Shown here: one piece after another, positions 1 through 64,000 of the stretch | Numbering within the stretch: the stretch's first letter is position 1 | Layout of the letters: each line of letters starts with the position of its first letter | Origin: Alphaproteobacteria bacterium | GTDB lineage: Bacteria; Pseudomonadota; Alphaproteobacteria; Micropepsales; Micropepsaceae | Length of the DNA stretch: 64,000 nucleotides | Direction: 5' to 3' | NCBI GenBank assembly: GCA_028871345.1 | Contig: JAGWNK010000011.1 | Location: 1-64,000, forward strand | Notes under the pieces: model-generated | What the model was told of the DNA's origin: nothing | Databases searched by the model: none | What the model saw: the letters and a program-made list of their open reading frames with translations, nothing else | Position numbers and translations under genes: made by a program

Positions 1-2
1 AT

Positions 3-773
3 CACGATCACGCGCACAATCATGGCGGCGCGCGCGAGCACACGCATGCCGACGGCACCACCCACGCGCATCCGCACGACCATGCAGGCCACGAGCACAC
101 CGACGCCAGCCGTCTGGTGAGCGTCGAACGCGACATCCTGTTCCGCAACAACGCCATTGCCGCGGAGAACCGCCGCCATTTTCAGGCGACGAGGACGCTG
201 GCGCTCAACCTGGTCTCCAGCCCGGGTTCGGGCAAGACGACGCTGCTGGTCGAGACTCTGAAGCGTATCGGCGGCGAATTTCCCGTGGCCGTGATCGAGG
301 GCGATCAGGAAACCACTGCCGACGCCGACCGCATCCGCGCCACGGGCACGCCCGCGATCCAGATCAACACCGGCAAGGGCTGCCATCTCGACGCCGACAT
401 GGTGCGCGGCGCCCTTGGGCGCCTTGCCGCGCCGCCAAACGGCGTGCTGTTCATCGAGAATGTCGGCAACCTCGTCTGCCCGGCAGGTTTCGATCTCGGC
501 GAAGCCCAGAAGGTTGTGATCGCCTCGGTCACGGAAGGCGAGGACAAGCCGCTGAAATATTCCGGCATGTTCGCCGCCGCCGGTCTCATGGTGGTGACCA
601 AGACCGACCTGCTGCCGCACATCGATTTCAGCGTCGACCAACTGATCGAAAACGCCCGGCGCGTCAATCCGGCCATCGCCGTGCTGCAGTTGTCAGCCAG
701 GAGCGGCGAGGGCATGGACCGCTGGCTGCAATGGCTCAAGGCGGCGCGCGGCCTTCGCCTGGTGGCGGAATAG
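3..773 (+). CDS. hypB: HypB, hydrogenase/urease nickel-insertion GTPase (5' truncated by window edge)
   Basis: HypB is a SIMIBI-class GTPase that delivers nickel to the [NiFe]-hydrogenase large subunit with HypA. The reading frame is open from base 3 and begins with a His-rich tract (HDHAHNH, then HAHPHDH), the nickel-storage region typical of many HypB N-termini, so the true start lies upstream of the window. A GTG at 117 is in frame but would discard the His tract, and I treat it as an internal valine. The P-loop reads [11 protein letters not shown]. Further matches are [32 protein letters not shown] (metal and switch region) and the guanine-specificity TKTDLL. The other hyp and hydrogenase genes should lie upstream, outside the window. 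Confidence 0.93.
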
Positions 774-850
774 CCCGGCTCGCCGATTCGGCTGCGCCGC
801 CCGTTGCATCTTTCCGGGAGCCGTCACAAGGTTGCCGCGTCGCTGGCGGG

Positions 851-2263
851 ATGGCCTCAATGACGGATCGCGCGCCGAATTCGCCCGGACGGCCGACCGT
901 CACGCGGCGCGATGCACTGGGCGGCCTTCTGGCCGCCGTACCGATGGAGGCGGTCGCTCATCCCATGAGGGGCTGGCATGCCGTGGCCGAGGATGTCCGC
1001 GCTCAGATGCGCTGGGCGTGGCATGCCTATGCGGAGCGCTGTTTCGGGCAGGACCAGATCAAGCCGGTCAGCGGCGCGGGCGAGGCCTTCTTCTTTCCCA
1101 AGGGTCGGCCGCTCGGGCTTTCCATCGTGGAGGCGCTCGACACGCTCTACCTGATGGGCCTCGACGATGAGCTGCAGTCCGGCGTGCGCTGGGTCTGCGA
1201 CACGCTCGATTTCGACATCGACGGCGAGGTCCAGGTGTTCGAGACCAGCATCCGCCTAGTGGGCGGACTGTTGTCGGGCTGGTGCGCGACGCGCGAGAAG
1301 AAGCTGCTTGCCCTGGCGCGCGACCTCACGGACCGCCTGTCGCCCGCGTTCGACAAATCGCCGAGCGGCATGCCGTACCGCTTCGTGAATCTGAAGACCG
1401 GCGCCGTGCGCGATCCGGTGAGCTTTCCGGCCGAGATTGGCACCTACCTTCCCGAATGGGGAACGCTGAGCCGCGCCGTCGGCGAGCGGCGCTACTACGA
1501 CCTGCCGAAGCGCGCCGTGACGGCGCTGTTCGAACGCCGCTCCAAGATCGACCTGGTCGCCGACACGATCAACATCGAAACCGGCGCATGGCAGAGCCGG
1601 CGCGCCAGTATCGGCCCACCCTGTGATTCCTACTTCGAGTATCTGTGGGACGGCTGGCAGTTGTTCGGCGACCGCGATCTAAAAGAGTGGTACGACGTGC
1701 ACGCGCGGGCGATCGCCAAGCACCAGGCCGTGCAGGTGGATGGGCGGCTATGGTTCCCCCAGGTCGATTTCGAGACGGGAGCCATCCTCGATCATCATCA
1801 GAGCGAACTTGCCGCCTTCTATGCCGGGTTGCTGGGCCAGGGCGGCGACATGGCGCGCGGCGAAAGCTATCTTAAGTCGTGGGCCGATGTGCAGGCCCGC
1901 TTCCAGGTGCTGCCCGAAGGATTCGACTGCCTACGTTTCGCGCCCGACCGCGTGACCAACGCGCTGCGCCCGGAGTTCGCCGATTCCTGCCTCAACCTGT
2001 TCCTGCTCCGGCCCGACGACCGCTGGCGCGAATATGCGCGCGTCCATTTCGAGGCGATGAAGGCGACGAGCCGCGCGCCGTTCGGCTTTTCGGGCATCGC
2101 CGATATCACGACGCGTCCCATGAAGCAGGACGATTCCTGTCCCGGCTACTGGTGGAGCGAGCAGATGAAGTATTATTGGCTGCTGTTCTCCGACACGCCG
2201 CGCTTCGACTACCAGATCAACTACCTGTCCACCGAAGGCAACGTCCTTCTCGGATCCAAGTAA
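851..2263 (+). CDS. GH47 alpha-1,2-mannosidase
   Basis: This is a class I (inverting, calcium-dependent) alpha-1,2-mannosidase of about 470 residues. Family GH47 hallmarks appear in order: VEALDTLYLMGL, VFETSIRLVGGLLSG (general-acid Glu region), CDSYFEYLWDGW (catalytic Asp region), LRPEFADS, SEQMKYYWLLFS, and the C-terminal LSTEGNVL carrying the calcium-binding Thr. The N-terminus has a Tat-like TRRDALGG followed by a hydrophobic stretch ending near AVA-HP, so export is likely. I chose ATG 851; ATG 860 is equally possible, and a longer frame running back into hypB has no family support. The stop is 14 bases before the GH92 gene, so the two probably form an operon. GH47 is mostly eukaryotic, though a Caulobacter enzyme of this family has been characterised. 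Confidence 0.88.
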   Translation: MASMTDRAPNSPGRPTVTRRDALGGLLAAVPMEAVAHPMRGWHAVAEDVRAQMRWAWHAYAERCFGQDQIKPVSGAGEAFFFPKGRPLGLSIVEALDTLYLMGLDDELQSGVRWVCDTLDFDIDGEVQVFETSIRLVGGLLSGWCATREKKLLALARDLTDRLSPAFDKSPSGMPYRFVNLKTGAVRDPVSFPAEIGTYLPEWGTLSRAVGERRYYDLPKRAVTALFERRSKIDLVADTINIETGAWQSRRASIGPPCDSYFEYLWDGWQLFGDRDLKEWYDVHARAIAKHQAVQVDGRLWFPQVDFETGAILDHHQSELAAFYAGLLGQGGDMARGESYLKSWADVQARFQVLPEGFDCLRFAPDRVTNALRPEFADSCLNLFLLRPDDRWREYARVHFEAMKATSRAPFGFSGIADITTRPMKQDDSCPGYWWSEQMKYYWLLFSDTPRFDYQINYLSTEGNVLLGSK

Positions 2264-2277
2264 GGCACGGAGATCGC

Positions 2278-4650
2278 ATGCGTAAGATCATCGCCGTGGC
2301 GACTTTGTCGGCCGCGCTCGCAGCCGTCTCGGCGCAGGGCCGGGGACCGGCTGACGAGGTCAACCCCTTCATCGGCACCACCAACGGCGGCAATACCTAC
2401 CCGGGCGCCACGCTGCCGCTGGGGATGGTCGCCTTCAGTCCCGAACAGACACCGCTTGCCGGACGGCGTTACCTGATGGCCGCGCCCGGCGGCTACGAAT
2501 GGCGCTCGAACGGCATCAGGGGATTCAGCCTGACGCATCTGTCAGGCACCGGGTGCCTGGGAGCCAGCGGCGACATCCCGGTCATGCCGGTGACGGTGCC
2601 GGTGGAGCTGTCGCCCTCCAGCGCGCCGTTCACGATGTACGCGAGCCTGTTCCGCCACAGCGACGAGGCGGCCTCGCCGGACTGGTACCAGGTGAAGCTC
2701 GACAACGGCGTCGCCGTCGCATTGAGCGCCACGTTGCGCACCGGTTATGCGCGCTTCGGTTATCCGGCGGACAAGCCCGCCAATCTGCTGTTCCGCACCT
2801 CGGATTCCGAAGTCGGCAGCACGGCCGCAACGATCGAGGTCGATCCGAACAAGCGCGAGGTGACGGGCTCGGTAACCAGCGGGAATTTCTGCGGCTATCT
2901 CGCGCCGGACCGCCGCGAAAGCTATTACACGCTGCATTTCGTGGCGAAATTCGACCAGCCGTTCACGGTCGGCGGCGCCTGGCACGACGCGCAGCTGAAC
3001 GCGGGCGCGCGACAGGCAGAAGGCGGCACGGGCTATGGCGACCGCGGCTTCCCGCCCGGCGGCACCGGCTCCGGAGCCTGGATCGGTTTCGCGCCGGGCA
3101 CGCTCGTCAACATGCGGGTCGGCATTTCGTATGTGAGTCTGGCCAATGCGCGCGCCAATCTCGCGGCCGAAAGCCCTGAAGGTACCTCGCTGGAACAGGT
3201 GCATCAGGCCGGTCGGGCGGCCTGGAACGCCCGGCTCGGCGAGGTCGCCATCACGGGAGGCACGAAGGACGAGCGCGTTGTGTTCACCACGGCGCTCTAT
3301 CACGTGTTGCTGGAGCCGAACCTCTACAGCGACGTCAACGGACAGTATCTCGGCTTCGACGGCAAGGTGCACAAGGTCGCCCCCCAGCATGCCCAGTACG
3401 CGAACTTTTCCGGCTGGGATGTCTATCGCTCGCAGCTCCAACTCCTCACCTGGCTCGATCCCAGGCTCGGTTCCGACATCGCTCAGTCGCTTCTCGATCA
3501 GGCGGATCAGAACGGCGGCGTGTGGGACCGCTGGACGCATCTGACCGGCGCCACCAGCGTGATGAACGGCGATCCCGCGGCGCCGGCGATCGCCGCGATC
3601 TACGCCTTCGGCGGGCGCACCTTCGACGTCAAGCACGCCTATGCTTCGCTGCTGCGCGCGGCCACCGTGCCGACGGAACAGGACCTGAGCCGCAGAGGCT
3701 GCCCCGTGCTCTGCGTCGGCGAGCGTCCCGGTCTCGATCAATGGCTCAAGCTGCACTACATGCCGGTGGGCGCTCCCGGCTGGGGCAGTGCCGCCGACAC
3801 GATGGAGCTGGCGAGCGCGGACTTCGCCGTTGCACAGCTCGCCCGCGACATGGGCGACGGCGCGACCGAACGCCGGTTCCTGGTGCGCGCCAGCTGGTGG
3901 CGCAACCTGTTCAATCCCAACGCCGCTCCGGAGGGCGGCTACATCCAGCCGCGGCTGGCCGACGGCAGCTGGAAGGCGGTCGACTTCAACGTCGAGAACG
4001 ACGACGATTACGTCGAGGGCTCCGGCGCGCAATATCTCTGGATGGTACCGTTCGATCCGGCCGGCCTGTTCGCCGAGCTGGGCGGCACGCCAAAGGCGGT
4101 GGCCCGGCTCGACCGCTTCTTCTACCGGCCCGACGGCACGCTGGCGGTGACCAAGGCCGGCGATTCCCATGCCGAGCTCGACAACGAGCCTTCGATTGCG
4201 GCGCCCTGGCTCTACGACTTCGCCGGCCAGCCGTGGAAGACCCAGGAACTGGTGCGCGCGGCGATGAAGCAGATCTGGACCAATGCGCGGGACGGCATCT
4301 CCGGCAACGACGATCTGGGCGAAATGTCGTCATGGTACGTTTGGGCAGCGCTCGGCCTGTATCCCGTCTATCCCGGCCGCGCCGAATTCGTTCTGGGCAG
4401 CCCGCTGTTCGAAAAGACGGTCATCGCCCGGCCGGGGGGACGCGTCACCATCGATGCCACTGGGGCCGGAACCGATGAGCCTTATGTGAAGGCGTTGACG
4501 GTGAACGGGAAGACATGGACCAAGCCGTGGCTGCCTGCGGACTTCGCACGCCAAGGCGGGCACCTCGATTACCTGCTGTCGAACAGGGCCGACACTGCTT
4601 GGGGCAGTGCGCCCCAGGACGCCCCGCCGTCGTTCGGTCCGCCCAACTAG
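2278..4650 (+). CDS. GH92 family alpha-mannosidase (exported)
   Basis: This exo-acting, calcium-dependent inverting alpha-mannosidase has 790 residues. A signal peptide (MRKIIAVATLSAALAAVSAQG) is followed at once by the family start DEVNPFIGTTNGGNTYPGATLPLGMVA split over residues 25-50. Later hallmarks are GFSLTHLSGTGC, FSGWDVYRSQ, the general-acid region YVEGSGAQYLW near residue 580 and the base region NDDLGEMSSWYVW near residue 677, followed by LGLYPVYPG. ATG 2278 has a purine-rich ribosome site (AAGGCACGGAG). Paired with the GH47 gene, it suggests stepwise trimming of alpha-mannosides such as fungal or eukaryotic N-glycan mannose. The exact linkage cannot be read from the sequence. Confidence 0.93.
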   Translation: MRKIIAVATLSAALAAVSAQGRGPADEVNPFIGTTNGGNTYPGATLPLGMVAFSPEQTPLAGRRYLMAAPGGYEWRSNGIRGFSLTHLSGTGCLGASGDIPVMPVTVPVELSPSSAPFTMYASLFRHSDEAASPDWYQVKLDNGVAVALSATLRTGYARFGYPADKPANLLFRTSDSEVGSTAATIEVDPNKREVTGSVTSGNFCGYLAPDRRESYYTLHFVAKFDQPFTVGGAWHDAQLNAGARQAEGGTGYGDRGFPPGGTGSGAWIGFAPGTLVNMRVGISYVSLANARANLAAESPEGTSLEQVHQAGRAAWNARLGEVAITGGTKDERVVFTTALYHVLLEPNLYSDVNGQYLGFDGKVHKVAPQHAQYANFSGWDVYRSQLQLLTWLDPRLGSDIAQSLLDQADQNGGVWDRWTHLTGATSVMNGDPAAPAIAAIYAFGGRTFDVKHAYASLLRAATVPTEQDLSRRGCPVLCVGERPGLDQWLKLHYMPVGAPGWGSAADTMELASADFAVAQLARDMGDGATERRFLVRASWWRNLFNPNAAPEGGYIQPRLADGSWKAVDFNVENDDDYVEGSGAQYLWMVPFDPAGLFAELGGTPKAVARLDRFFYRPDGTLAVTKAGDSHAELDNEPSIAAPWLYDFAGQPWKTQELVRAAMKQIWTNARDGISGNDDLGEMSSWYVWAALGLYPVYPGRAEFVLGSPLFEKTVIARPGGRVTIDATGAGTDEPYVKALTVNGKTWTKPWLPADFARQGGHLDYLLSNRADTAWGSAPQDAPPSFGPPN

Positions 4651-4665
4651 GTAAGCCCTCCGGCG

Positions 4666-7188
<2,523 letters not shown>

Positions 7189-7585
7189 GCGTGCGTCCCT
7201 TGACCGCACAACATCGACCGACTTCGAGCGGACAGGAAATCTCCACCCGTCGGACGTTGCTGCTGCAATAAACTTAATGGCCAAGGTTCAAGGAATCGTT
7301 GCGCTGGCGGCAGTGACGATGCCTCGATCCCGGTCGCACGCCGTTTTCGGCCCTAAGAAATCGTTATGCGCAACGGCTCGCCGTCAATCGCCGAGTAACC
7401 AAGCCGGGCCGCCGCCCGTCGACGGAGCGGGGTTCCTTGGGCGGCGGCTCACCTTTTCTGGGAACAGGCCGGCGCAGGTAAACCCGCAATGAGTTTATGG
7501 TTGGCGCCGCGCGGGTGTCGCGCATAATGGAGCAGCGCCAGTTATCCGAGGACCGGGGAAAGACCGTCAACGATCGGAGGCTTTC
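7189..7585. other. 397-base intergenic stretch, no gene recognised
   Basis: This stretch lies between the divergent kinase and peroxiredoxin-remnant genes, so it should hold promoters for both. I see no reading frame with recognisable similarity and no convincing sigma-70 hexamer pair or stress-type promoter. The ribosome site for the gene at 7586 is CGGAGG just before its ATG. Confidence 0.4.
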
Positions 7586-7783
7586 ATGACATTGCGGCTT
7601 GGAGATAGGGCGCCGGATTTTCGCGCGGAAACGACGCAAGGACCCATCCGGTTCCACCAGTGGCTGGGCAGGTCCTGGGGCGTGCTGTTCTCTCATCCGA
7701 AGGATTTCACGCCAGTCTGCAAAGTGTTCCCGCGCGGCTGGCGAGCGCTGCGCCCCTACCTGCGCGTGACGCCCCAACCTTGA
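7586..7783 (+). pseudogene. 1-Cys peroxiredoxin (Prx6 type) with a large in-frame internal deletion
   Basis: The 65-residue product begins exactly like a full-length Prx6-family thiol peroxidase ([19 protein letters not shown], then [12 protein letters not shown] with the peroxidatic Cys). It then jumps straight to the family's extreme C-terminus ([18 protein letters not shown]). Family members are about 210-220 residues, so roughly 150 central residues, including the active-site Arg region, are missing while the frame is kept. The junction lies near 7723-7726. Start ATG 7586 has a good Shine-Dalgarno (CGGAGG). The product cannot fold as a thioredoxin-like enzyme, so I call it a pseudogene. 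The stop overlaps a possible TTG start of the next small ORF. Confidence 0.85.
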
Positions 7784-8016
7784 CGGACGACCGGCGGAAG
7801 GAGCGGATTGCGGTTTCGGAACGTGGAGGCGGACGGCGGGCCGCCGCCTCCGCAAAGGACAGTTCGCGCCAGGGTCCCGCGGCCGGCGCGGCGAAGTCGC
7901 TTGAGCCGCGCGACGTTATCCAGATGGAATCCGAGGACAGCTTTCCCGCCAGCGACGCGCCCAGTTGGACGGTGACCGGCCTCGGCTGCCCGAGCACAGC
8001 AAGGAAACAGCGATGA
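7780..8016 (+). CDS. Small protein ending in an ESFPASD-type motif
   Basis: This small reading frame sits between the peroxiredoxin remnant and the AhpD-like gene. Its C-terminal part, [15 protein letters not shown], resembles the short acidic ESFPASDPPSWT motif I recall from many small uncharacterised proteobacterial proteins. The start is uncertain: TTG 7780 overlaps the upstream stop, while ATG 7924 would give a 30-residue peptide containing only the motif. The stop (TGA 8014-8016) overlaps the ATG of the AhpD-like gene at 8013, which suggests translational coupling and supports this frame being translated. The N-terminal half is low-complexity and basic. The function is unknown. Confidence 0.45.
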
Positions 8017-8360
8017 AAGACACCATGTACCCGCCGTCCACGCCCGAGATCGCCCACCTGCGGCGCGACTTGGCGCCCGAGATCGCGGCGGCCTTCGAGG
8101 ACTTCAGCCGGAAAGTGTTCGCTGACGGCGTTCTGCCGGCCAAGACCAAGCAGCTGATCGCCGTCGCGGTCGCCCACGTGACGCAATGCCCTTATTGCAT
8201 ACGGGGTCACACCAAGGCGGCGCTGCGCGCCGGCGCCACGCGGCAGGAACTCATGGAGGCGATCTGGGTCGCGGCCGAGATGCGGGCCGGCGGCGCCTAC
8301 GCGCATTCGACGATTTCGCTCTCTGCGATGGGCGAAGAATCTGCCGCGAAGCCTGTCTGA
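8013..8360 (+). CDS. AhpD-like carboxymuconolactone decarboxylase family protein
   Basis: This 115-residue protein belongs to the CMD/AhpD family of small all-helical proteins. It carries the redox-type motif CPYCIRGHTKAA (residues about 58-69) preceded by KTKQLIAVAVAHVTQ. In AhpD the two cysteines and the nearby His support peroxidase-coupled disulfide exchange. Start ATG 8013 has AAGGAA upstream and overlaps the preceding stop as ATGA. Its position right behind a peroxiredoxin (now deleted inside) suggests the two once formed a peroxide-detoxification pair. The substrate and physiological reductant cannot be inferred. Confidence 0.88.
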   Translation: MKDTMYPPSTPEIAHLRRDLAPEIAAAFEDFSRKVFADGVLPAKTKQLIAVAVAHVTQCPYCIRGHTKAALRAGATRQELMEAIWVAAEMRAGGAYAHSTISLSAMGEESAAKPV

Positions 8361-8577
8361 CAAGGCCGTCCACCCCGTCGACCAGACAATCCGCGCACGG
8401 ACGTTTTCGTCGCACACATTGTTTATGACGTATACTATCGCGTTTCGCGCGGCAACATCACCCCACGCGATTTTGCTTAATTGAACATTCACAGATGCGG
8501 AACAAATTTGCCTATATCGCGTGAGGGAAGCCGCGCGCGATGGAAACAACGACAAGAGCGCGACCGGCGAAGCGAGC

Positions 8578-10302
8578 ATGCTCATGCGTTCCGTCATGGC
8601 TGGCCAGCCGCCGATGGAGGCGGATTCCGACAATTCGGATCGGCGCGACTTCGCCCGCTTTCTGGTCGGCACGGGTCGGATGACGCCGGAGGCGTCGAAC
8701 CGCGCCGAGGAAGCGGCGCGCCGCAGCGGCGATCGCTTCGAAGTCGTCGTGACGCGCCTCGGCCTCGTCACCGAACGCGACCTCATCGACGCGCTGGCGT
8801 CGTTCTTGAATCTGCCTGTCGTGGCGCCGCAGGATTTTCCCGCTTCGCCGGTATGCGAAGACGCCCTGAGCGCCCGCTTCGCGCGCGACCGACAGTTCCT
8901 GCCGCTTGAGAATCGGCCCGACGGCATCGCGGTCGCGCTCGTCCATCCCCTCGACACCTACACGCTCGATGCCATCCGCTTTGCGGTCGGCAAGCCCGTG
9001 CTTCCGCGGCTCGCCTATCCCGCCGATCTGGAAGCGGCTCTGGCGCGCATCTACAGCGGCGACGGAGTGGCCGGCGGCCAGGCTGGCGCCGTGGTCGGCG
9101 GCGCCGGCTTGGACGAGGATCTCGATCGTCTCAAGGACCTGGCGAGCGAGGCGCCGGTCATTCGCCTGGTGAATCATCTGATCGCCCATGCCGTCGAGTT
9201 GGGGGCGTCCGACATCCACATCGAGCCGATGGAGATGGAACTGCGGATCCGTTTCCGCATCGACGGCCTGCTGCGCAAGATGGAATCCCAGCCGCAGCAA
9301 CTTGCGGCGGCCGTGGTCTCCCGCATCAAGATCATGACCAAGCTCAACATCGCCGAGCGGCGCCTGCCGCAGGACGGGCGCATCAGCCTGGCGGTCCGCG
9401 GCAAGGACATCGACCTTCGCGTTTCGACCGCGCCGACCAGTCACGGCGAAAGCGTCGTTCTGCGCATCCTGGACCGCAATGCCGTGCAGCTTGATTTCGC
9501 GGGCCTCGGATTCGAAGACGAGACGGTCTCTTCGATCCGCGCCCTGCTGGCGCAGGCCCACGGCATCATGCTTGTCACCGGCCCGACCGGCAGCGGCAAG
9601 ACGACCACGCTCTACGCGGCGCTGACCGAGCTCAACACCTGGGAGCGCAAGATCCTCACCATCGAAGACCCCATCGAATACAGGCTCGAGGGGATCAATC
9701 AGGTGCAGGTCAAGCCGCAGATCGGCCTGAACTTCGCCGGGGCGCTGCGCTCGTTCCTGCGCCAGGACCCCGACGTGATGATGGTGGGCGAGATCCGCGA
9801 TCTGGAGACGGCCGAGATCGCCGTGCAGGCGGCGCTCACCGGCCACCTGATCCTTTCCACGCTGCACACCAACGACGCCGCCGGCGCGGTGACACGGCTG
9901 CGCGACATGGGCGTGGCGGATTATCTGCTGACCTCGACGCTCAACGGCGTCGTGGCCCAGCGCCTGGTGCGCAAGCTTTGTCCGTCCTGCCGCGAGCCCT
10001 TCGTCCCGCTGCCCGATTTCATGGCGAAGCTGGGCATCACGTCGCCGCAGGAGGGCTTCTTCCGCGCCCGCGGCTGCCCGGCCTGCAACCACACGGGCTA
10101 CCAGGGCCGCACGTCGATCGTCGAAGTCCTCGCCGTCAACGACGCGATCCGCGAGGCGATCCTTAAAGGCGGCGATGCGCCGGCCTTGGCCCGCCTGGCG
10201 CGCGAGGCCGGCATGCAGCCGATCTCTCTCAACGGCCTCGGCAAGGCAAGCCGCGGCATCACCTCCCTCGAGGAAGTGGTGCGCGCGACGCGGACGGGCT
10301 GA
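8578..10302 (+). CDS. gspE: Type II secretion ATPase GspE
   Basis: This is the cytoplasmic AAA-type ATPase that powers the T2SS pseudopilus. The 574-residue product has an N-terminal GspE/PilB domain (FARFLVGTGRM to about residue 160), then the ATPase core with Walker A GPTGSGKTTTLY near 335-346, the Asp box TIEDPIEY, the Walker B region VMMVGEIRD and the His box TGHLILSTLHTND. A zinc-binding pair CPSC/CPAC sits near 468 and 500, typical of GspE. ATG 8578 is my choice; a GTG at 8521 and ATGs at 8596 and 8614 are in frame. It opens a ten-gene operon in which most neighbours overlap or nearly touch. Confidence 0.93.
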   Translation: MLMRSVMAGQPPMEADSDNSDRRDFARFLVGTGRMTPEASNRAEEAARRSGDRFEVVVTRLGLVTERDLIDALASFLNLPVVAPQDFPASPVCEDALSARFARDRQFLPLENRPDGIAVALVHPLDTYTLDAIRFAVGKPVLPRLAYPADLEAALARIYSGDGVAGGQAGAVVGGAGLDEDLDRLKDLASEAPVIRLVNHLIAHAVELGASDIHIEPMEMELRIRFRIDGLLRKMESQPQQLAAAVVSRIKIMTKLNIAERRLPQDGRISLAVRGKDIDLRVSTAPTSHGESVVLRILDRNAVQLDFAGLGFEDETVSSIRALLAQAHGIMLVTGPTGSGKTTTLYAALTELNTWERKILTIEDPIEYRLEGINQVQVKPQIGLNFAGALRSFLRQDPDVMMVGEIRDLETAEIAVQAALTGHLILSTLHTNDAAGAVTRLRDMGVADYLLTSTLNGVVAQRLVRKLCPSCREPFVPLPDFMAKLGITSPQEGFFRARGCPACNHTGYQGRTSIVEVLAVNDAIREAILKGGDAPALARLAREAGMQPISLNGLGKASRGITSLEEVVRATRTG

Positions 10303-10305
10303 GCC

Positions 10306-11502
10306 ATGGCGCAGTTCCGCTATACCGCGCTGTCCGCCTCGGGCGCACTGTTCAAGGGCCGGCTCGAGGCGGCCTGCGAACGCGATGTCATCAGCCATCT
10401 GCGCGGCGAAGGCCATTATCCCGTCTCGGCGCGACCTGCCGGTCGCCTCGGCATGCCGATGCCGCGTCGCGCATCGCTTCGCACGCTGGCTATGGCGACG
10501 CAGGAACTGGCCGACATGTTGGAGGCCGGTCTTGAGCTCGACCGTGCCTTGGGCGTGCTCGCCGGTTTGCGCGATGCCGGCGCCTACCAGGAGAGTTTTG
10601 CCGCCGCGCGCCTGCGCCTGCGCGACGGGGCAGGCTTCGCCGAAGCCCTGGCGCAGGACCCGCTGTTTCCCGCCTTCTATGTCGGCATGATCCGTGCTGG
10701 CGAGCAGGGCGGTGCGTTACCGCCGCTGCTGCAGCGCCTCGCCGATTATCTGTTGCGCACCCAGGCGGTGCGGGACTCGGTGCTGTCGGCGCTGGTCTAT
10801 CCCATGATTCTCCTCGTCACCGCCGGACTCTCCGTGGCCTTCATTCTGACCTTCGTGCTGCCGTCCTTCGAACCGCTGTTCGAGAGCGCCGGGCGTTCCC
10901 TGCCGCTGCCCACCGTCATCGTGATGGAGATCAGCAGGGCGTTCCGCGACTTCTGGTGGGCGGGCGCGCTGGCTTGCGGCGGCGCCGGCGCCTGGCTGCG
11001 CACCGCGCTGCGCAAACCGGCTTTCCGCGCGCGCTGCGATGCGGGTTTGCTGCGTCTGCCGCTCCTCGGCAGGCTTCTCGTCGCCATTGAGCTCGAGCGC
11101 TTCATGCGCACGCTCGGCACGCTGCTGCACAGCGCCGTGCCGCTGCCTGCGGCGCTCAAGATCGCCGGGGACGTGCTGCGCAACGTCGAGATCGTCCGCA
11201 TGGTACGCGAGACGGCCGCAGGCCTGCGCGAAGGCGACCGCCTGGCCCGCAAGCTGGCGCAATACGGTATCGTCCCGGACACGGCCATCGACCTGATGGA
11301 AATCGGCGAGCAGACGGGTCGTCTCGACGTGATGCTGCTGCGCCAGGCCGATCACGACGAGCGGCGGATCCGACAGCAGCTCGACCGGCTGGTGGCGCTG
11401 CTGGTCCCGGCGCTGACCATCGTTCTCGGGATCGTCGTGGCCGCCCTCATCTCCTCCATCCTGGTAGCGATCCTGGGCGTCAACGATCTGGCAATGCAGT
11501 GA
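10306..11502 (+). CDS. gspF: Type II secretion inner-membrane platform protein GspF
   Basis: This 398-residue polytopic platform protein connects the ATPase to the pseudopilus. It shows the duplicated T2SSF domain: a first half with ATQELADMLEAGLELDRAL, a second half with ELERFMRTLGTLLHSAVPLPAALKIA, and membrane segments near residues 165-190, 215-235 and the C-terminus (ALTIVLGIVVAALISSILVAI). It starts three bases after gspE, and its stop overlaps the region of the gspG start. Confidence 0.93.
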   Translation: MAQFRYTALSASGALFKGRLEAACERDVISHLRGEGHYPVSARPAGRLGMPMPRRASLRTLAMATQELADMLEAGLELDRALGVLAGLRDAGAYQESFAAARLRLRDGAGFAEALAQDPLFPAFYVGMIRAGEQGGALPPLLQRLADYLLRTQAVRDSVLSALVYPMILLVTAGLSVAFILTFVLPSFEPLFESAGRSLPLPTVIVMEISRAFRDFWWAGALACGGAGAWLRTALRKPAFRARCDAGLLRLPLLGRLLVAIELERFMRTLGTLLHSAVPLPAALKIAGDVLRNVEIVRMVRETAAGLREGDRLARKLAQYGIVPDTAIDLMEIGEQTGRLDVMLLRQADHDERRIRQQLDRLVALLVPALTIVLGIVVAALISSILVAILGVNDLAMQ

Positions 11503-11510
11503 GGACGTCG

Positions 11511-11918
11511 ATGTCGAAACTCCGTTCCGAGGCAGGCTACACGCTGATGGAGCTCCTGGTGGTGCTCGCCATCCTCGGACTGCTCGCCGCCATCGCCACG
11601 CCGCTGATGCTGCACTACCTCGACAGCGCCAAGCTGCGCACTGCCAGGACCGAGGTCGCCAACATCTCGGCCAGTCTCGACCTCTTCAAGTACGACGTCG
11701 GCCGCTACCCCACGACGCGCGAAGGACTGGCGGCATTGCTGCAGGCGCCACCCGATGTCGAAGACTGGAACGGCCCTTACGCCAAGAAGCTCGACGGCTT
11801 CAACGATCCCTGGGGTCATCCTTATGTCTACCGCTCGCCGGGCGAGCACGGCAGCTTCGACCTCTACAGCTTTGGCGCCAAGCCCGGCGGCGGCAAACCC
11901 CAGATCGCGAGCTGGTGA
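11511..11918 (+). CDS. gspG: Major pseudopilin GspG
   Basis: GspG is the main subunit of the T2SS pseudopilus (135 residues). The type III prepilin signal has the cleavage glycine before YTLMELLVVLAIL with Glu at mature position 5. The body carries the GspG signature of YPTTREGLAALLQAP, DPWGHPYVYRSPGEHG and DLYSFGAKPGGG, where calcium-binding loops occur in characterised homologues. I chose ATG 11511, which has GAGGA upstream; a GTG at 11499 overlaps the gspF stop and would add four residues. It overlaps gspI as TGATG. Confidence 0.93.
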   Translation: MSKLRSEAGYTLMELLVVLAILGLLAAIATPLMLHYLDSAKLRTARTEVANISASLDLFKYDVGRYPTTREGLAALLQAPPDVEDWNGPYAKKLDGFNDPWGHPYVYRSPGEHGSFDLYSFGAKPGGGKPQIASW

Positions 11919-12289
11919 TGCGCGATCACGGTTTCACGCTCCTGGAAGTGCTGGTGGCGTTGGCCGTTCTCGGCTTGTCGCTGGGCGTGCTGACGGGCGT
12001 GTTCTCCGTCGCCCTCGATCGTCTGCACGAAGCCCGCATGCGCAGCCGGACGCTGGAGCTGGCGCAGACCCTTCTGCTGCAGGCGGAAACCGCACAAACC
12101 GATGCGCCATACTCCGGCCGGGACGGCGCCGTGCGCTGGCAGGTTGCCCAGACGCCTTACGGCAGCGACGAAGACCGCAAGAGCTGGCGCGCCCGTCCCT
12201 TCGCGGTCGCCGTGACGGTGGCCTGGCAGGATCACGGCCGCGAGCGCTCGGTGGCACTTCAGGGCCTGCACCTGGTGGCGCTGCCATGA
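11918..12289 (+). CDS. gspI: Minor pseudopilin GspI
   Basis: This 123-residue minor pseudopilin has the cleavage glycine followed by FTLLEVLVALAVLGL. The EVLVAL form of the motif is typical of GspI rather than GspH (usually ELLVVL). A short leader (MRDHG), a downstream helix with LELAQTLLLQAE and a C-terminal beta domain with WQDHGRERSVALQGL fit GspI. No separate gspH is present between gspG and this gene, so assignment as GspH cannot be fully excluded. The stop overlaps the gspJ start as ATGA. Confidence 0.85.
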   Translation: MRDHGFTLLEVLVALAVLGLSLGVLTGVFSVALDRLHEARMRSRTLELAQTLLLQAETAQTDAPYSGRDGAVRWQVAQTPYGSDEDRKSWRARPFAVAVTVAWQDHGRERSVALQGLHLVALP

Positions 12290-12891
12290 CACGGGGCGGA
12301 CGCCTTCCTTGCGACGCCGGCGTGACGCTGGTCGAACTGCTCGTTGCGCTGTCGGTGATGGGGCTGCTGAGCGTCCTGCTCCTGGGCAGTTTGGAATTCG
12401 GCTCCGGGGTCTGGAAACGCGCCGACGAGGATCTCCTCGCCACCGGTCGATCCCTGAAGCTGCAGAGCGCACTGGTGCGCGAACTGGCGCAGATCTATCC
12501 CTTCCACCGCGGCGATGCCGTCGTCTTCGACGGCGCCGCCCACGTCCTGTCCTATCTGGCGCCTGATCCGCAGGTTCCCGGTGCGCTCGACCGCGTCACG
12601 ATCTCCGTCGCGGACGGAACGCTGGTGCGCCGCTCGGTGCCAGAGCTGTCTCGATCTTCCGCGCAGGAAACGGTTCTTTCCCGCGATGTCGGCCGTCTCG
12701 ATTTTTCCTACTTCGGAGCGCAAGACGGCAAGCCTGCCGGCTGGCACAGCAACTGGCATGGTCAACCAGTGCTGCCGTCGCTCATCCGGATCGACCTGGA
12801 CGGTTCCGGCTTCGTCATGGCTCCGCGCATCCGCATCGATACGGGCTGCGTCCTCGACGCCCTGCCGGCCTACTGTCGGGAGGCGTCATGA
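12286..12891 (+). CDS. gspJ: Minor pseudopilin GspJ
   Basis: This 201-residue protein has a prepilin-type N-terminus (DAGVTLVELLVALSVMGLLSVLLLG) and a larger C-terminal domain, as expected for GspJ, which tips the pseudopilus together with I and K. The residue after the cleavage glycine is Val rather than Phe. The C-terminal half (LSRDVGRLDFSYFG, then LIRIDL) matches the general GspJ beta-sheet layout. It overlaps both neighbours by four bases (ATGA). Confidence 0.82.
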   Translation: MTRGGRLPCDAGVTLVELLVALSVMGLLSVLLLGSLEFGSGVWKRADEDLLATGRSLKLQSALVRELAQIYPFHRGDAVVFDGAAHVLSYLAPDPQVPGALDRVTISVADGTLVRRSVPELSRSSAQETVLSRDVGRLDFSYFGAQDGKPAGWHSNWHGQPVLPSLIRIDLDGSGFVMAPRIRIDTGCVLDALPAYCREAS

Positions 12892-13883
12892 CCGCCGTCA
12901 GGACCGACACAATCAACGCCGTCCTGGCCCGCTGCGGCGCTTGGCTCGATGTCTTCGCAGGCGTGCCGCAGCGCGAGGCGGCGCGACCCGTCGTATCCGT
13001 CAAGGGTGATGACGTCGCGCTGCATGGCGGAGCAGCGATGGGCGAGGTGGCACACGGTTCCCGCAGTGAACTTTCGCGCATGGTGCGGGGCAGGGACGTG
13101 ATCGTGCTGGTACCGGAGGCCGATGTGCTGCGCGCGCCTTGCGCCATCCGGGCATCGGGCGACGTCGTCGTGCGCCGCGCGCTGCGTTACGAAGTGGAAC
13201 GCCTCTGCCCGGTCGATCCGGCCACGCTCTATTTCGATTTCATCCGGCGTCCCTCGGGCCTTGAGATCCGCATGGTGCGCAAATCCGCGATCGACGAGGC
13301 GGTGGCGGCTTGCCGCGGCGCTGGCCTGGCGGTGGCCGCCATCCATTTTGCTGCCGACGAGCCCGCGGCCGACCATCGCAGCTTTCCGGTGGACAAGGCG
13401 GCGCACTTGCGCTGGCTGGCCCGGCGCTTCCGGCACGCGCTGCTCGCCGCAACCGCGGCGGCGCTGTTGTGCGCGGCGGTGCTCGGGCTTTATTTGCGCC
13501 AGGCGGTCGTGCTCGACGGGCTTTCCGGAGCGCGCGCCGAAGCCGAACTGCGCGCCGCGCGTGTGGACGCGATGGGCCGGCAGGCCGACGGGATCCGCCG
13601 CGATCTGTCGCGCCTGGCGGCGTCGAAAGAGGGACCGTTCCTCGTCGATCTGCTGGCCGATCTCACCGCCGTCCTGCCGGACGGCACCTGGGTCACTCAG
13701 CTCGTCATGGACGGCGGGCGCGTCCGCATCCAGGGCGGCTCGACGCGCGCCACCGATCTGATCGCCTTGATCGACCGCGCTCCGCACTTCGCCAATGCGC
13801 GTTTCGAGGCGCCCCTGGTGCACGACACGACTGCCGGCGTGGACCGCTTCGACCTTTCATTCGAGGCGAGGAGGGGATCTTGA
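12888..13883 (+). CDS. gspL: GspL-like assembly platform protein
   Basis: This 331-residue bitopic protein has a cytoplasmic N-terminal region of about 185 residues, one membrane segment (ALLAATAAALLCAAVLGLYL, about 185-205) and a periplasmic PilN-like tail with a coiled region and the phrase LADLTAVLPDGTWVTQL. This is the Xanthomonas-type GspL/PilN architecture that links GspE to the envelope. Assignment rests on layout and position between gspJ and gspM more than on strict motifs. It starts at ATG 12888, overlapping gspJ. Confidence 0.8.
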   Translation: MTAVRTDTINAVLARCGAWLDVFAGVPQREAARPVVSVKGDDVALHGGAAMGEVAHGSRSELSRMVRGRDVIVLVPEADVLRAPCAIRASGDVVVRRALRYEVERLCPVDPATLYFDFIRRPSGLEIRMVRKSAIDEAVAACRGAGLAVAAIHFAADEPAADHRSFPVDKAAHLRWLARRFRHALLAATAAALLCAAVLGLYLRQAVVLDGLSGARAEAELRAARVDAMGRQADGIRRDLSRLAASKEGPFLVDLLADLTAVLPDGTWVTQLVMDGGRVRIQGGSTRATDLIALIDRAPHFANARFEAPLVHDTTAGVDRFDLSFEARRGS

Positions 13884-14437
13884 ACATCGCCTCGAATGCC
13901 CGCATGACCGCGGTCTTCGGTGTCGCCGTTCTTGCCATCATAATGGCATTGGCTGTTGCCGCCTTTTCGGCGCAGCAGGAGGACACGAACGATGCCGCGC
14001 AGCAGCTCGCAGCCGCGCAGATGCGCGCGGCACAGGCGCAATCGGTTGCCCGCATGCTCAGGATTCTGAAGCTCGAAGCGAAAACGGCGCCAGGACTCGT
14101 TGCGGCCGACAGCGCCAGCCTGGCCGAGGCGCGCCTCGAAGGCGACATGAAGGCCCTGGTCGAGGCCCAAGGCGGCGAATTGCGCAGCGCCGAGCTCCAG
14201 GACGTCAAGGCATCGGGCCATCTCGAGGCCATCAGGGTCCGCTATGACCTCTCGGTTCCCGCAGCCCGCCTGGCCGCCTTCATCTATGCGGTGGAATCGC
14301 ACACGCCGTTCCTCATCGTCGATCATGTGGAGATGTCCGGCCCGATGTCGTGGCAATCGCCGGCGCCGCCGCCGGACAAGGCCTCGCGCATCGATCTGCA
14401 ATGGACGCTCCTCAGCTATCGCTGGAGGCCGGCATGA
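13880..14437 (+). CDS. gspM: GspM-like assembly platform protein
   Basis: This 185-residue protein has an N-terminal membrane anchor (VFGVAVLAIIMALAVAAF), a coiled stretch rich in Ala and Gln (NDAAQQLAAAQMRAAQAQ) and a periplasmic ferredoxin-like domain ending in the TLLSYRW-type strand. This matches the GspM/PilO layout. The start appears to be TTG 13880, overlapping the gspL stop, because GGAGGGG sits four bases upstream; ATG 13904 is the alternative. The stop overlaps the next start as ATGA. Confidence 0.78.
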   Translation: MNIASNARMTAVFGVAVLAIIMALAVAAFSAQQEDTNDAAQQLAAAQMRAAQAQSVARMLRILKLEAKTAPGLVAADSASLAEARLEGDMKALVEAQGGELRSAELQDVKASGHLEAIRVRYDLSVPAARLAAFIYAVESHTPFLIVDHVEMSGPMSWQSPAPPPDKASRIDLQWTLLSYRWRPA

Positions 14438-14934
14438 GGACGCTCGAAATCGTGCTCGGCGGCGCCTGCATGGTCCTGGCGGGCGCGCTTGCTTACGAAG
14501 CCTCGGCACCGCTGCCGGCCATCGGGAGCGATCGGCCCACCCAAAGCGGACACTTCACGGTGGCGCCAATTCCCGCGGCCGGCGCACCTTCGCCGGCTTC
14601 GGTCGCCATGGCGCAGGCCCGCCCGCTGTTCGATCCCGGCAGGCAGCCGCTGGGCGCCTTGCCCGAAGGGCCCGTACCGCCGTCGCTCGCCAACGTCACG
14701 CTGGTCGGCGTGATGATGGGCGGCCGTTCCCGCATCGCTCTGCTGCGCACGGGCAGCGATACTGCCGCAGCGAGCCTTCCCCTCGGCGGCGCCGTCGGAT
14801 CCTGGCGCATCGTCTCGATCGAACTCGATCGTGTCGGGCTGCAGGACGGCGGCGAGCACTACGAACTCATGCTGCCGGGGCGCGGCGGCAAACGGGTCTG
14901 CAACAACAAGAACAACGAGAAATGCCATGTCTAG
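14434..14934 (+). CDS. GspN/GspC-like T2SS coupling protein
   Basis: This 166-residue protein has one N-terminal membrane segment, a Pro/Ala-rich linker and a C-terminal HR-like domain (ARPLFDPGRQP, LVGVMMGGRSRIALLR, VGSWRIVSIELDRVGL). In the Xanthomonas Xps system the XpsN protein takes this place beside GspD and joins the secretin to the L/M platform, much as GspC does elsewhere. The gene ends in a Cys/Asn/Lys-rich tail (CNNKNNEKC). It overlaps gspM by four bases and gspD by eight. Confidence 0.75.
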   Translation: MRTLEIVLGGACMVLAGALAYEASAPLPAIGSDRPTQSGHFTVAPIPAAGAPSPASVAMAQARPLFDPGRQPLGALPEGPVPPSLANVTLVGVMMGGRSRIALLRTGSDTAAASLPLGGAVGSWRIVSIELDRVGLQDGGEHYELMLPGRGGKRVCNNKNNEKCHV

Positions 14935-16798
14935 AATGCGAAGCCTGCTTGTCTCCCTGTTATGGTCCGGTGCGCTGCTCGCGGCTTGCCCCCCGGCAAC
15001 CGCGGCCAGGCCGGGCGATGTGGCGGCGCAAGGCGACTTCACGATGAACTTCGCCGGCAGCGATGTGCGCGACGTGGTCAAGTCCGTATTCGGATCCTAT
15101 CTCGGCCGCGACGTGGAGATGGCCGCCGATGTCCAGGGCCCTGTGACGCTCGCCACCGAGGCTCCGCTGCAAAGAAGCCAGGTCCTGCCGCTGCTCAAGG
15201 AGGCGCTGCAGTACGCCGGCTTTGATGTCACCGAGGTCGGCGACAGGATTCGCGTGGCCATGGCCGCCGGCCCCAGGCCCGCGCATGGTGCCGATTACGG
15301 CATCGTCATCATCCCCGTCCGCTACGCCCGCACCGCGCAGATGCCAACGCTCCTTGCCAGGCTGGCGCCGACCCAGGCGGTGCTGCATGCCGATCCCGAC
15401 CACAACGCGCTGATCGTGGAGGGCAGCGAACAGGAACGCGCCGCCGTCGCCGAGGACCTGTCCATGTTCGACGCCCGCTGGCTCGAGGGCATGAGCTACG
15501 CGCTCTACACCCCGAGCTCCGTCGATGCCGAAGAATTGGTCAAGGAGCTCAAGCAGGTGATGACGGGCGTCAATCCGTCGTTGGCCGGTTCCGTGAAGCT
15601 GGTGGCGATCGATCGGCTGAATGCGGTGCTCGCGATCTCCGCGCGCAAGGAAGCGTTGGATCAGACCCAGAGCTGGGAGCAGCGCCTCGATCATCCGGGC
15701 GAAGGCACCGACAAGCGCGTCTTCGTTTATCAGGTGCAGAACGGCCGCGCGGCCGACCTCGCCGCCACCCTGTCAAAGCTGATGGGCGCCGCGCCCGCAT
15801 CGAACGATCATGCGCCTGCCAACACGTCGATTGCCGCCGTCGCCGGACCGCAGGCCCCGCCGCCCGCGCCGTCGAACGCCACCACGATCTCGGTCGGTTC
15901 GTCCGGTCCGATCTCGGTCACGGCCGACGAGAACAACAATGCCGTCGTGGTGCTGGCCACGCCGCGCGAATACGGCGCCGTCGAAGCCGCGCTGCGCAAG
16001 CTCGACGCCCCGCCGCTGCAGGTCTATCTCGAAGCTGCCATCGCCGAAGTGACGCTGACCGACGACCTGAAATACGGCGTGCAGTACTTCTATCAACCCG
16101 GCGGCGCCCACCAGATCGCGCTGTCGGACACCGCCAGCGGCGCCATCGCGCCGGCTTTTCCCGGCTTCTCCTACATGTTCAGCCGCGGCAGCAACATCAA
16201 GGTGATCCTCGATGCGCTGTCCGGCGTCACCCATGTCCAGGTCGTCTCGTCGCCCGAGCTGATGGTGCTCAACAACCAGCCGGCGACCCTGCAGGTGGGC
16301 GACCGCGTACCGATCGCCACGCAGCAGGCTGTCGGCCTCGTCACCGCCGACACTGCGATCGTCAACAGCATCCAGTATCTCGACACCGGCGTGATCCTGA
16401 AGGTCACGCCGCGCGTCAACCACGGCGGCCTCGTGATGCTCGACATCTCCCAGGAGGTCAGCCAGGTGACCAGCACGACGACTTCGAACATCGATTCGCC
16501 CACCATCCAGGAGCGCAAGATCAACAGCTCCGTCGCCGTGCAGAACGGCCAGACGGTGGCGCTGGGCGGCCTCATCATGGAAAACCATACGAACGGCAAG
16601 TCGGGCATCCCGTTCCTCAACAAGGTGCCCGTCCTCGGCAATCTGTTCGGCGACACCAGCAACAGCCATACGCGGACCGAGCTGATGGTCCTGATCACGC
16701 CTCACGTGGTCGAGAACACGGAGCAGGCCCAGGCGGTGACCAATGAGCTCAGGCGGAAATTCCCGGCGGTCCAGGCGCTCCTCGAAGCCGCGCGCTGA
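14927..16798 (+). CDS. gspD: Type II secretion secretin GspD
   Basis: GspD forms the outer-membrane channel (623 residues). After a signal peptide there is an N0 domain (FTMNFAGSDVRDVVKSVFG), then N1-N3 domains, a Pro-rich linker near residues 300-320 and the secretin core. The core shows VYLEAAIAEVTL, VVSSPELMVLNNQPA, VGDRVPIAT, LDTGVILKVTPRV, INSSVAVQNGQTVALGGLI and the C-terminal GIPFLNKVPVLGNLFG. The signal peptide ends in LLAAC, which matches a lipobox with Cys21, so the protein may be lipidated. ATG 14927 lies inside the end of the preceding gene, and the 3' end overlaps gspK by 56 bases. Confidence 0.95.
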   Translation: MSRMRSLLVSLLWSGALLAACPPATAARPGDVAAQGDFTMNFAGSDVRDVVKSVFGSYLGRDVEMAADVQGPVTLATEAPLQRSQVLPLLKEALQYAGFDVTEVGDRIRVAMAAGPRPAHGADYGIVIIPVRYARTAQMPTLLARLAPTQAVLHADPDHNALIVEGSEQERAAVAEDLSMFDARWLEGMSYALYTPSSVDAEELVKELKQVMTGVNPSLAGSVKLVAIDRLNAVLAISARKEALDQTQSWEQRLDHPGEGTDKRVFVYQVQNGRAADLAATLSKLMGAAPASNDHAPANTSIAAVAGPQAPPPAPSNATTISVGSSGPISVTADENNNAVVVLATPREYGAVEAALRKLDAPPLQVYLEAAIAEVTLTDDLKYGVQYFYQPGGAHQIALSDTASGAIAPAFPGFSYMFSRGSNIKVILDALSGVTHVQVVSSPELMVLNNQPATLQVGDRVPIATQQAVGLVTADTAIVNSIQYLDTGVILKVTPRVNHGGLVMLDISQEVSQVTSTTTSNIDSPTIQERKINSSVAVQNGQTVALGGLIMENHTNGKSGIPFLNKVPVLGNLFGDTSNSHTRTELMVLITPHVVENTEQAQAVTNELRRKFPAVQALLEAAR

Positions 16799-17582
16799 CG
16801 GCGGCTGGGCGCTCATATCGGTCCTGTGGACCGTCGCCATCCTCGCGATGCTGGCGGGGGCGGTGGAAGCGATGCTGCTCAGCTCCGCCGCGCTGGCGCA
16901 GCGCCAGTTCGAACGGGCCGAAGCGGAGGCGGCGCTCGACGGCGCGGTGGTGCGCGCCGTCCTCGGCATCGGCGACAATCGCCCGGAGCGCCGTTGGCGC
17001 GTCGACGGCAAGGCGACGACCATCGCCGTCAACGGCTTGCCGGTGGCGGTCTCGGTGCAGGATCAGTTCGGCCTGGTCGATCTCAACACCGCCGACGGCA
17101 CGGTGATCGGCCGCGTGCTGGCCGGCGCCGGCGCCAAGGCCGAAGATCTGGGGCGGTTGATTGAGCACGTCATCGACTGGCGCAGCATGTATCCCGCCCG
17201 GCGCGATGACGCGGACTATCGCGAAGCCGGACTCGCCTGGCGGCCGCGGCACGGGCCGTTTCAGTCGGTGGCGGAATTGCAGCTCGTCCTCGGCATGACG
17301 CCCGAGATCTTCCGCCGTGCCGCCCCGGCCCTGACCGTCTACAGCGGACGGCCGTCCATCGATCCGTTGGTGGCGCCGGCCCAGGCGCTGCAGGGCTTCA
17401 GCCTGGATGATCCGAATAGCGACACACCGGGCCGCGGCGTGCTGCCGGCAGGCACGGTGTTGGACGGAAGGACGTTCGCGATCGCCGCCCAGCTGCGCAT
17501 CGGCGGGCACACCTATGTCCGCAGCGCCGTTGTCATGCTCGGCGACGGCCCCAGGCCTTACGTCGTTCTGTCCTGGCAGTAG
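16743..17582 (+). CDS. gspK: Minor pseudopilin GspK
   Basis: GspK caps the pseudopilus tip with I and J. This 279-residue version has an N-terminal basic leader, a cleavage glycine and the hydrophobic helix WALISVLWTVAILAMLAGAV. As is usual for GspK, Glu at mature position 5 is absent. The large domain contains QDQFGLVDLNTADG, VIDWRSMYPARRDDADY and the helix-hairpin-helix-like PFQSVAELQLVLGMTPEIF typical of the family. It overlaps gspD in another frame and ends the operon. Confidence 0.9.
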   Translation: MSSGGNSRRSRRSSKPRADGGWALISVLWTVAILAMLAGAVEAMLLSSAALAQRQFERAEAEAALDGAVVRAVLGIGDNRPERRWRVDGKATTIAVNGLPVAVSVQDQFGLVDLNTADGTVIGRVLAGAGAKAEDLGRLIEHVIDWRSMYPARRDDADYREAGLAWRPRHGPFQSVAELQLVLGMTPEIFRRAAPALTVYSGRPSIDPLVAPAQALQGFSLDDPNSDTPGRGVLPAGTVLDGRTFAIAAQLRIGGHTYVRSAVVMLGDGPRPYVVLSWQ

Positions 17583-17585
17583 CGG

Positions 17586-18374
17586 CTACGGCCTCGGTCC
17601 ATAGAGCCACAGGATCCAGCCGGCCGCCGCCAGGAACGGGCCGAAGGCGATCCGCTGCTCCAGCGATTCTCGGCCCTTGACGAGCGATCGCGCGACGGCA
17701 AACCCCAGCGCCAGCAGCGCCGCCAGTAGGACGAGGGGCGGCAGTACGACCCACGATAGCCAGGCGCCCAGCGCACCGAGCAGCTTGGCATCGCCCAGGC
17801 CGAGCCCTTCGCGGCCCCGCAGCTTGCGGTAGGTTGCGCCCACCGCTGCGAGCGCGGCGAAGCCCGCTGCGGCGCCGATGAGATGGTCCACGACGTTCGC
17901 CCGGTCGAACAGCCAGGCCGTCGCCAGTCCGGCGAGGGCCAAGAGAAGATTGAGCACATCGGGCAGGCGCTGGGTGCGCCAGTCGATGAGGGCGAGCGCC
18001 AGCAGCAGCCAGCCCAGTATCGTGCTCGCCGCCAGAAGGCCGCCGGAATAGCGCGTCGCCGCCCACAACACTGGGGCGATCGCCGCCAGCTCGATCAGCG
18101 GATGGAAGGCGCCGACCCGCGCGCCGCAATGACGGCAGCGGCCGCGCAACGCCAGCCAGCTCACCAGTGGAACGAGGTCGCGCCAATCGAGCGCGTGTCC
18201 GCAGGCATCGCAGCGCGATCGTCCGAGGATGACGCCTTCGCATTGCCGCACCACCACGACACCGAGGAAGCTGCCGATGAAGGGCGCCACGAGCAACAGC
18301 ACGATCCACACCGGAAACGCGGAACCGATCGCCAAGTGAGTTTCCCCTCCTTCGTCCCCGCTTCGCCGCGGCAC
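17586..18374 (-). CDS. gspO: Prepilin peptidase GspO/PilD
   Basis: This integral-membrane aspartic protease cleaves and N-methylates prepilins (262 residues). The N-terminal methyltransferase domain has its zinc-binding pairs (CDACGHALDWRDLVPLVSW and CRHCGARVGAFHPLIEL). Both catalytic-Asp motifs are present: LIDWRTQRLPD and GLGDAKLLGALGAWLSW. The last part has AFGPFLA. It lies on the opposite strand, converging on gspK with a three-base gap. The start is not certain; the frame opens at 18374. Confidence 0.93.
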   Translation of the reverse strand: MPRRSGDEGGETHLAIGSAFPVWIVLLLVAPFIGSFLGVVVVRQCEGVILGRSRCDACGHALDWRDLVPLVSWLALRGRCRHCGARVGAFHPLIELAAIAPVLWAATRYSGGLLAASTILGWLLLALALIDWRTQRLPDVLNLLLALAGLATAWLFDRANVVDHLIGAAAGFAALAAVGATYRKLRGREGLGLGDAKLLGALGAWLSWVVLPPLVLLAALLALGFAVARSLVKGRESLEQRIAFGPFLAAAGWILWLYGPRP

Positions 18375-18472
18375 CGAATCATAGCCTCATCCCGCGCCGG
18401 TTGGGCAAGAACGTGCCGTTCGGCTAGCCTCTGCAGTTGGAGGGTCGGTTGTCCGTCGCTATCGTCATCGCG

Positions 18473-19396
18473 ATGGGCCGATTGCACCCCCGCCTGCCGT
18501 TGCCGCCGCTCGTCCAGGAGTGGGCCGAGGCCGCTGCCGAGGGCCTGTTTCAGCCGCAAGGCGAAATACCGTTCGATTTCGCGTCACCGCCGGGAGAAGA
18601 GGCCCTGGTACCGGCCTGCTCCTTGTCCTGGCGCATCTTCAAGAACCCTGTCGCGCTGTTCATCGGAGGTGTGGCGGCCGTGATCCTCGAGCTGGCCGAA
18701 CCTGCCGTGCGCACCGGCGTGTGGGAGCACTCCTCGTTCCGCGACGATCCTGTCCGCCGCCTGCAACGCACCGGCCGCGCCGCGATGATCACGGTCTATG
18801 GCGCGCGCTCCAGGGCCGAGGCCATGATCGCCGGCGTCGTCCGCCTGCACGAGCGCATTCACGGCACGACGCCGTCGGGTGAGCCGTTCCGTGCCGACGA
18901 TCCCGCGCTTCTCGCCTGGGTTCAGGCCACCGCGAGCTACGGCTTCGCGCAGGCGACGCACCGCTACGTGCGGCCGCTCGACGGCCGCGCGCGTGACGTC
19001 TTCTGCCGCGAGGGCCTCGCCGCCGCCCGTCTCTATGGTGCGGCTTCGGCGCCGGCCTCCGAGACGGAGCGCCGGGCTTTGTTCGATTCCATGCGGACCA
19101 GGCTGGAGCCGTCGCCGATCATCTTCGATTTTCTGTCGATCATGCGCGAAGCGCAGGCATTTCCCGGGCCGCTTGCCGGTCTGCAGCGGCTTCTCCTGCG
19201 CGCCGCCATCGAGATCACGCCCGCCTGGGTGCGTAGGCGGCTGGGCCTGACGAAGTCCTTCGGTCTGCGATCCTGGGAAACGCCGATCGTCCGCCAGGCA
19301 GCCGGTCTTGCGGGCAGCATCCTGCTGCGCTCCAGTCCAGCCGTACGCTCATGCCTCCGGCTTGGACTTCCCGCCGATTATCTCTACCGCGACTGA
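18473..19396 (+). CDS. DUF2236 / MpaB-type oxygenase family protein
   Basis: This roughly 307-residue protein resembles the MpaB/DUF2236 family, whose characterised members (latex-clearing protein, fungal MpaB) are b-type haem oxygenases. Matching features are the LVQEWAEAAAEGL start, RIFKNPVALFIGGVAAVILELAEPAV, HSSFRDDPVRRLQRTGRAAMITVYG, VVRLHERIHG (a candidate haem-ligand His region), DPALLAWVQATASYGFAQA and a late DFLSIMREAQAFPGP. ATG 18473 is assumed; TTG 18449 with GGAGGG upstream would add eight residues. It diverges from gspO. The substrate is unknown. Confidence 0.82.
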   Translation: MGRLHPRLPLPPLVQEWAEAAAEGLFQPQGEIPFDFASPPGEEALVPACSLSWRIFKNPVALFIGGVAAVILELAEPAVRTGVWEHSSFRDDPVRRLQRTGRAAMITVYGARSRAEAMIAGVVRLHERIHGTTPSGEPFRADDPALLAWVQATASYGFAQATHRYVRPLDGRARDVFCREGLAAARLYGAASAPASETERRALFDSMRTRLEPSPIIFDFLSIMREAQAFPGPLAGLQRLLLRAAIEITPAWVRRRLGLTKSFGLRSWETPIVRQAAGLAGSILLRSSPAVRSCLRLGLPADYLYRD

Positions 19397-19783
19397 TCAG
19401 TCGGCGACCGAGCCGGCTTCGATCGTCATGCCCTCCTCGCCGTGGCCCAGGAGCCAGCGGTTCAGCTTGGTCGTAAGCGCGATCAAGGCGCGGCGCAGCC
19501 ACGACTTGGCCCGGAAGTGCGAAGCGAATTCGCGATTGATCTGCAGCGGCCGCCAGTAGTTCGTGCGCCAACTATCGAAGCTGTCCGACAGGGCACGTTC
19601 CTGTTCGGGGCGGATCATCAGGAAGGCGCAGTCGCACTCGGCGCGAATTTGCACGTGTCCGCCGGGTTCGAATTTGAAGCTGTGCCGGCTTGGTGTATGG
19701 CGCAGCCAGCTGCCCCGCATGTCGAAATCTTCGGGCGTCGTGCGCAGCGAAGTCATCATTGGTTGGACATCAAGATAAGCCAT
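19397..19783 (-). CDS. Uncharacterised 128-residue protein
   Basis: I do not recognise this family. The product (MAYLDVQPMMTSLRTTPEDF onward) has no signal peptide or membrane segment. It has a central Cys pair (RAECDCAFLMIRPEQ), a WRTNYWRPLQINREFASHF stretch and a basic C-terminal part (RAKSWLRRALIALTTKLNRW). ATG 19783 is chosen because GGAG lies eight bases upstream; ATG 19795 is less well placed. It is divergent from the sulfotransferase across a 192-base gap, so a functional link to that gene is possible but unproven. Confidence 0.65.
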   Translation of the reverse strand: MAYLDVQPMMTSLRTTPEDFDMRGSWLRHTPSRHSFKFEPGGHVQIRAECDCAFLMIRPEQERALSDSFDSWRTNYWRPLQINREFASHFRAKSWLRRALIALTTKLNRWLLGHGEEGMTIEAGSVAD

Positions 19784-19845
19784 TACGTTCTCCATTCCTT
19801 GGTTCCCGGGCAGCGCGGTGCCGCAATCCCCGGCCATCCGTTAAC

Positions 19846-19862
19846 GGCGCCTTCGGGGCGCC
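19846..19862. other. GGCGCC hairpin with TTCGG loop
   Basis: A perfect inverted repeat GGCGCC is separated by TTCGG and extendable by one C:G pair on the outside. It lies in the divergent gap upstream of the sulfotransferase. It is not followed by a clear T run on either strand, so it may be a stable 5' mRNA hairpin or a repeat remnant rather than a terminator. Confidence 0.4.
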
Positions 19863-19895
19863 GGTTCCACGAAAAAAGGAAGGAGGAGGCCCGCC

Positions 19896-20108
19896 ATGTT
19901 TGCGCCGACCTCGACTTGGGAAACGCGTTCAAGGCGCTGTGCGTTACCGCTACGAGTGGCGAGCAATCGGAGAATATGGCGAACACGATCGAATGGGCAA
20001 GGGCTTCGCGAGGTTTCGTGCCTTTCGAAGCGGAAAGGTTTGTCGCGCTGGCGCTGCAACGCGCCGGACGCGCTGCCTTTTCCGACTGTTTGTTCCTTGA
20101 TCCGCTAA
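19896..20108 (+). CDS. Possible short upstream ORF behind a very strong ribosome site
   Basis: ATG 19896 is preceded at six bases by AGGAGGAGG, one of the strongest Shine-Dalgarno sequences in the window. The 70-residue frame overlaps the first 133 bases of the sulfotransferase gene in another frame. It has no recognisable domain and its composition (Arg/Ser/Leu-rich) looks like an out-of-frame shadow downstream of 19976. It could be a leader ORF that couples translation to the sulfotransferase, or the ribosome site may be coincidental. I include it because of the signal, not the protein. Confidence 0.25.
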   Translation: MFAPTSTWETRSRRCALPLRVASNRRIWRTRSNGQGLREVSCLSKRKGLSRWRCNAPDALPFPTVCSLIR

Positions 20109-21172
20109 GGCGGTTGCTCGCTGCGTATGATGACGAAGCAGACCTCGGTCTGTTCGGCCGCATGGCGGTGCGCTTCGACGTCATGCGCTGCCTTACCAAC
20201 CTGTTGCGGCTGGATGAAGAGGAGGAGAAGAATCCGGCCATCGCCGCACGCCCGATCGCCGAGCCTCTGTTCATTACCGGATTGCCGCGGTCTTCGACGA
20301 CGTTCCTGCACACTTTGCTGGCACAGGATCCGGCCAACGCGGTACCGCGCTGCTGGCAGCTGATCTATCCCTACCCGCACCGCCGGCGGCTCTTGCGCGC
20401 CGATCTGCGCCGCAGCGTGGTCAAGTTGCAGTTCGGAATTTTCCGGGCGCTGTCGCCGGGTCTCGACGACCTTCATCCGTTGGCGGCCGATGCCCCTCAG
20501 GAATGCACGGACATCACAGCACAGGTGTTCCAGAGCCTGCGTTTCGACTCCACCTACCGCGTGCCGTCCTACCAATCATGGCTGCAGCGTCACGGACATC
20601 TCGATGCCTACCGGTTCCACCGCCGCTTTCTGCAGCATCTCGACGCCCAGTCGCCGGGGCGGTGGGTGTTGAAGTCGCCCGATCACGTCTTCGCGCTCGA
20701 CGCCATCGAGGCGGTCTATCCCGATGCGCACATCGTCTTCCTGCACCGCGATCCGGTCAGCGTCGTGGCATCCCAGGTCCGGTTGACGGAATCGCTGCGG
20801 AAGCCTTTCGCGCGCCGCATCGACCGCGCCGAAATCGGCCGCCAGAACGTCGCCAGCCTGATCGACGGCACCGACAGGATGACCAGGGCCGCGCAGCGCT
20901 CCGGCGCCATCCTGCATCTGCATTACCGCGACGTGGTGGCGTCGCCGATGGAGGCGGTGCGGTCCGTCTACCGCCATTGCGGACGCGACCTGGGGCCCGA
21001 CGCAGCGCGGCGCATGCAGGCTTGGCTCGACCGCGCCCGCCGGACGCCGCGCATCCGGCAAGCCTACAGCCTGAGCGAATTCGATCTCGACGCGCCCACC
21101 TTGCGCAAGCGGTTTCAGCGCTACATGGATGTGTTCGGAATTGTTCCGGAATGGTCCGTTTCGCCCCTGTAA
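19976..21172 (+). CDS. Sulfotransferase family protein
   Basis: This 398-residue PAPS-dependent sulfotransferase-fold protein is of the bacterial Sulfotransfer_3-like group. The 5'-phosphosulfate loop is ITGLPRSSTTFLHTLLAQDP near residue 100. The 3'-phosphate-binding strand and helix are IVFLHRDPVSVVASQVRL near 260, preceded by RWVLKSPDHVFALDAI. A long N-terminal helical region precedes the core. ATG 19976 has GGAG upstream. The stop overlaps the next gene by 22 bases, so the sulfotransferase and the membrane protein are co-translated. The acceptor molecule cannot be inferred. Confidence 0.88.
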   Translation: MANTIEWARASRGFVPFEAERFVALALQRAGRAAFSDCLFLDPLRRLLAAYDDEADLGLFGRMAVRFDVMRCLTNLLRLDEEEEKNPAIAARPIAEPLFITGLPRSSTTFLHTLLAQDPANAVPRCWQLIYPYPHRRRLLRADLRRSVVKLQFGIFRALSPGLDDLHPLAADAPQECTDITAQVFQSLRFDSTYRVPSYQSWLQRHGHLDAYRFHRRFLQHLDAQSPGRWVLKSPDHVFALDAIEAVYPDAHIVFLHRDPVSVVASQVRLTESLRKPFARRIDRAEIGRQNVASLIDGTDRMTRAAQRSGAILHLHYRDVVASPMEAVRSVYRHCGRDLGPDAARRMQAWLDRARRTPRIRQAYSLSEFDLDAPTLRKRFQRYMDVFGIVPEWSVSPL

Positions 21173-22125
21173 AGCTCGCCGCTTTCGCGCTCGGCTGCGC
21201 CGCGCTCGCCTGGCTGTTGGTCTATGCCGGCGCCGGAGCCGTGGTGCAGGCCGCGCTGCGCCTGGGATTGACGGGTCTCTGCATCGTCGCCCTGTTGCAC
21301 GCGCCGGTGCTCGCCGCCATGGGGATTGCATGGTGGAACATCGGCCGCGACGCCTCGGGCGCGGCGCTCGGGAAGTTCGTCGCCGCCCGCTTCGTGCGCG
21401 ACGCCGTATCGGAAGTCCTGCCGTTGTCGCAGCTGGGGGGCTTCGCTGCTGGCGTTCGGGCGCTGCATCTTGCGGGCGTGAGCACGCTTTGCGCCGCGGC
21501 CTCCATGTTCGCGGATCTGGTGGCCGAGTTCGCCGCCAAGCTGCCCTATGTCGTGGCCGGTATCGCAGTGCTGGCTTATCTGCGCCCGTGGTCCGCGCTG
21601 GCGTTGTCTTTGTTGTCGCTGATCGCCCTGATGGCCGCGGGCGGCGCGGCGCTCTTCGCCTTGCGCCGTCGCGTCGCGCTCGTCTCGGGCAGGCTCGCCG
21701 CCACGGCCGCGCGCCGCTGGGCGCCGCTGCGCTCGCTGGAGGATTTCCGCCAGGCGGTTGCACGCCTCGCCAGGCACGACCGGCCGCTCATCGCGGCCTT
21801 CGCCATCCACGCCGCCTGCTGGTTCTTCGGCGCGGTGGAAACCTGGATCATCTTCGCGTTGATGGGTGTCGAGCTCGGCGTCTCGCAGGCCCTCGTCATC
21901 GACGCCCTGGTGTCGGCGCTGCGCACCTTCGCCTTCCTGGTTCCGGGCGCCATCGGCATTCAGGAAGGCAGCTACGTCGCAGCCTGCGCCCTGTTCGGGA
22001 TCGGGCCCGCCGATGCCATCGCCTTTTCCGTCGTCCGGCGCGCGCGCGAGCTTGCGCTCGGCGCGCCGGGACTGGCGGCATGGCAGTGGCTGGAGGCGCG
22101 CGCCGTCACGCGCACCGAAAGCTGA
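21151..22125 (+). CDS. Lysylphosphatidylglycerol synthase TM-region / HpnL-like membrane protein
   Basis: This 324-residue polytopic membrane protein belongs to the LPG_synthase_TM (flippase-like) superfamily. It has six to eight hydrophobic segments, the conserved FVRDAVSEVLPLSQLGGF loop and the late FLVPGAIGIQEGSYVAACALFG, which matches the PG..G.QEG family signature. HpnL proteins of this group act in hopanoid production, but no hpn gene lies nearby. Overlap with the sulfotransferase suggests they handle the same lipid or glycan. Confidence 0.8.
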   Translation: MVRFAPVKLAAFALGCAALAWLLVYAGAGAVVQAALRLGLTGLCIVALLHAPVLAAMGIAWWNIGRDASGAALGKFVAARFVRDAVSEVLPLSQLGGFAAGVRALHLAGVSTLCAAASMFADLVAEFAAKLPYVVAGIAVLAYLRPWSALALSLLSLIALMAAGGAALFALRRRVALVSGRLAATAARRWAPLRSLEDFRQAVARLARHDRPLIAAFAIHAACWFFGAVETWIIFALMGVELGVSQALVIDALVSALRTFAFLVPGAIGIQEGSYVAACALFGIGPADAIAFSVVRRARELALGAPGLAAWQWLEARAVTRTES

Positions 22126-22131
22126 CCGGCG

Positions 22132-22533
22132 TCAGATGCCGTTCTGGATCTGGCCGTCCGGCGTCACCATGACGTCCTTGCTCTGTCCGTTCTTCGAGGC
22201 ATGTACGACGATGTCCTGGCCTTGCGGATGCAGGTCCTGGAAATTCTGATAGCCGGCCGCTTCCAGGACGTTCAACGCCTTCACTTCGCGGTCACCGACC
22301 ACCGTGTCGCCTTTCGCCATGCGGTGGCGGCCCATGCTCGCCGTCTTGCGGTGATGACGCATCATGCGATGGTGCTTCGGGTTCGCCTGGGCATTCTTTT
22401 GGGTGACATTGGTGTGCGTGTTGGCGGCCGGGGCCATGGACGAGTTGGCTGCAAGCGTGAGGGACGTCGCCGCCAGCGCGCTTCCCGCCAGGAACAGGAT
22501 TGAGGCGATGGCTGTCGCAGTTTGCCGGAACAT
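22132..22533 (-). CDS. Secreted His-rich small protein, PepSY-like tail
   Basis: This 133-residue protein has a signal peptide (MFRQTATAIASILFLAGSALAA). A mature low-complexity stretch rich in His, Met, Arg and Lys (HHRMMRHHRK, then MGRHRMAKGD) follows, then a C-terminal domain resembling a PepSY fold (EVKALNVLEAAGYQNFQDL, VMVTPDGQI). ATG 22533 follows GGAGTGGAAA closely; ATG 22545 is an alternative. The His/Met tract suggests metal binding in the periplasm, which is an inference. It faces the preceding membrane-protein gene with a six-base gap. Confidence 0.7.
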   Translation of the reverse strand: MFRQTATAIASILFLAGSALAATSLTLAANSSMAPAANTHTNVTQKNAQANPKHHRMMRHHRKTASMGRHRMAKGDTVVGDREVKALNVLEAAGYQNFQDLHPQGQDIVVHASKNGQSKDVMVTPDGQIQNGI

Positions 22534-22604
22534 TTTCCACTCCATTGTTGCATGCGGATGCATGTCACGTAGGAGTAGCAAATGAAGTCTTCCTGACGCC
22601 TGTA

Positions 22605-22633
22605 TTAAAAAGTGGATAGCCGCCTACAGCGGC
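22605..22633 (-). terminator. Weak terminator-like hairpin at the tnaA 3' end
   Basis: Read on the minus strand, GCCGC and GCGGC form a five-pair stem around TGTAG overlapping the tnaA stop, and a T run follows after about seven bases. The short stem and the gap before the T run make it a weak candidate. Confidence 0.25.
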
Positions 22634-23988
22634 GCGAAGCGGGCCGAGAAGTGACGCATGCGCTGCGGCTGCCACACGATCTTGAATCCGCGCAGGGAAC
22701 TTTTCCGTGCCGCGATCCTTTCGAACACTTCGACCACATAGTCGGCGTGGCTTTGCGTGTAGACGCGCCGCGGCATCGCCATGCGCACCAGATCCATGGG
22801 GGCGGCCGTTTCGGTTCCATCCGGATGCTGACCGAACATCACGGTTCCGATCTCGCAGGAGCGGATGCCTCCTTCCAGATACAGCGCCACCGCCAGCGAC
22901 TGTCCAGGATAGGACAGCGGCGGGATGTGGGAGAGGAACCGTCGCGCGTCGACGAAGATGGCGTGGCCGCCTGAAGGCTTGACCGTCGGCACATCGAGCT
23001 TCTCCAGCCGCTCGGCAATGTAGGCCGAGGTGCGCAGGCGGTAGGCGAGGTAGTCCTCGTCCACGATCTCCTTCAGCCCTTGGGCGATGGCGTCGAGGTC
23101 GCGTCCCGCCAGCCCGCCATAGGTGGGGAAGCCTTCCGTCAGGATCAGCCGCTCGCGCGCCGCCTGCGCCAGCGCGTCGTCGTTGAGCGCCAGCCAGCCG
23201 CCGATGTTGGCGAAGGCGTCCTTCTTGGCCGACATGGTCATGCCGTCCGCGTCGGCGAACATGTCGCGCACGATGTCTTCGACCTTGCGACCGGCCTGTC
23301 CAGGCTCGCGCAGCTTGATGAAATAGGCGTTCTCGGCGAAACGGCAGCCGTCGATGATGAAGGGCTTGCCGTGCTTGTGCGCCACCGCCGCCGTGGCGCG
23401 GATGTTCTCAAGACTGACAGGCTGGCCGCCGCCCGCGTTGTTGGTCACCGTCAGCATGACGCAGGGCACGCCCGCACCGTTCGCCGTGAGGAAGGCATCG
23501 AGGCGCTGCGTGTCCATGTTGCCCTTGAAGGGATGCAGGCTCTCGGGGTCGAGGCCTTCGGCGATCACCAGATCGACGCCTTCCGCGCCCGTGGCTTCGA
23601 TGTTGGCGCGCGTGGTGTCGAAGTGCGTGTTCGACGGCACGCTGCGTCCCTTGCCGCCCAACACCGAGAACAGGATCGCCTCGGCGGCGCGCCCCTGGTG
23701 TGCCGGCAGCACATGCTTGAAGGGGAAGAGGGTCTTCACCGCCGCCTCGAAGCGGAAGAACGAAGGACTGCCGGCATAGGATTCGTCGCCACCCATCAGC
23801 GCCGATTGCTGCGCCGCGCTCATCGCCGAGGTTCCGGAATCGGTCAACAGATCGATGATCACGTCGTCGGAATGCAGGTTGAAGAGGTTGTAGGAGGCCG
23901 CCGCCATCAGCCGCTCGCGTTCCTCGCGCGTCGACATGCGGATGGGCTCGACCGTCTTGATGCGGAAGGGCTCGATGATCGTCTTCAT
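22624..23988 (-). CDS. tnaA: Tryptophanase
   Basis: This PLP enzyme of about 454 residues cleaves L-tryptophan to indole, pyruvate and ammonia. The fold-family matches are FIDLLTDSGT-type IIDLLTDSGTSAMS, GDESYAGSPSFFRFE, LPAHQGRAAE, TVTNNAGGGQPVSLENI, CRFAENAYFIK and the PLP-lysine motif MSAKKDAFANIGG. Two positions separate it from tyrosine phenol-lyase: CEIGTVMFG (TPL has an Arg-containing MERG here) and a His in MRHFSARF where TPL has Phe. ATG 23988 is chosen; the upstream in-frame codon at 24018 is less likely. No TnaC-like leader peptide is visible upstream. Confidence 0.92.
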   Translation of the reverse strand: MKTIIEPFRIKTVEPIRMSTREERERLMAAASYNLFNLHSDDVIIDLLTDSGTSAMSAAQQSALMGGDESYAGSPSFFRFEAAVKTLFPFKHVLPAHQGRAAEAILFSVLGGKGRSVPSNTHFDTTRANIEATGAEGVDLVIAEGLDPESLHPFKGNMDTQRLDAFLTANGAGVPCVMLTVTNNAGGGQPVSLENIRATAAVAHKHGKPFIIDGCRFAENAYFIKLREPGQAGRKVEDIVRDMFADADGMTMSAKKDAFANIGGWLALNDDALAQAARERLILTEGFPTYGGLAGRDLDAIAQGLKEIVDEDYLAYRLRTSAYIAERLEKLDVPTVKPSGGHAIFVDARRFLSHIPPLSYPGQSLAVALYLEGGIRSCEIGTVMFGQHPDGTETAAPMDLVRMAMPRRVYTQSHADYVVEVFERIAARKSSLRGFKIVWQPQRMRHFSARFAPL

Positions 23989-24189
23989 ATCTGGTCCCCG
24001 GAATCGGCGGGCGCACAATAGACCTCACCCTCGCTTGGAGGGCAGGAGAAATGCGCATGGCGGCCCGCCGGATTCTCCCGCGGGTCGAATTTTCTGTGGC
24101 CAGGCTTGCTTCTTTCAATCTCCCCTGCAATGGGGCGACGAATCAAGAGGCGAACTCGGCAAATCCGGGGGAGGTGAGAATTGGACGGC

Positions 24190-24684
24190 TCACTTCCGTT
24201 CGCCGACACAGACGCCCGGGTTCACCAGTGCGCAGAGCTTGCCGTAAACCGCGTCGCGCAGATCCTTCTGCGTGGAGTCGAAAACCGTGAAGTCCTCTCG
24301 GCTGCCCCATCGGCTCACCCTTTTTCCGAGGGAAATCACCTGTTCGGTGTAGGCGATGTCGTGCGGCCCTTTTGATTCGATGCCGATGCTATAGATGCCG
24401 TCATGAAGCACGCCCGTGTTGATCGCCTTGATGCGGGCCAGCTTGACGGCAAGCTCTGCTCTATCGCCGTTGGGATAATCGCTGGCCAATGACGGATCGA
24501 ACAGGATGCTGACCGCCGTCAATGTTCCGGCGTGGAGCGACAACGAGTGTTCCGTGTGGTAGTCCAGGTTCTCCGTCCAGGACGCGATCGCCTGAGCGGG
24601 GCCCTTCGGCGCCTTGTCTTTCGCGATCGCCGACACCGGCGCGACGAGCATCAGCGCCGTGACTCCACAAACCCATTTGTGCAT
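24190..24684 (-). CDS. Secreted uncharacterised protein
   Basis: This 164-residue protein has a signal peptide (MHKWVCGVTALMLVAPVSAIA) and no domain I recognise. The mature part contains WTENLDYHTEHSLSLHAGTLTAV, a middle region with SDYPNGDRAELAVKLARI, and DFTVFDSTQKDLRDAVYGKL with two Cys near the C-terminus (KLCALVNPGVC) that could form a disulfide. ATG 24684 is supported by GGGAGGC upstream. It lies upstream of tnaA on the same strand across a 200-base gap. Confidence 0.7.
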   Translation of the reverse strand: MHKWVCGVTALMLVAPVSAIAKDKAPKGPAQAIASWTENLDYHTEHSLSLHAGTLTAVSILFDPSLASDYPNGDRAELAVKLARIKAINTGVLHDGIYSIGIESKGPHDIAYTEQVISLGKRVSRWGSREDFTVFDSTQKDLRDAVYGKLCALVNPGVCVGERK

Positions 24685-24802
24685 CGCTCAGCCTCCCAGT
24701 TCCCAACTGCATCCTAGAATGACTTGCAGAGTCGCGGAATGCGACCGTCCGTCCGCCGGGCGCTGACTTGGGGGCGGGTTTGCCGTGGCCGCTGTTTTCG
24801 AC

Positions 24803-25810
24803 TCATTTTCCCTTGGCCGGACCGGACGCTTGCGGCAGTCGAGCCATAAAGGCGTTCATCTCTCGGATGACCTCCGCCGTATTCGAACGGAACACCACGT
24901 GACTGGCATAAGGCAGGATCACGACACGCGCCTGCGGCACGCCCTTCTGGAAGGCACGGGCCTCTGCATACTCGTCGTGCACGGAGGTCCGGACGGACGG
25001 CGTCGCCTTGCGTTCATCATCCTTCGGTATCGCAAAGATCGCCAGAACGGGTGGCTTGATGTTCGAGAATTTCTCTTCGCCGTCGAGCGCCGCCTTCATC
25101 AACAGAAACTGCGGCGTCACTGGCGCCGGCGACAGCCGTAGTGACGCTGGGGTATCCTGCAATTCGGCCTGCCATTCCCTCAGATGCCGCTCGTAACGTG
25201 GAATATCCGTTTGCAGAAGTTCGCGAATCAAGAGCTTTGCATCGCCGGGACCGGCCCCCTGCAGCAGATCGAGCTTGGTCCGCAGATCGTGGTTATCAAT
25301 GACTTCCGAACCCAGCGCGGGGTCATAGAACGCGAAGGAATAGCCTGCATCGAGGTAAACCAGGCCCGAGACCTTGTCGGCGTGGTGGCTGCCGATGTAG
25401 CTCAGCTCTTCGCCGGCGATGGAATGACCTGCCAACACGGGACGATCCAGTCGAAGGGCTCCGATAACGGCCAATACATCGTCACCGAGACGGGAGGCGG
25501 AATAGTTTTCCATCGTCGGCGAGGGCTTGCTCGACGCGCCGAAACCCCGCCGCGTAATGGCGTAAACGTGATGATGGTCGATGAACGACGGAGCAAAGCC
25601 ATCGAATTCGTGGCCTGTTGCTCCGAAGCCCGCAAGAAAGACAAGCGCCCGGCCGGACCCTCCCCAGTCCAGCACCTCCAGCTTCACGTCCTTGGCGACC
25701 GCGACGAAAACCGTCTTCGGAGGAGGGGGGGCGGTCTCCGCCCGTGAATTCGCCCATGCCCCGAACATTGCCAGCAGGCACATGGCAACTACACAGCGCC
25801 GGACATGCAT
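24803..25810 (-). CDS. Exported alpha/beta hydrolase
   Basis: This serine hydrolase of about 335 residues has a signal peptide (MHVRRCVVAMCLLAMFGAWANSRA). The oxyanion strand is LVFLAGFGATGHEFDGFAP. ITRRGFGASSKPSP follows, then the nucleophile elbow GHSIAGEE near residue 130 and the C-terminal His in YASHVVF, with an acidic partner probably near DDERK. ATG 25810 is chosen because it places the signal peptide at the N-terminus; an in-frame ATG at 25861 is possible. The substrate is unknown. Confidence 0.82.
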   Translation of the reverse strand: MHVRRCVVAMCLLAMFGAWANSRAETAPPPPKTVFVAVAKDVKLEVLDWGGSGRALVFLAGFGATGHEFDGFAPSFIDHHHVYAITRRGFGASSKPSPTMENYSASRLGDDVLAVIGALRLDRPVLAGHSIAGEELSYIGSHHADKVSGLVYLDAGYSFAFYDPALGSEVIDNHDLRTKLDLLQGAGPGDAKLLIRELLQTDIPRYERHLREWQAELQDTPASLRLSPAPVTPQFLLMKAALDGEEKFSNIKPPVLAIFAIPKDDERKATPSVRTSVHDEYAEARAFQKGVPQARVVILPYASHVVFRSNTAEVIREMNAFMARLPQASGPAKGK

Positions 25811-25954
25811 CCGTGCCCCAGCAGTGGCGCTGCCGGCTGCGGCTTCCATTGTACGCCTCATCGAGATGGCCGCCTCCGTCCGTTCGTGGCGTCGAAGCGT
25901 AGCACGCAGTTCGCCCTCAGGCAGGAAGCCTCCGAGCGACACGACGATTCGTGC

Positions 25955-26377
25955 CTACACCGCGTAACTCGACAGCAGCAGGCTGGTTTCGGAGCCGGCG
26001 ATGCCCTTGATCTGGCGGATGCGCTGCAGCACGCGGTCGAAGGATTCCAGCGTGTCCGTGTTGAGCTCGACCACCATGTCCCAGCGGCCGTTGGTGGTGT
26101 GCAGGCTGGCGACCTCGGGATAGCCGCGCAGCACCTTGGCGATGCGATCCGAGCGCTCGCCTTCCACTTCGATCAGCATGATGGCGCGAATGCGCGGCAC
26201 CTCGGATTCCTGCCGCAGCCTGATGGTGAAGCCCTGGATGGTGCCGCGTTCGATCATGCGGTCGATGCGGTTCTGCACGGTGCCGCGCGACACGCCCAGC
26301 GTCTTGGCCAGCGAAGCCACCGGCAGCCGCGCGTCGCGGCGCAACAGTTCGATCAGCCGGCGGTCGGTGTCGTCCAT
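25955..26377 (-). CDS. Lrp/AsnC family transcriptional regulator
   Basis: This 140-residue regulator has an N-terminal winged helix (DDTDRRLIELLRRDARLPVASLAKTLGVSRGTVQNRIDRM) and a C-terminal RAM ligand-binding domain (IMLIEVEGERSDRIAKVLRG, ETSLLLSSYAV). It is divergent from the dimethylargininase-like gene with a 139-base gap, the standard arrangement for a local amino-acid-responsive Lrp. Arginine or ornithine is the likely effector, inferred from the neighbours. Confidence 0.92.
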   Translation of the reverse strand: MDDTDRRLIELLRRDARLPVASLAKTLGVSRGTVQNRIDRMIERGTIQGFTIRLRQESEVPRIRAIMLIEVEGERSDRIAKVLRGYPEVASLHTTNGRWDMVVELNTDTLESFDRVLQRIRQIKGIAGSETSLLLSSYAV

Positions 26378-26516
26378 GGCCTGCCCCTGCTTGGCAAAAC
26401 GCCAGCCACACTTGTCATTCTGTCAGAAAATCGCGCAAAACTCAACATCCTGCTGGCTTTTTGTTACCGCGGGCAGCGCCCATCTTTGAGTCTGTCGCAG
26501 CAGATCTGGAGTTCCG

Positions 26517-27404
26517 ATGTCCCGCGCCCCGAGCCTCTTGATGGTCGATCCCGGCCACTTCGAAGTGTCCTACACCATCAATCCCTGGATGAAGCCCGAT
26601 GCGTGGTCGCAGGATCGCGAAGGCCATTTCCGCGCCGCGCAGGCCTCGTCGCTGGCGCTGCGCCAGGCCCTGGAGAAGGCCGGCGCCGAAGTCATTATGA
26701 TGCCCGGCGCCGCGGGACTGCCCGACATGGTGTTCCCTGCCAATGCCGCCGTGGTGCTCGACGGCCGCGCCATCGTGGCACGCTTCCGCTGCCCCGAACG
26801 CCGCGGCGAGGAGGCGTTGTTCCTGAAGCTCTTCCAGTCCTATCGCGCCCGCGGCCTGTTCACCGAGGTCGCGCAGTATCCCGAAACCGTCTTCCAGGAA
26901 GGCGCCGGCGACTGCATCTGGGACCACACGCGCCAGTTCTTCTGGGCGGGCTACGGCCAGCGCTCGGTGCGCGAGTCGCTGGCGGTCACCAGGGATTTCT
27001 TCGGCGTGACGATCGAGCCTCTCGAGCTGGTGTCGCCGCGCTTCTACCACCTCGATACCTGCTTCCTCAGCCTTTCGGGCGGCGAAGTCGTCTATTACCC
27101 GCAGGCCTTCTCGGAAGCCGGCCGCGGCCGCATCCGCGACATCGTGGGTGCCGACAAGCTGATCGCCGCGGGCGACGAGGACGCGGCGGCCTTCTGCATC
27201 AACGCCGTGAATTTCGGCCGCGAGATCGTCATGGCGCGTCCTAAGGACGGCTTGCGCGCCAAGCTGTCCGAGCGCGGCTATCACGTGACGGGGGTCGATC
27301 TGGATTCCTTCATCATGTCCGGCGGCGGCGCTTATTGCATGACGCTGCGCCTCGACCGGGCGAGCGACGCGGCCACGGCGAAGGCCAAAGTGGCGCGGGC
27401 ATGA
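26517..27404 (+). CDS. Dimethylargininase / arginine-deiminase-related hydrolase
   Basis: This 295-residue amidinotransferase-fold (pentein) enzyme resembles the alphaproteobacterial DDAH/arginine-dihydrolase group that sits beside ornithine aminotransferase. Matching features are MVDPGHFEVSYTINPWMKP, the substrate-loop MVFPANAAVVLDG, EGAGDCIWD (acidic ligand), a catalytic His in YHLDTCFLSL and the C-terminal nucleophile Cys in SGGGAYCMTLRL. These groups hydrolyse arginine or methylarginine to release citrulline or ornithine. The neighbouring rocD favours a route feeding ornithine breakdown. Confidence 0.85.
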   Translation: MSRAPSLLMVDPGHFEVSYTINPWMKPDAWSQDREGHFRAAQASSLALRQALEKAGAEVIMMPGAAGLPDMVFPANAAVVLDGRAIVARFRCPERRGEEALFLKLFQSYRARGLFTEVAQYPETVFQEGAGDCIWDHTRQFFWAGYGQRSVRESLAVTRDFFGVTIEPLELVSPRFYHLDTCFLSLSGGEVVYYPQAFSEAGRGRIRDIVGADKLIAAGDEDAAAFCINAVNFGREIVMARPKDGLRAKLSERGYHVTGVDLDSFIMSGGGAYCMTLRLDRASDAATAKAKVARA

Positions 27405-27410
27405 ATGTTT

Positions 27411-27450
27411 TCTCCCCCCGTTTATGGGGGGAGTGCCGCCGAAGGCGGCG
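27411..27450. repeat. Tandem perfect hairpins between the hydrolase and rocD
   Basis: CTCCCCCC and GGGGGGAG (27412-27419 and 27426-27433) form a perfect eight-pair stem around GTTTAT. GCCGCC and GGCGGC (27435-27440 and 27444-27449) follow at once as a second stem around GAA. GC-rich sequence resembling the elements near 30125 and 42480 continues to about 27510. This looks like a dispersed palindromic element that may lower readthrough into rocD. It is not a classical T-tract terminator. Confidence 0.55.
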
Positions 27451-27530
27451 AGGGTGGTCCCCCTCGGACCGCTTTGCGGCTACTTCCCCTGCAAACGGGC
27501 AGGACAAGGGGCCATCCCTGGGAGGATGAC

Positions 27531-28757
27531 ATGGACCTGATCCGCAGCGAACCGCATTCCACCGGCGACTTCATCGCGCTCGAGGACCGCTACGGCGCCT
27601 CGAACTACAAGCCGCTCGACATCGTGCTGACGCGCGGCGAAGGCGTTTACGTCTGGGACGTGGAGGGCAAGCGCTACCTCGATTGCCTGTCGTCCTATTC
27701 GGCGGTCAACCAGGGCCATTGCCACCCGAAGATCCTCGCGGCGCTCAGCGAGCAGGCGGCGAAGCTCGCGATCACCTCGCGCGCCTTCCGCAACGACCAG
27801 CTCGGCCTGTTCTACGAAGAGCTCTGCGCGCTGACCCGTTCACACAAGGTGCTGCCGATGAATTCGGGCGCCGAGGCGGTGGAGACGGCGCTCAAGCTCT
27901 GCCGCAAGTGGGGCTACGAGGTGAAGGGCGTGGCGCCCGGCAAGGCCGAGATCATCGTCTGCAGCCACAATTTCCACGGCCGCACGCTGGCCATCGTCGG
28001 CTTTTCGACCGACGAAGGTTCGCGCGCCGGCTTCGGCCCCTTCGCGCCCGGCTTCAAGGTGGTGCCGTTCGGCGATGCCCAGGCGCTGGAGCGCGCCATC
28101 ACCGAGAACACCGTCGCCTTCCTGGTCGAGCCGATCCAGGGCGAGGCGGGGGTCATCATCCCGCCGGCCGGTTATCTGAAGAAGGCGCGCGAGCTGTGCA
28201 CGCGCCACCGCGTCATCCTCATCCTCGACGAGATCCAGACCGGCCTCGGGCGCACCGGCAAGCTGCTCGCCGAGGAGCACGAAGGCATCGAGGCCGATCT
28301 GTCTCTGGTCGGCAAGGCGCTGTCGGGTGGCTTCTATCCGGTCTCCGCCGTGCTCTCGAACAAGGAAGTGATGGACGTGCTGCATCCCGGCGAGCACGGC
28401 TCGACCTTCGGGGGCAATCCTTTGGCCTGCGCCGTGGCGCGCGCCGCCATCCGCGTGCTGAAGGACGAAGGCATGATCGAGAACGCCGCTGCCATGGGCG
28501 GCTATCTCCTCGACCGCTTGCACGACATCCGCTCCAACATCGTCAAGGAGATCCGCGGCCGCGGCCTGATGGTGGCCGTCGAGCTGCACCCGGAAGCTGG
28601 CGGGGCGCGGCGCTTCTGCGAAGAGCTGGCCGGTCTCGGCGTCCTGTGCAAGGAGACCCACGGCAGCACCTTGCGCATCATGCCGCCGCTCGTCATCACC
28701 CGCTCCCAGATCGACGACGCCATGACGGCGTTCGAGAAGGTGCTGAGCACCGGGTGA
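27531..28757 (+). CDS. rocD: Ornithine aminotransferase
   Basis: This class III PLP aminotransferase (408 residues) converts ornithine and 2-oxoglutarate to glutamate semialdehyde and glutamate. Features are [60 protein letters not shown], the Asp that contacts the PLP ring ([16 protein letters not shown]), the PLP lysine in [17 protein letters not shown] and [18 protein letters not shown] 27531 has GGGAGGATGAC upstream. It is probably co-controlled with the upstream hydrolase by the divergent AsnC-type regulator. Confidence 0.93.
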
Positions 28758-28807
28758 GGCGCCGTCGCGCCTGACGGGCGGATGCGGGCGGGGACTGTAA
28801 TCGGCCG

Positions 28808-28870
28808 GGACACACCCTCGATTATGTTGCCGCGGGGCTGGCGCCAGGCGATGATCCGGCGCTGCAAACC
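28808..28870 (+). pseudogene. Short remnant of a second ABC-F ATPase gene
   Basis: From 28808 this frame reads GHTLDYVAAGLAPGDDPALQ, and its core TLDYVAAGLAPGDDPA is identical to part of the intact ABC-F protein encoded at 30251. Over those 16 codons the DNA differs only at third positions (seven synonymous changes by my count). Similarity fades on both sides and the frame has a stop at 28772 upstream and another at 28928. There is no start, Walker motif or ribosome site, so I regard it as a decayed fragment of a diverged homologue rather than a recent copy. Confidence 0.6.
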
Positions 28871-28958
28871 ACGTTGTTGCTGTATCGAGCGCGCTGCCTG
28901 ATGCTTGTTTCAGGATTTGGTTTTTCTTAGTGTCATATCGCGGCGGTATGGAGGGGAT

Positions 28959-29855
28959 ATGCCAAACAAGCTGTTTTTGATGGCGGTCATTGCTGCCGGC
29001 TTGACAGGTGCGGCTTTTACTGCGGACGCGCCGAAGGCAGATTGCCACTTGCGCGAGGTCGCGTCGCTCGTGCTCACCACGCTGCCCGATGGCCGGATCA
29101 CCGTGCCGGTGACGATCAACGGACAGCAAGTTCAGCTCGTGGTCAGCACCGACGACGACTTCAGCATGCTCACCAATTCCGACACCGTGAAACTCAATCT
29201 GGCGCTGCACCACTACAATAATTGGAGTTTGAGGTACACGGATCAGGTGACGGTCGGGATCGGCCGCATCCCTCCGTTCCAGATGCGTTTCAACCCCATG
29301 GAGGACACGCCTGCGCCGGCGGGCGCGGCGGGAACGCTTGCGATGGATTTCTTTCGCAACTTCGATGTCGAGATCGATGTTCGGCATGGCGCGCTGAATC
29401 TCTTTTCGCCGGATCATTGCCCGAACCAGGTGGTCTACTGGAGCAGCGGCCCCTATGCGCGCGTAAAACTACAGAATTTCCAGGGAGTCTTATTCAAGAA
29501 AACGATACCGGCATTCACTGCCGCGCTCGATGGTCAGCCAGTGTTGACGATCATCGATACGTACGCCAAGTCGTCGACCATGAATATTGACTTCGCACGG
29601 CGGACTTTCGGCAATTCGGACGAAACCTTTGTCCCCACGCTGGTCAGCGGCCCGGATGTCGCGCTGGCTCATGACGTGTATTCGTATCCCTTCAAGAACC
29701 TTGGTTTCGGAGGTGTCTCGGTCCAGAATCCAAAGATTCTGATAACGACTGACGGATGGGCCCTGCGGCTCGGCATGGACATACTGAGACAGCTCCACAT
29801 CTACATCGCCATGCGAGAAGGTTATCTCTATGTGACCTCCGCAGATGCACGTTGA
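28959..29855 (+). CDS. Exported retropepsin-like protein with a degenerate active site
   Basis: This 298-residue protein has a signal peptide (MPNKLFLMAVIAAGLTGAAFTA) and two lobes resembling bacterial aspartyl-protease-like proteins. In the first lobe the usual VDTGA reads VSTDD (LVVSTDDDFSML), so the catalytic Asp is Ser. In the second, IIDTYAKSSTM keeps Asp-Thr but not Gly. MDFFRNFDVEIDVRHGALNLF fits the flap and strand region of the family. ATG 28959 has GAGGGG upstream. Base use is less GC-biased than its neighbours. It may bind rather than cleave peptides. Confidence 0.65.
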   Translation: MPNKLFLMAVIAAGLTGAAFTADAPKADCHLREVASLVLTTLPDGRITVPVTINGQQVQLVVSTDDDFSMLTNSDTVKLNLALHHYNNWSLRYTDQVTVGIGRIPPFQMRFNPMEDTPAPAGAAGTLAMDFFRNFDVEIDVRHGALNLFSPDHCPNQVVYWSSGPYARVKLQNFQGVLFKKTIPAFTAALDGQPVLTIIDTYAKSSTMNIDFARRTFGNSDETFVPTLVSGPDVALAHDVYSYPFKNLGFGGVSVQNPKILITTDGWALRLGMDILRQLHIYIAMREGYLYVTSADAR

Positions 29856-30250
29856 TCTATCGCCCAAGACAACCGGAGCAGCGGCCGACGCCGGCCGGCG
29901 CTTCGCCTAGCTGGGCGGCCACCTCCTCTAACAATCGAGAAAAACACCGCGACGAGCGCCGCCAAATCGGCAACCCCCTCCGCACTCCTTACTGCCAGCT
30001 GCTCGAACACGGGAATCTGAATGCCCCGCTGGTGACCGACTTCAAACACCTTCATGCTCCGGACCGTGGAGCAATATCGCAGCGTGCACCTAGTACCGCG
30101 AACTGCGGCTATTCGCGTAAAGCATGCGTCGCCCCCCCACCCGTCATCCTCTGCTGCTTCGCAGATTCGAGGGACGACTTCCCCACGAGGGGAGATGAAG
30201 GCCTCCTCTCGGCCAGTTGAATTCGGGCTGGCAATGACGCAATTAACCCC
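29856..30250. other. 395-base intergenic stretch with a GC-rich palindromic element
   Basis: I find no convincing gene here. Around 30125-30200 there is a C-run, a CTGC/GCAG inverted repeat about a TTC loop and a CCCC/GGGG hairpin (CTTCCCCACGAGGGGAG), similar in style to the elements at 27411 and 42480. The last 60 bases lead into the ABC-F start, with no strong ribosome site before ATG 30251. Confidence 0.4.
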
Positions 30251-32050
30251 ATGGCCGCGCCTCTTCTGACGCTTCAGGACATCCGCCTCACGCTGGGCAC
30301 CGCGCCGCTCCTGGACGGCGCCGAACTCACCGTTGAGAGGGGCGAGCGGCTCTGCGTCGTCGGGCGCAACGGCTCGGGCAAGTCCACGCTGCTGAAGATC
30401 GCAGCCGGTTTCCTTGAGCCCGACGGCGGGCGGCGCTTCGCCCAGCCGGGCGCCACCATCCGCTATCTGCCGCAGGAGCCCGATCTCTCGGGCCACGCCG
30501 ATACCCTTGATTACGTCGCTGCGGGCCTGGCGCCGGGCGACGATCCGGCGCGCCCGCATTATCTGCTGGGCAGGCTGGGGCTCTCCGGGCGCGAGCCCAT
30601 CGCGGCGCTCTCCGGCGGCCAGGCCCGCCGCGCCGCGCTGGCGCGCGTGCTGGCGCCCAGGCCCGATATCCTGTTGCTCGACGAACCGACCAATCATCTC
30701 GACCTGCCCGCGATCCTGTGGCTCGAGGAGGAGCTGGCCGAGATGGCCGGCGCGCTGGTGCTGGTGAGCCACGACCGCCGCTTCCTGCAGGATCTTTCGC
30801 AGGCCACCGTCTGGCTCGACCGCGGCCGCACCGTGCGCCTGGACAAGGGCTTTGCCGCCTACGAGGCCTGGCGCGACAAGATCCTTGAGGACGAAGAGCG
30901 CGATCGCCACCGCCTCGACCGCAAGATCGCCGCCGAGGAGCACTGGGTGCGCTACGGCGTCACCGCGCGGCGCAAGCGCAACGTGCGGCGCATGGCCGAG
31001 CTGGCCGAACTGCGCCGCGTCCGGCGCGACGCGCGCCGGCAGATGGGGCAGGTGACGTTCGCCGTCAGCGAAGCGGGCGCTGTGGGAACGCGCGTGATCG
31101 AAGCGCGCGCCGTCTCCAAGGCCTACGGCGACAGGGAGATCGTCAAGGACTTCTCGATCCGCATCCTCAAGCGCGACCGCATCGGCGTCGTTGGTCCCAA
31201 CGGCGCCGGCAAGACGACGCTGCTCGATCTTCTCACCGGTCGGCTCGCGCCCGATGCCGGCGAGGTGATCCTCGGCACCGCCGTGCAACTCGCCGCCCTC
31301 GACCAGACACGCAGCCTGCTTGATGCCGACACCACGCTGGCCGATGTGCTGACCGGCGGGCATGGCGACAAGGTCGAGGTCGGCGGCCAGACGCGCCACG
31401 TCATGAGCTACATGAAGAATTTCCTCTTCCTGCCCGAGCAGGCCAAGACCCCGGTGCGCGTGCTGTCGGGAGGCGAGCGGGCGCGCCTCCTGCTGGCCAA
31501 GGCTTTGGCCAGGCCCGGCAACCTCCTGGTGCTCGACGAACCGACCAACGATCTCGATCTCGAAACGCTCGATCTCCTCGAAGAGATGATCGACGACTAT
31601 CCCGGCACGGTGCTGCTGGTCAGCCACGACCGCGATTTCCTCGACCGCACGGTGACAGCGATCCTCTATGCGGAGGGCGACGGGCGCTTCACCGAATATG
31701 CCGGCGGCTACAGCGACATGGCGGTGCAACGCGGCGCGAACGCGCCGAGCGACGCTGTGGCGGCGAAGGATGTCCGCAAAGCGCCGCGGCCCCGCAAGGC
31801 GACGGCGCGCAGGCTGACCTTCTCCGACAAGCATGCGCTCGAAACGCTGCCGGCCAAGATCGCGGCGTTGGAGCAGACCGTCGCTTCGCTGCAGACGACG
31901 CTGTCGGACACGACGCTCTATGCCCGCGACCCTGATCGCCTGCGCGAACTGTCGAAGGCCTTGGCGGATGCCGAAGCCGAACGCACCGCCTGCGAAGACC
32001 GCTGGCTCGAGCTCGAACTGCTCAAGGAAGAGATCGAACGCGGGGCTTGA
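30251..32050 (+). CDS. ABC-F ATPase (Uup-like)
   Basis: This 599-residue soluble ABC-F protein has two nucleotide-binding domains on one chain and no membrane segments. Domain 1 has GRNGSGKST, LSGGQARRAALARVL and ILLLDEPTNHLDLPA. Domain 2 has GPNGAGKTTLLDLL, LSGGERARLLLAKAL and LVLDEPTNDLDLETL. A helical linker between them holds the DRKIAAEEHWVRYGVTARRKRN segment, and the C-terminus is a coiled coil (ALEQTVASLQTTLSD onward), as in Uup. Such proteins act on ribosomes or nucleic acids rather than in transport. Confidence 0.93.
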   Translation: MAAPLLTLQDIRLTLGTAPLLDGAELTVERGERLCVVGRNGSGKSTLLKIAAGFLEPDGGRRFAQPGATIRYLPQEPDLSGHADTLDYVAAGLAPGDDPARPHYLLGRLGLSGREPIAALSGGQARRAALARVLAPRPDILLLDEPTNHLDLPAILWLEEELAEMAGALVLVSHDRRFLQDLSQATVWLDRGRTVRLDKGFAAYEAWRDKILEDEERDRHRLDRKIAAEEHWVRYGVTARRKRNVRRMAELAELRRVRRDARRQMGQVTFAVSEAGAVGTRVIEARAVSKAYGDREIVKDFSIRILKRDRIGVVGPNGAGKTTLLDLLTGRLAPDAGEVILGTAVQLAALDQTRSLLDADTTLADVLTGGHGDKVEVGGQTRHVMSYMKNFLFLPEQAKTPVRVLSGGERARLLLAKALARPGNLLVLDEPTNDLDLETLDLLEEMIDDYPGTVLLVSHDRDFLDRTVTAILYAEGDGRFTEYAGGYSDMAVQRGANAPSDAVAAKDVRKAPRPRKATARRLTFSDKHALETLPAKIAALEQTVASLQTTLSDTTLYARDPDRLRELSKALADAEAERTACEDRWLELELLKEEIERGA

Positions 32051-32258
32051 GCGCGACGGAGACCCTCGGATTATTGCGGTCTTCGTGTGTCGGAATTTTT
32101 TACAGATTCGCCGGCACCCCTGGAAGTTCCCGGGTCTCGCAATGGAATTAACCAATTGAGGGGCAAGCGAAAGGACCTTCTCGGGCCTGTCTGGCGCGCT
32201 TCTTGCTGCCTTCACGGGGCAGCCCGCTGCGCCTCGCGGACGAACGGAGGAAAGCGAA

Positions 32259-33065
32259 ATGTTTCTCCTGGGGAACCAAGTTTCGTTGTTGCGGAATTTG
32301 CGACGCTTCGCCGTCACGGCGTCGATCCTGTTTTGCGGCGCCGCCGCGCATGCCGGTCCGACCTACACGGGCGTCGTCTCCTTGACGTGGAGCGGCCCGG
32401 TGCTTGCCGGATCCATCATCGACGGAGCAACCGGTAAGGCTTCGCCCATTGACAACTCCGCCACGGCGGCATGCGACCTCGCCGGATGCCCGAACGGCGT
32501 GGGCGCGTCCTTTGGTCCGGATACCCTGGCGTGGGGCGCGAACCCGAGTTCGAGCACCGTGACCGTCAACGGGCATTTCTTCAGCAACATCCCGCTCGAC
32601 ACACCGTTCGATGCCGCCCAGATCACCTATTACAACGGAACGTCGCAGCTCGATTCCCTGATCTTCGGCGCCACGCTGAATCTGCGATTCCTGCCGCCGT
32701 TCAATCAAAGCGGCCCTGACGTCGCCGACCCGCTGTCGATTCCGATAGACATTGTCACCACGGCCAACACGGGAACGCCGGCCCAGAATGCCGATTTCAT
32801 CGGACCGTTCGGAACGCCCAAGCCGCTGACCTTCAATGTGTTGGAGGGTATGAACGCCCAGGCGGAGCTCTACGGCGAGTTCGTCATGGACCCGCATTTC
32901 CAGCCGACGCTCATCGTGTCCACCGACGCCAACGGCTTCATCGGGACCGGTGCGGTCGGCGTGCCTGAACCTTCTGCATTGGCGCTGATGTTCGCCGGGC
33001 TCGGACTGCTGGGGGCCGCGCTGCGCAGGCGTCGCCTCTCTTCGGCCGGCGCGTCGCGGGGCTGA
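32259..33065 (+). CDS. PEP-CTERM sorting-domain protein
   Basis: This 268-residue exported protein has an N-terminal signal region (RRFAVTASILFCGAAAHAG), a beta-rich middle with no domain I can name, and the C-terminal tripartite PEP-CTERM tail: VPEPSALALMFAGLGLLGAAL then a basic RRRR cluster. Exosortase recognises such tails, but no exosortase gene is in this window. ATG 32259 has GGAGGAAAG upstream. The 200-base leader region has no other recognised gene. A Cys pair (CDLAGC) sits near residue 70. Confidence 0.85.
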   Translation: MFLLGNQVSLLRNLRRFAVTASILFCGAAAHAGPTYTGVVSLTWSGPVLAGSIIDGATGKASPIDNSATAACDLAGCPNGVGASFGPDTLAWGANPSSSTVTVNGHFFSNIPLDTPFDAAQITYYNGTSQLDSLIFGATLNLRFLPPFNQSGPDVADPLSIPIDIVTTANTGTPAQNADFIGPFGTPKPLTFNVLEGMNAQAELYGEFVMDPHFQPTLIVSTDANGFIGTGAVGVPEPSALALMFAGLGLLGAALRRRRLSSAGASRG

Positions 33066-33126
33066 TCATCAACCCGTGTACGGAAGTCCCCGGTCCGCTG
33101 CCCCGGAGAACCGGTTGCGGATTCGC

Positions 33127-34488
33127 TTAAGGTGCGCCGTGCCTCGCCACGGTCAGCTGGGCATTGCCATAGGCGCCCTGGAGCCGGCCGTTGAGAGCGA
33201 AGTCGCGGATCATGGCGAAATACCCCGGCGCGTAACGCGTCGAAACCCGCTTGTCGTCCGCGACGGTCTCGAACAATGTCATGCCGTGCTCTGCGTGCGG
33301 ATAGATCGCCAACGTGAACGGTCGGCCTGCGGCGATCAGCGAGGTGATCCGGCGCCCGGTTTCCCCGCTCGGGGCTTCGTAGTCCGCTCCGCCCAGAATC
33401 CACAATTGCGGCGTCGTGTCTGCCCGCAACGTCGGCATCGGATCGTAATAGAAGGGCGTGCCCCAGATATATTTTGGTCCGAGCTCGCGCAGCTGCGCTT
33501 CCGAATAGGGCAGCAGGGCGTAGGTGTAGTTGCCGTGCAGATCCTTGTACCAGGAGGCATTCCGGTACTTGGCCCTGACGACATCGAATTGCTTGAATCC
33601 CCGCGTGAAGCCGCTGGCGATGACGGTCTCTGCGGCGCGGGCCACTTCGAGCGCCTGGGCGATTTCGCCGGGCGTATGACCTTTGTCGCGCATCTCCAGC
33701 ATCACTTCCTGCTGGTCTTCGTCGATGACGCTGACGGCCAGGCCGAAGCAGACGATGACAAAATCGACGGAGGACCGGTTGGCCGCGATGGGGGCCACCC
33801 AGCCGCCCTCGCTTCCGCCCTGAAAGCCGATGCGGCTCACGCGCGCCCCCGCCAAGCGCCTGGCTTCGCGTGTCGCGGCCACGGCATCGTCAGCCAGGAG
33901 GTTGAAGTCCTGCGTGTAGGTGCCTGCGGATTTTCCGGTGCCGCGCTTGTCGTAGACGAAGGCGCCGACGCCCGACGCGGGAAGCATGCGCTGCAGGGAA
34001 TAATAGACGAGAGCCGAGTCATGTTCCGCGCCGTGGACAAGTACGACGATCGGGACCTTGGCGTTACCCTTCGGCAGGACCAGACGGCCGGCAAGCGCCG
34101 TTCCGTGGCTCTTGAAGGTCGCGTCCGTCACGTCGAACGGGATCAGCCGGCCGGAAGCGTCGCCGAATCGGATCGTGCCGGCGCTGCAATCCGAGAAGGC
34201 AACCGTCTTGCCGTCGGGGCGATCAGTCCAGCCATAGGTGCTTCTCCAATCTCCCTTCCTGGTCTTGTGCAGCGCTCCGGTCGTGCCGTCGAAGCGGCGC
34301 CAGCGCAGGCTGTCGCCCTCCGACGGGGCAACGTCGACGATGCTTCCGTCCTCCAGGCGATAGGTGCCTACATGGCAATCTTGGCTTGCGGCCGCCCGAG
34401 CCTGTGGGGCGGCAAGAATAAGGGAACACAGTGCAGCGCCGAGCCATGCGGGCGATCTCTTCGTTCCGGCTGAATGCGGTGCGTTCAT
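33127..34488 (-). CDS. Exported alpha/beta hydrolase (dienelactone-hydrolase-like)
   Basis: This 453-residue secreted serine hydrolase starts with a signal peptide (SPAWLGAALCSLILAAPQARA). It has an N-terminal beta domain of about 120 residues and a hydrolase domain with VVLVHGAEHDS, VYDKRGTGKSAG, the nucleophile elbow GFQGGSEGGW near residue 220, an Asp in LWILGGADYEAP and the catalytic His in YPHAEHGMT. It diverges from the AraC-type regulator with 59 bases between starts, so that regulator probably controls it. The substrate is unknown. Confidence 0.85.
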   Translation of the reverse strand: MNAPHSAGTKRSPAWLGAALCSLILAAPQARAAASQDCHVGTYRLEDGSIVDVAPSEGDSLRWRRFDGTTGALHKTRKGDWRSTYGWTDRPDGKTVAFSDCSAGTIRFGDASGRLIPFDVTDATFKSHGTALAGRLVLPKGNAKVPIVVLVHGAEHDSALVYYSLQRMLPASGVGAFVYDKRGTGKSAGTYTQDFNLLADDAVAATREARRLAGARVSRIGFQGGSEGGWVAPIAANRSSVDFVIVCFGLAVSVIDEDQQEVMLEMRDKGHTPGEIAQALEVARAAETVIASGFTRGFKQFDVVRAKYRNASWYKDLHGNYTYALLPYSEAQLRELGPKYIWGTPFYYDPMPTLRADTTPQLWILGGADYEAPSGETGRRITSLIAAGRPFTLAIYPHAEHGMTLFETVADDKRVSTRYAPGYFAMIRDFALNGRLQGAYGNAQLTVARHGAP

Positions 34489-34547
34489 GTCGGCTTCCTC
34501 TGGACCATCTTCCGGACAGGGCTTCCGGCGGATACCGTAGCAGCGAC

Positions 34548-35372
34548 ATGCGCAGCAGTATTGGACCGATTCAAGGTCAACCGACGACGACCTCAGGTCT
34601 GCCGGGGGCGGCCATGTTGTGCAAATTTGACGGAGCCTCGACCCGAAGGGTCATCGACCGCAGCCGCGCCTGCGTTCCCGAGCACGCCCACGATTGGCCG
34701 GTGCTCTCCATCTTCGTGATGGGCGGCTATTTGAACCGGACGGAGGTCGGCCAGACCTTCATCGCCGGTCCCTCCGCGATCCTCTACCGGGCCGGCGCCG
34801 CGCATCAGAACACCGCCTCCCGATTCGGTTTCGAACAGATCGAAATCGAGTTCGATCCGCGTTGGCTTGGTCGCGCACCGCTCCCTGATAGGCCGGTCAC
34901 GCGATGGGCAGGCGGACAAGTCGCCTCGGACATGCGCACCTTGATGCAGGCCTGCCGCGAGGCGGACGCGCCGCGCTTTCGCGAAACCTTGCGGGGGTTT
35001 CTGCAGCGGGCGAGTTGCGCACCCGAACATGCGCCAGCGCCTTGGCTGGAGTTGGTCACGCGCAGGCTCGGCGAAGACGCGAATGCGAGCGTGGTCGATC
35101 TCGCACGCCAGGTTGAACGCCATCCGTCCTGGCTGGGTACGGCCTACAAGCGCGCCACGGGCGAAGGGCTGTTGGAGACAATGGCGCGCCGCCGCGTGGA
35201 GCATGCGGCCTGCCTGTTGCGCGAGACCGACAGGCCCGGCGTCGACATCGCGGCGGAAGCGGGCTTTTGTGATCAAAGTCATATGAATCGGACCTTCCGG
35301 CGCCTGCTGGGGCGCCCGCCGTCCGCCGTTCGGGACGATCGGCAGAGCTTTCGGCAGGCCACTGCACCGTGA
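34548..35372 (+). CDS. AraC family transcriptional regulator
   Basis: This 274-residue regulator has an N-terminal cupin-like sensing half (EHAHDWPVLSIFVMGGY, then AGAAHQNTASRFGFEQIEIEF). The C-terminal double helix-turn-helix reads VVDLARQVERHPSWLGTAYKRATGEGL, then VDIAAEAGFCDQSHMNRTFRRLLGRPP, with the AraC-family GFCDQSHMNRTFR signature. ATG 34548 is chosen; ATG 34614 is also possible. The divergent exported hydrolase is the obvious target. Confidence 0.9.
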   Translation: MRSSIGPIQGQPTTTSGLPGAAMLCKFDGASTRRVIDRSRACVPEHAHDWPVLSIFVMGGYLNRTEVGQTFIAGPSAILYRAGAAHQNTASRFGFEQIEIEFDPRWLGRAPLPDRPVTRWAGGQVASDMRTLMQACREADAPRFRETLRGFLQRASCAPEHAPAPWLELVTRRLGEDANASVVDLARQVERHPSWLGTAYKRATGEGLLETMARRRVEHAACLLRETDRPGVDIAAEAGFCDQSHMNRTFRRLLGRPPSAVRDDRQSFRQATAP

Positions 35373-35623
35373 CGGCAAGGCCATTTTGCCGGTACCCCGC
35401 ATGGTCTTGAGATTGCGACTGCAACGCATTCTATGATAGAAAGTCTGCGGGACGGTGCAGGCGTCAGTCCGTCGCCAGGGACTTCGAGCACAGCCGTCGT
35501 TGCGGTCATTCCCGTCGGTTCTGCGGGGGAAGCATCCATGATCAGGCACGCCAGACCAGCACACGCCGCGGCGGCCCGCGGCGCCGCGCTTTACGACATT
35601 CGGAAATCTTGAGGAGAGACGGT

Positions 35624-36241
35624 ATGGAGAACCAACAATCGTCGTTGCGCAGGATTCTGCTGCTGTTGACCACGACGGTCGCCGCCTTGGGCGTGGCCGT
35701 GGGTCTGCCGATGAAGAGGGCGTCGGCCCAGCCGCGCGACCGCGAAATGGCGCCGTCGCCCATGATGCATCAGCCGCCGTCCCGGCTCGTCGTGATCCAG
35801 CCGCGGTTTGTGAATCCCACAGCCGTGGGGCTGCTGCGGATCGCGGATGAGGCGCTCTCCAACGAAGATCTGGCGCAGCGCATCTTCCGCCAGCCGGATG
35901 CGGTGGCGGCGCAATTCCACCTCTCGAACGCCGAGCGGCTCGTTCTGCGCCACATGACCGCGGAACAGTTCGAAGTAGCGCGCGCCGATGCCTCACGGGT
36001 CGTGGCCGATCGCCTGTCGCGGGCGGGAACCATGCGCCTGCCGCCGGGCGCCACTGACGCCCGCCTGATCACCGAGCGCATGATCGTGGGTCGCGCCATT
36101 CTCGCCGCGGCGGGCCGGTCCTATCTCGAAGCGGCCGACGCGCATGGCTGTTGCCCCTGGAGCAAGGCCATCGAGCTGGGGCTGAATTCCGATCCGGCCT
36201 ATTACAACGAGGTCTTCCGCAGGCCGGCCGGCGGCGCTCTG
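35624..36241 (+). CDS. Exported protein with a LigA-like helical segment and Cys-Cys motif
   Basis: This product of about 206 residues has an N-terminal membrane or signal segment (ILLLLTTTVAALGVAVGLPM), a Pro/Met-rich linker, and a helical block at 78-122 (LSNEDLAQRIFRQPDAVAAQ followed by FHLSNAERLVLRHM). The block resembles the small LigA-type alpha fold of protocatechuate 4,5-dioxygenase, a fold also found in some RiPP leader peptides. The C-terminal part has HGCCPWSKAIELGLNSDPAYY. GAGGAGA precedes ATG 35624. The DUF455 gene follows seven bases after the stop codon, so the two are likely co-transcribed. I do not assign a function. Confidence 0.65.
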
Positions 36242-36248
36242 TAAGGCG

Positions 36249-37658
36249 ATGTCCGCAAGGCGCCGGTCCGCCTTCTGGTCGCCGGCGCAGGCGGCGGCCT
36301 CGCTCGTTCAGCTGGCTTACGTCGAGCGTGCGCTGGCGCACATCCTGGCCGGCTGGGCCGTCAAGATGCCGGCGTTCGACGCCAAGCTCGTCTTCGCCGC
36401 GCAGATGCATCGCGCGATGGAGCGGGCCAGCCTGCTGCGCAGCCGGGTCAACGGCCTTTGCCATGCCACGGCGAGCGAAGCCACCGTGCCCGCCGGCTGG
36501 CGCACGCTGTTGTCGCAGGTGGATCGCGCGCCGGCGCCGTCCCTGCTCGTGGCGGCGGTATATCGGTGGCTCTATCCGCAACTGATGGCGCTCTACGAGG
36601 CGCACGGGCGCGAAACCGATCCCGACGGCGACCGCCCGTCGGTCGATCTCATCCGCACTTTTCTGCCGTCGCTGGAAAGCGAGCGGCGGCAGGGGCTCGC
36701 CTTGTCGGCGAAGCGCGGCGACCGGGCATGGCTTCACACGATCGAGGAGCTGTGGAACATGCGGCAGTCGGGCGATCCGCTGTCGCTGGAGAGCGCGCTG
36801 TGGGGGCCGCTCGACCGCGTTCCGGCGGCGACGCGCCCGGCGGGAGCGCGCTTCTGCCCCCAAGGTTCGCTCGGTTTGCTGCCGGTGGATCCGGTGCACG
36901 ATCCGCGCGATGTCGGCATGTTCCTGCACAAGGAGCTCGACGAGGAATACACCACCCTCGAGCTCATGGCGCGCAATTCCTACGAACATCCCGACATGGC
37001 TTGGGCGTTCCACCGCGACATGGCGCGGCAGGCCTGCGATGAAGCGCGCCATGCCGTGATGATCACGCGCCTGCTGGCAGCGCGTGGCTTCCGCCACGGC
37101 GATTTCGCGTTCACCACATCATCGTATGACGGCCTTTACGCGTTCGAGCCGTGTCCGCCGGGCAGCCGCCGCGAGCTCTTGTGGCGCATGCTGATCCGCC
37201 AGACCTTCATGGAAGGGCTCGCGGTCGACAATCTCGCTTACGAGATCGACCACCGCCGGGCCGTCGGCCAGGGCGATATCGCGGCGGTATTCGATTACAT
37301 CCTGCGCGACGAGGTGTTCCACGCCCAGTCCGGCCTGCGCTGGTCGCGCGAGCTGCTCGCCTGCGATCCGCAATCCGTCCTCGCCGAACGCGAGCAGGCG
37401 ATCGCCTGCTTCACGGCGCGCGCCGAAGCGGCGCGGGAATCCTACGTCATGGCCAATCTCGACGAGGCGATGGGCGAGCTGACCGCCATCCAGGAGGGCC
37501 GGGAGCGCCGTGGCGGGAAGCTGCCGGAACGCCCGCTCAACCGGACGGGACGCCGGCAGGCGGGTTACACCGACGGCGACATCCTTCAGGTCGTGACCTG
37601 GGGCTACGCCCGCGACGATGCGGGGCAGCCTGCGGGACCATCGGCGCCGCCCGGATAG
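36249..37658 (+). CDS. DUF455 ferritin-like diiron protein
   Basis: This 469-residue protein belongs to the DUF455 branch of the ferritin-like superfamily. The diiron carboxylate pattern is complete: ELDEEYTTLELMA (first Glu), ACDEARHAVM (ExxH), RQTFMEGLAVDN (Glu) and LRDEVFHAQSG (ExxH), in a four-helix bundle spanning roughly 235-390. The N-terminal 200 residues are also helical and unassigned. The C-terminus is Pro/Gly-rich. It follows the exported LigA-like protein closely. Whether it is an oxidase, oxygenase or peroxidase cannot be read from the sequence. Confidence 0.82.
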   Translation: MSARRRSAFWSPAQAAASLVQLAYVERALAHILAGWAVKMPAFDAKLVFAAQMHRAMERASLLRSRVNGLCHATASEATVPAGWRTLLSQVDRAPAPSLLVAAVYRWLYPQLMALYEAHGRETDPDGDRPSVDLIRTFLPSLESERRQGLALSAKRGDRAWLHTIEELWNMRQSGDPLSLESALWGPLDRVPAATRPAGARFCPQGSLGLLPVDPVHDPRDVGMFLHKELDEEYTTLELMARNSYEHPDMAWAFHRDMARQACDEARHAVMITRLLAARGFRHGDFAFTTSSYDGLYAFEPCPPGSRRELLWRMLIRQTFMEGLAVDNLAYEIDHRRAVGQGDIAAVFDYILRDEVFHAQSGLRWSRELLACDPQSVLAEREQAIACFTARAEAARESYVMANLDEAMGELTAIQEGRERRGGKLPERPLNRTGRRQAGYTDGDILQVVTWGYARDDAGQPAGPSAPPG

Positions 37659-37900
37659 GCGCTGCGCCCGTCAGGATCGGGCCCGGCGGCGCGCCGACCT
37701 GGTAGATCACGACCGCCGCGCGCCCGCGACGGCCGCTCCGCAGGGAGTTTCCCAGCCCCGACAAAAGGATGGCTTCGGCTGCGACAATTTCGCGGATTGG
37801 ACGAAAAACCGGCTGGTAGCATCGGACTGGCCAGCACTGGTGCTAGCGCGCACTGCGCTCGCGCTCAGAATTGCGCCGGGATGGCCGTGGGGGCGGGCGA

Positions 37901-38878
37901 ATGTCGCGACATCGCTGGATGGGACTGGCCGTGGCGCTCGGGCTCGGCTTCGCCATGCCGGCGATCGCCGAGGCGCCGCAGGCGGAGTCCCCCGCCAGCT
38001 ACAGCGAGCACGGCGCCGACACCTGCCTGCAATGCCACAACGAGGCGCCGGCGACCGACATTCTCAAGACGGCGCACAACGTGAAGGGCGGGCCGTTCGC
38101 GCAACATGGCTGCGAGGCCTGCCACGGTCCCAGTGCGGCGCACGTCGCGGGCTTCGCCGCCGGCAAACTCATGCCGCCCAACACGGTGTTCGACGGAGCC
38201 GACGCGTCGCCGGTGGCGCAGCGCAACCAGGCCTGCCTCAATTGCCACCAGGACAAGCGCATGACATGGCAAGGCGGCCAGCCGGCAAACTGGTGGGACG
38301 ACCGCCGGCATGCGAGCCCGCATCACGACGCGGGCCTCGCCTGCGTCAGCTGCCACACCCTGCACGCCGCCAGGGATGCGGTCCGGGTACGGACGACGCA
38401 GGCCGAAAAATGCTTCGCCTGTCATGCCGACCAGAAGACCGAAAGCGCTCGGCGATCGCATCATCCGATCCGCAGCGCCAGGGTCGTCTGCAGCGACTGC
38501 CACGACCCGCACGGTTCGGATGGCCCGGCCCTGTTGAAGAAAGCCACGGTCAACGCGACCTGCACCGGTTGCCATGCCGACAAGCGCCGCGCCAGCGTGT
38601 CGGAGCATCCCCCGGTCCGCCAGAGCTGCCTGAACTGCCACGTGCCGCACGGCTCCGACGGCCCGTTCCTCCTCAAGACCCGCACGGTCGAGGCGACCTG
38701 CTACGCCTGCCACGCCGGCAAGCGCGATTCGATGCCTGGCGGGCACCACCAGGGCGGCGGCAATTGCCTGGACTGCCACGCCCCGCACGGCTCCGGCGAG
38801 ATCTGCCTGTTGAAGGGCGGCCGCTCCTCCACCTGCGCCAACTGCCACAGCACGATTCCGGCGAAGTGCGACTTGTGA
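37901..38878 (+). CDS. Exported multihaem c-type cytochrome (11 CxxCH, DmsE-like)
   Basis: This 325-residue periplasmic cytochrome has a signal peptide (MSRHRWMGLAVALGLGFAMPAIA) and eleven CxxCH haem-binding motifs by my count. The first is CLQCHNEAP and the last CANCHSTIP. Several are followed by PHGSDGP repeats (CSDCHDPHGSDGP, CLNCHVPHGSDGP, CLDCHAPHGSGE), the doublet pattern of the DmsE/MtrA cytochrome c3-like group. MtrA/DmsE are decahaem. No MtrB porin or reductase gene is adjacent. ATG 37901 has GGGGGCGGGCG upstream. It probably passes electrons in the periplasm; partners are unknown. Confidence 0.88.
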   Translation: MSRHRWMGLAVALGLGFAMPAIAEAPQAESPASYSEHGADTCLQCHNEAPATDILKTAHNVKGGPFAQHGCEACHGPSAAHVAGFAAGKLMPPNTVFDGADASPVAQRNQACLNCHQDKRMTWQGGQPANWWDDRRHASPHHDAGLACVSCHTLHAARDAVRVRTTQAEKCFACHADQKTESARRSHHPIRSARVVCSDCHDPHGSDGPALLKKATVNATCTGCHADKRRASVSEHPPVRQSCLNCHVPHGSDGPFLLKTRTVEATCYACHAGKRDSMPGGHHQGGGNCLDCHAPHGSGEICLLKGGRSSTCANCHSTIPAKCDL

Positions 38879-38911
38879 CGGGCAAAGCCGCACCGTTTCG
38901 CGCAGCGCGGT

Positions 38912-40861
38912 TCAATTGGGCGGGTTGTTCGCCTCCAGGAACTTGAGCGTGGCCTCGAGCATCTGCAGGCGGGTTTCGCTCTTGGAAAGCCAGTGATCTT
39001 CCCCGCTCAGCTTGACGAATTCGTAGGGCTTCCTTGCGTCCTTCAGCGCGTCGGCCATGTCGTCGCTCTGGTCGAACGGCACCACGGTGTCGTCGCGCCC
39101 GTGAATGAGCAGGATCGGGATCGACACTTTGTCGACGTGCTTGATTGGCGATATGGCGTCGAGCTTGGAGTCGCCTGAATCGCTGACGCCCAGGAACCGG
39201 TCCCAGAAGCGCTGGTTGCGATCCTCGGTGTTGCGCGGCCACTGCCAGTAGCGCAGCAGCCCCCGGATGTCGGAAATCCCTGCGATGGACACGACGCAAC
39301 GGTAGACGCCCGTATCCAGCGTGGCGCCGGCCAGCGCCGCATAGCCGCCGTAGCTGGCGCCCACGATGCAGACCCGCTTGGGATCGGCCAACCCCTTCGC
39401 GGCCAGCGCGCGCACGCCGTCCGACAGATCGGTCTGCATCTTCTTGCCGAATTCCCCGAAGCCGGCATAGAGCAGGTCCGTGCCGAAGCCGTCGGAGCCG
39501 CGAAACTGGGGCTGCAGCACGGCATAGCCGCGCGATGCCAGGGCCTGGGAGAACCAGTCGAATCCCGGATTGTCGCGCGCGTGCGGGCCGCCATGCGGCA
39601 GCACGATCAAGGGCAGGTTCTTCGCTTCGCGGTTCAGCGGCAGGGTGAGATAGGCGCCGATCTGGCGTCCGTCGGCGGCCTTGTATTCGATCCACTGCTC
39701 CGGGCAGACGTCGACGATGCCGTCATAGGCGCTACCGAGCCGGCCGATTTTGTGCTGCGCCGTGTCCACCACGTAATAGGTGTCGCCATAGGTCTCACCG
39801 AAGACGTGCACCACCACCTTGGACATGTCGTCCGACCACGAAACGAGGTCGATGTCGGTGGCGTTCGGGAAATCCGCCTTGGCGGCGCGCCACACGCCGT
39901 CGGCGCGGGGATCGAAGAACACGTAATCGTCCTTGTCGGTGACGCGCATGCCGCCGATCGCATGGCCCGACCTGGGGTCGGCCATCACGTTGCCGAACCC
40001 GACGCTGGCGCGCTGCCACGGTGCGATGCCGCCGTCTTTGAGCGAGACCTGTTCGTATTTGGTGCTGCCGTCGGGCTGGAGAGCGCTGACGACGAGGGCC
40101 TTTTCGTCCTCGGTCAGCCCTTCGACGTTCGGCGTTTCGATCGGGGCGGCGACGTCCATGACGTCGGTCGAGCCGCCGTCGCGGTAGATCGCCAGCTTCC
40201 AGTGCTGGCTGTTTTCGAAGTAGCTCGATTCCGCCACGATGTTGCCGGCCTGGTCGATGACCCAGTCCTCGGCATGGGTGTCGCGGTCGCTCGAAACCAT
40301 GCGCGTGGTGTTGCTGGTAAGGTCGATGCGGAACAGGGCGAGATACCCCGCCTCTCCGGGAAAATAGATGCCGCGCACGAAGACGACGGTGTGGCCGTCG
40401 ATGATGCGCGGCTCCGGGGGGCCGGCGACGACGTTCATCGCCTCCTGGTCGTGCTTTCCCCCGACGTCTTGCAGCAGGGCATGCTGGGCTTTGGTCTGCA
40501 CGTCGTAGGACTGCGCGAGGGCCCATTCCTGGCGGTGGCCCGAGAGGCCGAATGGCCGCGCCGTCACCGAGGTGGTGATGAGAAGGGTGTGGTTGTCCGC
40601 CCAGCGCAGGTCGCGCAGCTTGGTGTCGCTGACATTGATCATACCCAGCACCTGGTTGGTGGTGAGCGACTGGGCCACCACCACGCGCCTGGTCGTCGTG
40701 CCTCGGACATAGGCGATGGCATTGCCGTCCGGCGACACCCTGACATCGGTGAGCGAGGGAAGCCGTCCGTAGGCTTCCAGAGGTGCCGTCACAACGGCGA
40801 CAGCCGCACCTGCGCACGTCACCAGCGCGGCCAAAGCCGCGACGAGAATTTTCCTGAACAT
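38912..40861 (-). CDS. Exported S9 family prolyl-oligopeptidase-like peptidase
   Basis: This 649-residue serine peptidase has a signal peptide (MFRKILVAALAALVTCAGAAVA). An N-terminal beta-propeller region comes next (LPSLTDVRVSPDGNAIAYVRG, FEN..HWKLAIY and similar blades). The C-terminal catalytic domain has VLPHGGPHARDN, the nucleophile elbow VGASYGGYAALA near residue 485, an Asp in IHGRDDTVVP and a His in SGEDHWLSK. ATG 40861 follows a run of AAAAGGGGCGGGG. It converges on the cytochrome gene. Confidence 0.9.
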   Translation of the reverse strand: MFRKILVAALAALVTCAGAAVAVVTAPLEAYGRLPSLTDVRVSPDGNAIAYVRGTTTRRVVVAQSLTTNQVLGMINVSDTKLRDLRWADNHTLLITTSVTARPFGLSGHRQEWALAQSYDVQTKAQHALLQDVGGKHDQEAMNVVAGPPEPRIIDGHTVVFVRGIYFPGEAGYLALFRIDLTSNTTRMVSSDRDTHAEDWVIDQAGNIVAESSYFENSQHWKLAIYRDGGSTDVMDVAAPIETPNVEGLTEDEKALVVSALQPDGSTKYEQVSLKDGGIAPWQRASVGFGNVMADPRSGHAIGGMRVTDKDDYVFFDPRADGVWRAAKADFPNATDIDLVSWSDDMSKVVVHVFGETYGDTYYVVDTAQHKIGRLGSAYDGIVDVCPEQWIEYKAADGRQIGAYLTLPLNREAKNLPLIVLPHGGPHARDNPGFDWFSQALASRGYAVLQPQFRGSDGFGTDLLYAGFGEFGKKMQTDLSDGVRALAAKGLADPKRVCIVGASYGGYAALAGATLDTGVYRCVVSIAGISDIRGLLRYWQWPRNTEDRNQRFWDRFLGVSDSGDSKLDAISPIKHVDKVSIPILLIHGRDDTVVPFDQSDDMADALKDARKPYEFVKLSGEDHWLSKSETRLQMLEATLKFLEANNPPN

Positions 40862-41260
40862 CCCCCCGCCCCTTTTCAGAAGCCGGCCCGTATTCAACCC
40901 TCAAGAGAACAGTACCACAACCGGAAAGCCCCGGAGAATGCGGTGCGATCCATGGGACAAAATGCGCGATTGCCTCGCCGCGACGAAGCGGAATGGGGGA
41001 GCCAGATTGCAGAGCAATTCTAATGATGTACCAGGACCATCTGTTCCAGACCTGAAATCCTGCTGGTCACGGATTGTCTGGAGCGGCTCAAATGAAGCGA
41101 GACACAGGTTGTTGCTGTTCCCAGCGCCGATGCTGTCGCCCCGCCCCCCGCCGCCATTATTGCGAAGCCTATATCGACTGTTCGCATACTCTGCCCATGG
41201 CGTCGAATTACTATTCTGGTGAAGCAGCGGAAAAATGCCGGCCAGGAAACGTTGACACAT
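40862..41260. other. 399-base intergenic stretch, nothing recognised
   Basis: The sequence between the S9 peptidase start and the end of the CsgG-like gene has open frames on both strands, but none has a ribosome site or recognisable protein. Its GC content is visibly lower than the flanking genes. I see no convincing terminator or palindrome. The peptidase promoter must lie in its left part. Confidence 0.35.
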
Positions 41261-42229
41261 TCATTTTGCGAGCGAGATCAGCTTGGACGACACCCAACCC
41301 TTGTCGCCGATCTCGTCGGTGACTTCCCACCACACGCCGTCCTTTTGGCCAGTGGGATAGAGCATCATGCCTGCAGGCAGACCCCGCTCCACTTTGCTGT
41401 TGACGGAGGGGCCAGCGAAGAGATGGCCCTCGCGCGCCATGGTTACGGCCTGTTGCTTGTTCGCGGTCGACGCGTTGCTTGATACTCCACCGAGCTGCGT
41501 GACGAGCTTGGTATAGGCATCGAGATAGGCGAGCGTGACGACTTGGCCGATTTCGGTGCTCTCATAACTGCCGGCGCCCATCGCGCCAAACCCGCCACCC
41601 GCGACAACGCCGCCGGCCGCGCCCCATCCGATATCCGTCTTGGTCGCATGGCCCTCATCCATCGCGACCTGCTCCGACGAGCGGACGTCGGTGACGGTGA
41701 GGGTTACATCGGCGGTGCGGTCCGTGAGCTTTATGCCGCTTATGAGCGCGCCACCGACGCCGGGAACCAGCGCACCGGCCAGTGCAAAGAGCGAGCTGCC
41801 GCCGGCATTTGCGTTCTTGGAGACGATATCCGGCACTATCACGTAATCAGCAGCCTTCATCTGGCCTTTGCCCATGTTGGAGCCGCCGCGAAGCTGGCCT
41901 GCACTGGCGAGGTCGCGCTCTTGCTCGACGGCGGAGAATCCCTTGCCGCGATCGAGAAGGGTGAAGCAACCGGAGCGCATCACGAAGATCTTGATGAGCG
42001 CTTCCGGGGATTCGAGACCGAGACCGGTCCACCACTTGTTTTCCGGTTCATATATCGCCGCAGTCCCGATCTTGTGCGCGCAAGTCGGTATTTGCGCCTC
42101 TTTCTTCTGCACCTGATCGTGAGCGCTACCGTTGCTGGCATTATGGATTTCCTGCTGCACCTGCGCGCAGCCGGTCGATACGAGCACAACGGCTAACGCC
42201 GCCGTGCTCAAGAAGTGAGCCATCCGCAT
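41261..42229 (-). CDS. CsgG-like lipoprotein with C-terminal SH3 domain
   Basis: This 322-residue lipoprotein has a lipobox (VVLVSTGC, lipidated Cys near residue 21). A CsgG-type domain is indicated by SPEALIKIFVMRSGCFTLLDRG, MKAADYVIVPDIV, a Gly/Ala-rich hydrophobic stretch (FALAGALVPGVGGALISG), RTADVTLTVTDVRSSEQVAMDEGHA and GQVVTLAYLDAYTKLV. It ends in a bacterial SH3-like module (VERGLPAGMMLYPTGQ, VWWEVTDEIGDKGWVSSKLI). The GAGYES-type loop is Gly-rich as in pore proteins. No curli genes are adjacent. ATG 42229 is chosen over a longer frame to 42319. Confidence 0.75.
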   Translation of the reverse strand: MRMAHFLSTAALAVVLVSTGCAQVQQEIHNASNGSAHDQVQKKEAQIPTCAHKIGTAAIYEPENKWWTGLGLESPEALIKIFVMRSGCFTLLDRGKGFSAVEQERDLASAGQLRGGSNMGKGQMKAADYVIVPDIVSKNANAGGSSLFALAGALVPGVGGALISGIKLTDRTADVTLTVTDVRSSEQVAMDEGHATKTDIGWGAAGGVVAGGGFGAMGAGSYESTEIGQVVTLAYLDAYTKLVTQLGGVSSNASTANKQQAVTMAREGHLFAGPSVNSKVERGLPAGMMLYPTGQKDGVWWEVTDEIGDKGWVSSKLISLAK

Positions 42230-42634
42230 GAAGTGCCCCCACAATTTGCCCCAGCCTGAAATGTGGGCAGAGCGCGAAGTGCGCTTGGGTAGTGCAACAA
42301 AATGACGTCGCTGCCGCAATGAGAATAGAAATGAAGTTCAATGAATATTAGTGAATTGCCACAGTCCCGCCGTTACAAAATCTGTTGCTCTGCAGTGTCA
42401 TTGCTCAACTCACTCGCATTCGCGAAATCGCGGCGAAGGATCGCGCCCCCTTGATGGCGCCTGCGCGCCTTCCCATCTCCCTTCGGTCGCGTCTGCGAAA
42501 GGAGCCCTGAAAGGATCACCACCGATTTTCCCGCCCTGTCTCCCGCTCCGCCGACAGGGGGGAGGGGGGTGGGGTGTTGGTGCAGATTCGAGAAATCAAT
42601 GATCAACCGGAAGGAGTCGCAGGCGTTGCACCGT
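42230..42634. other. 405-base intergenic stretch with GC-rich palindromic element
   Basis: I see no supported gene. The right half (about 42440-42585) resembles the other intergenic elements of this window: C-rich blocks, a CCTGTC/GACAGG inverted repeat around 42538-42562 and a run of G. Its position beyond the 3' end of the tyrosine operon is consistent with a dispersed repetitive element. The left half, upstream of the CsgG-like gene, is AT-richer and should hold that gene's promoter. Confidence 0.4.
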
Positions 42635-43087
42635 CTATATCTTGTCGTCCATCAGCCGCACCTGGCGGGCGAGCTTGATGAGCAGGCGGTCGAGCGCCTT
42701 GCGTTCCTCGGCGGTGAGGACCGAGAGGAACTCGGCTTCGAGGCTGAGCGCCAGCGGCGCGATCTCCTCGTAGATGCGCCGCCCCGCGCGGGTGAGAGCC
42801 AGTCGCGACACGCGCCCGTCGACGTCGTCGTCGCTGCGCGCCACGCGCCCGGCCGCCACCAGCGAAGCCACGGCGCGGCTGACCTGCACCTTGTCCATCG
42901 CCGTGCGCGCGGCGACGTCAGTGGCGGAAAGCCCGGAGGATTCGCCCAGCACCGCCGTCACCCGCCATTCGGGGATGGTGAGGCCGAAGCGTTCCGAATA
43001 TTGCCGCGCGATGGCGTCGGAGAGCCGGTTGGTGAGGACCGAGAGGCGATAGGGGATGAAGCGGTCGAGGACCAGGCTACTCGGCAT
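42635..43087 (-). CDS. MarR family regulator of the tyrosine-degradation operon
   Basis: This 150-residue MarR-type winged-helix repressor contains YRLSVLTNRLSDAIARQYSERFGLTIPEWRV, the recognition region LSATDVAARTAMDKVQVSRAVASL and the wing (DDDVDGRVSRLALT). ATG 43087 overlaps the maiA stop by 11 bases, making it the last gene of the homogentisate operon. A near-perfect 16-base palindrome upstream of hppD is its probable operator. The ligand in comparable systems is a tyrosine-pathway intermediate such as homogentisate. Confidence 0.9.
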   Translation of the reverse strand: MPSSLVLDRFIPYRLSVLTNRLSDAIARQYSERFGLTIPEWRVTAVLGESSGLSATDVAARTAMDKVQVSRAVASLVAAGRVARSDDDVDGRVSRLALTRAGRRIYEEIAPLALSLEAEFLSVLTAEERKALDRLLIKLARQVRLMDDKI

Positions 43088-43715
43088 CGGGCTGGTTCTT
43101 CGGCAGGGCGTCGGCGAAGGCCGGCAGCGCCAAGGCCGTCTCCTCGATGCGCAGCAGCGTGGGGAAGGGCGCCAGGTCGAGCTGGGCGCGCCGCGCATTG
43201 GCGAGCTGGGGGATCAGGAAGATGTCGGCCAGCGTCGGCTTGTCCTTGTGGCAGAAGCGTCCGGTGTCGCTGCTCCCCGCCACGAGGTCTTCGAAGGCCT
43301 CAAGCCCCAGCGCGATCCAGTGGCGTTGCCAGTCCGCGACGGCTTCTTCGTTCTGGCCCATCCGGTCGCGCAGATAGCGCAGCACCCGCAGGTTGCCGAG
43401 CGGGTGGATGTCGCAGGCGACGATGTCGGCCAGCTGGCGCACGCGGGCGCGTTCGGCGGCTCTCGCGGGAAGCAGCGGCGGCTCGGGCACGATCTCGTCG
43501 AGGTATTCCGCGATGGCGAGCGACTGGCCGAAGCTGCGTCCGTCGTGCTCGAGCGTCGGCACCAGGCCCTGCGGATTGATGCCGCGATAAGGCGCCGAGC
43601 CCTGCTCGTTCTTGCGGAGGTGGACGAAGACCTGCTCCGGCTTCAGGCCCTTCAGGTTGAGCGCGATGCGCACGCGAAAGGCGGCCGAGGATCGGAAGTA
43701 GGTGTAGAGCTTCAT
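43077..43715 (-). CDS. maiA: Maleylacetoacetate isomerase
   Basis: This zeta-class GST-fold enzyme (212 residues) isomerises maleylacetoacetate to fumarylacetoacetate. The N-terminal thioredoxin-like domain begins LYTYFRSSAAFRVRIALNLKG, where the SS..R...AL pattern is the family's glutathione site, followed by NPQGLVPTLEHDG and QSLAIAEYLDE. The C-terminal domain has CDIHPLGNLRVLRYL and FCHKDKPTLADIFLIPQL. The start overlaps the fahA stop as ATGA. Confidence 0.94.
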   Translation of the reverse strand: MKLYTYFRSSAAFRVRIALNLKGLKPEQVFVHLRKNEQGSAPYRGINPQGLVPTLEHDGRSFGQSLAIAEYLDEIVPEPPLLPARAAERARVRQLADIVACDIHPLGNLRVLRYLRDRMGQNEEAVADWQRHWIALGLEAFEDLVAGSSDTGRFCHKDKPTLADIFLIPQLANARRAQLDLAPFPTLLRIEETALALPAFADALPKNQPDAE

Positions 43716-44704
43716 GGCGCTGATCCCCGATACGGCGCCACGCGCTGGTCGATGGCGCCGAAGATGGAGCGGCCGTCGTGGTCGAACATCTCCAGGCGCA
43801 CTCTATCACCGAAGCGCAGGAAGGGCGTGCGCGCCTCGCCGTGCTCGATCTGCTCCAGCATGCGCTGCTCGGCGATGCAGCAGGATCCCCCGCTCCTGTC
43901 GGCGTTGGAGACCGTGCCCGAGCCGATGACGGTGCCGGCGCCGAGGAAGCGGGTGCGCGCCGCGTGGGCGATCAGCTCGGCGAAGGAAAAGGTCATGTCG
44001 ATGCCGGCGTTGGGTGCTCCGAAATGCTGGCCGTTGAGCGTCACCGTCAGGGGCAGGTGCACCTTGGTCTCCCGCCACGCCTCGCCCAGCTCGTCCGGCG
44101 TCACCGCCACCGGCGAGAACGAAGTCGCGGGCTTGGACTGGAAGAAGCCGAAGCCCTTGGCGAGCTCGGCGGGGATCAGGTTGCGCAGGCTGACGTCGTT
44201 GACCAGCATCAGGAGCTTGATGTGGCGGCCGGCCCGGCTGGGTGAGACCGCCATCGGCACGTCGTCGGTGATCGCCGCCAACTCGCCCTCGAAGTCGATG
44301 CCGAAGGCCTCGTCCTGGGCGAGGATCGCTTCGGTGGGTCCGGCGAAGGCGTCTGAGCCGCCCTGGTACATCAGCGGGTCGGTCCAGAACGAGGGCGGCA
44401 TGGTGGCGCCGCGCGCCTTGCGCACCAGCTCCACATGGGTGACATAGGCCGAGCCGTCCGCCCACTGATAGGCCCGCGGCAGGGGGGAGGCGCACTGCGC
44501 CGCCTCGAACGGCATCGTCTCCGCCGCCGCTTGTTCATTCAGGCGCCGGTAGACGGCGAGGAGCTGCGGCTCGGTCTCCTGCCAGCGGTCGAGCGCCGAT
44601 TGCATCGTGGCCGCGATCCGGGGCACCGCCACGCAACGCGTCAGATTGCGCGACACCACCGCCAGCTGGCCGTCGCGGCCCGACTTCAGTGAGGCGAGCT
44701 TCAT
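43712..44704 (-). CDS. fahA: Fumarylacetoacetase
   Basis: This 330-residue enzyme hydrolyses fumarylacetoacetate to fumarate and acetoacetate, the last step of tyrosine breakdown. It shows the two-domain bacterial FAH layout, with the metal-site motifs FGIDFEGELAAITDDVPM and MLVNDVSLRNLIPAELAKGFGFFQSKPATSFSPV and the late FLGAGTVIGSGTVSNAD. The start is immediately after the hmgA stop. The short form (about 330 residues, versus about 420 in mammals) is usual in bacteria. Confidence 0.93.
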   Translation of the reverse strand: MKLASLKSGRDGQLAVVSRNLTRCVAVPRIAATMQSALDRWQETEPQLLAVYRRLNEQAAAETMPFEAAQCASPLPRAYQWADGSAYVTHVELVRKARGATMPPSFWTDPLMYQGGSDAFAGPTEAILAQDEAFGIDFEGELAAITDDVPMAVSPSRAGRHIKLLMLVNDVSLRNLIPAELAKGFGFFQSKPATSFSPVAVTPDELGEAWRETKVHLPLTVTLNGQHFGAPNAGIDMTFSFAELIAHAARTRFLGAGTVIGSGTVSNADRSGGSCCIAEQRMLEQIEHGEARTPFLRFGDRVRLEMFDHDGRSIFGAIDQRVAPYRGSAP

Positions 44705-45832
44705 CTACTTGGCCTTCCAACTGTCGGCATAAGACCTGTCCTCGGTGTCCGCCGCCGCCTCCGACAGGTCGAGGGGATCGCGGGCGTCGATCATCACGGC
44801 GACCTCGTCCGTCATCGTCTTGGCGGCCTTGGCGCCCGCGGCGAATGCCTTGGGGTGGGGGCCGTGGGTGAAGCCGCAGGGATGGAACGTCACCATGCCC
44901 GGCCGGATGTTGTCGCGACTGAAGAACTCGCCGGCGTGATAGAAGATCACCTCGTCGTAATCGTCGTTGGAATGGAAGAACGGCACCTTCAGCGCGCCGG
45001 GGTCGCTCTCGATCGGCCGCGGCACGAACGTGCAGACGATGAAGCGGTCCGACAGAAAGGTCGCATGGACCGAGGGCGGAATGTGGTAGCGATGGCTCAT
45101 CACCGGGCGGATGTCGCGCCAGTTGAGCTTGACGGCGCTGAGGTTTCCCTTCCAGCCCGCGGCATCCAGCGGATTGAAGGGATAGGTGATGGTCGTGATC
45201 GCGTCGCGCCGCTTCACCTCCACCCGCCAGGGCCGTTCGTCGGCTTGGGCGCGGAAGGCATTGTCCAGCCTCGGTGTGTCCAAGGCGGCCGGGTCGAAGA
45301 TGGCGTGAGGACCCAGGATGCCCCGCTCAGGGAGCCGGTAGGAACCGTTCGTCGCCTCGATGAGAAGCAGGACGGTGGGTGACTTCGGTTCGAGGCGCCA
45401 CATCGTGCCGCGCGGCAGCAGGATGTAGTCGCCTTCGCCACAGGGCAGGTGGCCGAAGTCGCAGAACAGATCACCGCCGCCCTCGTGGACGAACAGGAGA
45501 TCGTCGCCGTCCGCGTTGCGCGCCAGCGCCGCCATGGCGTGTTCGATGCGCCAAATCCTCAGCTTGACCGAGGCGTTGGTCAGCAGCGCGGCCGCATCGA
45601 AGGGACCGCCGGCCCGGGCGGCCTTCTTGGCGTTGAAGGCGCGCGGCCGCAGCGGCCCCTCGAACGAGGTCCATCCCGTCGGCGGGTGGCGATGGTAGAT
45701 GTGGCTCGCCGGCCCGAAGAACCCGTCGCGGCCGATCTCGCGCTCATAGGTACCGGCGGGGAGATCGGCGTGTGCCTGACGCGACGTCTCTCCCTCGATG
45801 CGGGGGAATTCGATCCAATTCTTCGCGCTCAT
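44705..45832 (-). CDS. hmgA: Homogentisate 1,2-dioxygenase
   Basis: This iron(II) ring-cleaving dioxygenase (375 residues) converts homogentisate to maleylacetoacetate. It has a cupin fold with the iron-binding region SNDDYDEVIFYHAGEFFSR (His/Glu ligands), FHPCGFTHGPHP (His ligand) and the preceding SHRYHIPPSVHATFLSD. At 375 residues it is shorter than the mammalian enzyme (about 445), as I would expect for the short bacterial form. Its start overlaps the hppD stop as ATGA. Confidence 0.93.
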   Translation of the reverse strand: MSAKNWIEFPRIEGETSRQAHADLPAGTYEREIGRDGFFGPASHIYHRHPPTGWTSFEGPLRPRAFNAKKAARAGGPFDAAALLTNASVKLRIWRIEHAMAALARNADGDDLLFVHEGGGDLFCDFGHLPCGEGDYILLPRGTMWRLEPKSPTVLLLIEATNGSYRLPERGILGPHAIFDPAALDTPRLDNAFRAQADERPWRVEVKRRDAITTITYPFNPLDAAGWKGNLSAVKLNWRDIRPVMSHRYHIPPSVHATFLSDRFIVCTFVPRPIESDPGALKVPFFHSNDDYDEVIFYHAGEFFSRDNIRPGMVTFHPCGFTHGPHPKAFAAGAKAAKTMTDEVAVMIDARDPLDLSEAAADTEDRSYADSWKAK

Positions 45833-46899
45833 GCCCGCAGCACTCCGCGCTGGATCTGGTCGGCTTCGATGGATTCGAACAGGGCCCGGAAATTGCCCTC
45901 GCCGAACCCTTCATTGCCCTTGCGCTGGATGATTTCGAAGAAGATGGGGCCGATGGCGTTGCGGGTGAAGATCTGCAGCAGCAGCCCCTGTTCGTTGTCG
46001 CCGTCGATCAGGATGCGGTTCGCCTGCATGCGCGGCAGGTCTTCGCCGTGGCCTTTGATGCGATTGTCGATGCGCTGATAATAGGTGTCCGGCGTGTCCT
46101 GGAAGGGGACGCCGAACCCCCTGAGGCTCTCCACCGAGCGGTAGATGTCGCGGGTTCCCAGTGCGATGTGCTGGATGCCTTCTCCGCGGTAGCTGTGGAG
46201 GTATTCCTCGATCTGAGACTTGTCGTCCGAGGATTCGTTGATGGGGATGCGGATCTTGCCGTCCGGGCTCGTCATGGCGCGCGACTTGAGGCCGGTCAGC
46301 TTGCCCTCGATGTCGAAGTAGCGCACTTCGCGGAAGTTGAAGAGCTTCTCGTAGAACCCCGCCCACTGATCCATGTGTCCGCGGTAGACGTTATGCGTGA
46401 CGTGGTCGATCTCGGTAAGCCCGGCCCCGGCATGGACCATGCCCTTGTCGGGATCTGTCGCCACAAAATCGACGTCGTAGATCGAATGTTCCCCGTAGCG
46501 GTCCACCAGGTAGATCACGCTGCCGCCGATACCCTCGATCGCCGGAATGTTGAGCTGCATCGGCCCGATCTGATTGTGGAAGGGTTTGGCGCCGGCGGCG
46601 ATCAGTTTGGCATAGGCGGCGGCGGCGTCCTTCACGCGAAAGGCCATGGCGCAGGCGCTCGGCCCGTGCGCTTTGGCAAATCTGGAACCGTGACTCTCCG
46701 GCTCCGCGTTGACGATGAAGTTGACGTCGCCCTGCCGGTAGAGCGTCACCGCCTTGGCGCGATGGCGAGCCACCGCCCGAAAGCCCATCTGTTCGAACAG
46801 GTGGTGAAGCTGGTCCACGTCGGGCGCGGTGTATTCGACGAATTCAAAACCGTCCGTGCCGATCGGGTTGTTCCAGATGTCCTTGCGGAGTTCAGCCAT
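45829..46899 (-). CDS. hppD: 4-hydroxyphenylpyruvate dioxygenase
   Basis: This non-haem iron dioxygenase (356 residues) turns 4-hydroxyphenylpyruvate into homogentisate. It has two vicinal-oxygen-chelate domains; the C-terminal one carries the iron ligands in EIDHVTHNV, GEGIQHIALGTRDIY and the final Glu region GFGEGNFRALFESIE. The typical KGNEGFGEGNF helix closes the active site. It is the first gene of the operon hppD-hmgA-fahA-maiA-marR, and ATG 46899 lies about 30 bases downstream of a palindromic operator candidate. Confidence 0.95.
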   Translation of the reverse strand: MAELRKDIWNNPIGTDGFEFVEYTAPDVDQLHHLFEQMGFRAVARHRAKAVTLYRQGDVNFIVNAEPESHGSRFAKAHGPSACAMAFRVKDAAAAYAKLIAAGAKPFHNQIGPMQLNIPAIEGIGGSVIYLVDRYGEHSIYDVDFVATDPDKGMVHAGAGLTEIDHVTHNVYRGHMDQWAGFYEKLFNFREVRYFDIEGKLTGLKSRAMTSPDGKIRIPINESSDDKSQIEEYLHSYRGEGIQHIALGTRDIYRSVESLRGFGVPFQDTPDTYYQRIDNRIKGHGEDLPRMQANRILIDGDNEQGLLLQIFTRNAIGPIFFEIIQRKGNEGFGEGNFRALFESIEADQIQRGVLRA

Positions 46900-46930
46900 G
46901 GCAGGCCTCAGCGTTTAGACTCCGCCAAAC

Positions 46931-46946
46931 AGTTTCATATGCAACT
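46931..46946. promoter_or_regulatory. MarR-type operator candidate upstream of hppD
   Basis: AGTTTCATATGCAACT is an inverted repeat with a single mismatched pair, giving half-sites AGTTkCATATGmAACT. On the minus strand it follows TTGACC (complement of 46952-46957), a possible -35 element, so a bound repressor would cover the promoter. The MarR gene at the operon's end is the natural ligand-responsive partner. Confidence 0.6.
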
Positions 46947-46984
46947 ATATGGGTCAAGCGATGGAAGTTGCCGTTGCGGGGCCG

Positions 46985-47581
46985 TCAATCCCGCACGATC
47001 ACGATGGATAAGGTCTTAGGTCCATGCGCGCCGAGTTCGATCGTCTGTTCGATGTCCCCGGTGCGAGAGGGGCCGGTCACCAGATTGACGGTGGAAGGCA
47101 GGGGGTGCTCGCGGATCCGCGCCAGCACGTCCTCCAGCGTGGGAAGGATGTTCCCGGCCGCGATGACGGCGATCTCCAGGCCAGGCCGGAAATGCCAGGA
47201 GGGCGGCGCGGCGGGTCCCGACAGGAACACGAGGGTGCCGGTTTCCGCGATCGCGAATGGGGCGACCGACACGGCGGCGTCGTTTGGTCCCGGCGGTGTC
47301 GTCCCCATTTCGATGTTCCAGGATAGTTCCGCGAGTTCGCACCCCGAAGGCAGATGTATGCGGGCAGGAAGGTTGCGCCCCCTGAGAACCCCACCGACAA
47401 CCTGTGGAACTTCGTCCATGCGTCCGACAATGTGCACCTCGGCGGCTTCGGCGACGGCGCGCTCCGAGAACTGAGCTATCTGGTCGGACCACGGCGCTGG
47501 CCGACGATATCGGCCCGGTCGTAGCGTGGCCTGAGCGGGACGCGACCGGATCGTCGAGAGAATGTCCTCACGCGCGCCCAT
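46985..47581 (-). CDS. lutC: LutC, lactate utilisation LUD-domain protein
   Basis: LutC (198 residues) is the third subunit of the LutABC L-lactate oxidation complex. The LUD domain is recognised by EDILSTIRSRPA at the N-terminus, VAPFAIAETGTLVFLSGP, AVIAAGNILPTLEDVLARI and the closing TGPSRTGDIEQTIELGAHGP, which is the family signature. It overlaps lutB by 14 bases on the same strand. Confidence 0.93.
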   Translation of the reverse strand: MGAREDILSTIRSRPAQATLRPGRYRRPAPWSDQIAQFSERAVAEAAEVHIVGRMDEVPQVVGGVLRGRNLPARIHLPSGCELAELSWNIEMGTTPPGPNDAAVSVAPFAIAETGTLVFLSGPAAPPSWHFRPGLEIAVIAAGNILPTLEDVLARIREHPLPSTVNLVTGPSRTGDIEQTIELGAHGPKTLSIVIVRD

Positions 47582-48983
47582 TTTTCCACAACTCCATGAA
47601 CGTCTTTCCGTGTGGCGCAGGAAAATTCCGCACCAGAAACCAACCGTTGCGCATCGGTACGGCGCGAATGGAGCCGCGCTTGCCGGCCATCAGGCGCAGT
47701 GCGCGTGCCGTTGCTGCGCTGAGCAGGCGGTACAATCGCGGCCTGCGGGCGGCAAATGCCCATGCCTGTAAGCTGAACGTCGCAATCTTCGAGGCTTCAC
47801 CGCTTGCGAATTCCCTTTGCCGCCAGTACCGCATGATGTTCGGCAGCGGAATGCGGACCGGACAGACCTCGGCACAGCGACCGCAGAACGTCGAAGCGTT
47901 GGGATGGTGATGGGCTTGTGCCATCCCGAGGATACCCGGATTGAGCGCGGCGCCGATCGGTCCGGGGTAGGTTGCGCCATAGGCATGGCCGCCCACGGCC
48001 ACGTAGATGGGGCAATGGTTGATGCAGGCGCTGCACCGGATGCAGCGCAGCACGTCCTGCGCCTCCGTGCCGAGCAGCGCTGCGCGTCCGTGATCGAGCA
48101 AAACGACATGAAAATCGCCTGGTCCGTCGGTGTCGGCATCCCGCCGCCCGCCGGCCATGATGCTGACATAGGTCGTGATCTCCTGCCCTGTCGCTGACCG
48201 CGTCAGCAAACGGACGAGAGCCGCCACGTCGTCGAGATCGGCAACCACCTTCTCGATGCCCGTCAGGACGATGTGCGTCTTCGGCAGAAGACGACTGAGA
48301 TCGCCATTGCCCTCGTTGGTGACGATGATAGCCGCGCCGTCTTCCGCGCTGAGGAAGTTGGCCCCGGTGATGCCGGCGTCGGCCTTCTCGAAGCGTTCGC
48401 GCAGAACCGTTCGCGCCTCCCCAACCAGGGCATTGCGTTCCGTCAGGGGGCGCGCGGGATCGAGCTGCTTGTGCGCGTCGCGGAACGTGTCCGCGACCTG
48501 CTCTTTGTGAAGGTGGAACGCAGGGGCGATGATGTGGCTCGGCGGCTCGTGGCGCAGCTGGACGATGTATTCGCCCAGATCGGTCTCGACCGGCTTGATT
48601 CCGTTGGCTTCCAGGAAAGGATTGAGCTCGATCTCCTCGGAGACCATGGTCTTGCCTTTGGTGACGGTCTTGGCGCCAGCGTCGCGCAGGATCGCCAGTA
48701 TGATCTCGCGGGCTTCTTGAGGTGTGCGGGCCCAATGAACATGTCCGCCGCGGGCCGTCACGTTCCTCTCGAATGTCTCGAGCAGGTCCGCCAGGTGATC
48801 GATGGCGTAATTCCGGATGTCCCGGCCGGCATCGCGCAAGGCCTCGAAATCTCCGTAGCGCTCGATCGCCTTCTTCCGCGCCAGACTGAAATGCGATTTC
48901 AGCCGGCCCAACGCCGATTGCAGGCTCGGATCGGCCATGGCGGCGCTGGCATTTCCGGGGAACGCTCTGGGATCATACGTCAT
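47568..48983 (-). CDS. lutB: LutB, iron-sulfur LUD-domain protein
   Basis: LutB (471 residues) is the iron-sulfur subunit of LutABC. The N-terminal LUD domain includes ARTPQEAREIILAILRD, KGKTMVSEEIELNPFLEANG, ETDLGEYIVQL and GANFLSAEDGAAIIVTNEGN. Two [4Fe-4S] clusters are indicated by CIRCSACINHCPIY and CGRCAEVCPVRIP near 310 and 360. A C-terminal DUF3390-like tail follows. ATG 48983 overlaps the lutA stop. A longer frame reading back through lutA has no family support. Confidence 0.94.
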   Translation of the reverse strand: MTYDPRAFPGNASAAMADPSLQSALGRLKSHFSLARKKAIERYGDFEALRDAGRDIRNYAIDHLADLLETFERNVTARGGHVHWARTPQEAREIILAILRDAGAKTVTKGKTMVSEEIELNPFLEANGIKPVETDLGEYIVQLRHEPPSHIIAPAFHLHKEQVADTFRDAHKQLDPARPLTERNALVGEARTVLRERFEKADAGITGANFLSAEDGAAIIVTNEGNGDLSRLLPKTHIVLTGIEKVVADLDDVAALVRLLTRSATGQEITTYVSIMAGGRRDADTDGPGDFHVVLLDHGRAALLGTEAQDVLRCIRCSACINHCPIYVAVGGHAYGATYPGPIGAALNPGILGMAQAHHHPNASTFCGRCAEVCPVRIPLPNIMRYWRQREFASGEASKIATFSLQAWAFAARRPRLYRLLSAATARALRLMAGKRGSIRAVPMRNGWFLVRNFPAPHGKTFMELWKNGRA

Positions 48984-49738
48984 GGCTCGCCCAGTGCCGG
49001 TTCGTCGCTCATGCCGGCAAGGATTTCTACGGCGTGGCGGACCTGCATCGTTCTGCCCTGCCGTTCCAGGCGCCCCGCCAGATGCAGGAGGCAGCCGAGA
49101 TCGACGCCGGTCAGGATGGTGGCGCCCGTGGCCGATGCGTCGGCAAGCTTGTTGTCCGCCATGCGGGCCGAGATTTGCGGGTACTTCACCGAAAACAGCC
49201 CGCCGAAGCCGCAACAGACCTCTGGGTCGGAAAGTTCGACCAGTGTCAAGCCTTCGACCGAGGAAAGCAGCTGGCGCGGCTCGGACTTCACGCCCATCTC
49301 GCGCAGTGATGAACAGGAGCTGTGGTAGCACGCCTTGGCCGGGCACTTGGCTTTCACGGCACTCACGCCCATGACGCGGACGAGAAAACTGACGAGTTCG
49401 TGCGTCTTTGCCGCAAGCGCCTTGGCGCGCTCCGCGTAGGCTTCGTCGTTCCTCAAGCATTCGGGATAGTGGACCCGGATCATCCCGGCGCAGGAACCCG
49501 ACGGCACCACGAGGTAATCGAACGCCTCGAAGACATCTATGACCTGGCGAGCCACGGCTGCCGCGTTCCCGCTGTCGCCGGCATTCCAGGCCGGTTGCCC
49601 GCAACAGGTCTGACGCTCCGGCACGATCACCTCGCAGCCGGCCTCCTCCAGAAGCTTGACGGCGGCGAAGCCGACCTGCGGGCGGACCAGGTCGGCGAGA
49701 CAGGTTACGAACAGACCGACCCGCGGACGATCGCTCAT
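48980..49738 (-). CDS. lutA: LutA, Fe-S oxidoreductase with CCG domains
   Basis: LutA (252 residues) is the first subunit of the L-lactate oxidising complex. It begins RVGLFVTCLADLVRPQVGFAAV and has two cysteine-rich CCG domains: ERQTCCGQPAWNAGD and SDPEVCCGFGGLFSVKYP, with KACYHSSCSS between them. These bind iron-sulfur clusters, as in heterodisulfide reductase HdrB. The stop overlaps the lutB start; its own start overlaps the acyltransferase stop, placing lutABC behind that gene. Confidence 0.94.
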   Translation of the reverse strand: MSDRPRVGLFVTCLADLVRPQVGFAAVKLLEEAGCEVIVPERQTCCGQPAWNAGDSGNAAAVARQVIDVFEAFDYLVVPSGSCAGMIRVHYPECLRNDEAYAERAKALAAKTHELVSFLVRVMGVSAVKAKCPAKACYHSSCSSLREMGVKSEPRQLLSSVEGLTLVELSDPEVCCGFGGLFSVKYPQISARMADNKLADASATGATILTGVDLGCLLHLAGRLERQGRTMQVRHAVEILAGMSDEPALGEP

Positions 49739-50646
49739 GTCGCCCCCGCAGATCGCGTCAGGGACTTATGGGACTTTGGTGCCCGCCGGGGCCGTTTCAG
49801 GCGAGGCTTGGGCGGATTCTGAACTCCGGCCCCCAGGGAATAGGTCAGATCCCGCAGATGCTGCATGAAGCGATACCGGTCGGTGATGGTGGCGAGCGAT
49901 TCATAAGGAACGACATCGCCGATCCGCACCAGAACCTCACTGCCGATCTTGTCGTGGACCTCCTTGAACAGCAGCGATAGACGCAATGTCATGCTGACAT
50001 GGCTCGCCATCTGGAAGAGCCTGCTGTTCTGCCCCGCGAAGAAGACGGGTGCCACCGGGGCCTTGGCCTGGGTGATCATCCGGGCAGTGAAAGTCTTCCA
50101 ATCCGTGTCGATCGCTTTGCGATGCCAGAACTTTGGCGTCGTGGACACACCGCCGGCCGGGAATATGATGAGGCATCCGCCCTGCATCAGGTGCGCCTTG
50201 GCTTCCGCCCGGGACTTCAGGTTGGTCTTCAGGGCCTCCGCCGTTTCGGCGAAGTCGATGGGAAGGAGGTACGGCTTGATCTCCTCGGCGCGGTAGAGCA
50301 CCGAATTCGTCAGCACTCGGAAATCCGTTCTGACCTTGGCCACGATATGGCAGATCGCCAGTCCGTCGAGGACGCCGAACGGGTGGTTCGAAACCACGAC
50401 AAGCGCACCCGTCTTGGGCCACGCCGAGAGCTTCGCCGGATCGAATGTGACGTTGAGCTCCAATCGCCTTATTGCCGCATCCCAGAACGTCTCATCGCCC
50501 TTGGGCTGATTGCGATAGTCTTCGTAAAGCCACCGCAGATAGGGTTGGCCTGTCATGCGTTCGATGAGGCGGATGACGAGCCTCTTCAGCCGGGGATCGT
50601 CCGGTGCCGCATAGGAGAACGTGTCGTCGCTGACGGGGTCGGCCAT
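49735..50646 (-). CDS. PlsC-like lysophospholipid acyltransferase family protein
   Basis: This 303-residue 1-acyl-glycerol-phosphate-acyltransferase-family protein has the catalytic motif VSNHPFGVLDGLA (an NHxxxxD box) near residue 87, the second-substrate region FPAGGVSTTPKFW and VFFAGQNSRLFQ. This layout (a Pro/Gly-containing box and no N-terminal membrane helix) is like the hemolysin/OlsA group. The C-terminus is basic (RLKRPRRAPKSHKS). It overlaps lutA by four bases and may be translated together with it, though the functional link is unclear. Confidence 0.85.
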   Translation of the reverse strand: MADPVSDDTFSYAAPDDPRLKRLVIRLIERMTGQPYLRWLYEDYRNQPKGDETFWDAAIRRLELNVTFDPAKLSAWPKTGALVVVSNHPFGVLDGLAICHIVAKVRTDFRVLTNSVLYRAEEIKPYLLPIDFAETAEALKTNLKSRAEAKAHLMQGGCLIIFPAGGVSTTPKFWHRKAIDTDWKTFTARMITQAKAPVAPVFFAGQNSRLFQMASHVSMTLRLSLLFKEVHDKIGSEVLVRIGDVVPYESLATITDRYRFMQHLRDLTYSLGAGVQNPPKPRLKRPRRAPKSHKSLTRSAGAT

Positions 50647-50658
50647 GATTCCGGTAGT

Positions 50659-51624
50659 CTACAGGAACCGCCGCTTGAGCCAATCCGTCATGATGGCGTT
50701 GGTGCGGTGCGGATTCTCCTGCTGCGTCCAGTGGCCGCAACTGCGGATGAGGACCTTCTCGAGGTCTGGCACATAGGCTTCCATGCCGTCCGCCATCGAA
50801 GGACGCAGTATGAAGTCATCCTCCGCCATGATCATCAGCGACGGTGCCGCGACCTTCTGCTTCACGTTGTCCATCTGCTGCCAGTTGCGCAGCATGTTGC
50901 GATACCAGTTGAGGCCACCGGTGAAGCCCGTCCTCTTGAAGGTGTCGACATAGACTTTCATCTCGTCCGGCTCAAGGAGGGGCTCGCCGCGCCAATGCGC
51001 CTCCTCACGGGCGAACGACCCGAACAGGTTCAGGGCCTTCATCTCCGGTGGTGCCGCACTGAACTCGCTCTGCGTAATGGCGTTCTTGCGCATGAAAAAG
51101 CGGAACGTGCGCGCGACGTCCCGCGCCAGGATGCCGTCGGCTTCGCCTGGCTTCTGGAATTGCAGCATATAGTTGTCGCTGCCGTAGATCGTGCGCAGGG
51201 TGGTCAGCGGATCCACCGGCATGTGGGGTATCAGCGGCGTATTGAGCGAGATCACGGCCCGCACCACTTCGGGATGCAGCAGCGCCATCGACCAGGCGAC
51301 GGCTCCGCCCCAATCGTGTCCGCAGAAGACAGCCTCGTCGATTTCCAGCGCGCCGAGCAGACCCATGAGGTCGTCCGTGAGATGCGCCATGTCGTACTGG
51401 TCCATGCCGGGCGGGCGGCTGGTGAGGCCGTAACCGCGTTGGTCGGGCGCCAAGACGCGACATCCGATCTGCGCCAGCGCCGGAAGCTGATGCCGCCAGG
51501 AATAGGCCAGCTCGGGAAACCCGTGCAGCAGGACCACGGGAAGACCGTTATCGGGGCCGGCTTGGTGCACCGCCATCTCGATGCCGTTTGTCGGAATCAT
51601 CACCGGCTGCGGAAACGATGCCAT
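50659..51624 (-). CDS. Epoxide-hydrolase-like alpha/beta hydrolase
   Basis: This 321-residue soluble hydrolase has the pattern of epoxide hydrolases and haloalkane dehalogenases: VVLLHGFPELAYSWRHQLPAL (oxyanion HGFPE), APDQRGYGLTSRPP, the Asp nucleophile in FCGHDWGGAVAW near residue 105, NMLRNWQQMD in the cap, MIMAEDDFILRP for the acid and CGHWTQQENP for the His. ATG 51624 is supported by GGGAGGACG upstream. It sits upstream of the acyltransferase on the same strand. The substrate is unknown. Confidence 0.9.
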   Translation of the reverse strand: MASFPQPVMIPTNGIEMAVHQAGPDNGLPVVLLHGFPELAYSWRHQLPALAQIGCRVLAPDQRGYGLTSRPPGMDQYDMAHLTDDLMGLLGALEIDEAVFCGHDWGGAVAWSMALLHPEVVRAVISLNTPLIPHMPVDPLTTLRTIYGSDNYMLQFQKPGEADGILARDVARTFRFFMRKNAITQSEFSAAPPEMKALNLFGSFAREEAHWRGEPLLEPDEMKVYVDTFKRTGFTGGLNWYRNMLRNWQQMDNVKQKVAAPSLMIMAEDDFILRPSMADGMEAYVPDLEKVLIRSCGHWTQQENPHRTNAIMTDWLKRRFL

Positions 51625-51638
51625 GTCGTCCTCCCAAC

Positions 51639-52010
51639 CTAAGATCTCAGCTTGAGTCCGGCCCAGATCAGTGCCAACCATCCCCCCAGGAACGCGATGC
51701 CTCCGAACGGCGTGACATAGCCCGCGGCGCGCACGCCCGTGAGCGCCAGGAAATACAGCGAGCCGCAGAACAGCAGCAGACCGACCACGAAGAGCCACGC
51801 CGCGATCCGCGCGCGCGGCGCCGCTTCTCCTTTCATCGCAAGCGCCGCCAGACCCAGGGCGAGGGCATGATACATCTGGTAACGGGCGCCGATACCGAAG
51901 ATTTCGAGCGCCTCTGCGTCGAGCCTGCCCCGGAGCCCGTGGGCCTCGAGGACGCCCGCCGCCACGGCGATGGCGCCGTTGAGCGCCGCGAGGATGAACC
52001 AGGCGCTCAT
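51639..52010 (-). CDS. DUF423 family small membrane protein
   Basis: This 123-residue protein has four predicted membrane segments and the DUF423 pattern: LAALNGAIAVAAGVLEAHGLRGRL, FGIGARYQMYHALALGLAAL and GYVTPFGGIAFLGGWLALIW. The starting AHGLRG and the MYHALAL segment are the best family markers. The start overlaps the stop of the upstream M20 gene by four bases. The function of the family is not established. Confidence 0.88.
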   Translation of the reverse strand: MSAWFILAALNGAIAVAAGVLEAHGLRGRLDAEALEIFGIGARYQMYHALALGLAALAMKGEAAPRARIAAWLFVVGLLLFCGSLYFLALTGVRAAGYVTPFGGIAFLGGWLALIWAGLKLRS

Positions 52011-53251
52011 CGACAGCCGCAGGCGTGCTCGTGATCGTGCGACACCTTGTCGACGGCCAACCGCGACAGTTCCGCGGTCGCCTCGAAATCGGACCGGACG
52101 GCGTTCATCAGGCTGCTGTCGGCCATCGCCTCCAGCGCGGTGAGGGCCAGGGACTTGGCACCATCGATCACCGCGGCATCCCCGCGGTCGGATGCCGCCC
52201 ACTGGGCGAATTCCGGGTTGTGGATGATCACGCCGACCGGAGCAACGGCCAGCATGGGATGGATCGACGGCACGCGATGGCTCACGTTGCCCATGTCGGT
52301 CGAGCCTGCGAACCCCGGCGGGATGTCCTTGAGCGGGAAGAACTCGCGACCGAGCGCCTTCGCGTTGCGCTCATAGACCTCGGCCATCGGCCAATTGGTC
52401 TTGAGGTCGAGATAATCGGCGGCGCCCCAGTTCAGTTCGAGCCGGCATCCCGAGGCCAGTGCGCCCGCCTCGAAGCAGGCTCGCACGCGTGCCTTGAGGG
52501 GATCGAGCTCGTCCATCGTCGCGGCACGAATGTAGAAACGGCAGGCGGCGCGCTCCGGGACGATGTTGGGAGCAAGCCCTCCGTCGGTGATGATGCCGTG
52601 GATGCGTTCGGAACTGCGGATGTGCTGACGTAGTTGGGCGATCGCCTGGTAGGCCGTGACCACCGCGTCCAGGGCGTTCAACCCGCGGTGCGGCATCGCC
52701 GAAGCGTGCGCGGCAAAGCCGTGATAGACCGCTTCTACGTCCGACACGGCGATGCATGGCATGGTCATCAGATTCATATTGGAAGGATGGATCATCATCG
52801 CCGCGTCTGCGCCCTGGAATGCACCATGGCGGGCCATGAGTTCCTTGCCGCCGTGGCGCTCCTCGGCCGGCGTGCCGAGATAGCGGACCACGCCGGGCAG
52901 CGCGCTGCCCAACTTCGCCAGCGCCATCGCAGCACCGTAGCCGACCGTCGCGATGACGTTGTGGCCGCAAGCATGGCCGACGCCGGGCAGGGCGTCGTAT
53001 TCGGAAAGGATGGCGACGACGGGACCGCCGGCTTTGCCAAATTCGGCCGCGTACGCTGTCGGCAAGCCGAACGCCTCGCGCGTCACCGGAATTCCGTTGG
53101 CGCGGACACCGTCGGCCAGGCGCGCCGAAGCGCGGAATTCTTCGAGCGCGAGCTCGGGATCAGCATGAATGGCATGGCTGAGTTGGAGAAGTTCGCCGGT
53201 CATCGAATCGACCGCGGAGACCAGATCTTTCCTCAGTGAATCCAGCGACAT
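52007..53251 (-). CDS. M20 family amidohydrolase (AbgB/hippurate-hydrolase-like)
   Basis: This roughly 414-residue metallo-amidohydrolase shows VAILSEYDALPGVGHACGHN (metal ligands His and Asp), TPAEERHGGKELM (the Glu pair), the dimerisation domain with YHGFAAHASAMPHRGLNALDA and IPPGFAGSTDMGNVSHRVPSIHP. The closing HEHACGCR tail is unusual: a His/Cys-rich end that might bind metal. I chose ATG 53251 because GGGAA precedes it; in-frame ATGs at 53257, 53263 and 53275 are alternatives. Such enzymes cleave acylated amino acids or aminobenzoyl-glutamate. Confidence 0.88.
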   Translation of the reverse strand: MSLDSLRKDLVSAVDSMTGELLQLSHAIHADPELALEEFRASARLADGVRANGIPVTREAFGLPTAYAAEFGKAGGPVVAILSEYDALPGVGHACGHNVIATVGYGAAMALAKLGSALPGVVRYLGTPAEERHGGKELMARHGAFQGADAAMMIHPSNMNLMTMPCIAVSDVEAVYHGFAAHASAMPHRGLNALDAVVTAYQAIAQLRQHIRSSERIHGIITDGGLAPNIVPERAACRFYIRAATMDELDPLKARVRACFEAGALASGCRLELNWGAADYLDLKTNWPMAEVYERNAKALGREFFPLKDIPPGFAGSTDMGNVSHRVPSIHPMLAVAPVGVIIHNPEFAQWAASDRGDAAVIDGAKSLALTALEAMADSSLMNAVRSDFEATAELSRLAVDKVSHDHEHACGCR

Positions 53252-53320
53252 AGGCATTCCCATGGAAGGGGTCACAAAGCATCATAGACACTTGCTGGTG
53301 GCTTTGCGAAGGTCGAAGCC

Positions 53321-54085
53321 ATGACCGCGGACAGCCCACTTTTCGCAACGTCACCGGACGGGACACGCATTGCATTCGGCAGCAAAGGAGAAGGCCGCCC
53401 CGTCGTCCTCATCCACGGCTTTGCCTCCAGCCGCGAACAGAACTGGGTTTCGACGGGCTGGATCGATCGCTTGGCCCACTCAGGCTTCCGCGTCGTCAGT
53501 TCGGACTGCCGCGGCCATGGCCACAGCGACAAGCCGCACGCTCCGGAAGCCTACGGCGAGCACATGATAGAGGACATCCTCGCCGTGATGGATGCGGCAG
53601 GCGTGCCCGCGGCGGACGTGATGGGATATTCGATGGGCGCGATGCTTGCGATCCGCCTGATGATGTCGCATCCCGAGCGGGTGCGGCGGGTCGTGGCGGC
53701 CGGCATCGGCGAAACCTATTTTGCCGAGCATCAATCCTGGCGCAGCATGATCGCCGAAGCGATGCTGACCGACGATCCGTCGCAGGTGGGGGACCGTGCC
53801 GCACGCCGCTTCCGAATCTTCGGGGGGCAGCGGGGAAAGGACCGGTTCGCGCTCGCCGCCTGCATGCATTCGCCCCGCCGCATGTACACGCCAACCGATC
53901 TGAAGGCGTCAACCCGTCCCGTGCTCGTCGTTGCGGGGGAAAACGACGACCTGACGGGCTCGCCATTGCCGCTGGCGCAGGCGTTTGCCGACGGACGCGC
54001 GCTGATCCTCCCGAACAAGGATCATATGACGGCGGTCGGAGATCCCGGCTACAAGCGCGCCGTGATCGAGTTTTTTTCGGAATAG
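53321..54085 (+). CDS. Alpha/beta hydrolase
   Basis: This 254-residue cytoplasmic hydrolase contains VVLIHGFASSREQNW, SSDCRGHGHSDKP, the nucleophile elbow MGYSMGAMLAIRL near residue 105, VLVVAGENDDLTG for the acid and NKDHMTAVG for the catalytic His. It has no signal peptide. It is divergent from the M20 gene and stands alone. I cannot separate esterase, lipase and non-haem peroxidase roles from sequence alone. Confidence 0.88.
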   Translation: MTADSPLFATSPDGTRIAFGSKGEGRPVVLIHGFASSREQNWVSTGWIDRLAHSGFRVVSSDCRGHGHSDKPHAPEAYGEHMIEDILAVMDAAGVPAADVMGYSMGAMLAIRLMMSHPERVRRVVAAGIGETYFAEHQSWRSMIAEAMLTDDPSQVGDRAARRFRIFGGQRGKDRFALAACMHSPRRMYTPTDLKASTRPVLVVAGENDDLTGSPLPLAQAFADGRALILPNKDHMTAVGDPGYKRAVIEFFSE

Positions 54086-54397
54086 CGAACAGCCGACGGG
54101 TTTTCATCGGGCCGCCGGGCCGTGGCCGGACGCGCGTAACGCGCCGTTGAATCGGAAGCGTGGCACACCGGCGGCGCGCCGCTGCGGAAGAAGAATCGAA
54201 ACTTCCCAGCGGATCGACGTGGGCGTGGCGGCATTCTGTTATCGCTACCATTACGGACATACCCCGATTTGTCCGTGCTGTTGCAAAGCCAACACAAATG
54301 ACAGCGCTGGCAAAAATTGACACTCGTCCGATTAGTCATATAAATGTGATTTTTGGACAATTCACGCGGGATAGCGTGAAATCGGGGAGGGAATTCC
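54086..54397. other. 312-base leader region of the TonB-dependent receptor
   Basis: The stretch holds no gene I can support. Its right part carries the promoter described separately and a GGGGAGGG ribosome site just before ATG 54398. The left part is unremarkable GC-rich sequence. No clear terminator for the preceding hydrolase gene is visible. Confidence 0.4.
54317..54344 (+). promoter_or_regulatory. Sigma-70 promoter for the TonB-dependent receptor
   Basis: TTGACA at 54317-54322 and TATAAA at 54339-54344 are separated by 16 bases, one of the best housekeeping promoter matches in the window. Transcription would begin near 54351, leaving a leader of about 45 bases before the receptor start. 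Confidence 0.65.
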
Positions 54398-57115
54398 ATG
54401 CCAAAATTGCAGCGTGCACTTCTGTGCGGAGCAAGCGCCCTTGCGGCCATGTCAGTGCTGCCGGTCGCGTCCTTTGCGCAGGACAGCACGACCTTGGAGA
54501 CGGTGACGGTCACCGGCATCCGCGAAAGTCTTCGTGACTCCTTGCTCATGAAGCAGAACGCGACGCTTATCACGGATAACATCTCGACCAAGGACATCGG
54601 CCAGCTTCCCGACGTCACCATCGCCGAGGAATTGTCGCGGCTGCCGGGTGTGAACACCCAGCGCGATCGGGGTAATGCCAGCCAGGCCGCCATCCGCGGC
54701 ATGGGGCCTCGCTTGGTGTTCGGTCTCGTCAACGGCCGCGAAGTGGCGTCGTCGGAGCCATCGCAGGATCTGCGTTGGGAAATCTATCCGTCGGAAGTGC
54801 TCTCGGGCGCCCAGGTCTACAAGACGCAAGATGCCTCGCTCGTCCCGGGCGGCATCGCCGCAACCGTGGACATCCGCACGGTTTCCCCGCTCGACTATGC
54901 CGGCAAGGAGCTCAACCTTCGCGTCGGCCCGACCTACAATGAAGAGGGCTCGCAACTCGCGCATTATGATCCCTTGGGCTTGAGAGGCAGCGCGGCCTAC
55001 ATCACGCACATCACCGACACATTCGCCGTAGCCTTGGCCGCGAGCTTCCAGCGCGAGAAGAACGGCTTCCCCGATTTCCGCACCTGGGGCTGGAACACGC
55101 CGGACAACTCGGGCGCCAGTTCAGCCACGAGCGTCGGCAACACCGGCGATCTCAATTTCGACGGCGTGCCGGACAACACGACCTGGGGTCTCAACACGGA
55201 AGTGAAAGAGATCACGCAGGACCGCCTGGCCCTCATGGGCGCGGTGGGCTGGCGGCCGACGTCGAACATCGAGGTCAAGTATGACGGCCTCTATTCGCAC
55301 TATACGATCCGCGAGAACCAGTTCCAGGATTGGTTCGGCAACGGCCACGGCAACTGGGACAACGGCGACAACTGCCTGGCCGCCGGACACTGGAACTGCT
55401 ACTTCAATTCACCCGGATCGAGCTACACCATCATCAACAACACGGTCGTCGCACTGACGACGCCGAACAACGTGTGGTCCAACAGCGAGAACGAGATCGC
55501 TCGGTATAAGGAGCGCCACACTCTCATACTGAACGGCCTCAATGTCGGCTGGACGGCTGGCGAATGGGACACCCATGTGGACCTGTCGCATTCGGAAGCG
55601 TGGCGCAACAACGAATGGGATGCCATATATCTCAACGATACCTACGCGCCGGGACTGAAATACGATATCCGCGCCGGCCAGGTGCCTTATGCGGCGTTCC
55701 TGGGCGGCATCGACCCGCAGGCACCTGCGTTGCAGGGCCTCGGCAGCCGTAACGGCGAGAGCGACGGACCCGAGCACACCTTCGATCAGCTGACGGCAGT
55801 GACGTTCGATGTCACGCGTGCCATCGACGGCTCTTTCATCACCGCCATCGACTTCGGCGGGCGCTGGTCCGACCGTATAAAGACGCACCGCAATCATCAG
55901 GGCTTCCCGGTGCCGAACTTCTATGCGACCGGCACGCTCACCAGCTACCTCAATGAATTCTCGATCAAGAGCTTCACGGCGCCGCCGATCGTGTACGGCA
56001 ATTTCGACACGCTGTGGCCGCTCGCCTACGGCAGCTACAGCGGCGCGGCGGACAACACCGAACTCATGCTGCAGCGCACCCGGGTCCGCGAAGGCTCGCT
56101 CGAGGGCTATGTCAAGGCCGAGTTCTCGGGAAAGATGGGTGTTCCGGTCGACGGCGACCTCGGCGTGCGCGTGGCGGCGGTCAACACGACCAGCGACGGC
56201 TTCTCCTCGACGAACGGCAATGCCGGCCCGTTCACGGCGGTGTCGATCAAGAACAGCTACACCGATGTGCTGCCGACGCTGAACCTGAACTTCCATCTCG
56301 CCGACGACCAGATGCTGCGCTTCGGCGCGGGCATCGCCATCTCGCGCCCGCCGTTGGACGCGTTGACGGCAGGTTTCGCCCTGGGATCTATCACGCCCGG
56401 CCTCACGCCGACGGCGGGCGGCGGCAATCCGAAGCTGAAGCCCTACAAGGCCGATCAGGTCGATCTGTCCTACGAGTGGTACTTCCACGAAGAGTCGTTG
56501 TTCTCCGTTGCGCTGTTCTACAAGCACCTCGAGAACTTCATCGGCGCGAGCCAGGTGCTGCAGAACATCAACGGTACGAACTATCTGGTGACGGCCGAGA
56601 CCAACGGCAAGGGCGGCGACGTCGAGGGCATGGAATTGACGCTTCAGTCGCGGTTCTACTTCCTGCCCGGATTCCTGCAGGACTTCGGCGTCTATTCGAA
56701 CTACGCCTACGTGACTTCCGACGTGAAGGAATTCGCGCCGGCGCTGAACACGACGCAGACGCCCTATACCACGCCGTACCCCATGGTGGGCCTGGCGAAG
56801 CACACGGCCGAAGTCGACCTGTTCTACGACAAGGGTGGCTTCGAGACGCGCTTCGCGATGAAGTATCACAGCCCGGAGGTGGTCGCGCCGACCTGGGTGG
56901 GAACAACGCTGAAACAGCTCGACGCCGAAACGATCTTCGACGCCAGCGTGTCGTATCAGTGGACGGACAATATCGCCACGCGCTTCCAGGCCCGTAATCT
57001 CACGAACGAGCCCGGTCGCATGACGAGCGACAACAACCGGGAGAACCTGTCAAACGACGGCGGCTACCAGGTCTACGGCCGCTCGTACCTGTTCGATATT
57101 TCGGTCTCTTACTAG
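54398..57115 (+). CDS. TonB-dependent receptor (carbohydrate-type, Caulobacter/Xanthomonas group)
   Basis: This 905-residue outer-membrane receptor has a signal peptide (MPKLQRALLCGASALAAMSVLPVASFA), a TonB-box-like ETVTVTG near residue 32, a plug domain (KDIGQLPDVTIAEELSRLPG, AAIRGMGPRLVFGLVNGREV) and a long beta-barrel ending in FDISVSY with the terminal aromatic residue typical of porin folds. The QLPDVTIAEEL form and the DLRWEIYPSEV stretch match the group that imports plant oligosaccharides. A GH53 galactanase follows, suggesting uptake of galacto-oligosaccharides. Confidence 0.94.
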   Translation: MPKLQRALLCGASALAAMSVLPVASFAQDSTTLETVTVTGIRESLRDSLLMKQNATLITDNISTKDIGQLPDVTIAEELSRLPGVNTQRDRGNASQAAIRGMGPRLVFGLVNGREVASSEPSQDLRWEIYPSEVLSGAQVYKTQDASLVPGGIAATVDIRTVSPLDYAGKELNLRVGPTYNEEGSQLAHYDPLGLRGSAAYITHITDTFAVALAASFQREKNGFPDFRTWGWNTPDNSGASSATSVGNTGDLNFDGVPDNTTWGLNTEVKEITQDRLALMGAVGWRPTSNIEVKYDGLYSHYTIRENQFQDWFGNGHGNWDNGDNCLAAGHWNCYFNSPGSSYTIINNTVVALTTPNNVWSNSENEIARYKERHTLILNGLNVGWTAGEWDTHVDLSHSEAWRNNEWDAIYLNDTYAPGLKYDIRAGQVPYAAFLGGIDPQAPALQGLGSRNGESDGPEHTFDQLTAVTFDVTRAIDGSFITAIDFGGRWSDRIKTHRNHQGFPVPNFYATGTLTSYLNEFSIKSFTAPPIVYGNFDTLWPLAYGSYSGAADNTELMLQRTRVREGSLEGYVKAEFSGKMGVPVDGDLGVRVAAVNTTSDGFSSTNGNAGPFTAVSIKNSYTDVLPTLNLNFHLADDQMLRFGAGIAISRPPLDALTAGFALGSITPGLTPTAGGGNPKLKPYKADQVDLSYEWYFHEESLFSVALFYKHLENFIGASQVLQNINGTNYLVTAETNGKGGDVEGMELTLQSRFYFLPGFLQDFGVYSNYAYVTSDVKEFAPALNTTQTPYTTPYPMVGLAKHTAEVDLFYDKGGFETRFAMKYHSPEVVAPTWVGTTLKQLDAETIFDASVSYQWTDNIATRFQARNLTNEPGRMTSDNNRENLSNDGGYQVYGRSYLFDISVSY

Positions 57116-57183
57116 ACGATGTATGGAGGCGGGGGGCTTCAGTCCTCCGCCTCCGGGGTTCGCTCTCCGCACGTTTCTCCTCC

Positions 57184-57219
57184 GGCGCGCAAACCGACGT
57201 TGCGCGCCGCCCCATTTTT
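57184..57219 (+). terminator. Rho-independent-type terminator between receptor and GH53 genes
   Basis: GGCGCGCAA (57184-57192) and its exact complement TTGCGCGCC (57200-57208) make a nine-pair stem around a seven-base loop, followed by GCCCC and a TTTTT run ending at about 57219. A separate GC-rich hairpin lies just upstream near 57123-57152. This may cut expression of the galactanase relative to the receptor. Confidence 0.55.
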
Positions 57220-57312
57220 GCAGTGCATGGCGAAGAGACCGCATCGATAATACAATTCAATGCCGCGGCGCTTGCCGGCGCACGAAGAAAAGACGCAGGA
57301 GGGAATACGACC

Positions 57313-58689
57313 ATGAAATCCACACATCTGCTGCTCCTGGCGGCGCTCATCGTCGCCGCGCCGACGGCGGCCAGGCCGGTCTATTTCGGTGCCGATCTTT
57401 CCTTCGCCAACGAGATGGATGATTGCGGCGTCGTCTATCGCGAGAACGGTCAGCCCAAGGATCTCTACGCGCTCTTCAAGGAGCACGGCGCCAACATGGC
57501 GCGCGTCCGCATCTGGACCGACGGCAACACCACCGGCTACAGCAACCTTCCCGATGTCATCCGCAGTTTCAAGCGGATGCAGGCGCAGGGAATGAAGACC
57601 GTCCTCGATTTCCACTATTCCGACTGGTGGGCCGATGGCGGCAAACAGATCATCCCGAAGGCCTGGGCGGGGATCAAGGATCCGCAGGCGCTGTCCAAGG
57701 TGCTCTACCGCTATACCTTCGACACGCTGATGGCGCTCAACAAGGCCGGCGTGATGCCCGACGTGGTGCAGCCGGGAAACGAGATCAACCATGAGATCCT
57801 GGCGCCGGGGCCCTGGCGGACCGGTGCCATCGACTGGAAGCGCAACGCGCTGCTGTTGAATGCCGCGATCCGGGCGATCCGCGATGCCGGCCGGGCCGCA
57901 GGCAAGATGCCCAAGGTGATGATCCAGATCGCCCAGCCCGAAAATGTGCGGCCCTGGTTTGCGGCGGCCACCAAGGCTGGCGTCACCGATTTCGACATGA
58001 TCGGCATCAGCTACTATCCCAAATGGTCGATGGACTCGATCGCCGGTCTCGGGCGCACCATCAACTTGCTGCGCAACCAGTACCCCGGAGTGGACGTGCT
58101 GGTCATCGAGACGGCGTATCCCTGGACCCTGACGGACAGCGGCGGTCCCAGCGGGCTTGCCAGGGACGACCTGAGCCCCGGCTACCCGGCGACGCCCGAG
58201 GGCCAGAAGGCGTTCCTGATCGATCTGAGCCAGGTCGTGCTGGCGAGCGGCGGAGCCGGCGTCTTCACCTGGGCGCCCGACTGGATTCCTTCGGCCTGCA
58301 CCAGGAAGCCTCACGGCGTTGATTGGGAGGTCATGAGTTTCTTCGACCGAAGCGGCAACGTGCTGCCGGGCATCGACCACATGGACCACGCCTACGCCAT
58401 GCCCGTGACGGTGACCTTCCGCTTCCACGGCGCCGGCGCCGGGGACTACCGTCTGTGGGGTGACATGTTCGGCGATTTCGACGGGGTGACGTTTCCCCTC
58501 AAGCGCCAGGGCGACACACTTATCTACACGACGACGCTGATGCCGGGCACGCCGATCCGCTTCCAGGTTTACGGCGACCAGGCGATGCGAAAGCCCCTGC
58601 TGGCCCCCTCGAGGCGCGACGACGTCGCCGTCAGCGAGACCGTGCCGGACAAGGACACCGTCTACGAGTTGGACCTGAAAGGGCAGTGA
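57313..58689 (+). CDS. GH53 endo-beta-1,4-galactanase (exported)
   Basis: This 458-residue secreted enzyme cleaves beta-1,4-galactan side chains of pectin. After the signal peptide (MKSTHLLLLAALIVAAPTAA) comes FGADLSFANEMDDCG, then VRIWTDGNTTGYS and VLDFHYSDWWADGGKQ. The acid/base Glu lies in VQPGNEINHEIL near residue 158 and the nucleophile Glu in VLVIETAYPWTL near 268, as in other GH53 members. The last 90 residues form an additional domain. The start follows AGGAGG at 57299. It probably works with the upstream receptor. Confidence 0.93.
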   Translation: MKSTHLLLLAALIVAAPTAARPVYFGADLSFANEMDDCGVVYRENGQPKDLYALFKEHGANMARVRIWTDGNTTGYSNLPDVIRSFKRMQAQGMKTVLDFHYSDWWADGGKQIIPKAWAGIKDPQALSKVLYRYTFDTLMALNKAGVMPDVVQPGNEINHEILAPGPWRTGAIDWKRNALLLNAAIRAIRDAGRAAGKMPKVMIQIAQPENVRPWFAAATKAGVTDFDMIGISYYPKWSMDSIAGLGRTINLLRNQYPGVDVLVIETAYPWTLTDSGGPSGLARDDLSPGYPATPEGQKAFLIDLSQVVLASGGAGVFTWAPDWIPSACTRKPHGVDWEVMSFFDRSGNVLPGIDHMDHAYAMPVTVTFRFHGAGAGDYRLWGDMFGDFDGVTFPLKRQGDTLIYTTTLMPGTPIRFQVYGDQAMRKPLLAPSRRDDVAVSETVPDKDTVYELDLKGQ

Positions 58690-58695
58690 CCGCCG

Positions 58696-59124
58696 TCAGC
58701 CGCAGTTGGTGACGCTGTCCGGGTGTCGGTGCATTTCCAGAAGGCGTTCGAGCGCCTCGATGATCGCTCCGGGGAGGGCCGGCTTCTCGATGGCCGGGAC
58801 ATCCGGCCATTCGGCGAGTATCGGGTCCGAAGGTATCTGTCCGCTGTAAAACAGGAACGGGATGCCCCGCGATGCCAGGATTCTCGCCACGGGGGCAACG
58901 CTCTCCGCATTGAGGCGCAGGTCGAGCACGGCCGCCGAGAGCGGCTCGGCCTTGGCGTATTTGAGGCCGCGGAACACCGTCGACGCCGGGCCCAGGACCG
59001 TGGCGCCTTCATCCTCCAGCGTCGCCGCGATCTCCATGGCGATCAACGCTTCGTCTTCCACCACCAGGATGCTGACGCCGGAGAGGCGGGCTGCGGCAGA
59101 ATTCCCCTGCTCTTGTCTAGGCAT
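58696..59124 (-). CDS. Single-domain response regulator
   Basis: This 142-residue receiver-only protein contains SILVVEDEALIAMEIAATLEDEGATVLGPA (acidic pocket), the phospho-acceptor Asp in AAVLDLRLNAES, a Ser/Thr-region LFYSGQIP and the Lys in IEKPALP. There is no output domain. It directly follows the HWE-family kinase gene, overlapping its end by eight bases, so the pair is co-translated and the kinase is its natural phosphodonor. Confidence 0.9.
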   Translation of the reverse strand: MPRQEQGNSAAARLSGVSILVVEDEALIAMEIAATLEDEGATVLGPASTVFRGLKYAKAEPLSAAVLDLRLNAESVAPVARILASRGIPFLFYSGQIPSDPILAEWPDVPAIEKPALPGAIIEALERLLEMHRHPDSVTNCG

Positions 59125-62100
59125 GACGCCCCAGGACCTCATCGGCGATTTCAATCGTGCAGCGGACTCCGTCCGGAAGCAATTCGTGGCTTACCACCGA
59201 ATTCGGCACCCCCGAACGGATCAGACGCGAACCGAATCCCACGCGCTTCGGAGTCGTCACGGGCGGCCCGTTGCGTTCTTGCCAGATAACGCTCAGCACT
59301 TTGTTTCCGTTCCGCTCTTCCATCCGCCAGACGAGGTCGATCTCTCCTTTATCCACAGACAAGGCGCCATATTTGGCGGCGTTGACCGCGAGTTCGTGCA
59401 GGACGAGCCCGAACGGCGTGGCGACGTCGGGCGGCAGGCGCACGGCCTCTCCCTTGATGTGCAGGCGTTCGGGGCGCTCGCCGAGATAGCTTGCCACCTG
59501 GTACTGGACGAGCCCGTACAGGTCGGCGCCTTCCCACTGGGAGTCCACCAGCATCTTGTGGGCGTTGGCCAGAGCCGTGATGCGCCCGTTCAGTTTTTCG
59601 ATGAATTCCTCGGGCGTGTGCGTGTTGCGCCAGGTCTGGTGGACCATGGCCTGGATGACGGTCAGCGTGTTTTTCACGCGGTGCGTGAGCTCGCGCAGCA
59701 GGAGGCGTTGACGGATCTCCCAGGCCTTGGACCCGGTGATGTCGCGCGTGCTCTCGAGCACCAACCGGCCGGCGGGCGTGCTGTAGAGCTCGAGTTGACT
59801 CTCGATGGTCAGGACGCGGCCGTCCTTGGTATGGTGCAGGAGCTCGCCCTTCCAGCTTCCCATCTTCTCCAGCTCCGCCTTGACGGCTGCGAAGCTGCTG
59901 CCGGGAACCTCGGTGCGGAGCAGTTGCTCCATGCGCCGGCCCATGGCCTCCTCCTTCGCGTAGCCGTAAAGTTCCTCGCTGCCGCGGTTCCACTGCCGGA
60001 CGCCGCCGTCGAGATCCCAGACGAAAATCGGGGCGCGCGACAGCTCGACCAGCCGCATCTCCTGGCGCAGGCTCTGCTCGCTGGCGCCGAGCGCATCCTC
60101 CATGATCCGCCGGTTGGAGATGTCGAGCAGCGTAACGACGACGCCGTCGATCTTGTCATCCACCGTACGGTAGGGCCGCACGCGGACCTCGAACCAGCCG
60201 CCGTTGCGGCCGCGGACTTCCCGCTCGATGGGGACCAGCCGCTTGAGCACCTGGCGGGAATCGTCGGCCAACGATTCGTATTCGAGCACATGCGTGAAAT
60301 CGGTGATGGGCCGGCCGATGTCGGAAGCGGTGACGTTGAACAGGTCGCAGAACCGCGGGGTGAAGCGTTTGATGCACAGCTCCGAATCAAGGAACAGCGT
60401 GGCGAAGTCCGTTGCCGCCATCAGGTTCTGCAGGTCGCTGTTGGCCCGCGAAACCGTCTCGACTTTGGACTTGAGCTCGCTGTTGACGGTCTGGAGTTCC
60501 TCGTTGATCGACTGCAGTTCTTCCCTGCTGGTTTCCAGTTCCTCGGCGGTCGAGCGGTATTCTTCGTTGATCGACTGCAGTTCTTCGTTGGCGGCCCGCA
60601 GTTCCTCATTGGCCGTCTCGGATTCCTCCCGGGTGGTCCGCAGGCGCTGCTGCGCCAGCTCGAGCTCGTGCTTTAGCTGGATCATCGCGTCCGAGGTCAT
60701 GGTCGCCGCGTCCGGCGGGGAACCGGCTTGGTCCTCGCGGCTGCCTTCGATGAAGACCACCAACGCCCGGCGCTGACCCTTTTTGGGGTCGGCGGTGGGA
60801 ACCGGCCTGATCAGCAGCTGGACCTCGCTGGTGCGGCCGTTGAATCGAACGGAAATCGGTGGTGAAAGGACGTTTTGGCCGCGCTCGAACGCCCGGTTGA
60901 GGGCGGCGCGCAGATCGAAACGCAGTTCCTGGCGGACCAGCTCCGTCACTTCTGTCGCCAGCGGCCCGCCGGACGGCATGAGGTAGCGCCCGGCGCTTTC
61001 GGACAGGTGCACGACGTGAAGGGCTTCGTCTACCAGGACGCTAGGCGGAGCGAGTGCCTCGAGCGCCTCGCGGTGCGCGGTCTGGGCGATGCGGGCCTTG
61101 GTCGCGTGCGGCTCGATGGTTCCGGCCGGCTGGGTGCCCGCCGCGAGGCCGGATAATCGCGGCAGCATGGGCAGCCGATCGCGCTGCTTCCCGGTCGATT
61201 GATAGAGGCGCGCGTCGCGGTCGACCACGCGGAACAGTCCGTCGGGATGATCGGCGGTCTCCGACGAGCCCAGGAACAGATAGCCGTCGGAATTGAGCCC
61301 GTAATGCAGGATCGCCAGCGCCTGCTGTTGCACCTCCCTGTCAAGATAGATGAGAAGGTTGCGGCAGGAGACGAGGTCAAGGCAGGAGAAGGGCGGGTCT
61401 TTCAAGATACTGTGGTTGGCGAACAGCACCATGTCGCGCAGGTCCTGCTTGACTCGGTACATGTCGCCGTCGGCCGTGAAGAACCGCCGCAGGCGCTCTG
61501 GGCTCACGTCGTTTTCGATTGTCGCCGGATAACGTCCTTCGCGTGCGACTGCCAGGGCCTTGGCGTCGAGATCGGAGGCAAAGATCTGGATTTCGGGGCG
61601 TTCTTCGTGCCTCCCGGCCTCCTCGAGCAGCAGCATCGCGAGCGCGTAGGCTTCTTCGCCGGTGGCACAGCCGGCGGCCCATATCCGCAGCGTGCCGCCG
61701 GCGCCCTTGGAATCGAACAGGCGCGGCAGGGCCAGTGTGGCGAGGGCCTCGAAGGCCTTCGGATCACGGAAGAACGTGGTGACCGAGATCAGCAGATCGC
61801 CCATCAGAGTGTGCGCCTCGTCGGTATTCTCGCGCAAATGGGAGAAATACTGACCGAGCTTTTCGGCGCGCGTCACCTGCATGCGGCGAAGTATCCGGCG
61901 CGTGACCGTGGAACGCTTGTAGTGGCTGAAATCGTGTCCTGTCCGCGCCCGCAGATGCGTAAGGATGCGGCGGACGTTGTCTTCTTCGTCGGCACCAAGG
62001 CCGGCCGTACCGAGCTGCTGCTTGATGCGCAGTATCTCGGCGAGTTTGTCGGCCAGTTCCGCCAGCGGCAGCACGAAATCGGCGGCATCGATGGCGATGA

Positions 62101-62626
62101 CGCTGCGCGGCATCGAGGGATATTCCGCCTCCTCCGGCGACTGCACGAGAACGATGCCGCCGGCCTCCTTGATCTGCTTGGTGCCGATTGAGCCGTCGGC
62201 GCCTGCGCCGCTCAGGACGACGGCGACATCGCCGCCGCGCTGGTCGGCCAGCGAACGGAAGTACAGGTCGATTGGCGCACGATGACCGTGCACTTCGGCG
62301 AACGGAATGGCCGCAATCTCCCCGTCGCTGATCCGCAGCTGGCGGTCGGGCGGGATGACATAGACATGGTTTTGCTCCAGCGTCGACACGGCCGTGACTT
62401 GGTCAACGGGCATTGCGGAGCGGCCGGCCAGGATCGCGGCAAGCTCGCTGCGGGCGTGCGGATCCAGATGCAAAATGACCACGAAGGCCGCACCGGTGTT
62501 CGCGGGCAGCCTCTCGAACAGATTCTGCAGGGCCAGAACACCGCCTGCCGACGCCCCTACACCTACGATGGGGAATTGATCGGTTGTAGGTTCGACCGGA
62601 CCTTGGCGATGGGCTGACTTAGCCAT
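59117..62626 (-). CDS. CheB-CheR-PAS-PAS-HWE sensor histidine kinase fusion
   Basis: This 1169-residue soluble multidomain protein starts with a CheB methylesterase domain (about 18-195; VGVGASAGGVLAL, ILHLDPHARSEL, VLSGAGADGSIG). A CheR methyltransferase domain follows (about 215-475; IWAAGCATGEEAYALAML, LVSCRNLLIYLDREVQ). A long coiled coil of repeated EELQSINEE-type heptads (650-738) and two PAS domains come next. The HWE histidine kinase has its His near 982 (LTHRVKNTLTVIQAMVHQTW), HELAVNAAKYGAL and IWQERNGPPV. No CheA or receptor genes are adjacent. ATG 62626 lies after a GC-rich ribosome site. Confidence 0.93.
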   Translation of the reverse strand: MAKSAHRQGPVEPTTDQFPIVGVGASAGGVLALQNLFERLPANTGAAFVVILHLDPHARSELAAILAGRSAMPVDQVTAVSTLEQNHVYVIPPDRQLRISDGEIAAIPFAEVHGHRAPIDLYFRSLADQRGGDVAVVLSGAGADGSIGTKQIKEAGGIVLVQSPEEAEYPSMPRSVIAIDAADFVLPLAELADKLAEILRIKQQLGTAGLGADEEDNVRRILTHLRARTGHDFSHYKRSTVTRRILRRMQVTRAEKLGQYFSHLRENTDEAHTLMGDLLISVTTFFRDPKAFEALATLALPRLFDSKGAGGTLRIWAAGCATGEEAYALAMLLLEEAGRHEERPEIQIFASDLDAKALAVAREGRYPATIENDVSPERLRRFFTADGDMYRVKQDLRDMVLFANHSILKDPPFSCLDLVSCRNLLIYLDREVQQQALAILHYGLNSDGYLFLGSSETADHPDGLFRVVDRDARLYQSTGKQRDRLPMLPRLSGLAAGTQPAGTIEPHATKARIAQTAHREALEALAPPSVLVDEALHVVHLSESAGRYLMPSGGPLATEVTELVRQELRFDLRAALNRAFERGQNVLSPPISVRFNGRTSEVQLLIRPVPTADPKKGQRRALVVFIEGSREDQAGSPPDAATMTSDAMIQLKHELELAQQRLRTTREESETANEELRAANEELQSINEEYRSTAEELETSREELQSINEELQTVNSELKSKVETVSRANSDLQNLMAATDFATLFLDSELCIKRFTPRFCDLFNVTASDIGRPITDFTHVLEYESLADDSRQVLKRLVPIEREVRGRNGGWFEVRVRPYRTVDDKIDGVVVTLLDISNRRIMEDALGASEQSLRQEMRLVELSRAPIFVWDLDGGVRQWNRGSEELYGYAKEEAMGRRMEQLLRTEVPGSSFAAVKAELEKMGSWKGELLHHTKDGRVLTIESQLELYSTPAGRLVLESTRDITGSKAWEIRQRLLLRELTHRVKNTLTVIQAMVHQTWRNTHTPEEFIEKLNGRITALANAHKMLVDSQWEGADLYGLVQYQVASYLGERPERLHIKGEAVRLPPDVATPFGLVLHELAVNAAKYGALSVDKGEIDLVWRMEERNGNKVLSVIWQERNGPPVTTPKRVGFGSRLIRSGVPNSVVSHELLPDGVRCTIEIADEVLGRHA

Positions 62627-62783
62627 AAAGCCCCCGCTGGAAGAAACCTGGTGTTCCTTAACAGGGGGGGTGGCCAAATGCCAGCGAAGACTGTTGCCGC
62701 CGCGCAATTGGCGGTCTGTTCGCTGGGACGGCCCCGCAAGGGATGTTGGGGCCGTCGGGCGTCAGCTTACGTGGCGCGCGCTC

Positions 62784-63128
62784 TCAAGCCTTGGCGCCCA
62801 GATCTCCGACATCATCGACGATTGTGCCGAAGCCGGCCGGAGTTGCCTTGACCTGATCGCTATCCGAGGATGTTGACGCGCCGTTCTGTGCGGCCGCGAC
62901 GGACGCTCCGTCGACGGGCGGCAGTTGTCTGACATCCACCGGCAGCGGCAGCCGTCCTGCGGCCTGCAGCGCCGGGACCTCCGGCTGGTCCGCAGGCAGG
63001 GTCAAGTGTACGTTGCCGAGGAAGGCGCCAAACCCGCCCAGGCCGAAAGCGGCACTGGGGGCTGCGGTGGCAAACAGGCTGGCGACGGCGATGATTGCGA
63101 TCCGTCCGTGTCTCCTAAATTCACGCAT
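62784..63128 (-). CDS. Small exported protein of unknown function
   Basis: This 114-residue product has a signal peptide (MREFRRHGRIAIIAVASLFATAAPSAAFG). A short Gly/Phe-rich start (LGGFGAFLG) and a Pro/Ala-rich mature part (LPADQPEVPALQAAGRLPLPVDVRQLPPVDG) follow, ending in an acidic Ser/Asp-rich tail. I recognise no domain. ATG 63128 is supported by GGGAGCGG upstream. It lies upstream of the kinase gene on the same strand with a 157-base gap. Confidence 0.6.
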   Translation of the reverse strand: MREFRRHGRIAIIAVASLFATAAPSAAFGLGGFGAFLGNVHLTLPADQPEVPALQAAGRLPLPVDVRQLPPVDGASVAAAQNGASTSSDSDQVKATPAGFGTIVDDVGDLGAKA

Positions 63129-63247
63129 GGTCCGCTCCCGATTCAAGCCTGCCTATTAGACCTTGCCATTTCGTCCGTGGTACGGACAAACGCGCCCGAG
63201 GTAACCGGATGGTGCACGACAAAGTCCGCAATCGATTCGATAAAGCG

Positions 63248-63664
63248 ATGAACGATCCCTATAACTTGAAGCGATTTGTGGATGCCCAGGCGCCGGTGAT
63301 CGATCGCGCCCTAACCGAATTGCGTTCGGGAGAGAAGCGGACGCACTGGATGTGGTTCGTCTTCCCGCAGATCGAAGGGCTCGGACACAGCGAAATGAGC
63401 AGGTTTTACGCCATTTCGTCACTCGACGAAGCCGAAGCCTATGTCGCCCATCCCGTGCTCGGGCCGCGGCTTCGAGAGTGCACGCAGGCGGTGTTGACGG
63501 TGCAACCGCGCCCGATCAGTCACATCTTCGGCCATCCGGACGATTTGAAATTCCATTCTTCGATGACGCTTTTTGCGCGCACGGGCGGCGGTGACATTTT
63601 TCGGACGGCGCTCGAGCGCTGTTTCGCAGGCGTGGAAGATTTCGGGACGCTGTCGCGACTCTGA
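63248..63664 (+). CDS. DUF1810 family protein
   Basis: This 138-residue protein matches DUF1810 from its first residues: MNDPYNLKRFVDAQAPVIDRALTELRSGEKRTHWMWFVFPQ, then GLGHSEMSRFYAISSLDEAEAYVAHPVLGPRLRECTQAVL, HIFGHPDDLKFHSSMTLFA and CFAGVEDFGTL. I chose ATG 63248 because family members begin with DPYNL; an in-frame ATG at 63209 would extend it by 13 residues. The family has no established function in most bacteria. Confidence 0.85.
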   Translation: MNDPYNLKRFVDAQAPVIDRALTELRSGEKRTHWMWFVFPQIEGLGHSEMSRFYAISSLDEAEAYVAHPVLGPRLRECTQAVLTVQPRPISHIFGHPDDLKFHSSMTLFARTGGGDIFRTALERCFAGVEDFGTLSRL

Positions 63665-63793
63665 AGGGCGGCCGGCGGACCGCGCCCGGTCTCAGGCAGC
63701 GGCTTACACCCTTGCCAGGCCGTCGAACCGTCCGGAAAACCGCGCATTTCACCGATGCTCACGACGGAGGACGGCTAATGCTATCGTTTGACA

Positions 63794-64000
63794 ATGAGCG
63801 CCGTCGCCAAGCCGCAGCCGGGACTGCCCGACCATTTCTGCCGCTGGTTCGCCTCGCGAGGCTGGAGCCCGCGAGCGCACCAGCTCGCGCTGGTCGAACA
63901 CGCCGCGCGCGGAGAGTCGGTTCTGCTGGTGGCGCCGACGGGCGGCGGCAAGACCTTGGCGGGATTCCTGCCGACGCTGATCGAACTATCTGTCCCCCTG
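63794..64000 (+). CDS. Ligase-associated DEXH-box helicase (3' truncated by window edge)
   Basis: The visible 69 residues open with LPDHFCRWFASRGWSPRAHQLALVEHAARGESVLLVAPTGGGKTLAGFLPTLIEL (spread over residues 11-66). This matches the N-terminus and Walker A motif of the Lhr-like, ATP-dependent-ligase-associated DNA-repair helicases. The frame is open to the last base. The rest of the gene, and a possible ATP-dependent DNA ligase partner, would lie beyond the window. Confidence 0.82.
   Translation, partial: MSAVAKPQPGLPDHFCRWFASRGWSPRAHQLALVEHAARGESVLLVAPTGGGKTLAGFLPTLIELSVPL

Follow-up and report, generated by a model that had tools for sequence, protein, structure and literature searches.

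The gene pair and the exported-type protein P1

In the window, that is, the whole stretch of 64,000 nucleotides that was analysed, two consecutive genes were found on the forward strand where the initial annotation had placed them. The first, P1 (35624..36244), encodes a small exported-type protein of 206 aa, the candidate substrate discussed below; the second, P2 (36249..37658), encodes a protein of 469 aa in which a companion domain is fused to a DUF455-type putative diiron domain. P2 starts 4 bases after the stop codon of P1, or 7 if counted from the last sense codon as was done originally. The start codon of P1 was assigned to the ATG at 35624, upstream of which lies a Shine-Dalgarno-like GGAGAG (35613..35618, forward strand), whose GGAG is invariant at all four orthologous loci. 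Inspection of the four loci revealed no other common upstream motif, and no promoter- or terminator-like site for a shared regulation of P1 and P2 was found. The GC contents at the three codon positions (0.70/0.50/0.84 for P1 and 0.72/0.51/0.86 for P2) were like those of four other genes of the window and unlike those of two antisense ORFs taken for comparison. Among the six pairs formed by the four orthologues, dN/dS was 0.22-0.44 for P1 (below 0.45 throughout) and 0.20-0.27 for P2, with synonymous change being high in most pairs (dS 0.65-1.31); by these ratios, both genes are under purifying selection.

The N-terminus of P1 consists of a short basic segment and a hydrophobic stretch, followed by GLPMKRASA and then Q. 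Residues 1-35 (35624..35728, forward strand) were read as a putative Sec signal peptide with predicted cleavage after A35, within A-S-A-Q. The Kyte-Doolittle maximum over 15 residues of this segment was 2.0-2.3 in all four orthologues (2.3 in the P1 of the window), and each of them carried a small-x-Ala site in the alignment (A-S-A, A-M-A, T-L-A and S-F-A), so that a small residue was kept at -3 and Ala at -1, while position -2 varied (S, M, L or F). Signal peptidase I is expected to require a small residue at -3 and Ala at -1, with -2 free to vary. The claim of a signal or anchor on P1 was thus borne out as a Sec-type pattern. The segment could instead be an uncleaved anchor, with the remainder of P1 staying in the cytoplasm and recruiting P2 to the membrane, for which the positive residues on both sides of the hydrophobic stretch (MKR/KK) would speak; we consider this very unlikely, as the A/S/T-x-A pattern is kept in four of four orthologues with a variable -2 position and is followed by a poorly conserved linker. 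P2 showed no segment comparable to the hydrophobic start of P1 (15-residue maximum of at most 1.7). Since only P1 has an export-type start, any contact between the two proteins would have to precede export.

Conservation along P1 was found to be uneven, with invariant columns amounting to 4/20 in the linker, 31/64 in the helical block, 5/27 in a variable stretch, 16/25 in a further helix and 15/26 in the tail. The helical block (residues 57-120; 35792..35983, forward strand) had been described as resembling LigA-type leader domains. No match of the Pfam LigA family to P1 was obtained at E up to 1, nor to any of the four members at E up to 5; a weak likeness to Os1348/NHLP leaders was given by NF038399 (NCBIfam) in three of the four members (E 0.014, 3.0e-4 and 2.1e-4; 15.5, 20.8 and 21.3 bits, all under the cut-off of 40), the fourth giving no match. 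When the block was compared by hhalign with five sequences matched by NF038399 in relatives, three of which are, as we assume, probably nitrile hydratase alpha subunits, the score was 23.0 but the probability only 3.2%; none of 200 column shuffles reached this score (maximum 20.4), the reversed alignment gave 18.7, and a plain hmmsearch for the same comparison was not significant (best E 0.11). Taken together, the resemblance of the block to NHLP leaders is suggestive at the level of sequence. Short ORFs with weak likeness to NHLP leaders were also seen at two loci of relatives, L080 in G029 (NF038399 E 0.0019) and L076 in G004 (E 1.7e-4).

The AlphaFold2 model of P1, built from a two-row alignment, had a mean pLDDT of 49.2, and its block means exceeded 60 only at residues 71-120 (mean pLDDT 65-81). 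With this low-confidence model, Foldseek returned nothing significant (best E 1.0); DesB (3wra_B), the LigA structural comparison, stood at rank 49 with an rmsd of 3.6 over 45 columns and E 6.5. VIA-align likewise gave nothing significant, its best match (Z 5.7, rmsd 5.8 over 106) being commonplace for helical models. A search of PDB sequences with P1 gave no match by phmmer up to E 5 and one at E 2 with the profile.

The C-terminal tail had been pointed out for its two cysteines, whose conservation was to be checked. The conserved tail (residues 173-198; 36140..36217, forward strand) reads AHxCCPWxKAIxxGxxxDPAxY, and H174, C176, C177, P178 and W179 (HxCCPW) are invariant in all four orthologues, both cysteines of the pair included. 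CCPW lies at 36149-36160 of the forward strand, and C176/C177 are 29 residues from the C-terminus. The conservation of the tail speaks for a single conserved product, exported and possibly metal-binding, and not for a diversified antibiotic. A nitrile hydratase origin of P1 was also considered, on the basis that the tail is slightly like CTLCSC and that NF038399 also matches such proteins in relatives; it was rejected, no nitrile hydratase Pfam family having matched P1 or its orthologues at E up to 5. The NF038399-matching proteins of the relatives were taken by us for nitrile hydratase alpha subunits from their CTLCSC motif.

A divergent DUF455 protein with a fused companion domain

The assignment of P2 to DUF455 with a complete Glu/ExxH set proved correct. 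PF04305 (Pfam), which has a cut-off of 34.3 bits, matched residues 219-372 of P2 with 55.4 bits over profile positions 60-206 of 247, and all four P2 orthologues exceeded the cut-off. The predicted diiron ligands E229, E265xxH268, E322 and E355xxH358 (36933..37322, forward strand) did not vary in any of the 27 DUF455-type sequences aligned; these were the proteins from the fetched loci that the P2 profile matched with E no higher than 1e-3, without the rows of three separate companion genes, and having been found with related profiles they are biased toward conserved columns. A search of PDB sequences with P2 reached symerythrin at E 0.65 by phmmer and 0.11 with the profile. The AlphaFold2 model of P2 (mean pLDDT 38.6) was left out of the structure searches.

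In the FastTree phylogeny, the four P2 proteins and three proteins of the f126 family stood apart from the 20 others with a support of 0.998 and on long branches. Directly downstream of each of the three f126 DUF455 genes lies a gene for a protein of 226-227 aa which is homologous to the N-terminal domain of P2, the companion domain (residues 10-170; 36276..36758, forward strand), with hmmsearch E values of 1.9e-7, 6.8e-6 and 3.6e-5. Because the N-terminal domain of P2 is a separate adjoining gene in these relatives from three other genomes, P2 is to be regarded as a fusion of two proteins. One cysteine of the companion domain (C71 of P2) was kept in seven of seven sequences; no diiron motif was seen in this domain by inspection and no similarity to the DUF455 domain could be detected. 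The split genes form a conserved two-gene unit at L049 (9135-10867), L050 (8945-10599) and L051 (9108-10851), with the deep-branching DUF455 gene first and the gene for the 226-227-aa protein second, next to a gene which we take to be dapF-like. The 226-227-aa protein, of which one of the three was scanned, matched no Pfam family, and no P1-like gene was found near these three units. Compared with canonical DUF455 proteins (PF04305), P2 thus shares all six predicted ligands and a C-terminal motif, which showed up as an additional match in four of the others, whereas in the tree it falls, with the split type, outside the canonical clade (support 0.998), its match to the family is only partial and its companion domain adds about 200 aa.

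No published tested function for DUF455 was found in the open-access literature, to which the search was largely confined at the expense of subscription papers. In the same literature, DUF455 was not found in titles or abstracts, nor together with ferritin-like, and ferritin-like, RiPP, precursor peptide and diiron were not found in combination; in the available text, DUF455 co-occurred with RiPP only in a potato association study and in a cysteine database. In the available text, a fold survey from 2015 places DUF455 among the families relatable to known superfamilies. The cysteine database files the family with electron transport and Fe-S biogenesis and notes, for a mycobacterial protein, a Cys-His-Asp triad; the same text of the survey and the database does not mention protein modification by DUF455.

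The intact ligands bear on one reading in which P1 would be a folded metal or redox protein for export, with an HxCC site, and P2 an iron- or oxygen-handling maturation or chaperone partner on which its assembly or protection depends and which leaves no permanent oxidation product. The invariance of H174, C176 and C177 in all four orthologues, and the conservation of the helical block as well, would fit it. Nevertheless we regard it as unlikely, as P1 has the look of an exported protein but no export signal is visible on P2, and P2 keeps all its diiron ligands, for which a mere chaperone would have no use.

Distribution, probable joint transfer and neighbourhood of the pair

A profile search found P1 in four of 96 genomes of the order, namely this genome, G043, G052 and G080. 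PF04305 scored over its cut-off in 10 of the same 96, comprising the four P1 genomes and, without overlap, six genomes with canonical DUF455 and no P1; 21 further genomes had matches below the cut-off only. Three of these weaker matches were inspected and proved to be proteins of 364-370 aa, which we take to resemble another ferritin-like family. P1 and P2 were adjacent at four of four loci, being separated by 4 nt here and by 27 nt in G052 and G080, while in G043 the P2 start GTG overlaps the P1 stop TGA (GTGA). All four orthologues belong to one bacterial family and are too few for coevolution analysis.

Wider searches added little to this distribution. The only relative in a wider search of genome contigs was a MAG contig of Alphaproteobacteria bacterium isolate fen_915, counted once with G043. 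In samples of the class (385 genomes, P2 profile) and of the phylum (398 genomes, P1 profile), where at most 4 and 7 candidates respectively were scored per genome and distant members could escape, this genome was recovered together with nine partial DUF455 matches in the former and one chance match in the latter. Viral contigs yielded no relatives of P1 or P2; among plasmids there were none of P1, and the single DUF455 protein came from a plasmid of Geobacillus. Several weak matches were rejected: a P1 match in G826 (E 0.009) was a chance one, overlapping on the other strand a gene which is presumably GTPase-like; P1 matches in G130 (E 7.6e-4) and G019 (E 0.0014) had no P1-like gene in the surrounding ORFs; and a P2 match in G045 (E 4.3e-4) contained an internal stop, again with no P2-like gene in the surrounding ORFs.

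When identities were compared, P1 of G052 was closer to that of G080, which belongs to another genus, than to that of this genome (66% vs 55%), and so was P2 (71% vs 66%), whereas RpoB of G052 was 90-91% identical to that of this genome and 81% to that of G080; no RpoB was found in G043. Since P1 and P2 conflict with RpoB in the same way, the pair probably moved together, and a joint transfer between genera as a unit is the probable history from these comparisons, although an ancient duplication with losses may be the alternative. No flanking ORF of at least 60 aa was common to all four loci within about 8.5 kb, the ORFs compared being 101, 100, 66 and 109 per locus and the G052 locus being cut by a contig end.

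Two findings would have spoken against the initial annotation, namely DUF455 homologues that mostly stand alone and a tail that varies among orthologues; the second was not observed, and the first was observed for DUF455 in general but not for the fused type. Outside the P1-P2 family, hmmsearch detected no P1-like ORF of at least 50 aa around eight DUF455 genes whose neighbourhoods of 18-20 kb were examined, three of which carry the split companion gene; together with the six canonical genomes of the order, this indicates that DUF455 proteins are generally without P1, but the fused type of P2 stands beside P1 at every one of its four loci. On this sequence evidence, the association with P1 is a property of one divergent DUF455 subfamily, the fused type, and not of DUF455 at large.

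In the window, the gene upstream of the pair is for an AraC-type regulator and the one downstream for a multiheme cytochrome. The latter is a DmsE-family c-type cytochrome with 11 CXXCH (37871-38878, forward strand), about 0.2 kb downstream of P2, and is followed by a gene for an S9 peptidase on the other strand. The cytochrome was rejected as a part of the P1-P2 unit, as no ORF with at least three CXXCH was present in the available stretches of the other three loci. The S9 peptidase and another hydrolase (Pfam) lie near the pair here, and no protease or transporter gene was common to the four loci. An exosortase-type exported PEP-CTERM protein is encoded at 32259-33065 (forward strand), 2.6 kb upstream of the pair. 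A block of homogentisate-pathway genes, for fumarylacetoacetate hydrolase, a homogentisate dioxygenase-like protein and hydroxyphenylpyruvate dioxygenase, occurs at 43715-46899 (reverse strand) of the window and at 16213-19716 of L031. Block and pair are about 5-6 kb apart both here and in G080, with the block on opposite sides of the pair; neither G043 nor G052 showed homogentisate genes within about 8.5 kb of their pair. The loci of this genome and G080 also share one distant hydrolase match.

These neighbourhoods bear on the main rival explanation, which holds that role because the split relatives manage without P1: P2 would act on a small molecule like other ferritin-like oxidases, and P1 would be a co-regulated periplasmic protein of the pathway, for example a carrier or product sensor, with no covalent change. 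That the DUF455 and companion type exists without P1, and that two of the four loci have homogentisate-pathway genes nearby, would agree with it. With no pathway gene common to the four loci within about 8.5 kb, and with the pair behaving as a two-gene unit in transfer, we nonetheless find it doubtful.

Proposed modification of P1 and comparison with known systems

As a tentative model, to which we give somewhat less than an even chance, P1 would be oxidatively modified by P2, probably around its tail, while still in the cytoplasm and ahead of Sec export, so that the pair would be a self-contained, transferable modification cassette. P1, made with its Sec signal peptide, would not leave the cytoplasm until P2 had had time to act. 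P2, a putative diiron oxidase of the divergent DUF455 branch with a built-in companion domain, would recognise the folded helical block of P1 and oxidise the conserved tail, with the HxCCPW region as the most likely site; after this, P1 would be exported via Sec and cut by signal peptidase, giving a product that may be a metal-binding protein. The sequence-level basis is formed by the gene pairing, the joint transfer signal, the signal-peptide pattern, the conserved tail, the intact ligands and the fusion architecture, from which we infer iron binding by P2, P1 as its substrate, the residues changed and the exported role. P1 is proposed as the substrate because a strict co-moving pair, intact iron ligands and an invariant HxCCPW tail are best explained in this way. 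A more specific version, that this type of P2, from a DUF455 branch not described before, serves a Sec-exported protein as its dedicated oxidase, installing a Cys- or Trp-centred change in HxCCPW that yields a metal- or redox-active product, with genes moving between genera as a unit, is possible although we would not count it as likely.

Several observations count against modification of P1 by P2. The relatives of P2 with a split companion have no nearby P1, so that this type of enzyme does not depend on it. Conservation of the helical block comes close to that of the tail (31/64 and 15/26), and P1 may therefore simply be a folded functional protein. The similarity to NHLP leaders falls under the family cut-off, and the four loci share no protease or transporter gene. 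What is new here is the pairing of P1 with the fused type of P2, its probable joint mobility, the deep-branching DUF455 with its companion fusion and the conserved tail; should P1 be a dedicated partner, it would offer a testable substrate for this branch of DUF455.

Among known systems, P1 resembles the NHLP-leader precursors (Os1348, NF038399) in having, as judged by eye, a helical block of the DPxAVxA..LSxxE type ahead of a conserved Cys tail. According to the available text of PMC12455567, NHLP leaders are folded helical bundles which a YcaO enzyme recognises via protein-protein contacts. The block of P1 might be recognised in a similar manner. P1 differs from these precursors in scoring under the curated cut-off of NF038399, in carrying a Sec-type signal ahead of the block and, as far as the low-confidence model goes, in having further helices between block and tail; unlike in NHLP-leader systems, no YcaO or similar enzyme was present among the 12 neighbouring ORFs scanned.

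A precedent is offered by the bufferin group, in which, as the available text of PMC12452194 describes, MNIO iron enzymes modify Cys-containing precursors, some of them very long and most of them bearing a Sec signal. As in bufferins and MNIO (DUF692) systems, a Cys-containing exported-type protein is encoded beside an iron-type oxidative enzyme, here as judged from the gene sequences. The differences are that P2 is of the ferritin-like DUF455 type (its only Pfam match at E up to 1 was DUF455, with no DUF692), that a Pfam scan of 12 neighbouring ORFs in the window gave no DUF2063-type partner, and that P1 has a long conserved helical block. By analogy, our best reading is that the pair follows a bufferin-like logic with a different iron enzyme; if true, a second iron-enzyme fold would be added to the exported-precursor logic known from bufferins.
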